Shown piece by piece: positions 1 through 33,987 of a stretch of DNA of 33,987 nt. Every line of letters starts with the position of its first letter. Position 1 is the stretch's first letter. The stretch comes from a virus. The stretch lies in IMG/VR virus record IMGVR_UViG_3300043396_000012, positions 1 to 33,987 of that record. The stretch is one strand, 5' to 3'. The position numbers were made by a program, and so were the translations under genes. The notes under the pieces were generated by a model. The model had not been told where the DNA came from and did no database searches. It saw only the letters and a list, made by a program, of their open reading frames with translations.

Positions 1-2964
1 CGTTGTACCGCCGTTAGTTGTTGATGGTGTAATTTCAAACGCATTACTTACGTTATACGATGCGCCAACAAGCCAGCTTTTACCAGAAGCACTCGGCAAA
101 ATTTCCATTCCAGCATTACCACCAGCAGCGGTATTATTTAACCGCAAACCAATGTTTGTTGCTTTAATTTCTAACGGTCGGTTTGGCGAACTCGTACCAA
201 TACCTACGTTACCTGACGTATCAACACGAATACGCTCACTGCCGCCTGTGTAGAAGGTCATTGGCAGGTATGTGCCAGTTCCTGAAACGCCTGACCGAAT
301 TTGTACGTCTGTTGTACCGTTTACCCATGCCCACAAATGACTGCTATTTGCAGGATCGGAATTGTTGTATGCAAATAATCCAGAGGCTGTACCAGTTCCG
401 TTAGGTAAAGCTGTTATGAATGTTCCTCCGTTTGTCGTGCTTGTTTGCAGCAACGCACGATTAGCAACAGTCGCATTACTGAAATCACCAGTGATGCGAC
501 CGCCAGTACCACTGAACGATAGGTTCGGCAAAGTCAACTGGCCAGTCATCGTGTCGCCAGTCTTGAGCACGTGCGTAGCTACGGCGAATGTGCCGAAGCA
601 GATGATGTTCACTTCATCGTTAACCGATGCAGCCACACCTAACACAATGGAAGAGCCAGAGGTTGCGGTGTAGTCGGACTGGTCGAGGCGTAAACCGTTC
701 AGGTACACGTCCAAGTAGAGCGGGTCATACGCAAGTGTTGCACCGTTGGAGTCAACACCAGTAAATGTTGTTTGGCCAGCGGTTGCGATGTAGCGATAGC
801 GACGCGATGTGCCGTTTACCGATGAGCCAGCAGACATCCACAGGCTGCCGTCGTACACGCGCATCGAGTTGATTGTGGTGTCGAAGTACAGTGCGCCGAC
901 CAAGAGCGGGTTGCCGTCGTTGTCGACCGCAGGTGCTGTTGACTTGGGGCCGAGGTAGCGATCATCAAACGAGTCATACGAAGCAGCAGCAGATGCAGCA
1001 GAGCCTGCCGCATTAGTTTCGCTCGTAGACGCGGCAGACGCGCTTGCAGCAGCTGCATTCTTGTAGGTGAGGGCGTTGCCTTCACTGGTTGATGCGGCGC
1101 TTGCAGAGGCCGCTGCAGCGTTCTGGCTAACCAGTGCTGCGGCAGCAGAGGATGCTGCGCTTGCAGTCGAGCCATACAAGTCGCTGACGTACTTCAATGT
1201 GACAGCGTCGAAGTCTGTAGTGGGTGCGCCAAGACCTGTGATCTTGCTGCCTCCCATTGCGATGGCGCCACTCATTGTGCCGCCAGACAAGTTCAGCTTG
1301 AGGGCCAAGCTGTTGTCGACCTGAGTCTTGGTGTAGGCATCAGTGATGCCAAAGCCCGAAAGTGTTGTTGGCAACGAGCCAGCAGTCACGCGACCGTACG
1401 CATCCACTGTGACCAAGGCGTAGTTACCAGCGGTCACGCCGGTGGTGGCCAAGTCGATGTTGTCTGCGTTGACAACGATTCGAGCCGAGCTTGCTGTGTT
1501 GACGTCGAGCGTGTTACCAGTCTTTGTCAGACCTGCGCCTGCGTTGATCTGGCCAGCACCAGAGAACTGCACCCAAGTGACGGCGGTAGAACCAAGTGTT
1601 CCGCCGGCGGCCACCGTACAAGTGAAACCGTTGTTGCCGTTTGTTGTACCGACTTCGACGAACACGAAAGCTGAGACCAGCTCAGCCCATGTGTCAGCGT
1701 CGGTGGTACGGGTCCATGTACTAGCCGACACCAAGTAGATGCCATTGTTGGCAGCAGTTGCTTGGTCCTTGACCAGCACACGATCACCAACGCTCAGCGT
1801 GATGCCGTCGACTGTCTGAGTTCCAGACAGGGTGATGTTGGCAGTTGTTGCAACACGGACGGACGCCTTGGCATCCAGACCCTGCACAGCAGTGTCGACG
1901 TAGGCTTTGGTGGCAGCGTCTTGCGCAGCAGTTGGATCACCCAGTCCGGTGATCTTGTTAGTGCCCATCGCGATCGCGCCAGACATCGTGCCGCCGGCAA
2001 GGTTCAGCTTCAAGGCCAAGCCTGTGTCGACGTAGCTCTTTGTCGCGGCATCGCTAGATGCGGATGGTGCAGCCAGTCCAGTTACAACTGCTCCGGTGAC
2101 AGTGCCGCCGCTGATTGTTTTGTTTGTCAGTGTCTGGGTGTCGGTTGTGCCGACGATTGCACCCGATGGGCCTGCAATGTTTTCCCACACGGTGTTCGCA
2201 GAGTTGCGGCGCAGCATGTTGTTGGCTGCAACCGAGGTGATGAGTACATCATGCAGCTCTTCCAACTCGTAGCCGTTGTTGATGTTGACGTAGATCACAC
2301 CCTGAGTGGCGTGCGAGCGAACGCACCAGCCCAAGACCACGGTGTGGTTTGGTGCGGATGGCCGAGTAGTTGTGATGCCACCAGCTGTCGATGGTGACAG
2401 GTACAGCGTGGCGCCTTCAGTGAAGGCGGAGGTGTCAACCTGTCGGATCAGGCCAAACGTGGTGGCGAAGCCCTCGCCGTGAGAAGCAGCTGGCTCGGTC
2501 ATGATGGCCAGCGTGGATGCGGAGTTTGCATCGCTATCACCCTTGGCCAAATCGGCAGTGAGGCGAGTGCCAGAAGATCCTGTGATCTTCACAACCTGCA
2601 TATCAACGAAGCCTGTTGCGGTTTCGTTGTAGATGCGCACGTTTTGCTCTTGGCCAATTTGCAGAGTGACGTTGCCACCCTTCAAGCCTAGATCAAGCGT
2701 GCCATCGGTGTCGTTCCATGTCAGTCGACCAACTGCGCCGGCGGCCACGTTGCTCGTGCTGAAGTCGACGTTCATCAACTTCGGGTCAGAGATCAGAGCT
2801 GTGCCAGTTGAGTTGACGCCAACGACCTTGTAGCCATTACCAGCCAAGGTTGGCATCTTGTCGAAGCCGGCCTTGATCAACTCCAACTCTGCGCGCATTG
2901 CAGCAGAGGAGCCGGCAGAGTTTGGTGCGGGGTACGTGGCGTGGTTGTAAAAATCGTTTGACAT
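1..2964 (-). CDS. tail fibre / receptor-binding protein (C-terminus cut by window edge)
   Basis: The frame starts at ATG 2964, sharing one base with the stop of the upstream gene (TAATG), and stays open for 988 codons to base 1, so the C-terminus lies outside the window. The N-terminus (about 1-60) has the sort of sequence seen at the virion-anchoring end of podovirus fibres. Two copies of a GGTMSGAIAMG-x-KITGLG repeat lie near residues 318-344 and 555-581, each followed by a short linker to a KAYVD/KYVSD-like end. An Ala/Ser-rich, probably trimeric coiled segment spans about 598-668. A LYLDVYLNGLRL segment lies near 750, and a GNVGIGTSSP motif near 918 is typical just before a fibre's distal region. 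An intramolecular chaperone could follow beyond the edge. The last ~160 codons are AT-richer than the rest. Fibre family is confident; receptor unknown. Confidence 0.85.
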   Translation of the reverse strand, partial: MSNDFYNHATYPAPNSAGSSAAMRAELELIKAGFDKMPTLAGNGYKVVGVNSTGTALISDPKLMNVDFSTSNVAAGAVGRLTWNDTDGTLDLGLKGGNVTLQIGQEQNVRIYNETATGFVDMQVVKITGSSGTRLTADLAKGDSDANSASTLAIMTEPAASHGEGFATTFGLIRQVDTSAFTEGATLYLSPSTAGGITTTRPSAPNHTVVLGWCVRSHATQGVIYVNINNGYELEELHDVLITSVAANNMLRRNSANTVWENIAGPSGAIVGTTDTQTLTNKTISGGTVTGAVVTGLAAPSASSDAATKSYVDTGLALKLNLAGGTMSGAIAMGTNKITGLGDPTAAQDAATKAYVDTAVQGLDAKASVRVATTANITLSGTQTVDGITLSVGDRVLVKDQATAANNGIYLVSASTWTRTTDADTWAELVSAFVFVEVGTTNGNNGFTCTVAAGGTLGSTAVTWVQFSGAGQINAGAGLTKTGNTLDVNTASSARIVVNADNIDLATTGVTAGNYALVTVDAYGRVTAGSLPTTLSGFGITDAYTKTQVDNSLALKLNLSGGTMSGAIAMGGSKITGLGAPTTDFDAVTLKYVSDLYGSTASAASSAAAALVSQNAAAASASAASTSEGNALTYKNAAAASASAASTSETNAAGSAASAAASYDSFDDRYLGPKSTAPAVDNDGNPLLVGALYFDTTINSMRVYDGSLWMSAGSSVNGTSRRYRYIATAGQTTFTGVDSNGATLAYDPLYLDVYLNGLRLDQSDYTATSGSSIVLGVAASVNDEVNIICFGTFAVATHVLKTGDTMTGQLTLPNLSFSGTGGRITGDFSNATVANRALLQTSTTNGGTFITALPNGTGTASGLFAYNNSDPANSSHLWAWVNGTTDVQIRSGVSGTGTYLPMTFYTGGSERIRVDTSGNVGIGTSSPNRPLEIKATNIGLRLNNTAAGGNAGMEILPSASGKSWLVGASYNVSNAFEITPSTTNGGTT
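1222..1299 (-). repeat. 78-bp internal repeat of the fibre gene (partner at 1933-2010)
   Basis: On the minus strand both segments begin AAGCTGAAC and encode KLNL-(S/A)-GGTMSGAIAMG followed by KITGLG. The two copies are the same length and differ mainly at third codon positions, so they are a duplicated protein module rather than a recent DNA duplication. Such repeats form beta-rich shaft segments in fibres. Confidence 0.8.
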
Positions 2965-5018
2965 TATCGAAGTCCTCTGCGCATGGAGTAATGCACGATG
3001 ATGTTGTTCACCGTGAATGGTTTAATTATCGCTGACACAGAGGAGATTTGGATACCCAAATTCTCCGCAGTGCCCATCAATTCAATCTCAGATGGAGAGA
3101 TGTCGCGGCCGTCCCAAACAAAGTTGTCCCAAGTCATCTCGTCCCAGTAGCTCGAGCGCAAGTCGTTTGCGTACAGCGCACCCGACGCCTGCTCGAGTTC
3201 GACTGAGCGGTAGCCCAAGTCGTAGCCGAAAGCGATCTCAGCATACGAGTCACCAGTAAGCTCAACGCTGGCGCGACGAAAGCGCTTGAGCACGCGTGGA
3301 GACTTGATGCTGTTGTAGACCAAGTTGATGTTTGCTGGGATGACGGCGCCGTCAAAAGACGTGCCAACGTCAAGGCGGTACACGAAGCCGTTGGTCGAGC
3401 CAAAGAACGAAGTGGACGCGCCATCAGGGGTCTCGCCCTCAACGCAGCATGTGACGGCATTGGTGAACTGCACAGGCATGATGCCAAGCACCTTGCTGCC
3501 GTTGAATGTCATGTAGATGCCTGTGCCGTCGCTGAAGAAAATTCGGTACTGGCCCTTCTCGCGATTGAGCACGCTGCCCGTGGCCAAGTTGCGACGAGAC
3601 TGGATGAACGGGCGAATACGCAGCGTCAATGCGTTTGACTCGAAGTTGCCGTAATTTAGCGACGTGTTCATGTTCATGACACCACGGTCATCGAGCACGT
3701 AGGCTTGGTCCATGTTCTGCGAAGTGTATGGCAGGCCGCCAGTACCGCTGTTGAACGTGGACAGCTGGAAGTTGGCTTCGCTTGTGCCGTACAGAATGTT
3801 TGTGTCGTTACGCGTGTAGACGCCAAGAGCGCCAGTCGTTTGGTTGCCTGGCAAGATCAGCAAGTTTGTGATCGCGCCATTGAGCGCAATCTCTCCGGCT
3901 CCAAGTAATGGAGTCCACTTATACGGCTCGCCGATACCTGAGAACTGAAGCGACTCATTGAATGCAAAGAACAGATGGTTCTTGTGCACCGCAACGCGCG
4001 TGGGCACGTCGACCGTCATGCCGGTCTTGATTGGCACATACACAGTACCATCAAACTCGAAGCCGCGGTTCTTGCCATCGCATCCGTAAATCTTGGTGTT
4101 GATTGTGCCGCCACCGAAGTTGCCGATCATTGTCTCGACACGCCCGCTTGGCAGCAGCGTAATCGCTGAGGTTGTGCCATCGGCCACAGCCTTGTTGACC
4201 GTTCCAACTCGGATGGTCTCGTTGTCAATAAACGTGCCAACCACTGTGGACAGTATGAGCTTGCCGGTGGCGTTTGATGTGGACCATGCGCCCGATTCAA
4301 GAACAACGCGAGACACCACGGCAGATGCGCCGCTGGTGAGTCCGTTGATGGTCTGGCCATCAAGGATCTCAGCTGATCCGCCGTCGAACTTAATCTCGTA
4401 GCCCAGTGCAACCTGCACCCATCCAGACGATGTTGATTTGTAGATGTTGGCAGCCGTGGCGCCCACGTTGTTGCGCCACGCATAGACCACGTTGTTGAAG
4501 TATGCGACACCGAGGATTGAGCCGGAGCCTGGCACTGCGGAGATCGATGTGCGGTACTCATCAGCAGCAAGGCCGCGATATGTCGCATCGGTCAAGCCGT
4601 CAACGTCCATACCCTGCACGGCGGTCAAAGTGCCCACGTTTGTCGAGCTGACTTGGATGGTCTCACCAGCCAAGAAAGTGCCGGTCTCGCGGGTGATCAC
4701 CACCTTTGTGCCACTGCGAGCAATGACCTTGCCGGTGGCTGCGCTCGTTACGCCCGTAACGGTATCTCCGACGACGACTGCGCCGGTGAGTGCGCACACC
4801 AAGACGTTGTAGTTCGCAGCCGATGGGCTTGCGTGGCCGTCATAGCGTTCGTACCCAGCGATGCGCGTGTAGCCACCGTTGATCGAGCACTCGAAGTTTG
4901 CAGCGCGACGCGCGAAACCCGGTGGCAGCGACAGGGTTGGGGTGACTTGATCCAAGCCACCCGCAAGGTGCATGAGTTCGTAGTTGACCTTGGGAAGCTG
5001 AACTGGTCTGTTGGCCAT
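2964..5018 (-). CDS. tail tubular protein B-like / tail nozzle or DNA-stabilising hub protein
   Basis: This 684-residue protein lies between the adaptor gene and the fibre gene, where podoviruses encode the nozzle or packaged-DNA stabilisation protein. The start has a clear ribosome site (AGGAG five bases before the ATG). Near the N-terminus it has FECSINGGYTRIAGYERYDG, a pattern I associate with podovirus hub proteins. The body is rich in short beta strands separated by Gly and Asn, with repeated GETIQV/NETIRV-like segments near 100 and 260, fitting a beta-propeller or beta-barrel hub. No signal peptide or membrane segment is seen. It would close the tail end and carry the fibres. The structural role is fairly safe; the specific homology (T7 gp12, P22 gp10 or another) is inference from position and size. 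Confidence 0.6.
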   Translation of the reverse strand: MANRPVQLPKVNYELMHLAGGLDQVTPTLSLPPGFARRAANFECSINGGYTRIAGYERYDGHASPSAANYNVLVCALTGAVVVGDTVTGVTSAATGKVIARSGTKVVITRETGTFLAGETIQVSSTNVGTLTAVQGMDVDGLTDATYRGLAADEYRTSISAVPGSGSILGVAYFNNVVYAWRNNVGATAANIYKSTSSGWVQVALGYEIKFDGGSAEILDGQTINGLTSGASAVVSRVVLESGAWSTSNATGKLILSTVVGTFIDNETIRVGTVNKAVADGTTSAITLLPSGRVETMIGNFGGGTINTKIYGCDGKNRGFEFDGTVYVPIKTGMTVDVPTRVAVHKNHLFFAFNESLQFSGIGEPYKWTPLLGAGEIALNGAITNLLILPGNQTTGALGVYTRNDTNILYGTSEANFQLSTFNSGTGGLPYTSQNMDQAYVLDDRGVMNMNTSLNYGNFESNALTLRIRPFIQSRRNLATGSVLNREKGQYRIFFSDGTGIYMTFNGSKVLGIMPVQFTNAVTCCVEGETPDGASTSFFGSTNGFVYRLDVGTSFDGAVIPANINLVYNSIKSPRVLKRFRRASVELTGDSYAEIAFGYDLGYRSVELEQASGALYANDLRSSYWDEMTWDNFVWDGRDISPSEIELMGTAENLGIQISSVSAIIKPFTVNNIIVHYSMRRGLR

Positions 5019-5027
5019 TTCGGCTCC

Positions 5028-5726
5028 TTATGCCAATGGATTGCCGAGGGAAACTTCAGGCAGCCACTCACGTTCGAGCTGCGCCATCAAGGCTGTCTCG
5101 CCGCGCTCGCCGCGCGCCAATACCTCAGACGCTGATTCAAACAGGCCATAGAACTGCATTGCCTTGTAGACGAGGATTTTGTGAAGGTGGGTAGGCAAAC
5201 CTGTTGGTAGATCAGCGTCTAGCGTCATGGATGACGGCAGGCGCTGGTACTCACCAACCATGGTGAAAACTGCATTTGGAATCTGGCCAAGCATCATGGC
5301 CTTCTCCGTTGGATGAATGGCGAACACCACGGGGCGACCGCTCACCTGCGCGTTGTAGCGATAGGTGTTGCGGAAGACTTGGTACTCCCATTCAACCAAC
5401 CACTGCTCATCATAGATCCCGATGTCAGTGCGATAGGAGCGCACGGTCTCCTTCCACCAGTAACGCAGATCAGTCATGGGGTTGCCAGTCAGATCGTTGG
5501 TGGTGGTGAAGGGTGCGTAGTCACCTTGCTCGGCGACAGTCTGGTAGCTGAATGGCACACGCATCCAACCCCAGCTGTCGTACATGCCTTGCAACTCGAG
5601 CCAAGCATCGTTGATGTAGGTGGCAAGGCGTGCAGCCTCACCAGTCTGAGCAACAACGGACACAGGCCCAGTGCCGGGGATGCCGCACTCTTGGCGCAGC
5701 ATCTTGGTTAGCTCGAGGTAGTTCAT
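5028..5726 (-). CDS. head-tail adaptor protein (SU10-type / gp11-like)
   Basis: This 232-residue protein begins MNYLELTKMLRQECG, followed by GTGPVSVVAQTGE and a WLELQ...WGWMR segment. I recognise this N-terminal pattern from the adaptor family placed between portal and nozzle in short-tailed phages such as SU10. A mostly helical core follows, with a conserved-looking WEYQVFRNTYR region near 113 and a helical C-terminus from about 185. It would bind the portal ring from below and seat the nozzle. It starts 4 bases after the preceding stop and ends 10 bases before the nozzle candidate. Family assignment is from memory of the pattern and gene order. Confidence 0.7.
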   Translation of the reverse strand: MNYLELTKMLRQECGIPGTGPVSVVAQTGEAARLATYINDAWLELQGMYDSWGWMRVPFSYQTVAEQGDYAPFTTTNDLTGNPMTDLRYWWKETVRSYRTDIGIYDEQWLVEWEYQVFRNTYRYNAQVSGRPVVFAIHPTEKAMMLGQIPNAVFTMVGEYQRLPSSMTLDADLPTGLPTHLHKILVYKAMQFYGLFESASEVLARGERGETALMAQLEREWLPEVSLGNPLA

Positions 5727-5729
5727 GTA

Positions 5730-6209
5730 TTAAGCTGGTGTTTGCAAGAGTTGACGGAGCCAAGGTGCGCCCTGCTTTGGACGAGGGTCGTGCATCACTT
5801 GGAAGGGGTAGGTCAACGATAAAACGTTTTCCTCAGCGAAGCCCATGCTGCCATCTGGATTCACAATCTTGCGTTGACGCAGGCGTGATTGTTTGGCGGT
5901 TGCCAACACGGCCACGTGGTAACGCTTGAGCTTAGCCTCATTGCCTCGGACGATCAATTTGTAATCGCCGTTGACGTTCACCTCGACGAATGCGGGGTCA
6001 TTCTCATTGTTCGGCTCTTGCACGAACACGGTCAGCTCGTCACGCATGAAGTCCTCTTGATCGATGGCATCGGTGCTGATCACGCGATCAGTATCGATCT
6101 CGACGCCGCGTGCGCTCTTCGCATCTTCGACTGATTGGACTCTGTTGACGATGTCTACGTTTTGAGAATCGATGGTGGGCTTGCGCTCGTAAGTTGTGGG
6201 TTTGGTCAT
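5730..6209 (-). CDS. conserved virion-region protein of unknown function
   Basis: This 159-residue protein starts at ATG 6209 (MTKPTTYERKPT), chosen because a GGAG lies about nine bases upstream; an in-frame ATG at 6242 would run through the preceding hairpin. The first ~60 residues are polar and charged, likely flexible. Residues ~65-105 contain an acidic NNENDPAFVEVNV stretch and a GDYKLIVRGNEAKLKR stretch. The C-terminus is QVMHDPRPKQGAPWLRQLL. Its place between a decoration-like protein and the adaptor suggests a virion or assembly role, but I recognise no domain. Confidence 0.7.
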   Translation of the reverse strand: MTKPTTYERKPTIDSQNVDIVNRVQSVEDAKSARGVEIDTDRVISTDAIDQEDFMRDELTVFVQEPNNENDPAFVEVNVNGDYKLIVRGNEAKLKRYHVAVLATAKQSRLRQRKIVNPDGSMGFAEENVLSLTYPFQVMHDPRPKQGAPWLRQLLQTPA

Positions 6210-6237
6210 TGCATGGTCTCCATGGATTAAAGGGGGT

Positions 6238-6261
6238 GGCACCCACCCAAGGGTGAGTGCC
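6238..6261 (-). terminator. stem-loop after the decoration-like gene, possible attenuator
   Basis: Ten bases past the stop at 6271, the minus-strand RNA can form an 11-bp stem (GGCACUCACCC with GGGUGGGUGCC, one G-U pair) around a two-base turn. It is followed by a short CCCCCUUUAA rather than a good U-run. It may act as a partial terminator or a 3'-end stabiliser for the abundant upstream transcripts. Confidence 0.5.
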
Positions 6262-6270
6262 GGACTGCTA

Positions 6271-6783
6271 TTAAGCGGTCAATGGGTTCGACGGGATGTC
6301 GGCCAAGTTGTAGAAGGTAGCAGTCACGCCGGTAGCGGACAAGTCCACTTGGCCGGGAGTGAACTGAGTACCAGCAGTCAATGAAACGCGCAATGCACCG
6401 ATCGGGCAAACACCCTTTGGAGCATCAGCAAATTCCAAAGCGATGCGGCCGTTAGACAACTCAGCGTTGTCAACGATACGACCGGGCAAGATCGACACTG
6501 CGCCGGCTGCATCCAAGAAGATGCTGTACAAGCGAGTAGAGCCGTTCACGCCACCGATGAAACCACCGTTGACAGCTTGGATACCACCAGCAGCAGCTTG
6601 GTACACGACGGCGCCAGAGTAGCTGATAGCGATGTTGTCAGTGATAGCCTTGCTGTAGAAGCGGCCATCCAAGACGTAGTTGATCGCGGCAGCGATCTGA
6701 ATGGTGTTGGCGTTTGTGCCTTCAGCCAAAGCACCAGAGTTCAAAGCGAGTGTTGCGCCTTGGGTGAGAGATAAGTTATCCAT
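6271..6783 (-). CDS. putative head decoration / minor capsid protein
   Basis: This 170-residue protein follows the capsid gene, with the HNH gene between them. The ribosome site AAAGGA sits six bases before the ATG. It is Ala/Gly-rich with few charges and beta-prone throughout, with segments such as NAINYVLDGRFYSKAI-like text near 32-45, a run of small residues near 58-75, and ALRVSLTAGTQFTPGQVDL near 128-146. This composition and position (immediately 3' of the capsid gene apart from the HNH insertion, and followed by a hairpin) suit a decoration protein made in quantity. No family is recognised with certainty. Confidence 0.45.
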   Translation of the reverse strand: MDNLSLTQGATLALNSGALAEGTNANTIQIAAAINYVLDGRFYSKAITDNIAISYSGAVVYQAAAGGIQAVNGGFIGGVNGSTRLYSIFLDAAGAVSILPGRIVDNAELSNGRIALEFADAPKGVCPIGALRVSLTAGTQFTPGQVDLSATGVTATFYNLADIPSNPLTA

Positions 6784-6803
6784 TTGGAATCCTTTGAAAA
6801 AAA

Positions 6804-7298
6804 TTAAACCGTAAAACTAGCGTGCTTTGTGAGATTCAATTGAGCTGGTATGACCTGAAGATTGTTCTCGACATGAAGACCTGAAACATTTTTTCCGTGA
6901 AGCGGAATGATGTGGTCGACATGCCACTTGCCTCCCAACATTTTCTCACGCAACTTGGCAAGATGGTATGCCTCGGTGATGAAGAACTTGTTGGCCCATG
7001 CTGGTGTTGCCTGCTTGATATAACTCTTGCGTGCGGCAGTTTGAGCATTGACGAGGTAAGCACTTTCCTTGCGCCGCTTTGCTTGACGCTCGCGAGACCA
7101 TTTTCTATCCAACTCTGGGTGAGCTTGACGCCAAGCTTTAGACTGGGCGTTGTGCTTTTCCTTGTTGGCTTGATAGTGTTCGCGAGCGTAAGCATTGTGA
7201 CAAGACTTGCATTCGCGTTGCAATCCATCAAGCGTGTCTGGGCGCTTTGAATAAAGCTCCTTTGGCAAGATTTTTTTACAACAATTGCAAGTCTTCAT
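6804..7298 (-). CDS. HNH homing endonuclease (free-standing)
   Basis: This 164-residue protein, counted from ATG 7298, has GAG nine bases upstream (an alternative ATG is at 7307). A Cys cluster at 4-7 and CKSC at 30-33 form a probable N-terminal zinc finger. A long basic linker (about 40-95) follows. The HNH nuclease motif runs from HVDHIIPLHG (126-135) through GLHVENNLQVI (140-150) to the final QLN..KH. The gene sits between capsid and decoration-like genes that are normally adjacent, the typical place for a selfish endonuclease. Its DNA is AT-richer than its neighbours (25 G/C in 6841-6900), supporting recent transfer. Confidence 0.85.
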   Translation of the reverse strand: MKTCNCCKKILPKELYSKRPDTLDGLQRECKSCHNAYAREHYQANKEKHNAQSKAWRQAHPELDRKWSRERQAKRRKESAYLVNAQTAARKSYIKQATPAWANKFFITEAYHLAKLREKMLGGKWHVDHIIPLHGKNVSGLHVENNLQVIPAQLNLTKHASFTV

Positions 7299-7316
7299 GT
7301 CATTCACTCAGAATAA

Positions 7317-8363
7317 TCACAAGCCAGAAGCTGCGCACTCTACCCTCACCATCCAGTTCTCATTGAGACGGACGGCGTTCTTCCAGAAGTTGGCGCCCAC
7401 GTAGCCGAATTGTCCCATTGGGTTAGCGTGGGTGATTGTCTTCGCGGGCAAGTAGATTGGTTGAATGGCGTTTTGGCCCTTCAATGCAACTTGACCCCAA
7501 GCTTCTTGGCCGATGACCATGATTGGGTACACGTCAGCGGTAGTACCAGTAGTGCCACCGTTAGACAAGAAAGCGCCTGCAGTCACAGTGCCACCAGCAG
7601 CCAAGAATGGCTTGAAGTAAGGCGATGTGATGATGCGGAAACGCTCAACAGTACCGATCTCACGCTCATGCACAGGCTTTTGTGAACCGTACTTAGCAAC
7701 TGGTGTGAACACGGTCACGCCGGCCACAGTCAAGTTACGGAAGTCAGCTTCCAAGTCGGTGTGGATGAACACCAAGTAGCCGGGTTCGATAGCGTGTGTA
7801 TCGAAGTTCACGCTTGCAGACAGACGCTCAGTCACGAGTTGTGCGTGTGCGCTTTCCAATTGACGAGCAGCTTGACGCAGCTTGTTGATTGTCACTGCAG
7901 TGTTAACAGCTGTACGCACTGTGCCGTTTGCGAACACAACGTTTGTACCGCCACGGACCACACCGTAAGAGATCAACTCTTCCAATGTACCCATGTGCTC
8001 ACCAACCAACTTGACCATGTCAGCTGGGATGTCGTCTTCATACAAAGACTCAGCTTTGCTGGAGATTTTCATCAACACGCCGTACTGTTGCAAGGTAACT
8101 TGCACGTCTTGATACGTGATGGTGCGAGCTGCTGGAGTCACGCCTTCTTGCATCAAGTATTGGCTGGCTGTCACGTTAGGAGCGCCGTTTGTGCCTGCAT
8201 CCAAAGGAAGAGCACGACGGAACACTACGGTGTCAGTCTTGTTTTGAGGGACTTGTTTTTGCGAACCGAAGGTCGACAAAACTTTGATTGGCATGGCGTG
8301 CTTGAGCATTTCGCGCTCGGCCATGATGAGGTTCCGGCTAGGAACTAAGGAATAGGTTTGCAT
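7317..8363 (-). CDS. major capsid protein, N4-gp56 family
   Basis: This 348-residue protein has features I associate with the N4-gp56 family: an N-terminal MAEREMLKHA helix, a KTDTVVFRRALPLD region near 42-55, VTLQQYGVLMKISSKAE near 88-104, and a C-terminal Gly-rich VGANFWKNAVRLNENW end. It would form the HK97-fold icosahedral shell. It begins two bases after the scaffold stop and has few rare codons, fitting high expression. The downstream HNH gene separates it from the decoration-like gene. Confidence 0.85.
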   Translation of the reverse strand: MQTYSLVPSRNLIMAEREMLKHAMPIKVLSTFGSQKQVPQNKTDTVVFRRALPLDAGTNGAPNVTASQYLMQEGVTPAARTITYQDVQVTLQQYGVLMKISSKAESLYEDDIPADMVKLVGEHMGTLEELISYGVVRGGTNVVFANGTVRTAVNTAVTINKLRQAARQLESAHAQLVTERLSASVNFDTHAIEPGYLVFIHTDLEADFRNLTVAGVTVFTPVAKYGSQKPVHEREIGTVERFRIITSPYFKPFLAAGGTVTAGAFLSNGGTTGTTADVYPIMVIGQEAWGQVALKGQNAIQPIYLPAKTITHANPMGQFGYVGANFWKNAVRLNENWMVRVECAASGL

Positions 8364-8365
8364 GG

Positions 8366-9259
8366 TTATTTACCTTTTTGCTTATCGAGTTCATCGAGAT
8401 AGCGCCAGTATTCCTGTGGCGACATATCTTCAACCGCTTTGGTTCGAATTGACGAACCGCTGCGACCTGAAGGGATAGCCGCCGCAGAGCTAAGGCGCTG
8501 CGTTTTGTTTTGTGACGCTACTGGGTTCGCGGCTTCATTGTGCAGATCAAGCAATCGAATTGCATCTCGCGGGCTTTCGCTCGCCGCAAGCATCTGTACT
8601 TCTGGTTGTTGGCGTTGCAGCCAACCCATGAACTCAGGCGTCTGTACACGATCTTGCCAACCCGGATGCTTTGCTTCCACCGCCAGCTCTGAACGCATTT
8701 GAGCAATCTCTTCGTGGCTCACACCACCTTTTTGATTTTGGAGCAACGCTTGAATGCGCTGTTCCTGCTCTTGCATCTGCTGTTTTAAGGCAGATTCCAT
8801 TGCGTCCGCGAACTCTGGGTAGTCGCGCTTTAAGTTGGCCATTGCTTCTGGGTTCGATTGCGCTTGACGGATTTGATCCGCATTGGGCGCTTCGCCACCT
8901 GAGCTGGCAACTTGCTTAGCCAGTTGTTGCTGTTGCTTCAACTGACCATTCAAGCCACCGATGTGACCTTCTGCATTCCGAAGACGAGTTGTTACTTGGC
9001 CGAGCATGCTCTCCAAGCCAGCGATCTTGTCCATCAACGATTGCTCATTGCCCTCAGTGCCAGCGCCTGCGCTTGCATCGGCCTGATCGGCGGGTGCTTG
9101 CTGGCGTTGATCTGATTGCTTTTGCGAATCTGTTGGCTCAGTTGCCTGAGTTCCCTCTGCTTTGTCCTCTGGCAATGCCTTGCCTGATTCCTCTGCATCG
9201 AGCTGGTCCCAAATCTTCTGGGCTTCGTCTTGTGGGTTAGTTTGTTCCTGTACTGTCAT
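8366..9259 (-). CDS. capsid scaffolding protein
   Basis: This 297-residue protein lies directly before the capsid gene. The N-terminal ~75 residues are acidic and rich in Gln, Glu, Ala and Asp. A long coiled coil follows (about 76-185: MDKIAGLESMLGQVTTRLR, then Gln-rich helices). The C-terminus ends with a charged helix, EDMSPQEYWRYLDELDKQKGK, of the kind that binds capsid subunits. Composition, length and position fit an internal scaffold that is removed on maturation. No protease domain is seen, so cleavage or exit is by other means. Confidence 0.8.
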   Translation of the reverse strand: MTVQEQTNPQDEAQKIWDQLDAEESGKALPEDKAEGTQATEPTDSQKQSDQRQQAPADQADASAGAGTEGNEQSLMDKIAGLESMLGQVTTRLRNAEGHIGGLNGQLKQQQQLAKQVASSGGEAPNADQIRQAQSNPEAMANLKRDYPEFADAMESALKQQMQEQEQRIQALLQNQKGGVSHEEIAQMRSELAVEAKHPGWQDRVQTPEFMGWLQRQQPEVQMLAASESPRDAIRLLDLHNEAANPVASQNKTQRLSSAAAIPSGRSGSSIRTKAVEDMSPQEYWRYLDELDKQKGK

Positions 9260-9284
9260 TTGGTTGTCGTCTCACTTGTCACCA

Positions 9285-9518
9285 TTACTGGCGGGTAATG
9301 TCGACGCCGCTTAATTCATCGGGGTCAACTGCTGCTCCCGCGCTTGCCTCTTCAGCAAGGGCGAGGATCTTTTTCAACTCCTTGATGCCACCACGCACCG
9401 AGGATGTTTTCTCAGGACTCATCTCTGAGTCGTTGAGCTTTCGTAATTCGTCGATCCGTTCTTCAACGAGTTGCGAAAGCCGCTTCCAGCACGGGGTGCG
9501 GAAATCTTCAAATTTCAA
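9285..9518 (-). CDS. small helical protein of the head module, TTG start
   Basis: This 77-residue acidic-helical protein (LKFEDFRTPCWKRLSQLVE..., then KELKKILALAEEA near 46-58) lies between portal and scaffold. There is no ATG at the front of the frame. A TTG at 9518 lies six bases after a GGAG, so TTG is the likely start. Proteins of this size and helical type commonly sit next to the portal gene in podovirus-like genomes, but I know no function. A strong terminator lies just upstream, so expression needs read-through or antitermination. Confidence 0.7.
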   Translation of the reverse strand: MKFEDFRTPCWKRLSQLVEERIDELRKLNDSEMSPEKTSSVRGGIKELKKILALAEEASAGAAVDPDELSGVDITRQ

Positions 9519-9530
9519 TGTCGTCTCCAG

Positions 9531-9563
9531 AAAAAGAAAAGGCGCCCTTTTTTAAGGGGCGCC
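9531..9563 (-). terminator. intrinsic terminator between portal and scaffold genes
   Basis: The minus-strand RNA forms a GC-rich stem (GGCGCCC with GGGCGCC, extended by A-U pairs around an AAAA loop) followed directly by UUUUCUUUUU. This is a textbook intrinsic terminator. It lies about 90 bases beyond the portal stop and just before the ribosome site of the 77-residue gene, so it splits the late operon. Confidence 0.85.
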
Positions 9564-9653
9564 TCAACTAATGGCTCATGAAAAAACCGTAGGCCCGTAT
9601 GCAAAGACACTGACCCGACGCGAATAGTACATCATTTTCGAGCCGTGTGCAAA

Positions 9654-11834
9654 TTAAATGCCGCTGCCTTGGTTCACCTTGATGGCGGCCTCGGCATTGA
9701 ACAGCTCACGCTCGTTGTTGATGTGCAGTGCGGCCAAGCGTTCTTTGGACGCAATCTCTTCCTGCGTCATCTGACCGTCCTGAGTCAGCTTGGCAATCTC
9801 AATCTCTCGGCTGAGTTGCGCCTCTGTCATGGCCACCTGATATTGGCCCTGCTCTTTTTGCTGCTCAAAGTCACGCTGCGCCTTGTTGTCTTCCAACTGA
9901 GCAGCCTCGGTCTGAGCTTTGATCTGCGCAGCTGCGATGCGTGGGTCTTGCTGCTGGCCTTGCTGAGCCTGCTGCTGCATGTACTGGTTGTACTCGTCCT
10001 CTGTTTTCATCAGCTCGTCAGGGTTCACCTTGAAGGCTTTCAGAATCGCAGACAGCTCAGCACGGTCCTTCATGTACGGAACATAGCGCGCATTGTTGGT
10101 GATGTTGGCCAAGTTCAAGAGGGCTTGGTTCTGAATGTCGCGCTCGATCAGCGCAGTGCTGCCGCGGGCGTCAATCTCGTAATCGCCTTTGATCTCTGGA
10201 TCTGGATCGTTGGCCATCTTCCAGTCGTAGTAGCGACCGATGTGCGGACGGGTGATGCAGTCGTCGTACAGCTTGACGCGCTGGCGCAGCACGCTGTTGG
10301 CGTTGTTGTACAGCATGACCATGCCGCCGACGGTCTCGGGCGCGCTGCCCTTCTCGCCGCCCATAAGCTGAGGCATACCTGTCTCTTGCTCGGCAAATGT
10401 CATGGCTGCCTGAGCGATGGCCAACAACTCTTGCAGGTGGCTGTTGAACTCGAACACGCTGAAAGCTTTGCTCACGTCCTCGGTGTCGTCCTTGGCCAGC
10501 CAGATCTTGTTGGGCGTGATCTCGTAGCTGCCGTTCTGCGGGATGACCATGCCCTTGCGCATGACCACCTGACCGCCAAGCGAGGTGCGTCCGTTGTCCA
10601 TGACTTGGCGCCAAGCAGAGTTCACCACGCGTTGCTGGTGCTCAAGCTCGTCTGGCAGGCCATAGCCGTAAGGCGAGTCGTCGGCCTTGCGCCAGCACCA
10701 CACGTCGACGGGCAGGCTCTTGTCTTCGACCCATGACTCCATGGCGCCGATGACTTTGTCGTTGACCATGATAAGCACACCGAAGTCGACATCAGTCAAC
10801 GGATCGGCGTTGGTGCGCATGGTCAGCAACTCCATCTCGTCAGGCTCGATCTCGCCGTGGTAGGTCCACATCTCGTAGCTGTCTTCCTTGATGACGTCGC
10901 GCATGACGCGGCCCTCGGCTACACGGATGCGGCTTGGTGGCGCGCGCAGCACGTCGCGGATTGCATCGGCGTCGTAGCCGGGAATGCCAACGAGGCGGCG
11001 CAATTCTTTGCGGGTTACGTCGCGACGGATGAAGAAACCACGGCCACGTTGGTGATCGTTGCCACAGGCTGGGTCAAAGAACACGTTCCATGGGTCGAGC
11101 GACTCTGAAGATGGGACGATGGATTCGTTGATTTGAAGCACTTGCGTGCCACCCTGCTGGGGTAGCCACACCTTGCTCGTTTGACGGGCTGGAAAGGGGC
11201 CATGCATGATGCCTGTGCCCAATCGCACAGCGTTGTCGATCAGCTCGCGGCTCTCGCCGTTGAACTTGGCTTCGGTAAGGCTGTCGTCGATTGACTTCTC
11301 CATGGACTCGGCAGACTTCTTGGCAGCCTCAACCACCAACTGAGCCTCTTGGTTTGCCGTCATGCCGGTGGGTTCACCAGTCTGCGGGTTAACCGTCTTG
11401 CGTTCGTCGCCCATCATGGATGCAACCTCTGGCACTGGTGTTGGCTTGATGCCCCAGTTCTTGTCGTCGGTTGGGAACAAGATCTCGCACATGCGAGCGA
11501 TGGCTTGGTCCACCTTGGGACGCACGATGTTTACCACCACGCGCGAGCGGTTGCCGTCTGTCACCTTGCGTGCGGGCGGGCCGTTACGTAACGTGTTCTC
11601 GAACTCGCCTGTCGTGGTGTTGTGCTCGCCCCAGTAGAGCTGAGCCGCACGGCGCCAACGCTTCTCAACGTTGCTTTGAGCGCGGTGCTGTACCCACTTG
11701 TCGCGCAGCGTGGAGAACATGCCGTGCAGCTTGGTCACCTCTTGCTGGACGTGCTGGTCGTACTGCTCACGCGTCATGATCTCGTTGCCATCGATGACGG
11801 CGAGGTGTTGTTTGTTTTCGTCTGGGTTATGCAT
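9654..11834 (-). CDS. portal protein
   Basis: This 726-residue protein lies immediately downstream of TerL, with GAGGT five bases before the start. The N-terminus contains WRRAAQLYWGEHNTT and a VVVNIVRPKVDQAIARM segment typical of large podovirus portals. The central part (about 230-420) carries wing and stem elements (DPWNVFFDPAC, WCWRKADDSPYGYG). The crown/barrel region from about 590 is very Gln-rich (MQQQAQQGQQQ), then long amphipathic helices. As the twelvefold ring it forms the DNA entry vertex and binds TerL and the adaptor. Length is at the high end, as in P22-like portals with a C-terminal barrel. Confidence 0.85.
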   Translation of the reverse strand: MHNPDENKQHLAVIDGNEIMTREQYDQHVQQEVTKLHGMFSTLRDKWVQHRAQSNVEKRWRRAAQLYWGEHNTTTGEFENTLRNGPPARKVTDGNRSRVVVNIVRPKVDQAIARMCEILFPTDDKNWGIKPTPVPEVASMMGDERKTVNPQTGEPTGMTANQEAQLVVEAAKKSAESMEKSIDDSLTEAKFNGESRELIDNAVRLGTGIMHGPFPARQTSKVWLPQQGGTQVLQINESIVPSSESLDPWNVFFDPACGNDHQRGRGFFIRRDVTRKELRRLVGIPGYDADAIRDVLRAPPSRIRVAEGRVMRDVIKEDSYEMWTYHGEIEPDEMELLTMRTNADPLTDVDFGVLIMVNDKVIGAMESWVEDKSLPVDVWCWRKADDSPYGYGLPDELEHQQRVVNSAWRQVMDNGRTSLGGQVVMRKGMVIPQNGSYEITPNKIWLAKDDTEDVSKAFSVFEFNSHLQELLAIAQAAMTFAEQETGMPQLMGGEKGSAPETVGGMVMLYNNANSVLRQRVKLYDDCITRPHIGRYYDWKMANDPDPEIKGDYEIDARGSTALIERDIQNQALLNLANITNNARYVPYMKDRAELSAILKAFKVNPDELMKTEDEYNQYMQQQAQQGQQQDPRIAAAQIKAQTEAAQLEDNKAQRDFEQQKEQGQYQVAMTEAQLSREIEIAKLTQDGQMTQEEIASKERLAALHINNERELFNAEAAIKVNQGSGI

Positions 11835-11842
11835 GATTTACC

Positions 11843-13360
11843 TCAATAACCAGTAACAGAATCTAGAGCTTCCCACGCATGGTGCTGCCCAGTTGGAACA
11901 ACCCAGTCGTCTTTCTTTTCGACTGGGTAAGCGAATGTCAGGGCCAAGCTATCAGCCCTGTCTGGTGATTTGATGCCGCGCTTCTTGGCGTCTTGCTTGC
12001 TCTCGAGCAGCAGCTCACCACCCTTGTAGCCGTATTGCAAGGCAGTGAGGTCGGTGATGAGGGCATTATCGTTTGGAATTGACGCGCCGGCCTTGAGCCA
12101 CTCACGCATCTCGCGCCACATGTGCGCACGCAGGTTGTAGCTCTTTCCGTCGCTCATGCGCAGCGAGCTGTTGACGTCCACCACGATGTCGCCGAAGTCG
12201 CGGCGCAGGATGTCGGCAACGCCGGAGCCAATGCCGATGGTATCGACAGCGATCTGGGCGATGTCACCCATCTGCTCGCGGTATACCTCTTTGGCGCGGC
12301 CCGCCACGTCAACGACGTCAGCACCACGAAAGTTGATCTGACGCAGAAGCACGCGGCCTTGGCGCAGGCTGATCGAGCTGCCGTCGTCACCAAAACGGGC
12401 GACGTCGATACCCATGATGATCGGGCCGTAGGGCATGACATCCATGGGGCCTTTGCGAGATGCGGCCATGACCAGCTCGCCGGGAATGAATGCGTTGGCC
12501 ACCGAAGCGGTGTAGCTGCGGTCAACTTCCTGCGCGAGCACGACTGGGTCGAGCGTTGCCTTTTGCTTCTCGTACCACACCTCGTCCTTGCGCGGGTCGT
12601 CACGCCAGTCGAAGACGAACTTCTTGGTCTTGCCGTCGTGTGCGCGGCGGTAGAACGGATTGCCCGCACCGTTGGGTGTTGACACGTAGAGTCGGCAGTT
12701 CGATGTCTGCGACAGCGCAGCGTCAGCTGACTCTGGGTGCTCCAAGAATGCGGCCTCATCCACGAAGTAGATCGATGTGCGGTTACCGCGGCCAATGTTG
12801 TCGCCAGCCTCGCCGGTGATAAACGACCCGTTCTCTGGGTTCTGGATCTTCATGAACGGCGCATGCTTGCTAGGGTCCCAGCTGTCAGGCTGGAACTCGG
12901 CTGGCAGCAGGTTGATGAACTCTCGCACCTTCCAGAACAGCGACGCGGGGTTGCCGATCTGGTCGACGTAGCTTTCTTTGCGTGAGCCGAAGCCCACCAC
13001 AGTGCCGGTCTTGAACAGCATCATCCATGCGGCGAAGCCAACGGTCAGCCAGCTCAGGCCCATGTCACGAGACTTCTCGACTAGGCCGTCCTCGCGGGCG
13101 AGCCAGCGCTGCAGCAACCAGTCAATGAACTCGCGCTGCTTGGGGAACAGCACGAATGGGACCACGGTGCGCAACCCACGTTCGGCCAAGCGTGGGTCGA
13201 ACGTCATGCCCCAGTCGTTGATGAAGTCGGCAGGGTTGCCGGCGTAGTAATCCTTGAGGCGGTGCACGATCTCAGGCTGCGCACGCATGCGCTCAAGGCG
13301 CTCGACGCGCTGCTTGAAAACCTCTTCGTAGTTCGGGTTGATCCAGTTGAAGTTTTCCAT
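11843..13360 (-). CDS. terL: terminase large subunit (ATPase-nuclease)
   Basis: This 505-residue packaging motor shares one base with the TerS stop (TGATG). The ATPase has a Walker-A-like KSRDMGLSW at 96-104, Walker B IYFVDEA at 197-203 with the catalytic Glu, and a coupling motif STPNG at 227-231. The nuclease has GIDVARFGDDGSS with Asp319, AVDTIGIGSG with Asp373, and DRADSLALTF with Asp470, the three-acid RNase-H-fold site. It cuts concatemers and pumps DNA through the portal. The family is clear; the packaging type cannot be read safely. Confidence 0.95.
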   Translation of the reverse strand: MENFNWINPNYEEVFKQRVERLERMRAQPEIVHRLKDYYAGNPADFINDWGMTFDPRLAERGLRTVVPFVLFPKQREFIDWLLQRWLAREDGLVEKSRDMGLSWLTVGFAAWMMLFKTGTVVGFGSRKESYVDQIGNPASLFWKVREFINLLPAEFQPDSWDPSKHAPFMKIQNPENGSFITGEAGDNIGRGNRTSIYFVDEAAFLEHPESADAALSQTSNCRLYVSTPNGAGNPFYRRAHDGKTKKFVFDWRDDPRKDEVWYEKQKATLDPVVLAQEVDRSYTASVANAFIPGELVMAASRKGPMDVMPYGPIIMGIDVARFGDDGSSISLRQGRVLLRQINFRGADVVDVAGRAKEVYREQMGDIAQIAVDTIGIGSGVADILRRDFGDIVVDVNSSLRMSDGKSYNLRAHMWREMREWLKAGASIPNDNALITDLTALQYGYKGGELLLESKQDAKKRGIKSPDRADSLALTFAYPVEKKDDWVVPTGQHHAWEALDSVTGY

Positions 13361-13884
13361 CAGAGACCCTTGACCATGCGCTCGTAGGCTTGCTCTGCGG
13401 TGAGCGTGAGATCAGCCTTGACCTCGATGGCGCCACCATTCTTGCCAGTCAGCTCGAGCTTTGACTTGTCGCCATAGTCCAAGGCGTTGAGCTTGGCCGC
13501 CACCTTGAGGTTGGTGTCGACGGCAACGCGAAAGCCCGCGGCGTCACCAATGGCCGCGGCGCTTCGGCCGTAGTCGATGGCGGCGTCCACCAAGTTGTGA
13601 GCGCGCAGGGCGCCGATCTTGGCGTAGGTTTCCTTGGTTGTCTCATGCTCCATCAAGATGGCGCGCAGTTTCCAGCCGGCGACGGTGAAGTCGAGCGTGT
13701 CGGCGATGGCTTGGAAAGATTCACCCCACACGTAGCGGTCAAAGACATCGTCTGCCACGGCAAGAACCTGCTCACGCAAAACCTCGGCGGCGTCGCGCTC
13801 TGGCTTGCGATGCAGTGCCACCGTCTCTGGCACGTACTTGCGGCGGGGTTTCTTTTCGGGTGTGTCGCTCATATCACTTGGCAT
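13360..13884 (-). CDS. terS: terminase small subunit
   Basis: This 174-residue protein precedes TerL. The N-terminus is basic (KKPRRKYVPE). Residues ~55-80 (ESFQAIADTLDFTVAGWKLRAIL) look like a helix-turn-helix for DNA recognition, followed by long helices suitable for oligomer formation and a C-terminal LTAEQAYERMVKGL tail that may touch TerL. The start is uncertain: ATG 13884 overlaps the previous gene by 11 bases, while ATG 13872 (MSDTPEKK) lies just after its stop; neither has a good ribosome site. Role is assigned from position and architecture. Confidence 0.75.
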   Translation of the reverse strand: MPSDMSDTPEKKPRRKYVPETVALHRKPERDAAEVLREQVLAVADDVFDRYVWGESFQAIADTLDFTVAGWKLRAILMEHETTKETYAKIGALRAHNLVDAAIDYGRSAAAIGDAAGFRVAVDTNLKVAAKLNALDYGDKSKLELTGKNGGAIEVKADLTLTAEQAYERMVKGL

Positions 13885-14032
13885 GGCGGCGAGCTTCGCT
13901 CATGGCGATAGCTTTGGCCTGTGCTGGGTTCTTGACGATGGGACCGCCCTTGCCTGAATGCAGCTGGCCTTTGGCGAACTCGCGCATGACGATGCCAACT
14001 TTCTTTTGCTGGGCTGGGGTTTGCTTGTTCAT
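13874..14032 (-). CDS. DUF6496-like small basic protein
   Basis: This 52-residue protein starts at ATG 14032, with GGAG eight bases upstream. It reads KVGIVMREFAKGQLHSGKGG then KNPAQAKAIAMSEARRHAK, the compact pattern (VMxEF-x-GxL-SGxG ... QAxAIAxSEA) I associate with DUF6496. It is the first gene after the promoter-terminator pair and directly precedes TerS. Function of the family is unknown; strong basic character could allow nucleic-acid contact. Confidence 0.75.
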   Translation of the reverse strand: MNKQTPAQQKKVGIVMREFAKGQLHSGKGGPIVKNPAQAKAIAMSEARRHAK

Positions 14033-14120
14033 TGTGACGTCTCCACAAGGGTGAATGACACCCCTAGCCATCCCTATCTCATGGGAGACGGACACTTGAA
14101 AGGGCGGCAGGGGGTCAATA

Positions 14121-14149
14121 AAAATGAAAAAGCCCACGCTAGGTGGGCT
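14121..14149 (-). terminator. intrinsic terminator ahead of the late genes
   Basis: The minus-strand RNA forms a perfect 7-bp stem AGCCCAC / GTGGGCT around CTAGC, followed by UUUUUCAUUUUU. It ends transcripts of the small-gene cassette and also those starting at the promoter just upstream, before the DUF6496 and terminase genes. Confidence 0.85.
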
Positions 14150-14176
14150 GATTTTGGAGACACTGCTCCGAGGCGC

Positions 14177-14205
14177 ACTATATCACCGGTTCCCGATGAC
14201 GTCAA
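14177..14205 (-). promoter_or_regulatory. strong sigma70-type promoter, candidate late promoter
   Basis: On the minus strand TTGACG (14205-14200) is separated by exactly 17 bases from TATAGT (14182-14177), with TG one base before the -10 (extended -10). Both hexamers match the consensus at five of six bases. Transcription would start near 14170 and meet the terminator at 14149-14121 within about 20 bases. The -10 overlaps the stop of the 91-residue gene. Confidence 0.7.
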
Positions 14206-14458
14206 CGGCGTCCAGCTGGATGCGCTTTAGACCCATGCGAGTCTCGAGCGCAAGGTGACGCAGCGCAGCCTCGACCGCCTCCTGATTGCTGGTGAAGCCC
14301 CACTGCTTGCGCAGGTAGATCAATGCCGCCGTAGCCTCAGTGTGCGCATGGAAAGCCACAGTGATGCCGCGACTCGCCTGCTTCGCGCGCCACCGCTTCT
14401 GGCGCTCAGCGTTCGTTAGTGGCGCTGGCTTGTCCAGCTTCAGCTTGTCGATGTTCAC
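14183..14458 (-). CDS. small DNA-binding-like protein (last gene of cassette)
   Basis: This 91-residue protein contains LTNAERQKRWRAKQASRGI (14-32), a basic helix seen in many small phage proteins, followed by VAFHAHTEATAALIYLRKQWG and NQEAVEAALRHLALETR. The second half resembles a ribbon-helix-helix or short regulator fold (strand, then two helices). It overlaps the 64-residue gene before it by 53 bases, and its stop is part of the late promoter. DNA binding is an inference from the pattern. Confidence 0.6.
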   Translation of the reverse strand: MNIDKLKLDKPAPLTNAERQKRWRAKQASRGITVAFHAHTEATAALIYLRKQWGFTSNQEAVEAALRHLALETRMGLKRIQLDAVDVIGNR

Positions 14459-14600
14459 TTGTCTGCTCCTGTTGTGCTTGCTCGTCGCGCGTCACGTACC
14501 ACGGTGGGCGCTTGCCGAAGATCCGCTCGTGTGACTCGGTGTATTCCTTCGTGGCCACCCTGCTCACGAGTGAGTCGCCGGTGATGTCGTTGCGGCTCAT
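14406..14600 (-). CDS. hypothetical protein, 64 residues
   Basis: It starts with an ATGA overlap on the stop of the lipoprotein gene, which supports this start. The N-terminal half (VATKEYTESHERIFGKRPPWYVTRDEQ) looks like a real folded segment. The C-terminal half is Gln/Glu/Ala-rich and probably disordered, and is encoded in the region overlapping the next gene in another frame. No domain recognised. Confidence 0.6.
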   Translation of the reverse strand: MSRNDITGDSLVSRVATKEYTESHERIFGKRPPWYVTRDEQAQQEQTSEHRQAEAGQASATNER

Positions 14601-14758
14601 TTTTTATTTTCCTTTATGGTCATGCACTCAGTGTTGCCCCAGATTCCACTCAGCACCCATATATCGCCCTCAAGATTTTTGTAAACCTTGCCATCGATGC
14701 ACCTGTATTCTGAGCACCCGCCAAGCAGTAGTGCCGTGGCGATGATTAAATATTTCAT
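14597..14758 (-). CDS. small lipoprotein (53 residues)
   Basis: MKYLIIATALLLGGCSEYRC is a complete lipoprotein signal: Lys2, a hydrophobic core and a lipobox LLGGC with the lipid-accepting Cys15. The mature part is about 39 residues with two further cysteines (C20 and C45) and a VYKNLEGDIWVLSGIW stretch. It is joined by ATGA overlaps to the genes on both sides. It is not proline-rich, so it does not look like an Rz1 spanin. Phage lipoproteins of this size can block receptors or act in lysis; which applies here is unknown. Confidence 0.75.
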   Translation of the reverse strand: MKYLIIATALLLGGCSEYRCIDGKVYKNLEGDIWVLSGIWGNTECMTIKENKK

Positions 14759-14862
14759 GATTTATCCTCATCTGATTTTCTCAAGTATGCACCACACCGC
14801 GTGCATCGATAGCACGGAAATGGGTATGCTGCATCAGGTATCCATCTGTGTTTGCATGTCAT
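14755..14862 (-). CDS. mini zinc-ribbon-like protein (35 residues)
   Basis: A 35-codon frame linked by ATGA at both ends to neighbouring genes. It reads MTCKHRWIPD... CYRCTRCGAYLRKSDEDKS, with Cys/His pairs CKH and CYRCTRC spaced like a minimal zinc ribbon. The stop-start coupling on both sides argues it is translated. No function known. Confidence 0.6.
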   Translation of the reverse strand: MTCKHRWIPDAAYPFPCYRCTRCGAYLRKSDEDKS

Positions 14863-15035
14863 GATGATTTTCCTTTCAGCCCAGCCAGCTGCTTCTCTGT
14901 CTTTTTAATCTTCGCCTCGAGCCTCATCCTTGCGACATCTTTCAGGATGACCTGCCTAGCTGACTCGTACAGCTCTCGCTGGTCTTCGTCCATCCAGCCG
15001 GCGTATACGATGCACAGCGCCTCGGTGATTGTCAT
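14859..15035 (-). CDS. hypothetical helical protein (58 residues)
   Basis: The frame starts at ATG 15035 (ATGA with the gene before it) and ends in an ATGA with the next. It has an acidic front (ALCIVYAGWMDEDQRELYE) and a long basic helix (KDVARMRLEAKIKKTEKQL), probably a short coiled coil. GGAG-like text precedes the start inside the upstream gene. No family recognised. Confidence 0.6.
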   Translation of the reverse strand: MTITEALCIVYAGWMDEDQRELYESARQVILKDVARMRLEAKIKKTEKQLAGLKGKSS

Positions 15036-15292
15036 GCGCCCTTCTCCTTCAGCGCTCGCTCATAGTCGCTGCCGTCTTTGTTCCACACGGTTGTCTGGTA
15101 TCCGATGCCAATGTTCTCGAGCAAGAACGTAGCCCAGCAAGATGGGCACACAGGCATCGATTGCCTGTACGTGCCTCGATCAGTCTCCACATCTTTGCTC
15201 AGCACTGGTGCTGGGTGCGTGTGATGCGGCGAGTATTGAAACTCGTGCTCGCACTTAATGCATTTGTATGGGCTTGGTAATTGATAGGTCAT
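15032..15292 (-). CDS. zinc-ribbon protein (86 residues)
   Basis: Two Cys pairs are visible: CIKC near residue 11 and CPSC near 49, with His residues in PHHTHPAP between them, matching a two-knuckle zinc ribbon. The C-terminus (NIGIGYQTTVWNKDGSDYERALKEKG) is polar. It sits in the ATGA-linked cassette. Such ribbons often mediate protein or nucleic-acid contact; nothing more specific can be said. Confidence 0.65.
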   Translation of the reverse strand: MTYQLPSPYKCIKCEHEFQYSPHHTHPAPVLSKDVETDRGTYRQSMPVCPSCWATFLLENIGIGYQTTVWNKDGSDYERALKEKGA

Positions 15293-15810
15293 GTGTTCTT
15301 CTCCTTGAGTTTGGCTTCGACCAGTTTTGCAACTTCATGGGCAACCTCATCAGGCCGTTGACCAAACCAGGCTTGGTCTTTGTTGACAATATTCATCCAC
15401 TCAACATCCGTCAGCCCAACCCATGTGCGCTGTGTTGGTTTGGTATAAACCTTGTCGCCTTTCTTAAGGCTGTAATCACCAGTGAATGAATAGATGTTGC
15501 CAAGTTTGCCCGTGATGGTTATCGCCACAGGCTCACCCTGCTCTTGCTTTGGTGGTGGGTTCGATATAGCAACACAACCAGCCTTGGCCGTGCATTGTCC
15601 GAACTCGCATGCTTGGCACATGACCTCATCTTGATACTGCTTAAACCCACCACAGTCGCACTCGCCGGCTGGGTAGGCTGGCTCGCTGTTTACAGCGCAG
15701 TCTGACCAATGCTCAACAGGTTGCTTTGGCAATTCCTTCAGTGGAACTAGGAAAGTTGCCACATCTTCGATGCGACCTGTAATGTCGTAAAGGCATTTGT
15801 ATTTCGTCAT
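15289..15810 (-). CDS. hypothetical Cys-rich protein (173 residues)
   Basis: The N-terminal half holds many cysteines (DCAVN, GECDCGG, MCQACEFGQC, GCVAI), suggesting one or two metal sites between about 38 and 80. A Pro/Gln linker follows. The C-terminal half starts with PVAITITGKLGNIYSFTGDYSLKKGDKVYTKP, which looks like a small beta domain, and ends in a helix. Starts and stops are ATGA overlaps. Two-domain layout is clear, function is not. Confidence 0.65.
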   Translation of the reverse strand: MTKYKCLYDITGRIEDVATFLVPLKELPKQPVEHWSDCAVNSEPAYPAGECDCGGFKQYQDEVMCQACEFGQCTAKAGCVAISNPPPKQEQGEPVAITITGKLGNIYSFTGDYSLKKGDKVYTKPTQRTWVGLTDVEWMNIVNKDQAWFGQRPDEVAHEVAKLVEAKLKEKNT

Positions 15811-16001
15811 AGCTTCTCCTCGATCTCATTCAATGAAACGATCACACGAAGCGAGGCCCAAGCCAACACCTGCATGTAATCCTTGTGGATCAGACCATCA
15901 ACGATCTGCACCCATATCACGATCATCATCGCCAGCACTGCGAGCTTCCACAGCAGTGTTCCGATTGACTGCGCGATCTTCAGTTTGTCTTTGTGCGTCA
16001 T
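15807..16001 (-). CDS. small membrane protein (64 residues)
   Basis: Start chosen at ATG 16001, which shares a base with the upstream stop (TGATG) and has GGAG six bases before it; earlier in-frame ATGs at 16013 and 16031 lie inside the upstream gene. A short basic head (MTHKDKLK) is followed by a hydrophobic segment at about 14-35 (TLLWKLAVLAMMIVIWVQIV) that should cross the inner membrane once. The remainder is polar. A holin or exclusion protein is possible, but with one segment and no lysis partners nearby this is open. Confidence 0.6.
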   Translation of the reverse strand: MTHKDKLKIAQSIGTLLWKLAVLAMMIVIWVQIVDGLIHKDYMQVLAWASLRVIVSLNEIEEKL

Positions 16002-16555
16002 CAGTGACTCCATGGTGGTGGTGTGACCCACACTGTTTTTGCTGGCCTGTAGCCTTCTGGTGCGGCGGGCTGCAAGCTTTGCGTGATGCTCTTCAGTTTC
16101 TTAATGCGCGCAGCTTCAGCACGCCTTTCAGCTTCGGCCTGCTCTCGCAGAGCTTTCGATTCAGCCTTGCGTTGCTTAGCCTCAAGCTTCTCGCGTTCAC
16201 GTTGAGCCTTCAACTCCATGCGAGCCTTGCGTCTTTGCGCGACAAGCTGGGCATTGATCTCTTTGTAGTTCTCGCGCTGGCGTTGTATGCGAGCCTCTTC
16301 CTTGTCGTATGACTCGGAATACTCCATGGGCTTCGGTGCGCTCGCAGGAACGGCCACGCATCGCCAGACAGCTCTGTACTTCCCAGCGGAAACCTTCTCC
16401 CAGCCTCCAACATAGAAGCCGTAGTTGCGCTCGAGTGCGCCCATGACTATGTCCTGTGGCGCGCCATCGATCTTTGACAGATCACGTGTTGTCATGCCGT
16501 CTGGGTTAGCCAGCAACAGGTTGCGCAGTCGAATGCCTATGTTGGTTGGTCTCAT
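16001..16555 (-). CDS. winged-helix + coiled-coil protein (184 residues)
   Basis: Residues 1-75 (RLRNLLLANPDGMTTRDL, APQDIVMGALERNYGFYV, GKYRAVWRCV) look like a winged helix-turn-helix domain with the typical 'NPDGMTTRDL' entry and a wing. From about 85 to 155 there is a very charged Arg/Glu/Gln helix with almost no hydrophobic residues except a heptad series, a long coiled coil. It may bind nucleic acid as a dimer. It is linked by ATGA to the gene before it. Regulation of late transcription is one option, without direct evidence. Confidence 0.55.
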   Translation of the reverse strand: MRPTNIGIRLRNLLLANPDGMTTRDLSKIDGAPQDIVMGALERNYGFYVGGWEKVSAGKYRAVWRCVAVPASAPKPMEYSESYDKEEARIQRQRENYKEINAQLVAQRRKARMELKAQREREKLEAKQRKAESKALREQAEAERRAEAARIKKLKSITQSLQPAAPEGYRPAKTVWVTPPPWSH

Positions 16556-16749
16556 GACAACTCCTCAACGCGACCATCGCGGTACTCGAGGCGGTCATTG
16601 AATCGGCTGGGGATTGCCTCATGCTGCTGAGCGCCTGCGCGCACTGGAACCCAGCCAACAACGAGCGGATGCTGGCGATGGTCAACAGTTGAGTTGGTGA
16701 GTGTGCGGTGGCCAACGATTTGGCCGCCTTCAGTTTGTGGTGTGATCAT
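16552..16749 (-). CDS. hypothetical protein (65 residues), first gene after an internal promoter
   Basis: ATG 16749 is chosen over ATG 16761 because GGAG lies seven bases upstream of it. The protein reads MITPQTEGGQIVGHRTL... VVGWVPVRAGAQQHEAIP ... RLEYRDGRVEEL, probably a small beta protein. It is the first gene behind the promoter and leader hairpin at 16766-16807, so it starts a sub-operon reaching down to 14.2 kb. Confidence 0.6.
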   Translation of the reverse strand: MITPQTEGGQIVGHRTLTNSTVDHRQHPLVVGWVPVRAGAQQHEAIPSRFNDRLEYRDGRVEELS

Positions 16750-16765
16750 GGTCGTCTCCATTGAT

Positions 16766-16785
16766 GCAACGCGATATTGCGTTGC
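16766..16785 (-). other. 5'-leader stem-loop of the 16.75 kb sub-operon
   Basis: The minus-strand leader forms GCAACGC / GCGTTGC, a perfect 7-bp stem with a six-base AATATC loop. It begins about three bases after the -10 and is followed by the GGAG ribosome site, the same order as in the leaders at 22325 and 26521. Confidence 0.65.
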
Positions 16786-16788
16786 GCG

Positions 16789-16807
16789 ATTGTATAACAG
16801 ATGTGAA
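16789..16807 (-). promoter_or_regulatory. TTCACA-type extended -10 promoter
   Basis: The minus strand reads TTCACATCTGTTATACAAT, matching the plus-strand element at 26491-26509 at 17 of 19 bases. It contains a TG-containing extended -10 and lies in the only real gap of the small-gene cassette, directly before a leader hairpin, ribosome site and ATG. No good -35 hexamer is present. Confidence 0.6.
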
Positions 16808-16809
16808 CG

Positions 16810-17163
16810 TCAGCCTAGGGTCTCGTCAATATATTTTGCGAGCATTCGCCCAGCCTCTAGCACCAGCTCGCGGTCGTTGTCTTTGACCTGCAAGTCCTTG
16901 CGAGTCCACTGCCTGAACTCACGGCTGAGTGCGCGCCAGTGATCTGGGTGTGTGGTCTTTAGCCAATCAACTGCAGCGGTCATGGCGCGAAGCTCTGCGC
17001 TGCTGTAGCCCTCAACGTCCTCGACCTCGGCAGCGAACGCCGTTGTCTTGGCAAACATGGGTGACACGTGAGGGAAGCCAAGGTCACCTTGCGCGTCGCT
17101 CCAATCCTTGGCCGCCCACATGCTGAGCAACTCACCGCACCAGTCGGGTTGGATTCGAATCAT
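16810..17163 (-). CDS. hypothetical helical protein, possible late regulator
   Basis: This 117-residue protein starts MIRIQPDWCGELLSMWAA and has two long helical stretches, SSAELRAMTAAVDWLKTTHP and WRALSREFRQWTRKD, then ELVLEAGRMLAKYIDETLG. It starts with an ATGA overlap and is the last gene before the internal promoter. Downstream of RusA and upstream of a promoter-terminator pair is where lambda-like phages keep their Q-type antiterminator, and the helical, Arg/Trp-rich make-up would be compatible. I see no diagnostic motif, so this is a positional guess. Confidence 0.5.
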   Translation of the reverse strand: MIRIQPDWCGELLSMWAAKDWSDAQGDLGFPHVSPMFAKTTAFAAEVEDVEGYSSAELRAMTAAVDWLKTTHPDHWRALSREFRQWTRKDLQVKDNDRELVLEAGRMLAKYIDETLG

Positions 17164-17360
17164 TGTTCACCTCGCTTGAGCTTGGGCAATGGCGCCCAGT
17201 GTGTGTAGAAAGTTTCTTTGCCGTGGTACTGGCCGTACATGGCCACACCACCTCGGCCAAGCAGCTGTACCTTGGCGCCGCGTGGGCAGGTCTCGATGGG
17301 TTGCCAGAAGTAGTTGTGGTCAACGGCTGCTGCGCCGGTGCTGTCAATCTGTGTTGTCAT
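17160..17360 (-). CDS. DUF551-like small protein
   Basis: The 66-residue sequence has WQPIETCPRGAKVQLLG near 19-35 and ends FYTHWAPLPKLKRG. Starting W-x-P-I-E-x-x-P and closing with a THW-x-PLP motif is the recognisable pattern of DUF551-type small phage proteins. Function unknown. ATGA overlaps at both ends. Confidence 0.65.
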   Translation of the reverse strand: MTTQIDSTGAAAVDHNYFWQPIETCPRGAKVQLLGRGGVAMYGQYHGKETFYTHWAPLPKLKRGEQ

Positions 17361-17611
17361 ACTCGTCCACTCCCAATCGCAAAGATGCAGCCAACACTGA
17401 TGGCCACAATGATTAGCGCACCAACACGCTGAGCAACTTCAACGTGCTTAGCGTGACGCTTGTCCTCTGCGATGCACTCATCAACGTATCGCTTGTACAA
17501 CTCAGTGACTTCCTTGGGTGCGCCATAGCAAAGGAACTCACGCATCTGCGCTGCGAACTGCTCGCGCATGGTGTCATTGATTGCCTTCTCAAGTGCTCGT
17601 TTGTTGATCAT
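17357..17611 (-). CDS. small C-tail membrane protein (84 residues)
   Basis: Start set at ATG 17611, which has AAAGGA upstream and an ATGA overlap with the gene before; the frame extends further 5' but that part is only a shadow. The front 60 residues are charged and helical (MINKRALEKAINDTMREQF..., RHAKHVEVAQR). Residues ~64-80 (VGALIIVAISVGCIFAI) form one membrane segment near the C-terminus, so the body would stay in the cytoplasm. Confidence 0.65.
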   Translation of the reverse strand: MINKRALEKAINDTMREQFAAQMREFLCYGAPKEVTELYKRYVDECIAEDKRHAKHVEVAQRVGALIIVAISVGCIFAIGSGRV

Positions 17612-17763
17612 GGTTTCTTTCCTTTGCAAAGATGATCCAGAGCCTTCTCTCGATCGTTGACGATGTCTGGCCAGATCCGCTCGCACACGGTGCAGCGGTA
17701 GGCTAGCGTGACCGCGACGGGTCTTGTTGCGCCGCTGGTGTAGGTTTTGATTACGGTGATCAT
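17608..17763 (-). CDS. mini Cys-pair protein (51 residues)
   Basis: A 51-codon frame coupled by ATGA to both neighbours. It contains YRCTVCERIWPD and ends DHLCKGKKP, so CxxC plus a later H..C could hold one zinc. Upstream residues (MITVIKTYTSGATRPVAVTL) are beta-like. Coupling is the best evidence that it is translated. Confidence 0.6.
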   Translation of the reverse strand: MITVIKTYTSGATRPVAVTLAYRCTVCERIWPDIVNDREKALDHLCKGKKP

Positions 17764-18014
17764 TGTTGATTCCTTGCGTGTTTGGCTTCTTGCTTTTGCT
17801 TCGCTGCCTGGTATTTTTCAAACCATGCACCAAACAATGGCCAGATCGGGTCGCTCTCATCGATAGGGTCGTATGGCTTGTCACCGTCTCGATCCCATGA
17901 GAATGACGGCCCGCAGTACGGGTGAAAGTCTAGCCAAACATAACGGTTGCCAAGATGCAGCCTGCCGCCTGGATTGATGCAGACAATGGCGTTGCCCATG
18001 TTGATGCAAGTCAT
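17760..18014 (-). CDS. hypothetical protein (84 residues)
   Basis: It reads MGNAIVCINPGGRLHLGNRYVWLDFHPYCGPSFSWD, a segment I have the impression of from other phage and prophage genomes, then an acidic DKPYDPIDESDPIWPLF and a basic helical tail. Starts at ATG 18014 (ATGA); a second ATG five codons in is an alternative. Function unknown. Confidence 0.65.
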   Translation of the reverse strand: MTCINMGNAIVCINPGGRLHLGNRYVWLDFHPYCGPSFSWDRDGDKPYDPIDESDPIWPLFGAWFEKYQAAKQKQEAKHARNQQ

Positions 18015-18313
18015 TGCTTTCCTCTTGCGCGAATCTCTTCGGCCACGTTCTCAGCAAACCACTCAGACCCCTTCAGGCTATCAAAGTGCTTCGCGCACGC
18101 CTCGCGCTCCTCGCGCCTAGCCTGCTCCATCGCGTGGTGCACGGAAGCGCGCAGGGCACGATCCAGCTTGATGGCATCGTCGTTTGAGATGGTGATGCCG
18201 AAGTGATGCGAGATTGCTCTGGCAGTTTGATAGCCAGTCATGTCGCCGTGGACTGGCGCAGGCGGCGTCGCTTGCTTTGGCTTCTTGCCAAATTCGATGA
18301 CGTTGTCAGTCAT
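18011..18313 (-). CDS. hypothetical helical protein (100 residues)
   Basis: Start set at ATG 18313 (MTDNVIEFGKKPK), with AAGG upstream and ATGA coupling; an earlier in-frame ATG is inside the upstream gene. The N-terminal MTDNVIEFGKKP tail is common in small phage proteins. Residues ~25-90 are helical with a charged EQARREEREACAKHFDSLKG stretch. No function recognised. Confidence 0.6.
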   Translation of the reverse strand: MTDNVIEFGKKPKQATPPAPVHGDMTGYQTARAISHHFGITISNDDAIKLDRALRASVHHAMEQARREEREACAKHFDSLKGSEWFAENVAEEIRARGKQ

Positions 18314-18501
18314 AACTTCACCTTCTTTACCTCGACACAAAGACTTTGTTTTGTGTAAAGCCTATCTGTAATAGTGGTGCCAACGCGAATGCACTCCTGC
18401 CTATCAGGCAAATCGTTGATCACGATGGAATGCGCTGGGGTAGATGTGCTGCCCCCATTGAGTGTGATGATGAGAATCCAAGTGCTGATGATCGGTGTCA
18501 T
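18310..18501 (-). CDS. small exported protein (63 residues), resembles 25504-25668
   Basis: MTPIISTWILIITLNGG is a short hydrophobic, signal-like N-terminus. The rest has just two cysteines, in DRQECIRVG and SLCVEVKK, about 17 residues apart, which could form a disulfide outside the cytoplasm. The layout matches the 54-residue protein at 25504-25668. Small proteins of this pattern (DUF1482-like) recur in lambdoid genomes without known function. Confidence 0.6.
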   Translation of the reverse strand: MTPIISTWILIITLNGGSTSTPAHSIVINDLPDRQECIRVGTTITDRLYTKQSLCVEVKKVKL

Positions 18502-18881
18502 GTCAAATCTCCAATAGTTATCGTCAAGAAAATCTTCCCCTTCGGTTCAGGGTCAGTCCAAATGAAGGTCTCTTTGCGGATGACCTTGTTCGAGTCGTCG
18601 ACCCAAAGCTTGCCAAGCGTGAGGGCGTCGGCTGCTTCCTTGCGGGCGTTGTCCACGTCGCGAGCACGTCGGTCAGGTGGGGCCAGCAACCACTCAACCT
18701 TGAGCGGGCCAGTCAATGGCTCCTTGCCCAATCCCTTCCAGCCAAGCAGCTGCGCGATGGCAGCGCGGTAGGACTTTGCCTCAGCGGTCTTGTAGTGGAT
18801 GCCAGAGCGCGTGTGCTTCGTCGCATGGTTGCCAGTTGGCGGCCAAGGCAGCTCAAGTTCAATTGTTTTCTGTGTGCTCAT
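18498..18881 (-). CDS. rusA: RusA-like Holliday junction resolvase
   Basis: This 127-residue protein matches RusA in length. It has the entry LPWPPTGNH, a conserved block PPDRRARDVDNARKEAADAL and then LWVDDSNKV. Asp75, Asp77 and one of Asp95/96 are the likely metal ligands and Lys81 the conserved basic residue. It would cut four-way junctions made during replication and recombination and prepare DNA for packaging. It follows the RHH regulator and a palindromic segment, and its stop overlaps the next gene by ATGA. Confidence 0.9.
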   Translation of the reverse strand: MSTQKTIELELPWPPTGNHATKHTRSGIHYKTAEAKSYRAAIAQLLGWKGLGKEPLTGPLKVEWLLAPPDRRARDVDNARKEAADALTLGKLWVDDSNKVIRKETFIWTDPEPKGKIFLTITIGDLT

Positions 18882-18933
18882 TTTTTGTGCAATTTGCCTC
18901 TTTTTTAAGCAGGTTCGTTATTAGTAACAAACG

Positions 18934-18947
18934 TTGTATTTTTACAA
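18934..18947. promoter_or_regulatory. second copy of the RHH-region palindrome (candidate operator)
   Basis: TTGTATTTTTACAA here matches ATGTATTTATACAA at 19192-19205 at 12 of 14 bases. It is a dyad (GTTGTA / TACAAC). It lies in the gap between the ribbon-helix-helix gene and rusA, so the same protein could bind before both. Confidence 0.5.
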
Positions 18948-18950
18948 CAC

Positions 18951-19148
18951 TTAATCATCCAGCTCTTTGTCCAATTCTTTTTGAGCAAATGCAATCTCAG
19001 CTGCACGACGAATTCCAAGGCTCATATTGCCCTCACCAATGCGCAGCAACTTGAACGCAGTCTTCTCGTTGAAGGTCACCACACGTTGCTGCATTCGATC
19101 TTCAAATGCCATTGGCTTACGACCACGTTGCTTGACTTCTTTTTCCAT
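18951..19148 (-). CDS. ribbon-helix-helix transcriptional regulator (65 residues)
   Basis: RVVTFNEKTAFKLLRIGEGN is a beta strand plus helix of the Arc/MetJ/CopG type, followed by MSLGIRRAAEIAFAQKEL as the second helix. A basic head (KEVKQRGRKPM) precedes it and an acidic tail ends it. AAGGA lies seven bases before the start. It has its own sigma70 promoter with inverted repeats over the -35, so autorepression is likely. It would be a dimer binding short palindromes. Confidence 0.8.
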   Translation of the reverse strand: MEKEVKQRGRKPMAFEDRMQQRVVTFNEKTAFKLLRIGEGNMSLGIRRAAEIAFAQKELDKELDD

Positions 19149-19176
19149 GATTCATTCCTTAAAAGTTGAGGGTCGC

Positions 19177-19205
19177 ATTATACATTTATTTATGTATTTA
19201 TACAA
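19177..19205 (-). promoter_or_regulatory. sigma70 promoter of the RHH regulator
   Basis: The minus strand has TTGTAT (19205-19200), a 17-base spacer and a perfect TATAAT (19182-19177). The start would be near 19170 with a short leader to the AAGGA site. The -35 is embedded in an inverted repeat. Confidence 0.8.
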
Positions 19206-19210
19206 TACAT
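19192..19210. promoter_or_regulatory. inverted repeat over the RHH promoter (operator candidate)
   Basis: ATGTATT and AATACAT form a perfect 7-bp dyad around five bases, covering the -35 of the RHH promoter; a related palindrome, TACAT / ATGTA, overlaps the spacer. This is the arrangement expected for an autoregulating RHH protein. Confidence 0.6.
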
Positions 19211-19398
19211 TAAATTGAGTAAACGCAACAAATGATTAAAAGAGACGGTACCCCATAAGAATAGAGGGAAGGGATAAAGTATATTTATATATACTATTAA
19301 GAAGGTATCTCTTTTTATATGTTATATACCTCAATCCCTTGCCCCACGCCGCCTTCCCGTGGAGACAACCATGTCGTCGGTTGTCTCGTTTAATCGGG
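19211..19398. other. AT-rich gene-free stretch with dyads, origin or control region candidate
   Basis: Between the RHH promoter and the primase stop. It includes AGTATAT / ATATACT (19278-19295, 4-base loop) and a run of TATA-like sequence up to about 19335. The half nearer the primase gene becomes GC-rich. A frame of 58 codons starting near 19412 crosses it but uses ATA-rich codons, so I do not call it a gene. A replication origin beside the primase gene is possible but unproven. Confidence 0.4.
19362..19387 (-). terminator. stem-loop after the primase-helicase gene
   Basis: GAGACAACC and GGTTGTCTC form a perfect 9-bp stem with an 8-base loop, beginning 12 bases beyond the stop at 19399. There is no U-run on the minus strand, so it may end transcription weakly or protect the mRNA 3' end. 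Confidence 0.5.
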
Positions 19399-21927
19399 TT
19401 ATTCATCATCCTCTTCATTCTCATCACTGATAGCAAACTCATAAGCTACCCAAGCCATACGAGATTTGCCACGGCCAGACGATGGCTTGAACTGAACCAA
19501 CTTGACCGCCTCACGGCGCTTCAATGCGTCCATGATTGAGTCTTGTTGGCGAGGCTCCAATGCCCTGAATGTGCGACTGAATCGTGTCAGCTCTGACTCA
19601 GTCCTGCCTGCAGCTCCTGCCTGCTTCACAACTCGCAGGGTGTCCTGACACCAGCGATCAAAGTCGCTGTCACCCATTCGAGTAGCGACCTGCTCCTCTT
19701 GGACCAACATGGTGAACTTGACGAAGTCGATGGCTAATTGGGCGCTGGAGGGGTCAATCTCCAGTCCGCCACCCTGAGCTACCTGCTTGAGCGTTTGAGC
19801 GTCGTAGCGGGCGCATGCGAAGCCCAGGGCGTACTTTGCAGCATGCTCCCATGCCCTGCCCCACAGCGGAGCCAACTGCTTGGCCTTGACCTCTTCCATG
19901 TGGTCCTCGACCCACGTGTCAAAGTCCATGAAGATCTGGTTGGTCATGCCAGCGAAGGGCACCTCGATCGGGTTGGCTGGGTCTAGGCCCATGATCCCGT
20001 TGCTCATCTCGCGGGCTGCCTTCATCCAGTCAATGATCGACTGTGGTGGCTGACCGATGCCCACGTACTGCTTTTGCACGCGACGGTCCGGCACGAACAT
20101 CATGATCATTCGGTTCAGGTAGCCGCTCACCACGTCTTGGCTCTGCAATGCTGGCCACAGCGTCTCAGGTGTGGTCGTGCCATGCAATCCCACGCAAGGG
20201 TATGCAATGTCCACGCGTTGGCGGTTCTTTTGGTCCGCGTACTCTGTGCCGTTGTAGACCGTGCCGGCAGAGCTGAAGAGCTTCATCAAACTGGTAATGA
20301 TCGATGCTAGGTGGGGGCCTGATCCCTTTGTAGCCACGGCCTTGAGCAGCAGGCCCAGCTCGTCGATCTGGAACAGCGTGTTGGGGTGCGCTGCGGTGCG
20401 TGCCAACAGACCCTGACCGGATGCCAGCTCCTCGCCGCCAAGCAGATCGTTGAGGCCAGCCGCGGTCATCAGCACCTTGACGCATTTACGTGCATGGTCC
20501 TTGCCCGCAGATGTGCCTGCCACACCAACGAGGTAGTAGTTTGTGCGCAGGCCAGTGCTCGTAGCCACCTTGCGGCCAAGCACAGTGCCCACCACGCTCA
20601 GTGCGCCAGCCAGCGCAAGGATGGGCTGAGGCTTCTGGGCCGTTTGCAAGATCCACTCCATGATCTCTTGCACGATGCCACCAGTTTGAAGCAGGTGACG
20701 CGGGTAGTCCGGCACGTCGTATGCCAGCTCATCCGAGTTGGTTGCCTCTTTTTTAAGCACAGGAAGGTCACGCTCCTCATCGATGATGATGGTTGTCGAG
20801 GTGATGGGCGTGGTGCTGCGCTCTAGCACGGGGATGGGCTGGGCTGCCGCCTTGCGCTTTGCCTGTGCAGCGAGGGCCGCGTCGAGGTCAATGACCACGT
20901 CGGGCTTACGCTTGGGTGCGTGCCGCTCAATCCCCACCAGCTTGGCCGCCTCATCGAGTGCGCCCTTGATGTCACCGTTGTGCTGCAGGGTGCACATCAG
21001 ATCGAACGCGTCGTGCGCATAGCCATCGGCCAGAGGATCTGAGCCGTGGTGGCTGTAGCACTTTTGCTGCTCTTGGTCGAGGAACACCACTACGCCGGGA
21101 ATGCGCGTGGATGAGCTAGGCGCCAACCAGCGCTTGCCCTTCTTGCGGTAGCCCGCCTGCGTCAACTGGTCTTCAAGGCTCACGGCCTTGTTGTACGCGC
21201 CGATCACATCGTTGTGCTCTGGGTTGACGGTGCGACTCTGCTGCGCGTAACGCTTGCCTGAGTGCATGGTCTTCCATGGGCACATGTTGTCGATCTCCTC
21301 GCGCAACCCGCTCGAGCGGTCAGCCAGCTGACGCCACAGGTCCAGCAATATCGCTGGCATGGTGGGCATCTCTTCAAAGTCCCATGGCGCCTTGCCCTCG
21401 GTCCACGTGTAGTTGTGCCCATCAGGGTGCTGGCTGGGTGGTAGCACGTCTTGGTTGGGACCTGCACGGAACTCAATGATGGTGAAGCGATCGACGGGCG
21501 ACTTCGCGTCCTTCTTTGGCCACGTGATCTTCAAGAGCGGAAGGTCCGCAGGGGCGCCGACGAAGATCACCTTGTCGCGGTTGTCCTTGCTGCGAATGCG
21601 CATGCCCTGCTCGATGATGGCGTCGTAGTCGATGCCAAGCTCCTCCATGATGTGACGAGACCATGCCTCATCATCCACGTCGAGCGCGCAGGTTCCGCTG
21701 GGTTGGTGCACCAGTCCCATGTTCTGTGGGCCTTGGCTGAGCTTCAACACCGCGCGCTCTGGGGTGTTGATCAACTCGGATGGGCTATTCCAGCCGGGGT
21801 AGTTGGGACCCTTGGTCTTCATTGGCATCATCACCAATGACCAGCCGCGCTGCATGTAGGCGAACGCGTGCTCTATCTGGGACTTCTGAAGGTCGGACAG
21901 TTTTGATTCGTTATTGTCTGTTGTCAT
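19399..21927 (-). CDS. primase-polymerase / DUF3987-type helicase fusion
   Basis: This 842-residue protein is counted from ATG 21927 (MTTDNNESK). A longer GTG start at 22002 is possible; neither has a strong ribosome site. The N-terminal ~200 residues look like a bifunctional primase-polymerase: FAYMQRGWSLVMMPMKTKGP, then CALDVDDEAW with the DxD-type acids, and PPSQHPDGHNYTW with the conserved His. A linker follows (about 280-420). The C-terminal half is an ATPase of the DUF3987 helicase type: YYLVGVAGTSAGKDHARKC is the P-loop and TLFQIDELG the Walker B. It would prime and unwind at the phage origin. It follows the Cro-like gene on the leftward transcript. Confidence 0.8.
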   Translation of the reverse strand: MTTDNNESKLSDLQKSQIEHAFAYMQRGWSLVMMPMKTKGPNYPGWNSPSELINTPERAVLKLSQGPQNMGLVHQPSGTCALDVDDEAWSRHIMEELGIDYDAIIEQGMRIRSKDNRDKVIFVGAPADLPLLKITWPKKDAKSPVDRFTIIEFRAGPNQDVLPPSQHPDGHNYTWTEGKAPWDFEEMPTMPAILLDLWRQLADRSSGLREEIDNMCPWKTMHSGKRYAQQSRTVNPEHNDVIGAYNKAVSLEDQLTQAGYRKKGKRWLAPSSSTRIPGVVVFLDQEQQKCYSHHGSDPLADGYAHDAFDLMCTLQHNGDIKGALDEAAKLVGIERHAPKRKPDVVIDLDAALAAQAKRKAAAQPIPVLERSTTPITSTTIIIDEERDLPVLKKEATNSDELAYDVPDYPRHLLQTGGIVQEIMEWILQTAQKPQPILALAGALSVVGTVLGRKVATSTGLRTNYYLVGVAGTSAGKDHARKCVKVLMTAAGLNDLLGGEELASGQGLLARTAAHPNTLFQIDELGLLLKAVATKGSGPHLASIITSLMKLFSSAGTVYNGTEYADQKNRQRVDIAYPCVGLHGTTTPETLWPALQSQDVVSGYLNRMIMMFVPDRRVQKQYVGIGQPPQSIIDWMKAAREMSNGIMGLDPANPIEVPFAGMTNQIFMDFDTWVEDHMEEVKAKQLAPLWGRAWEHAAKYALGFACARYDAQTLKQVAQGGGLEIDPSSAQLAIDFVKFTMLVQEEQVATRMGDSDFDRWCQDTLRVVKQAGAAGRTESELTRFSRTFRALEPRQQDSIMDALKRREAVKLVQFKPSSGRGKSRMAWVAYEFAISDENEEDDE

Positions 21928-22023
21928 CGTCTTGCTTTGACGTCTTGAAGAGAAGGTGATCGGGCCACGGCCAGCAAGACGAACTGGCACGAAGGTGGCC
22001 ACCCTGTGGCCCGACCTAAAAGT

Positions 22024-22200
22024 TTAAAGGATGCCCTTGTCGATCTTCAGTGCGCCCTTGGTCACCTTGTTGATCTTGACTTGCTGCATCGCTGGGATGC
22101 CGCGCTTCTGCCAATTAGAAACGCAAGGCTGGGTGCAACCAAGAGCCTTGGCTGCCGCAACTTGGGTCTTGAAGTGCTTAATAAGTTGTGCGAATGTCAT
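22024..22200 (-). CDS. Cro/YdaS-like helix-turn-helix regulator (58 residues)
   Basis: ATG 22200 is used (MTFAQLIKHFKTQ); an in-frame ATG further up lies upstream of the likely transcription start. The helix-turn-helix is KTQVAAAKALGCTQPCVSNW (10-29), followed by QKRGIPAMQQVKINKVTKGALKID. The VSNW-x-KRGIP then Q.KI.K.T.GALK.D pattern is the YdaS/Cro signature. It is the first gene of the leftward operon, divergent from the right operon, and probably binds operators in the region between. No CI-type partner is visible. Confidence 0.8.
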   Translation of the reverse strand: MTFAQLIKHFKTQVAAAKALGCTQPCVSNWQKRGIPAMQQVKINKVTKGALKIDKGIL

Positions 22201-22233
22201 TGTCTTTTCTCTGGTTGGATGTAGATGGCCGCG

Positions 22234-22250
22234 AGTATAGCACCTGTGAA
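22234..22250 (-). promoter_or_regulatory. leftward promoter of the cro-like gene, TTCACA-type
   Basis: The minus strand reads TTCACAGGTGCTATACT, with an extended -10 (TGCTATACT). The start would be near 22227. The TTCACA part is one arm of the dyad at 22244-22261. It resembles the element at 22569 with two bases fewer between the parts. Confidence 0.6.
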
Positions 22251-22261
22251 CCACATCACAG
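22244..22261. promoter_or_regulatory. CTGTGA-N6-TCACAG dyad in the divergent control region
   Basis: A perfect 6-bp inverted repeat with a 6-base centre. It overlaps the leftward promoter and lies about 67 bases upstream of the rightward start. The form TGTGA-N6-TCACA equals the half-site pattern of CRP-family proteins; it might instead be a phage operator. Confidence 0.55.
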
Positions 22262-22284
22262 ATGAAAATATTTTTAAATTATTC

Positions 22285-22313
22285 TTGTGACAACCTATAA
22301 ATGTTGTTATACT
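22285..22313 (+). promoter_or_regulatory. rightward early promoter with internal operator-like dyad
   Basis: TTGTGA (22285-22290), 17-base spacer, TATACT (22308-22313), with TG one base before the -10. The spacer holds ACAAC-N8-GTTGT, an inverted repeat placed to block polymerase, as in Cro/CI operators. The start would be near 22320. Confidence 0.75.
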
Positions 22314-22324
22314 AATTCCAACGA

Positions 22325-22339
22325 GCCAGCGTAACTGGT
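22325..22339 (+). other. 5'-leader stem-loop of the right operon
   Basis: CCAG-CGTAA-CTGG (plus a G-U pair) begins about five bases into the transcript. It is followed by AGGAG and ATG 22358. The same CCAGC...CTGG form recurs at 25768 and 26521. Confidence 0.55.
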
Positions 22340-22357
22340 CACGACAGGAGTCCAAAC

Positions 22358-22567
22358 ATGTATACCATCTACATCATTGACAGAGCCAACCAAATCAGCC
22401 AACAAACCTTTGCCACTCAAGAGCAGGCCGACGACGCCAGCGATCGTTGGGAGGAAGTTGGTGGTTGCGAGGTGTTCACCGATCGCACACGTGCCATTGA
22501 CTGCAAGGACCGCTATGACCGCCGCATGCGCGCACAGTCGATGCGCCTTTGCCGAGTCGTGCGTTAA
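22358..22567 (+). CDS. first early protein of right operon (69 residues), unknown
   Basis: Starts with AGGAG seven bases upstream. The protein reads MYTIYIIDRANQISQQTFATQEQADDASDRW..., a small alpha/beta protein with an acidic middle and a basic C-terminus (RYDRRMRAQSMRL). No family recognised. Its position behind the main rightward promoter suggests early host-interaction or regulatory use. Confidence 0.65.
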   Translation: MYTIYIIDRANQISQQTFATQEQADDASDRWEEVGGCEVFTDRTRAIDCKDRYDRRMRAQSMRLCRVVR

Positions 22568-22568
22568 C

Positions 22569-22587
22569 TTCACAAGTGTGATATACT
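22569..22587 (+). promoter_or_regulatory. TTCACA-type extended -10 promoter
   Basis: TTCACAAGTGTGATATACT, with an inverted repeat TCACA-AG-TGTGA directly abutting the extended -10 (TGATATACT). It starts two bases after the stop of the first gene and precedes the AGGAG site of the next. No -35 is seen. Confidence 0.55.
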
Positions 22588-22607
22588 TTGATCAACAGGA
22601 GATCGAA

Positions 22608-22931
22608 ATGAGCTACTACACAAATCGCCGATACAACCCACCACGTGAAGTCTATGAGGCCAGCACACTGATTGGCCCCAACACTGGCAAGAAGATTGAC
22701 AAGCCAGCTGAGCCAGACATGACCCAGTACATCCAAGACCGCATCAACATGTATGCGGGCACACCATTCCCCAACAAAACCAGCGAGGCCATGAAGGCTT
22801 ACTGGTTGAGCCAGATGGATCTGTACAAAGGTTACTTACGCGGTGAGGTCAAGCGCAGTCAATTGGACCTCGACATGCTGGGCAAGATGTCTGGCTGGAC
22901 TATGCCCGAGTGGGGCTATGCAAGGAGCTGA
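22608..22931 (+). CDS. hypothetical protein (107 residues)
   Basis: ATG 22608 has AGGAG six bases upstream; the frame extends 5' but that part overlaps the first gene. The front is Tyr/Arg/Pro-rich (MSYYTNRRYNPPREVYEAST), followed by helical MTQYIQDRINMYAGTPFPNK and SEAMKAYWLSQMDLYKGYLRG. Probably a small helical soluble protein. No family recognised. Confidence 0.65.
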   Translation: MSYYTNRRYNPPREVYEASTLIGPNTGKKIDKPAEPDMTQYIQDRINMYAGTPFPNKTSEAMKAYWLSQMDLYKGYLRGEVKRSQLDLDMLGKMSGWTMPEWGYARS

Positions 22932-22932
22932 C

Positions 22933-23058
22933 ATGATTCGAGTTTTGTTTTTACTTTTACTTGCTTGCGCAGTTGTTTTCTCTAAGGAGATACCACTCAT
23001 TGCCTATGCATTGGCGGCAGCATTTGCTTTATGGGTCAACGTAAGGGATATGTCATGA
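22933..23058 (+). CDS. 41-residue membrane peptide
   Basis: MIRVLFLLLLACAVVFSKEI is a hydrophobic first segment, followed by PLIAYALAAAFALWVNVRD as a second. AGGAG lies five bases before the start, and the stop overlaps the next start by ATGA. It may be a two-segment inner-membrane mini-protein. Function unknown. Confidence 0.65.
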   Translation: MIRVLFLLLLACAVVFSKEIPLIAYALAAAFALWVNVRDMS

Positions 23059-23219
23059 GAATGAAAATCGCACTCGCGGACTTGTTCCTCGACTACTTCA
23101 ACAATTACCTCACCATCGAGAAGTTCGCTGAGCACAACGAGATGGAATTGGCTGATGCCAAGGTCTTGCTTGATCTTGGTCGCAAGTACCACGAGCAACG
23201 TGCGGCAGGTGAGCTATGA
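23055..23219 (+). CDS. hypothetical helical protein (54 residues)
   Basis: Start at ATG 23055 (ATGA). The sequence MRMKIALADLFLDYFNNYLT then EKFAEHNEMELADAKVLLDLGRKYHEQ suggests a short helix-turn-helix-like fold (IEKFAEHN..ELADAKVLLDLGR), which might bind DNA. Ends in ATGA with the next gene. Confidence 0.6.
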   Translation: MRMKIALADLFLDYFNNYLTIEKFAEHNEMELADAKVLLDLGRKYHEQRAAGEL

Positions 23220-23485
23220 GCGAGATGGGTGAAACATGGGCTGCCTTTCGTGAGATGAAGCAAGCCAAGAGACGATCCAACATGGCTGCATCCACACTCA
23301 GACTCGAGCGTGAGGGCTTTGCCTTCACATCCCACAACCACGGCGTGCACCTAGTCTTGATGAAGGGTAACCAACCAATTGACTATTGGCCAAGCACTGG
23401 GTTGTGGTGGGTTCGAGGTACACGCAACAAGCGGCGTGGCATTGATCGCCTCGTCAAGTTTTTGAAATCAGGAGCGACATCATGA
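23216..23485 (+). CDS. hypothetical protein (89 residues)
   Basis: Basic N-terminal helix (EMKQAKRRSNMAAS), then a likely beta sheet domain: STLRLEREGFAFTSHN, GVHLVLMKGNQPIDYWPSTG, LWWVRGTRNKRRG and a closing helix. The repeated strand pattern with YWPSTGLWW looks like a small phage fold with a conserved Trp cluster. AGGTG before the start and ATGA overlaps at both ends. Confidence 0.65.
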   Translation: MSEMGETWAAFREMKQAKRRSNMAASTLRLEREGFAFTSHNHGVHLVLMKGNQPIDYWPSTGLWWVRGTRNKRRGIDRLVKFLKSGATS

Positions 23486-23709
23486 AACACTTAGAAAACA
23501 ACTGCGAAGGTATTGACGCATCAGTGTTCAGCAGCGACATGCTGTTTGACGACGAGCGACGCAACATGCTCAAGAGCTACATCGGTCGATGGGTTAGAGC
23601 AATTGAGCAACACGAAAAATTTGAATTTGAGGACGAACAACATGAAGACTTGGCCATTCCCAACTCACCCGCTGCCTTCACCGAAGCGCAACAACCCACC
23701 GAAATTTAA
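23482..23709 (+). CDS. hypothetical acidic protein (75 residues)
   Basis: ATGA-coupled to the gene before it. Helical core DMLFDDERRNMLKSYIGRWV and EQHEKFEFEDEQHEDL, then a loose Pro-rich tail. The last 68 bases overlap another frame (23642-23740) that itself couples to the next gene. Confidence 0.55.
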   Translation: MKHLENNCEGIDASVFSSDMLFDDERRNMLKSYIGRWVRAIEQHEKFEFEDEQHEDLAIPNSPAAFTEAQQPTEI

Positions 23710-23740
23710 CCCTGACAACTACGAGGACGCGCCGCTATGA
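23642..23740 (+). CDS. 32-residue overlapping Pro-rich mini-gene
   Basis: MKTWPFPTHPLPSPKRNNPP... ends YEDAPL. It begins inside the preceding gene in another frame, has GAGGA eight bases before its ATG, and its stop forms ATGA with ATG 23737. The junction type used throughout the operon is the main support. The overlapping 75-residue frame could be the real one here, or both may be used. Confidence 0.4.
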   Translation: MKTWPFPTHPLPSPKRNNPPKFNPDNYEDAPL

Positions 23741-24054
23741 ATGCCTACATCAAATTCTTGAACGAGTCCGTTGGCATCCCGAAGCCAACTGACGCAACCG
23801 CTCTTGCGCTATTTGAGCTGATCTGTTTGCACGACGGCCTAGGTCATCCAATGCCAGTGACTGCCGCCATGAACCAGCCACAAATTGCATCGCCTGCCAC
23901 CTTGCACCGCAAGCTGGACGATCTCCTGCTGCTTGGCCTTATTCAGCACGAGCACGAGGGCAAGAATCGACGCACCAAGTATTTGAAGATGTCGACAGCC
24001 GGTCGCCTGTACACCACGTTGATGAGCCAAGCAATGGAAAGGGTCACGCAATGA
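23737..24054 (+). CDS. winged-helix (MarR-like) regulator (105 residues)
   Basis: DATALALFELICLHDG, MPVTAAMNQPQIASPATLHRKLDDLLLLGLI and EGKNRRTKYLKMSTAGRLYTT follow the order helix, HTH (recognition helix around SPATLHRKLDDL), wing. This is a typical short winged-helix repressor or activator. Targets unknown; it lies among early genes. ATGA with the following gene. Confidence 0.7.
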   Translation: MNAYIKFLNESVGIPKPTDATALALFELICLHDGLGHPMPVTAAMNQPQIASPATLHRKLDDLLLLGLIQHEHEGKNRRTKYLKMSTAGRLYTTLMSQAMERVTQ

Positions 24055-24263
24055 AAGCCGTATGCGTTATCAAAGCCGAGGGGTATAGAGACTGCCTTGA
24101 GTTTGTCACCGTGCAGAGGGCGCTCTATGCCGGACAGGAGGCCGCACTCAAACTGGCCAGTGATGGGCACAAGAATGTCAGCCTCGAGGTTTACGAGCTG
24201 GTCGCTCAGGCCCCAGTGAGAACTACCCACGTCATCAGTATTGAGAAGGTCACAAAGCCATGA
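24051..24263 (+). CDS. hypothetical protein (70 residues)
   Basis: ATGA overlap at both ends. MKAVCVIKAEGYRDCLEFVTVQRALYAGQEAALKLASDG is a beta strand and helix arrangement, followed by VSLEVYELVAQAP and a final strand. Probably a small alpha/beta protein. Unknown function. Confidence 0.6.
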   Translation: MKAVCVIKAEGYRDCLEFVTVQRALYAGQEAALKLASDGHKNVSLEVYELVAQAPVRTTHVISIEKVTKP

Positions 24264-24742
24264 AAAAGCGCAGCAAATACAGGCCAAAGCCACAGCTCGA
24301 CGATCCAGTCTCGTGGGTTGTGTCCGGCCTCAAGCCAATGAACGATGTGTCGTACACCCTTGTGCTGCGTACACGCAACCACGACGCCATGGACAAGCTT
24401 CGCCGAGGGGTAGCTACCAAGGAAGACATTGACACTCTTATCGGGGCATTCAACATGACTGAGGGGTATAAGCGCCTTCGCCCAGAGCTTGGCCAAGACT
24501 GGTCTGCGGAGATCCGCGCAGGTCAAGACGCCTTGCTCGAGGTTGCTAGGCGAGGTATTGACTCAGGAAAATTTATTCTCAAGGCGTCAGAGCTGGTAGC
24601 GATGAACCTTGTGATGGAGATCCACGACGCACAGCTTGATCAGACAACTGTGCGCGACATGGAGATGGCGATGGACATCATCGACAAGGACCACAAGAGC
24701 AAGAAGTCCCGACCAATAAAAATTTCGGGCGCATCATTTTAA
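24260..24742 (+). CDS. hypothetical conserved phage protein (160 residues)
   Basis: It starts MKKRSKYRPKPQLDDPVSWV and is helical throughout, with HDAMDKLRRGVATKEDIDTL and ALLEVARRGIDSGKFILKASELVAMNLVMEIHDAQL. The look is of a soluble helical bundle. Similar sequences seem familiar from other phages of beta-proteobacteria, but I know no role. ATGA-coupled to the gene before. Confidence 0.65.
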   Translation: MKKRSKYRPKPQLDDPVSWVVSGLKPMNDVSYTLVLRTRNHDAMDKLRRGVATKEDIDTLIGAFNMTEGYKRLRPELGQDWSAEIRAGQDALLEVARRGIDSGKFILKASELVAMNLVMEIHDAQLDQTTVRDMEMAMDIIDKDHKSKKSRPIKISGASF

Positions 24743-24764
24743 TTTTTTAACCAAAGGAAAAACC

Positions 24765-25280
24765 ATGAGACTTACCAAAACAATTCGCGATTCATTTGTT
24801 CGCGCAGTGATGCACGATGTGCCTCAAGTTGACTACGAAGAAGAGGCTCAAAAGCTGGCCAAAGATGCAGTCACAAAAGGTCTGCCGTTATCAGTGCAGA
24901 AGATGATCAATGACCCCCAGCTTTCTCACTACGTCAATTACGAATACATCACTATGCCGCAAAGGTTTTCTAACTTTTACTGCGCATGTGCACAGGGAGA
25001 AAGCACAATCGTTCAACGCACAATGCCAGAGGTTTGGGCAAAAATTATGGAGCTGCACGCAAAGTACGAACAGCAGATCAAGGATCGAAACACACTTCGA
25101 TACAAGCTTGAAGGCGTCGCTAACTCCGTGAGCACACGCAAGTCATTGATACAGGCTCTGCCAGAGTTTGAAAAATATCTTCCAGAGGATGAAGAAAAAG
25201 CTATCCGAACTCTTCCAGTGGTAGCAAACGTAGTAGCAGACTTCACAAAAGCTGGCTGGCCAGCGAAAGGTAAAAAATGA
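24765..25280 (+). CDS. Nmad5-like protein (possible DNA-modification-associated)
   Basis: 171 residues starting MRLTKTIRDSFVRAVMHDVPQ, the opening I associate with the Nmad5 family (putative nucleotide modification associated domain 5). Then VDYEEEAQKLAKDAV, LSVQKMINDPQ and a long helical region (KIMELHAKYEQQIKDR...). A run of short acidic/basic helices leads to the end. AAGGA before the start. The family match is from memory and needs a profile search. A DNA methyltransferase lies further along the operon. Confidence 0.5.
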   Translation: MRLTKTIRDSFVRAVMHDVPQVDYEEEAQKLAKDAVTKGLPLSVQKMINDPQLSHYVNYEYITMPQRFSNFYCACAQGESTIVQRTMPEVWAKIMELHAKYEQQIKDRNTLRYKLEGVANSVSTRKSLIQALPEFEKYLPEDEEKAIRTLPVVANVVADFTKAGWPAKGKK

Positions 25281-25507
25281 AATTCATCAGCAAAGTAATC
25301 GAGTTTATCAAGGCATCTTTCCGCATGCCCAGTGCGGAGATGATGGCGCTCACAGAGCTGGAGCAGGCCAAGCGTGAGTTGCTTCAAATGCAGACTGCTA
25401 AGGACTACTCATCTCGCATGGTTGAGTACAACCAAGACCGCATTCGCCGGCTGACTGCGCACATCGCCAAGTCAACGCAAGTGCCAACGCTGAATGACGT
25501 TTTATGA
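25277..25507 (+). CDS. coiled-coil protein (76 residues)
   Basis: ATGA with the gene before. After MKFISKVIEFIKASFRMPS there is an uninterrupted helix (EMMALTELEQAKRELLQMQ..., MVEYNQDRIRRLTAHIAKS) with a heptad-like pattern, so a dimeric coiled coil. An amphipathic front could touch the membrane. Ends in ATGA with the next gene. Confidence 0.6.
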   Translation: MKFISKVIEFIKASFRMPSAEMMALTELEQAKRELLQMQTAKDYSSRMVEYNQDRIRRLTAHIAKSTQVPTLNDVL

Positions 25508-25668
25508 CAGCGACGTGGGCACTTGTATTCATGCTGTGCTCGCGTGGTTGCGAGCCTCAGTACGCCATTCCCTACAGCTCACGAGGTGAGTGTGTGCGGG
25601 CTATTCAAAAACAAGATGGTATGCAAGTTCGAGAGCGAGCTGTGTGCATTCCAATTTCAAAGGACTGA
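25504..25668 (+). CDS. small exported Cys protein (54 residues)
   Basis: MTATWALVFMLCSRGCEPQY gives a short hydrophobic front, with two Cys nearby that resemble a degenerate lipobox; then SRGECVRAIQKQD and RERAVCIPISKD with one Cys each. The spacing of the last two and the hydrophobic front match the 63-residue protein at 18310-18501. ATGA-coupled to the gene before it. Confidence 0.55.
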   Translation: MTATWALVFMLCSRGCEPQYAIPYSSRGECVRAIQKQDGMQVRERAVCIPISKD

Positions 25669-25686
25669 GTGTGAAAAAACAACACA

Positions 25687-25702
25687 TGCAAAAATAATTC
25701 AA
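25687..25702 (+). repeat. 16-bp repeat TGCAAAAATAATTCAA, copy 1
   Basis: Exactly repeated at 26470-26485, each time just upstream of a TGTGATACAMT promoter. A/T-rich and placed where an UP element would sit. In copy 2 it is inside the coding sequence of the 63-residue gene. Confidence 0.6.
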
Positions 25703-25707
25703 ACAAA

Positions 25708-25737
25708 GTATCACAAGCGTGAAGTCTGTGATACACT
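25708..25737 (+). promoter_or_regulatory. promoter with GTATCACA / TGTGATAC dyad
   Basis: GTATCACA and TGTGATAC (8 bp each, 11 apart) form a perfect inverted repeat ending over the -10 TACACT, which has TG one base upstream. The gap between 25668 and 25806 has no gene and would hold this start. -35 weak. Confidence 0.55.
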
Positions 25738-25746
25738 GAGTTCAAC

Positions 25747-25784
25747 GAAGCAGAAAAAGCTTCCCGCCCCCAGCGGTTCTGGGG
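25747..25784 (+). other. two tandem leader stem-loops
   Basis: GAAGC-N7-GCTTC (25747-25763), then CCCCAG-CGGTT-CTGGGG (25768-25784), in the leader before the AAGGA site of the 59-residue gene. The second has the same CCAG-C...CTGG core as the leader at 22325. Confidence 0.6.
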
Positions 25785-25805
25785 CACTCCAGAAGGACAC
25801 ACAAA

Positions 25806-25985
25806 ATGCAAATCCTAGTAGAAGTCAAAAACGTTTACGGCGTTCAAACCGTATACCCAGTCTGTGAACAAGCAAAGTTCTTCGCCGCATTGGCTGGAAC
25901 CAAGACCCTGACATCTCAGGCTCTCAAGCTGATCAAGCAAGCCGGCTACCAAGTCTGCGTCGCAACCCCCGAACTCGCAATCTAA
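25806..25985 (+). CDS. hypothetical protein (59 residues)
   Basis: AAGGA lies shortly before ATG 25806, in a leader that shares 17 bases with the one at 27623. MQILVEVKNVYGVQTVYPVC is a beta hairpin, then helices EQAKFFAALAGTKTLTSQAL and LIKQAGYQVCVATPELAI. Small alpha/beta protein with two cysteines. Function unknown. Confidence 0.65.
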   Translation: MQILVEVKNVYGVQTVYPVCEQAKFFAALAGTKTLTSQALKLIKQAGYQVCVATPELAI

Positions 25986-25998
25986 TCAGGAGCACACC

Positions 25999-26298
25999 AT
26001 GTTCAACTTAAACGACATCGACAACATTGAATCCAACGACTGCGGCGCTGACGAATACTACGCCTCGATCCAGAACGCAATCAACAGCGGCATGTGGGGC
26101 CTGCAAGGTAGCTACGGTCGCACCATGATGGAAGCCATCAACTCTGGTTGCTGCTTGCTTGGCAAGTCCCGCGCCAGTGACTACTACGGCAACGTGATCC
26201 CAAGCCGCGATGACGTCAAGGCAGGGACCAAGGGCAGCTACGACTTTGTGGCCGACGCCATGGGTGTTGAGTACGCCGACGCGATGGCCGCACTTTAA
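25999..26298 (+). CDS. hypothetical acidic protein (99 residues)
   Basis: CAGGAG lies before the start. Acidic N-terminus (LNDIDNIESNDCGADEYYAS), then QNAINSGMWGLQGSYGRTMM and a C-terminal helix (YDFVADAMGVEYADAMAAL). No motif known. Its codon use resembles its neighbours. Confidence 0.65.
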   Translation: MFNLNDIDNIESNDCGADEYYASIQNAINSGMWGLQGSYGRTMMEAINSGCCLLGKSRASDYYGNVIPSRDDVKAGTKGSYDFVADAMGVEYADAMAAL

Positions 26299-26311
26299 TT
26301 AGGAGAACGCA

Positions 26312-26503
26312 ATGTCAATTCCAGAATACAAGATGGTCCCAGCCCCGATCAAAGGATCTGGCGACAACACTTGGTACAACCAAGGTTGCGAAGGCTGTGA
26401 CTTTCGCTACATGCGAGAAGTCAAGTGCTCTGCAATTGACTGTCGCCCACGCAACGGCATCCCAGTCATTGCAAAAATAATTCAACAACCTTCACAACTG
26501 TGA
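26312..26503 (+). CDS. small Cys protein, probable zinc site (63 residues)
   Basis: GCEGCDFRYMREVKCSAIDC contains four cysteines (CxxC ... C..xxC) that could hold one zinc. The last 12 codons include the 16-bp repeat and the TTCACA part of the next promoter, so the end of the gene doubles as control DNA. AGGAG precedes the start. Confidence 0.6.
   Translation: MSIPEYKMVPAPIKGSGDNTWYNQGCEGCDFRYMREVKCSAIDCRPRNGIPVIAKIIQQPSQL
26470..26485 (+). repeat. 16-bp repeat TGCAAAAATAATTCAA, copy 2
   Basis: Identical to 25687-25702. Here it is 19 bases before the -10, within the 63-residue gene, and may act as an UP-like element. Confidence 0.6.
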
Positions 26504-26509
26504 TACAAT
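26491..26509 (+). promoter_or_regulatory. TTCACA-type extended -10 promoter
   Basis: TTCACAACTGTGATACAAT, with TCACA-AC-TGTGA inverted repeat next to TACAAT (TG one base upstream). It differs at two positions of 19 from the minus-strand element at 16789-16807. It overlaps the end of the 63-residue gene. Confidence 0.6.
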
Positions 26510-26520
26510 AACTTCACTGG

Positions 26521-26536
26521 CCCAGCAGATTCTGGG
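26521..26536 (+). other. leader stem-loop
   Basis: CCCAG-CAGATT-CTGGG begins 12 bases after the -10 of the promoter at 26491 and is followed by CAGGAG and ATG 26555. Same core as at 22325 and 25768. Confidence 0.55.
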
Positions 26537-26554
26537 ACACATCAGGAGATCATC

Positions 26555-27037
26555 ATGTCAGCATTCATCGTTTCAAATACTCAGATCAACGCCATCGTCC
26601 GTGCTGCTAGTCGCATGGGCCTGTCCTACCAATACGCGGGCATGACTCGCCGCGTTGCAGGCATGGAGCAAGAGATGGCCGAGATGCTTCTCTGCGCAAA
26701 CTACGACAGCGTCAATGCGCGCTACCGCGAGAACAACCTGCCACGTCCAATCATCTACGCGATTGACGCGCCTTTGTTGCCAGTCATTGCCACCATCAAG
26801 CTCGCCAACAGCTTGGCCTACCAGAGCTGCGAGTTCGACGAGTGGGACTCAAGCGAAGCCAAAGCATTTCTCGATGCATTCGAAAGCTGGTCAGTCAACA
26901 AGTTGCCAGGCTACGACGCAGCGCCATGGACTATCGACGACGACGAACCTGCTGGTCCAGTAGGTTTGGTTGAGACCATGAACGCGCTCAAGAAAGCTGG
27001 CAAATTGATCGTTGTCAACGTGGGAGATAAGAAATGA
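26555..27037 (+). CDS. hypothetical protein (160 residues)
   Basis: AGGAG before ATG 26555. The sequence has MSAFIVSNTQINAIVRAASR, MLLCANYDSVNARYREN and LANSLAYQSCEFDEWDSSEA, then an acidic WTIDDDEPAGP linker and a helical end. Its own promoter and leader hairpin suggest it needs separate control. No family named with certainty. Confidence 0.65.
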   Translation: MSAFIVSNTQINAIVRAASRMGLSYQYAGMTRRVAGMEQEMAEMLLCANYDSVNARYRENNLPRPIIYAIDAPLLPVIATIKLANSLAYQSCEFDEWDSSEAKAFLDAFESWSVNKLPGYDAAPWTIDDDEPAGPVGLVETMNALKKAGKLIVVNVGDKK

Positions 27038-27213
27038 TCACCATCGAAATAAACAGCGGCGGCGCCGCATTCGTGGACGAGGGTCCACGCGAAGAGATCG
27101 CTCGCATCCTGCGTGAGCTGGCCATCCGAATCGAGGAGGGCCAGACCCCAACAATCGTTCGTGATCTTAATGGCAACAAGTGCGGCACAGTCGCCATGAA
27201 CTTAGGGGATTGA
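27034..27213 (+). CDS. hypothetical protein (59 residues)
   Basis: ATGA overlap with the gene before it. MITIEINSGGAAFVDEG, EEIARILRELAIRIEEGQT and TIVRDLNGNKCGTVAMNLGD read as strand-helix-strand with a final hairpin. Small but well-formed coding text; function unknown. Confidence 0.65.
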   Translation: MITIEINSGGAAFVDEGPREEIARILRELAIRIEEGQTPTIVRDLNGNKCGTVAMNLGD

Positions 27214-27214
27214 C

Positions 27215-27580
27215 ATGCGCATCGAGATGAACATTCGCCTAGACGTTCGTGGTGCTCGCAACAGCATCAGGGACTGTGAGATCCGAGCCAATGAGGCCCT
27301 TGACTTTATCGGTCGCAACATTGGGTACTACAAAGCCAGACGCTATGACCATCAAGTCGAGCGCGACGACGGCACGCTTGAGTACCAGCAAAACATTTTG
27401 GTGGCGGTCGACATCGATGCCATGTCACTGAGCTTTGCTGACGACATCAACGAGCTGTGTCGCCTGCTGCAGCAGGACTGCATCGCCATCAACCAACAAG
27501 GCACGACCAGCGGCTGGGTGCTTGGCCCGCACCCAGAACGCTACGGTAAATTTAATTTCGAAAAGTTTGTACCGGTATAA
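27215..27580 (+). CDS. hypothetical protein (121 residues)
   Basis: Starts one base after the preceding stop. Charged N-terminus with RNSIRDCEIRANEALDFIG, a basic middle (YYKARRYDHQVERDDGTLEY), helical FADDINELCRLLQQDCIAIN and a C-terminal strand pair. The end of the gene (27567-27580) carries the -35 of the next promoter. No family known. Confidence 0.65.
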   Translation: MRIEMNIRLDVRGARNSIRDCEIRANEALDFIGRNIGYYKARRYDHQVERDDGTLEYQQNILVAVDIDAMSLSFADDINELCRLLQQDCIAINQQGTTSGWVLGPHPERYGKFNFEKFVPV

Positions 27581-27595
27581 AAACTGTGATATACT
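27567..27595 (+). promoter_or_regulatory. promoter before the recombination module
   Basis: TTGTAC (27567-27572), 17-base spacer, TATACT (27590-27595), with CTGTGA just before the -10 (TGATATACT extended). It shares CTGTGATA with 25727 and 26499 but lacks TTCACA. It sits at the end of the 121-residue gene. Confidence 0.6.
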
Positions 27596-27622
27596 TTTCC
27601 CAAGACGGCAAGTTTTTTTAAC

Positions 27623-27639
27623 CACTCCAGAAGGACACA
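27623..27639 (+). repeat. 17-bp leader repeat with ribosome site (partner 25785-25801)
   Basis: CACTCCAGAAGGACACA is identical at both places and ends a few bases before the ATG. It contains the AAGGA ribosome site. The identical leader would give equal translation start efficiency, or it may be a recombination footprint. Confidence 0.6.
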
Positions 27640-27641
27640 TC

Positions 27642-28022
27642 ATGAAAACAATTCAAGACCTCGTTGCTGCACGCATTGCAGCCAAGCGTGAAGAAGACGC
27701 AGCCGTGGCCAAGCGCCGCGAGCTTGACGAGCAAATCTCCCTACAACTTTCCACCGGCAAGGCCGAGGGCACTGAGTCACTGAAGCTCCCAGACATTGGC
27801 GCGAAAGTCACGGTCACGTACAAAGTGACAAGAAAAGTTGATACAGATGCTCTGCAAGAGGGCTGGGCCAATCTGTCTGGCGAACAGCAGGCAGCATTTA
27901 AATGGAGCGCAGACATCAGCGTTACAGCTCTGCGTAAATTCGAGGGCAATGACTTGGTTGCGGTCTCAAAGTTCTTTGAGTCCAAGCCAGCTTCGCCCAC
28001 CATCAAAATCGAAATGATCTAA
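27642..28022 (+). CDS. hypothetical protein (126 residues), start of recombination block
   Basis: Helical basic/acidic N-terminus (LVAARIAAKREEDAAVAKRR), then KLPDIGAKVTVTYKVTRKVD, a strand-rich region, and a helix to the end. This 'AKREED... EG ... KVTVTYKVTRKVD' pattern occurs in phage proteins that sit before a Sak4-type ATPase; I connect it with a DUF7173-like family, not certain. It precedes that gene by ten bases here too. Confidence 0.5.
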   Translation: MKTIQDLVAARIAAKREEDAAVAKRRELDEQISLQLSTGKAEGTESLKLPDIGAKVTVTYKVTRKVDTDALQEGWANLSGEQQAAFKWSADISVTALRKFEGNDLVAVSKFFESKPASPTIKIEMI

Positions 28023-28032
28023 GGGGATCTAA

Positions 28033-28725
28033 ATGGCAATCGTTCTTTCATCCACCAAGCAAGCTGCCGAAATCAGCGGCTTGAAGTTCTTGGTTCACGG
28101 TCCAGCTGGCGCAGGTAAGACAACACTCTGCGGCACGACTGGTGAGTCAACCATCATCATCAGCGCCGAGTCTGGCCTGTTGTCACTGCGTCACTTGGAC
28201 ATCCCAGTGATCGAGGTGAAGACACTCGACCAGCTGTATGAAGCCTATGACTTTGTGGCCAACACACCCGAAGGTCAAGCATTCAAATGGATCTGCTTGG
28301 ACTCGATCAGCGAGATCGCTGAGGTGGTGCTCAACCACGAGAAGAAGGCAGCCAAAGATCCGCGCCAAGCATACGGTGCATTGGCCGAGAAGATGACGGA
28401 CCTGATCCGTGCATTCCGCGACATGCCTGCACGCAACGTGATGTTCTCTTGCAAGCAAGAGCGCACCAAGGACGAGCAGACCGGCGCGATGCTGTACTAC
28501 CCTGCTATGCCTGGCAACATGCTCAAGCAGGGCGTCGGCTACTTCTTTGATTTTGTTTTCGCCCTTCGCGTTGAGAAGGATGGCGACGGCAACCCAACAC
28601 GCTGGCTGCAAACGAGCCGCGACTATAACTACGAAGCTAAAGACCGCTCAGGCAGTCTTGAGATGTTCGAGTCCCCCGACCTTTCAGCAATCGCTGCGAA
28701 AGTCAAATCAACCTCAGCCAACTAA
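28033..28725 (+). CDS. Sak4-like RecA-fold recombination ATPase
   Basis: 230 residues. GPAGAGKTT (23-31) is the P-loop and WICLDSISE (about 95-103) the Walker B. STIIISAESGLLSLRHLDIP follows the P-loop, and DPRQAYGALAEKMTDLIRAFRDMP and GVGYFFDFVFALRVEKDGDG complete a single-domain RecA-like core. Such short RecA-like proteins (Sak4 family) pair with a DUF669/SSB-like protein for single-strand annealing or strand exchange; that gene follows directly. Confidence 0.8.
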   Translation: MAIVLSSTKQAAEISGLKFLVHGPAGAGKTTLCGTTGESTIIISAESGLLSLRHLDIPVIEVKTLDQLYEAYDFVANTPEGQAFKWICLDSISEIAEVVLNHEKKAAKDPRQAYGALAEKMTDLIRAFRDMPARNVMFSCKQERTKDEQTGAMLYYPAMPGNMLKQGVGYFFDFVFALRVEKDGDGNPTRWLQTSRDYNYEAKDRSGSLEMFESPDLSAIAAKVKSTSAN

Positions 28726-28745
28726 TCCCTAGAAAGGACACCCAA

Positions 28746-29276
28746 ATGGCACGCTTTAATTTCAATACAGGCAGCGTTGAGAAACGCGAAAACAACTACG
28801 AACTCCTGCCCGCAGGTTGGTATGTGGCTCAGGTTACTGAGTCTGACATTGTGGCCCTCAACTCTGGCAATGGCCAAGCATTGAAGCTCACTTTCGACAT
28901 CTTGTCTGACCAAGGTCGTGGCCGCAAAGTGTGGTCGCGTCTGAACATTCAGCACACCAACCCGAAGGCAGAGACCATCGCTCAGCAACAGCTGCGCGAG
29001 CTGTGTGATTCAATCGGTATCGTGCAAATGCAAGACACCGTCGAGCTGCACAACAAGCCTGTCCAAATCCGCGTGAAGATCCGCAAGTCTGATGACCCAC
29101 AGTATGAAGATCAAAATGAAATTGCTGGCTTTAAGCCTGTCGATGGCGCAGCTTCTGGTGGTGCAGCGATGCCACCTAGCACCGTTCCTCGCCCATTCTC
29201 AGCGGCAGCAAACACGGCAGCCGCGCCAGCAACGACGGCACCCGCAGGCTCAGCCCCTCCTTGGGCTAAGAAGTAA
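28746..29276 (+). CDS. DUF669-type ssDNA-binding protein
   Basis: 176 residues. MARFNFNTGSVEKRENNYEL, LLPAGWYVAQVTESDI and LKLTFDILSDQGRGRKVWSRLNI are the classic N-terminal region of DUF669 proteins; VQIRVKIRKSDDP..YEDQNEIAGFKPV follows. A long Ala/Pro/Thr linker leads to a PPWAKK end, like SSB tails in arrangement. It directly follows the Sak4-like gene and probably coats single strands and recruits that enzyme. AAGGA before the start. The stop shares an A with a following ATT (TAATT). Confidence 0.85.
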   Translation: MARFNFNTGSVEKRENNYELLPAGWYVAQVTESDIVALNSGNGQALKLTFDILSDQGRGRKVWSRLNIQHTNPKAETIAQQQLRELCDSIGIVQMQDTVELHNKPVQIRVKIRKSDDPQYEDQNEIAGFKPVDGAASGGAAMPPSTVPRPFSAAANTAAAPATTAPAGSAPPWAKK

Positions 29277-29449
29277 TTGACGAGGTCGAAAGCAGATGCT
29301 GTGGTACGAACGGCCCCAAGCAGGTTCGAGTCCTGAGCGGCCCAGTGCAGCGAGTAGACCTCACCAATAACGGGCGGCAGCTACAGCAGTATTCGGATGG
29401 GCCGAGTACGCCGCCCACCATTTTCATCAACGACATCAAAGGAAATTAA
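29276..29449 (+). CDS. 57-codon open frame without ATG, ATT start at a TAATT junction
   Basis: The frame beginning at ATT 29276 has no ATG or GTG near the front and runs to TAA 29449, one base before ATG 29450. Its text is protein-like: DEVESRCCGTNGPKQVRVLS, then GPVQRVDLTNNGRQLQQYS and PPTIFINDIKGN. The ATT shares a base with the preceding stop just as ATG does in TAATG junctions elsewhere in this genome, so an ATG to ATT change, or use of ATT, is conceivable. No ribosome site better than AAGAAG. A structured RNA is the alternative. Confidence 0.35.
   Translation: MDEVESRCCGTNGPKQVRVLSGPVQRVDLTNNGRQLQQYSDGPSTPPTIFINDIKGN
29298..29344 (+). other. tRNA-3'-half-like sequence (no complete tRNA)
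   Basis: GCTGT / ACGGC (29298-29302 with 29310-29314) makes a 5-bp stem with a 7-base loop. Five bases later CAGG-TTCGAGT-CCTG forms a T-arm-like hairpin with a perfect TTCGA loop, followed by GCGGCCC-A. No D-arm, 5' acceptor strand or CCA is found, and U33 is missing. It may be a remnant or chance. Confidence 0.3.
29380..29417 (+). other. local RNA stem-loops ahead of 29450 gene
   Basis: GTATTCGG / CCGAGTAC (29389-29409) is an 8-bp stem with one wobble and an ATGGG loop. It lies inside a wider 7-bp pairing, GGGCGGC (about 29372) with GCCGCCC, whose 3' arm follows directly. This fold lies in the same stretch as the ATT frame. Confidence 0.45.
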
Positions 29450-29713
29450 ATGTCAAATCAAAACCAACCCCCAATCATCACCATCAAGTTTGTGCCAGCT
29501 GGCGTAGAGATGGTCCTCGCCGGTCTGAACAAGCTTCCTCGCGAGGCAAGCGATGGCTTGTTCCAAGAAGTTCAAGCTCAATATCAGTACCAGATTCAAG
29601 AGCTGATCAAACAAGCTGAGGAGCAATCCAAGAAGCTTGGCGATTCTGAAAAAGCCAAGGCCGCAGCACCAGCAAAAAAAGTTTCAACAGCAAAGAAGGC
29701 AGTTAAAAAATGA
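29450..29713 (+). CDS. hypothetical protein with basic Lys/Ala tail (87 residues)
   Basis: AAGGA six bases before ATG 29450. A short folded head (PPIITIKFVPAGVEMVLAGL, PREASDGLFQEVQAQYQYQI) and a C-terminal Lys/Ala-rich tail (SEKAKAAAPAKKVSTAKKAV) resembling histone-H1-type DNA-binding tails. It follows the ssDNA-binding protein gene. Nucleic-acid contact is likely, role unknown. Confidence 0.6.
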   Translation: MSNQNQPPIITIKFVPAGVEMVLAGLNKLPREASDGLFQEVQAQYQYQIQELIKQAEEQSKKLGDSEKAKAAAPAKKVSTAKKAVKK

Positions 29714-29922
29714 CAACCCGCATCTACTCAGTTCAATCAACAATCGGCAATGGCTTTCACCTCGTTGAAGCAAGCACCAAGAACGCGGCACTGCGCCACG
29801 TCGCTGAAGGCTTGTTCCAAGTTGAAGTGGCAAACCAAAAGACACTCGTCGCAGCAATGCAAGACGGCGTGAAGATCGAAGTCGCTGGCGCTGAAGTGCC
29901 AACAACTCAGACGGCCGAGTAA
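29710..29922 (+). CDS. hypothetical protein (70 residues)
   Basis: ATGA-coupled to the gene before. MTTRIYSVQSTIGNGFHLVE, then a helix (NAALRHVAEGLFQVE) and QDGVKIEVAGAEV. Typical small alpha/beta early protein. The next 125 bases contain no confident gene. Confidence 0.6.
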   Translation: MTTRIYSVQSTIGNGFHLVEASTKNAALRHVAEGLFQVEVANQKTLVAAMQDGVKIEVAGAEVPTTQTAE

Positions 29923-29927
29923 TCGGT

Positions 29928-30028
29928 GGCTCCCTTTGGGGAGCCTGTAAAGGTGAGGGGTTCCAAAGTCCCATGGCACTGCGCAATCGCAGTGGAGGCG
30001 TCCAACTGGCAACGTCCCCCTCACCTTT
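29928..30028 (+). ncRNA. structured intergenic RNA ahead of the GIY-YIG gene
   Basis: Three nested or tandem stems: GGCTCCC-TTTG-GGGAGCC (29928-29945); a perfect 12-bp stem from AAAGGTGAGGGG (29949-29960) to CCCCTCACCTTT (30017-30028); and within it CACTGCG-CAAT-CGCAGTG (29977-29994). The ribosome site of the endonuclease (GGAG at 30039) lies just outside. A GTG-started frame at 29926 also runs through, so the stretch could instead be an interrupted gene. Confidence 0.5.
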
Positions 30029-30047
30029 GCAACACACGGAGAACAAC

Positions 30048-30641
30048 ATGGCAGCACTGCCCTACTACACATACATGCACACAAGGAACGATACGGGAAA
30101 ACCTTTTTACATTGGAAAGGGGTCTGCTCGCAGGGCTTGGGATAACAGACGCAGCAAGCGTGGCGCCCACTGGTCAAATGTTGCAAGCAAGCATGGTTAT
30201 GAAGTTCACATTCTTGCTCAGTGGAAAACAGAAAAAGAAGCACACAATCATGAGGTGTTTTTAATTGACACCATGCGCAACATGGGTGTTGATATTGTCA
30301 ACAAAACAATTGGCGGCGAAGGCAGCTCTGGATATAAGTGGAATGATGAGTCTCGCGCAAAACTATCTGCTATTGCTTCACGGAATAATTCTGGGGAAAA
30401 GAACCCAATGTTTGGTCGAAAGCACTCTGCAGAGACTCGGGTGAAGCTTTCAGCCGCGAAGGTTGATGTATTTACTGGATCAAAGCATCCGAAAGCAACA
30501 ATTGATGAAGAGCTGGCAGTGAAAATTAAACATGCAAAAGGGACTGCGACCGCCAAAGATGTTGCTAAAAATCTTGGCGTTTCTTGGCATGTCGTCAGGA
30601 ATATCTGGTCTGGAAAATCTTGGAGAAATATCAATGGCTAA
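30048..30641 (+). CDS. GIY-YIG homing endonuclease with NUMOD3 region
   Basis: 197 residues from ATG 30048, with GGAG six bases upstream. YYTYMHTRNDTGKPFYIGKG has the GIY-YIG pattern (YIG at 21-23), Arg28/29 and a later Glu69 (EAHNHEVFLI) as catalytic residues. Then a linker, the NUMOD3-like GEKNPMFGRKHSAET (116-130) and a C-terminal helix-turn-helix-like region (ATAKDVAKNLGVSWHVVRNI). This modular layout is typical of phage homing endonucleases. It overlaps the next start by 8 bases and its DNA is AT-rich. Probably a recent insertion behind a structured leader. Confidence 0.9.
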   Translation: MAALPYYTYMHTRNDTGKPFYIGKGSARRAWDNRRSKRGAHWSNVASKHGYEVHILAQWKTEKEAHNHEVFLIDTMRNMGVDIVNKTIGGEGSSGYKWNDESRAKLSAIASRNNSGEKNPMFGRKHSAETRVKLSAAKVDVFTGSKHPKATIDEELAVKIKHAKGTATAKDVAKNLGVSWHVVRNIWSGKSWRNING

Positions 30642-31689
30642 GCTACCAGAACCGATTCACGCAACAGCCAACATGATTTACGCAGCATACGAAGAGGATG
30701 CTGAGAACGGAAATCGCCCACACCTCGGAGCCTCATTGATTGGTCATGCATGTGAGCGATTTTTGTGGCTCACGTTTCGATGGGTTGATGCTAAAAAGTT
30801 TGAAGGAAGAATGCTTCGACTTTTCGAAACTGGCCAACTTGCAGAAGAGCGGATGGCAAAGAACCTACGTCGCATTGGCGTTGAGCTTCACACAGAAACT
30901 CCAGACGGTAAGCAGTGGAAGGTCGAAGACCTTGGCAAACATTTCGGAGGGTCGATGGATGGCGCTGGCAAAGGTTTTCCAGAGGGTCCAAAAACTTGGG
31001 CGGTATGGGAATGCAAGACTAGCAACACCAAGGGCTTTCGTGAGCTGCAAAAGAACGGTGTTCAAAAGGCTAAGCCGCTGCACTATTCGCAAATGATGAC
31101 ATATTGCGGGTACACCAGCATGGACCGAGCAATGTACACCTGCATCTGCAAAGAGACAGATGAGATCTACACGGAGTGGGTCCACTTCGACATGAACGAG
31201 TTTGCCAAGCTGAAGGCGAGGGCTGAGCGAGTGGTGTTCTCGAATGAGCCACCACTCAAGATCAACAACGACCCGAGCTGGTTCACCTGCAAGATGTGCG
31301 ACTTCCACGCCCACTGCCATGGCGAGATGGCGCCTGCTGTCAACTGCCGCACGTGCGCACACTCAACCGCCGAGCCTGATGGTGATGCACGCTGGTCTTG
31401 CGCGCACCACAAGTTTGATCTGACGCTTGAGGTACAGCGCGAGGGTTGCACCAACCATCGCTACATCCCGATCCTGCTGGACAACTTCGCCACCATGACC
31501 GACTTCGTGGACGGTGACGTTGTATATACAACCAAGGCCACTGGCCAGACGTTTGCCAACGGCGAGCGCCTGACCTCGCTCGATTCGCAAGAGATCCGTG
31601 ACTTGGAAAACAAACTGCTGCTTGGCGACGTAGCCAAGCTGAAGCTTGACTTGCAGGCGCAAGGCGTGAGCGGTACGGTGGTGAAGTAA
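30634..31689 (+). CDS. Cas4/RecB-like PD-(D/E)XK exonuclease with Fe-S cysteines
   Basis: 351 residues from ATG 30634 (GGAG eight bases upstream; the frame extends 5' only as a shadow). ASLIGHACERFLW carries Cys40. The nuclease core has SMDGAG (Asp109), WECKTS (Glu126, Lys128) and QMMTYCGY (Gln153). Then FTCKMCDFHAHC gives Cys219, Cys222 and Cys228. One cysteine before and three after the core is the Cas4/AddB-type iron-sulphur arrangement. A further Cys/His group (C238, C241, C256, C272) may bind zinc. It would resect DNA for the Sak4/DUF669 pair. No CRISPR is present. Confidence 0.8.
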   Translation: MAKLPEPIHATANMIYAAYEEDAENGNRPHLGASLIGHACERFLWLTFRWVDAKKFEGRMLRLFETGQLAEERMAKNLRRIGVELHTETPDGKQWKVEDLGKHFGGSMDGAGKGFPEGPKTWAVWECKTSNTKGFRELQKNGVQKAKPLHYSQMMTYCGYTSMDRAMYTCICKETDEIYTEWVHFDMNEFAKLKARAERVVFSNEPPLKINNDPSWFTCKMCDFHAHCHGEMAPAVNCRTCAHSTAEPDGDARWSCAHHKFDLTLEVQREGCTNHRYIPILLDNFATMTDFVDGDVVYTTKATGQTFANGERLTSLDSQEIRDLENKLLLGDVAKLKLDLQAQGVSGTVVK

Positions 31690-32294
31690 TGACACAGATT
31701 CAATCGGTCAGTCATGACCAGAGCTACATTATCAAATCAATCATGGAGCTGTGCGGCATTGATCGGTTTGGAGCCGACTTGACTTACGGTAATGGCGGAT
31801 TCTGGAAAGAGCTTCCGCAGCCATTGCTCAAGTTTGATCTTGACCCACAAACACCAGACACGATCCTGGCCAACAGCATGCTTTTGCCACTTGGCCAGGC
31901 CTGCGTAAAGTCAATAATGTTTGACCCGCCATTCTTGACCTACATCAAACAGGGTCGCGAGCACAACTCCGTAATGGGCAAAAGATTCAGTGGGTACTGG
32001 AGATATGAGGAGCTTGAGGAGCACTATCGAGGGACTATCACCGAGGCTCATCGAGTGCTCGAGAGGGGTGGTATTTTTGTCGTCAAGTGCCAAGACATTA
32101 TTCACAACCACAAGATGCATTCGACTCACATAAACGTGGTGAACTGGGCTGCTGGAATGTTTCGCTTGAAGGACTTGTTTGTTCTTTCGGCAAAGCACCG
32201 CATGCCAATGCCAGAAAAAGACGGCGAGAAAAAGCGCGTTCAAAAACATGCGCGTGTGCATCACTCTTATTTTTTGGTGTTTGAGAAATGCTAG
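31689..32294 (+). CDS. DNA methyltransferase (N4/N6 amino type)
   Basis: 201 residues, TAATG-joined to the nuclease gene. ADLTYGNGGFWK (29-40) serves as the cofactor-binding motif, FDPPFLTY (78-85) holds the catalytic DPPF of amino-methyltransferases, and EEHYRGTITEAHRVLERGGI and FVVKCQD are typical further strands. It lacks a long target-recognition region, so it is a short solitary enzyme, likely protecting phage DNA. No cognate restriction enzyme is seen. Confidence 0.8.
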   Translation: MTQIQSVSHDQSYIIKSIMELCGIDRFGADLTYGNGGFWKELPQPLLKFDLDPQTPDTILANSMLLPLGQACVKSIMFDPPFLTYIKQGREHNSVMGKRFSGYWRYEELEEHYRGTITEAHRVLERGGIFVVKCQDIIHNHKMHSTHINVVNWAAGMFRLKDLFVLSAKHRMPMPEKDGEKKRVQKHARVHHSYFLVFEKC

Positions 32295-33889
32295 TCCCAC
32301 GCCCATATCAATCGCGAGTGGTTGAGGATCTTTGGTCTTTCTTTCACAAGCACCCAGATGGCAACCCAATCATTGAAGCCTGCGTCGGTGCGGGCAAGTC
32401 AATGATGGTGGCCATGATCGCTCAGCGTGCCATGACTGAGTATCCAGGCACGCGCATTGTGGTGATCGTGCCAAGCAAAGAGCTGCTCGTCCAGAACGTC
32501 GAGGAGCTGTACTCGGTGTGGCCAGAGGCGCGCGCTGGGGTTTACTCTGCGGCAGTCAAGAGCAAGCAGCTTGGCTATGACCTGACCTACGCCACGATCG
32601 GATCGATCTACAAACAGGCCCACCTCATGGGTCGTATCGATCTCATCTTGGCAGACGAGTGCCACGGCATCAACCCTAAAGACACCGGCATGTGGCGCAG
32701 CTTCATCGGTGACCTGCGCAAGTACGGCAGCCCTGCCCGCGTTGTCGGCCTGACGGGCACGCCGTTTCGCGGCAACGGTGCTTGGCTGACCTGCGGTGAG
32801 GAGCCGCTGTTCACCAACGTGTGCACGCGGGTAACCATCCGCGAGCTGCTTGACCTTGGCTTTCTGTCACCACTCACAACCATTGAGACCAAGACCCACA
32901 TCGATGTCAGCGAGGCGCGTACCGTGGCCGGTGACTACAACCTCCAAGACTTGGCCAAGCTCACTGACAAGGACGAGCTGGTGCAGGCCGCGGCCGACGA
33001 GATCGTGGTCATGGGTGCACCTCGTAAGAAGTGGCTGGTGTTTGCGGTCAACGTGGCCCACGCAGAGCACGTTTGCGCGGCCTTAATTGATCGGGGAATA
33101 CCTTCGGCAGTAGTGACCGGAGACACGCCTTCTGCGCAGCGTGACGCAGCCATTGCGGCATACCGTCGCGGTGAGCTTCGCTGCCTTGTCAACGTGTCGG
33201 TGCTGACCACTGGGTTCAACGTGCGCGACATCGACTTCCTCGTCCTGTTGCGCGCCACCAAATCGCCAGTGCTCTACGTCCAGATCTTGGGCCGCGCCCT
33301 GCGCACAGCCGAAGGTAAGACCGATGCCTTGATCGCTGACTTCACAGACACCATCGCCACCCTCGGGCCGGTCGATGAGATCAAGGGCCGTGTGCCAAGC
33401 GGTGGTAAGAAGGGTGTGGCGCCCACCAAGATCTGCCCCAACTGCGGCAACCCGAACCCAGCCAGCGCGCCCGAGTGCTTGGAGTGTGGCCACATCTTCC
33501 CGCCGCCAGAGCGCATCACCCATGGGACCGAGGCCAGTGCAGCGGCAGTGCTCAGCTCGCAGAAGGAGACCATGTTCAATGCGGTCGCTGTTGACAGGGT
33601 TGCCTACAAGCTGCATCAAAAAGAGGACAAGCCAGACAGCCTGCGCGTCGAGTATTACAGCGGCCTCATGCGAGTGGCCAGCGAGTGGGTGTGCCTGTCT
33701 CACGAAGGATACGCCCGCAGGAAAGCTGAGTCATGGTGGCGCCAGCGCGCGACCATCGATGCGATCCCAAGCAGCACACACGACGCACTCGAGTGGCTCA
33801 ACTACAGCGAATCAATTCTGCGCAAGCCAACAGGCTTGACCGTGAGCAAAGAGAAGTACCAATCAATTCTTTCTTATAACTGGAGTTAA
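32288..33889 (+). CDS. SF2 helicase (DEAD/DEAH-like) with zinc ribbon
   Basis: 533 residues, overlapping the methyltransferase stop by 7 bases. Motif I GAGKS (34-38), Ia VVIVPSKELL, motif II DECH (124-127), III TGTP (157-160), motif V-like VSVLTTGFNV and VI QILGRALR (333-340) are all present. CPNCG / CLECG (384-387, 398-402) forms a zinc ribbon, and a C-terminal ~130-residue extension follows. It resembles the phage SF2 helicases found with Sak4-type recombination genes, working in strand unwinding or branch migration. Confidence 0.9.
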   Translation: MLVPRPYQSRVVEDLWSFFHKHPDGNPIIEACVGAGKSMMVAMIAQRAMTEYPGTRIVVIVPSKELLVQNVEELYSVWPEARAGVYSAAVKSKQLGYDLTYATIGSIYKQAHLMGRIDLILADECHGINPKDTGMWRSFIGDLRKYGSPARVVGLTGTPFRGNGAWLTCGEEPLFTNVCTRVTIRELLDLGFLSPLTTIETKTHIDVSEARTVAGDYNLQDLAKLTDKDELVQAAADEIVVMGAPRKKWLVFAVNVAHAEHVCAALIDRGIPSAVVTGDTPSAQRDAAIAAYRRGELRCLVNVSVLTTGFNVRDIDFLVLLRATKSPVLYVQILGRALRTAEGKTDALIADFTDTIATLGPVDEIKGRVPSGGKKGVAPTKICPNCGNPNPASAPECLECGHIFPPPERITHGTEASAAAVLSSQKETMFNAVAVDRVAYKLHQKEDKPDSLRVEYYSGLMRVASEWVCLSHEGYARRKAESWWRQRATIDAIPSSTHDALEWLNYSESILRKPTGLTVSKEKYQSILSYNWS

Positions 33890-33892
33890 AAA

Positions 33893-33987
33893 ATGGATGA
33901 CCCAAAAGTAATTGAAAACCTACGCAACCAATTGCGTGAGGCGACAAAGCGAGTGCCAGCTCGAATCAATAGCGCATCAGTGCAGGC
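33893..33987 (+). CDS. start of a further gene, cut by window edge
   Basis: GGAG lies seven bases before ATG 33893, three bases past the helicase stop. The 31 visible codons begin MDDPKVIENLRNQLREATKR, a polar helix. Too little is present for a family. Confidence 0.65.
   Translation, partial: MDDPKVIENLRNQLREATKRVPARINSASVQ

Follow-up and report, generated by a model that had tools for sequence, protein, structure and literature searches.

Most knowledge of Q-type antitermination comes from the lambdoid phages, with their single late promoter, and a small number of relatives encoded by hosts (AlpA and GafZ). The antiterminator AlpA acts on two operons, bypassing in each a terminator that begins 26 or 54 nt past the start site (PMC7969949), and for lambda Q, AlpA, and GafZ the antiterminator binding element lies between the -35 and -10 sequences (PMC9371919, PMC7969949, PMC11150451). 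A literature search found no phages with several Q-controlled late promoters, a result which does not show that none have been published. In the locus examined here, an uncultured phage family seems to repeat a promoter-terminator switch at each of its late operons, with an antiterminator too divergent to be detected by family profiles.

The DNA analyzed, referred to as the window, comes from IMG/VR, where it is a virus record 33,987 bases long. Its late genes lie on the minus strand and run leftward from 13884 in the order terminase small subunit, terminase large subunit, portal, and scaffold- and capsid-like genes; a tail-fiber-like gene occupies the left end. On the same strand, upstream of the late genes, is a delayed-early block of primase-like, RusA-like, and small genes. 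The early genes point rightward, beginning at about 22,300. The promoter region of the Cro-like gene at 22024-22254 contains TGTGATGTGGTTCACA, a CRP-like or operator-like palindrome. The late genes relevant to the analysis are as follows.

13360-13884, minus strand: terminase small subunit of late operon 1 (PF20901 Sf6_terminase match)
11843-13360, minus strand: terminase large subunit of late operon 1
9654-11834, minus strand: portal protein; the -35 of promoter P2 starts immediately 3' of its stop codon
7317-9518, minus strand: late operon 2, comprising a 77-residue protein, a scaffold-like protein of 297 residues, and a major-capsid-like protein of 348 residues (putative roles, assigned from position and size)

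A preliminary description of this DNA had reported TTGACG and TATAGT separated by 17 bases, with an extended -10, and an intrinsic terminator starting about 20 bases after the predicted start, and had likened the arrangement to pR'-tR'. The promoter-like sequence was found exactly where described, on the minus strand, and the stem of the terminator begins at about +20/+21, 27 nt past the -10, when the predicted start is taken as near 14170-14169.

14177-14205, minus strand: promoter P1, with -35 TTGACG (14205-14200), a 17-bp spacer, -10 TATAGT (14182-14177), and TG 5' of the -10 (extended -10), identified from sequence and from conservation in relatives
14156-14170, minus strand: 5' leader motif of P1, CGGAGCAGTGTCTCC, a small hairpin (GGAG/CTCC) at about +1 to +15, which is found again at P2 and, in relatives, at P3
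14117-14149, minus strand: intrinsic terminator t1, with stem AGCCCAC/GTGGGCT (14149-14131) and T run (14130-14117), identified from covariation and folding energy
14183-14458, minus strand: 91-residue ribbon-helix-helix (RHH)-like protein, identified from structure matches and gene position, whose gene end overlaps P1 in the window and in nearly all relatives

The overlap with the 91-residue gene covers the -35 and spacer of P1, and the letters directly 3' of the t1 stem are TTTTCATTTTTATT. The predicted P1 transcript has a minimum free energy of -16.5 kcal/mol (z = -3.5). P1 is the top-scoring promoter match within 10-20 kb of the window; single promoter or terminator matches in 10-20 kb were no commoner than in shuffled sequence, and a scan of the single sequence did not distinguish this site from chance. 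The composite of the two was defined as a promoter matching at 10 or more of 12 positions whose -10 is followed, 15 to 45 nt on, by the start of a hairpin with 7 or more bp and a T run. The window has one such composite, and 150 Markov shuffles yielded none. An 87-residue open reading frame 3' of P1 has an apparent GTG start at 14137; because this GTG falls within the terminator and only residues 43 to 85 match DUF6496, translation probably begins at an ATG near 14032. Past the terminator (14070-14120, minus strand), a C-rich stretch and CGTCTCCC are kept in nearly all relatives, the version in the window being GACCCCCTGCCG...CCGTCTCCC. A search of Rfam returned no match.

Using the terminase protein as a query against IMG/VR, 42 loci were identified, most of them 77 to 98% identical, and further loci were added by searches with the 91-residue protein and a 117-residue protein considered below. 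Promoter, 5' leader motif, and terminator recur at near-fixed spacing in 34 of the 37 distinct sequences, where the module is located directly after the 91-residue gene. The remaining three have a gene inserted ahead, and beyond the inserted gene two of them, L150 and L148 (L031 contig), carry an intact module. The distance from the -10 to the stem is 22 to 30 nt in 30 of the 34 sequences (the 30 nt of L008 being taken from a separate reading of that locus) and 45 to 50 nt in the other four. Across the aligned transcripts (A5), 98.9% of cells in the t1 stem are paired, with double changes at four of its seven pairs; for the 5' leader hairpin the corresponding values are 87% and two of four pairs. 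The distance between the module and the large terminase gene ranges from less than 600 to more than 1,400 nt among relatives, and thus the module has been kept while its surroundings changed. This comparative conservation provides the decisive support for the module. At the sequence level, the pR'-tR'-like arrangement ahead of the terminase operon is real and conserved.

Insertions of endonuclease-like genes were seen exactly at the P1 or P2 promoter in L150 (about 4208-4749), L148 (before 4839), and L065 (7014-7671); the module that follows the inserted gene is intact. By eye, inserted genes of this kind are GIY-YIG-like in L092 and L150 and HNH-like in G020, and they may target late promoters.

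Elsewhere in the window the leader motif CGGRGMAGTGYSYCC is present solely at 9617-9603, within the promoter-like sequence of a second promoter-leader-terminator module (9652-9531) located between the portal and scaffold/capsid genes.

9624-9652, minus strand: promoter P2, with TTGCAC (9652-9647), a 17-bp spacer, and TACTAT (9629-9624); the -35 matches the consensus at just three of six positions
9603-9617, minus strand: leader motif of P2, CGGGTCAGTGTCTTT
9531-9565, minus strand: intrinsic terminator t2, GAGGCGCCC-cttaaaaaa-GGGCGCCTT (9565-9539) with a T run, ahead of the 77-residue gene and the scaffold/capsid genes

t2 is predicted to be a strong terminator, with a folding energy of -17 kcal/mol. 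P2 lies directly after the portal gene in 11 of 17 distinct post-portal sequences, and in all 11 a terminator is found 91 to 103 nt past the portal stop, with stems that change compensatorily. A third module (P3) was identified in the longer relatives G009, G011, G015, G012, and G020 and, in weaker form, in G001. It is located just past lysis-type genes and ahead of a virion-type protein (M-A-T-...NPFDTQ), its terminator standing shortly 5' of the start codon. Neither the second module, nor the third, nor the leader motif common to them had featured in the preliminary description. Scores for a two-part motif, whose matrix was trained on these same sites and which therefore describe the sites and are no independent test, were 33 to 48 for P1 copies outside the clade of the window and 29 to 48 for most P2 and P3 copies, the best shuffled score being 17.8. 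The P2 of the window (20.8) and the shifted P3 of G011, G015, and G012 (about 14) scored low, and their assignment consequently rests on position and leader.

The repetition of the module bears on whether P1-t1 could instead yield a small regulatory RNA of about 48 nt with two hairpins, late transcription beginning elsewhere. The P1 transcript is short, structured (z of -3.5), and conserved, with covariation in both hairpins, all of which would suit such an RNA, but the same leader opens P2 and P3, both ahead of late operons, and the minus strand from P1 to the terminase genes contains no other promoter at the scan threshold. This explanation is considered very improbable.

The transcript-start motif CGGRGMAGTGYSYCC is common to most modules, is specific to the late modules, and is transcribed. 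Its CAGTGT element has a conserved A and T and is an imperfect match to the TATAAT expected of a -10-like, sigma-dependent pause element. The late transcripts begin with a conserved hairpin whose loop is also partly conserved, and it could be asked whether the leader RNA itself antiterminates, like put and with no protein. However, the t1 hairpin comes after no more than about 20 nt of transcript, which probably leaves too little length for a put-like RNA to fold and work outside the polymerase; the small hairpin is weak at P2; and a conserved gene with similarity to that of phage 21 Q would be left unexplained. Of all the explanations weighed, this is the one given the least credence.

Between the -35 and -10, most relatives carry a spacer motif, TATCACAATG, whose position with respect to the -10 and leader differs by about one helical turn in one group; the P1 of the window has diverged and does not contain it. 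TATCACAATG was considered as a Q-binding element and then demoted, since in the relatives the same motif is present in the early Cro-gene and primase promoters, as well as at some gene starts, and so provides no evidence for such an element. A perfect palindrome, TATCACAGTTGTGATA, at 41325 (plus strand) of the G011 contig lies beside a Cro-like gene, has a half-site matching the late-promoter spacer motif, and is possibly an immunity operator. Given this palindrome and the presence of the spacer motif in Cro and primase promoters, TATCACAATG may be a repressor operator. Spacer element and leader together could then form an operator through which the late promoters are controlled at initiation (by an immunity repressor or by a Cro-like or RHH protein), the hairpins only ending the upstream transcript. 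The TATCACA-type sites in the spacers of the Cro and primase promoters and the palindrome beside the G011 Cro gene are in keeping with this, as is the fact that t1 is also situated at the end of the early operon. Terminators placed just past several late promoters would nevertheless be pointless without readthrough, and the leader motif is confined to late modules and transcribed; control at initiation is therefore regarded as quite unlikely.

The preliminary description, which had recognized no known Q, named proteins of 117 and 184 residues as candidate antiterminators. The latter (at 16001) was rejected for its poor conservation: several close relatives have versions only 25 to 37% identical, and in the more distant relatives none was detected. 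The former gained support from remote similarity to Q21 in both profile and structure comparisons.

16810-17163, minus strand: 117-residue protein, candidate Q21-type antiterminator, identified from profile comparison, structural alignment, and gene position

This protein is kept in most relatives whose sequence extends far enough. Its gene lies between RusA and P1 (in L044 directly 5' of the 91-residue gene and P1), and this position between RusA and the late promoter can be likened to that of Q genes. Q-family profiles did not recognize it: a single-sequence search gave no match at the curated cutoff of PF06530 (Q21), the lambda Q family profile PF03589 gave no match, and neither did that of the Q82 family, PF06323, for which the control genomes were equally silent. 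Pfam and PHROG scans of the 117- and 184-residue proteins gave nothing credible, cultured phages contained no match to the 117- or 91-residue protein, and bacterial genome contigs contained none to the 117-residue family. PDB sequence searches with the 117- and 91-residue alignments found nothing, and Foldseek comparison of the 117-residue model with PDB and BFVD gave no significant match.

Using hhalign, the first alignment of the 117-residue family did not match a single QuuD sequence significantly, and the match became significant once both alignments were widened. The family (24 sequences) aligned with five PF06530-type Q proteins at 80% probability (E = 1.5e-5) over 98 collinear columns. 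The score of 35.9 compares with 21.7 for the best of 300 column-shuffled controls and 12 to 16 for reversed or RHH controls. Dropping the two or three most divergent homologs weakened the match to 40% (E = 3e-4) and then 21% (E = 1e-3). QuuD, a member of the PF06530-type comparison family, itself matches Q21 at an E value of 7.6e-7. These profile-profile comparisons support a remote homology of the 117-residue family to the Q21 family (PF06530), and as it is these comparisons alone that indicate membership of PF06530, the curated cutoff not being reached, "Q21-like protein" is the best name for it. When a model of the protein (pLDDT of 74) was searched with VIA-align, Q21 entries ranked 1 to 3 over 92 to 97 residues, with Z values of 6.4 to 6.6, the upper value lying within the range that the tool calls common for helical models; below them were sigma region 4 domains and AlpA (rank 6, Z of 5.0, 95 residues). 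Because the Z values are modest, the structural match is taken as modest support rather than proof. The C-terminal helix-turn-helix region is short in the 117-residue protein and longer in the homolog from L110.

L110 (4902-5264) is a phage contig in which the homolog has 131 residues and in which, by eye, a GroES-like protein of 120 residues lies between the homolog and the terminase genes. A layout like that of the window is seen in Burkholderia phage Magia (L156, 4871-5407), where a 143-residue hypothetical protein, gp68, follows RusA and is itself followed by TTGTAA-17-TATGAT and an annotated terminator. Perhaps gp68 is another unrecognized Q-type protein.

For the 91-residue protein, a Pfam search found no family, and RHH domains of NikR, ParD, and MazE were among the top structure matches (Z of up to 4.7). 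Its gene adjoins P1 in nearly all relatives and it looks like a DNA-binding fold, which raises the question of whether the modules are antiterminated by another factor, namely this protein, acting by itself or with a partner, or else a factor of the host. A precedent exists in GafY, which activates in concert with the antiterminator GafZ in the Caulobacter gene transfer agent (PMC11150451). Against this, the protein showed no relation to the 117-residue or Q families in control comparisons and belongs to a class not known for antitermination, and its predicted DNA-facing strand varies widely among relatives while the module stays constant. The linkage to P1 may merely reflect the overlap between gene end and promoter. 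Another factor is consequently judged unlikely.

In their anatomy, the modules correspond to a Q-controlled late switch that is present anew at every late operon, and the antiterminator is likely a remote relative of Q21. P1 and P2 would be host RNA polymerase promoters for the terminase-portal and scaffold-capsid operons, respectively, each operon being blocked by its promoter-proximal intrinsic terminator such that only short terminated RNAs, of about 46 to 50 nt from P1, would be made early in infection. The 117-residue protein would be produced from the delayed-early operon ending at P1 and, as a Q21-type processive antiterminator, would load onto RNA polymerase at or just past each late promoter. 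Loading would be aided by promoter and 5' leader sequence and probably also by polymerase pausing early, when the terminator hairpin has yet to emerge. The loaded polymerase would pass t1, t2, and later terminators. From anatomy and homology we infer the antitermination step, as well as promoter activity, termination, pausing, and binding by the 117-residue protein, and we consider it probable that a Q21-type antiterminator, this protein, turns on several late operons that are separately guarded by promoter-proximal terminators. The more far-reaching proposal, that one such antiterminator runs a phage-wide late regulon of three promoter-terminator modules and is loaded by the transcript-start code CGGRGMAGTGYSYCC instead of a promoter-spacer element, is tentative and may well not hold. 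If the probable reading is correct, a new phage group would come under Q21-like control and one antiterminator would be seen to serve several operons, and unrecognized Q proteins could be found via promoter-terminator pairs beside terminase and capsid genes.

Among known systems, the lambdoid pR'-tR'/Q arrangement (phage 21 Q, PF06530; lambda Q, PF03589; Q82, PF06323) shares with these phages a delayed-early Q-like gene 3' of RusA and a promoter directed into an intrinsic terminator, followed by packaging and structural genes, and with phage 21 Q the 117-residue protein shares remote profile and fold similarity. The lambdoid arrangement has one module, whereas these phages have several per genome; here, in addition, the P1 terminator begins at about +20, an RHH gene overlaps the promoter, and the 117-residue protein is below Q-profile detection and has a shorter C-terminal region. 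AlpA of Pseudomonas aeruginosa, whose structure is among the matches to the 117-residue model (Z of 5.0), serves more than one promoter (those of alpB and PA0807), as proposed for the 117-residue protein, and the terminators lie only a short way past the start (54 and 26 nt), but it governs host lysis genes and its binding element, GGGACG, lies between the -35 and -10. In the comparable GafYZ system of the Caulobacter gene transfer agent, an antiterminator and a second DNA-binding protein control a structural gene cluster, although GafZ has a single target promoter, with a terminator after the first gene. The put RNA of HK022 is comparable as a structured 5' leader of phage transcripts; however, it acts without protein on early transcripts, whereas the present phages have a Q21-like gene and a leader that runs nearly straight into a terminator. 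The proposed switch would thus vary the lambda pR'-tR'/Q and AlpA schemes in two respects: each genome has several modules, and the antiterminator is missed by family profiles.
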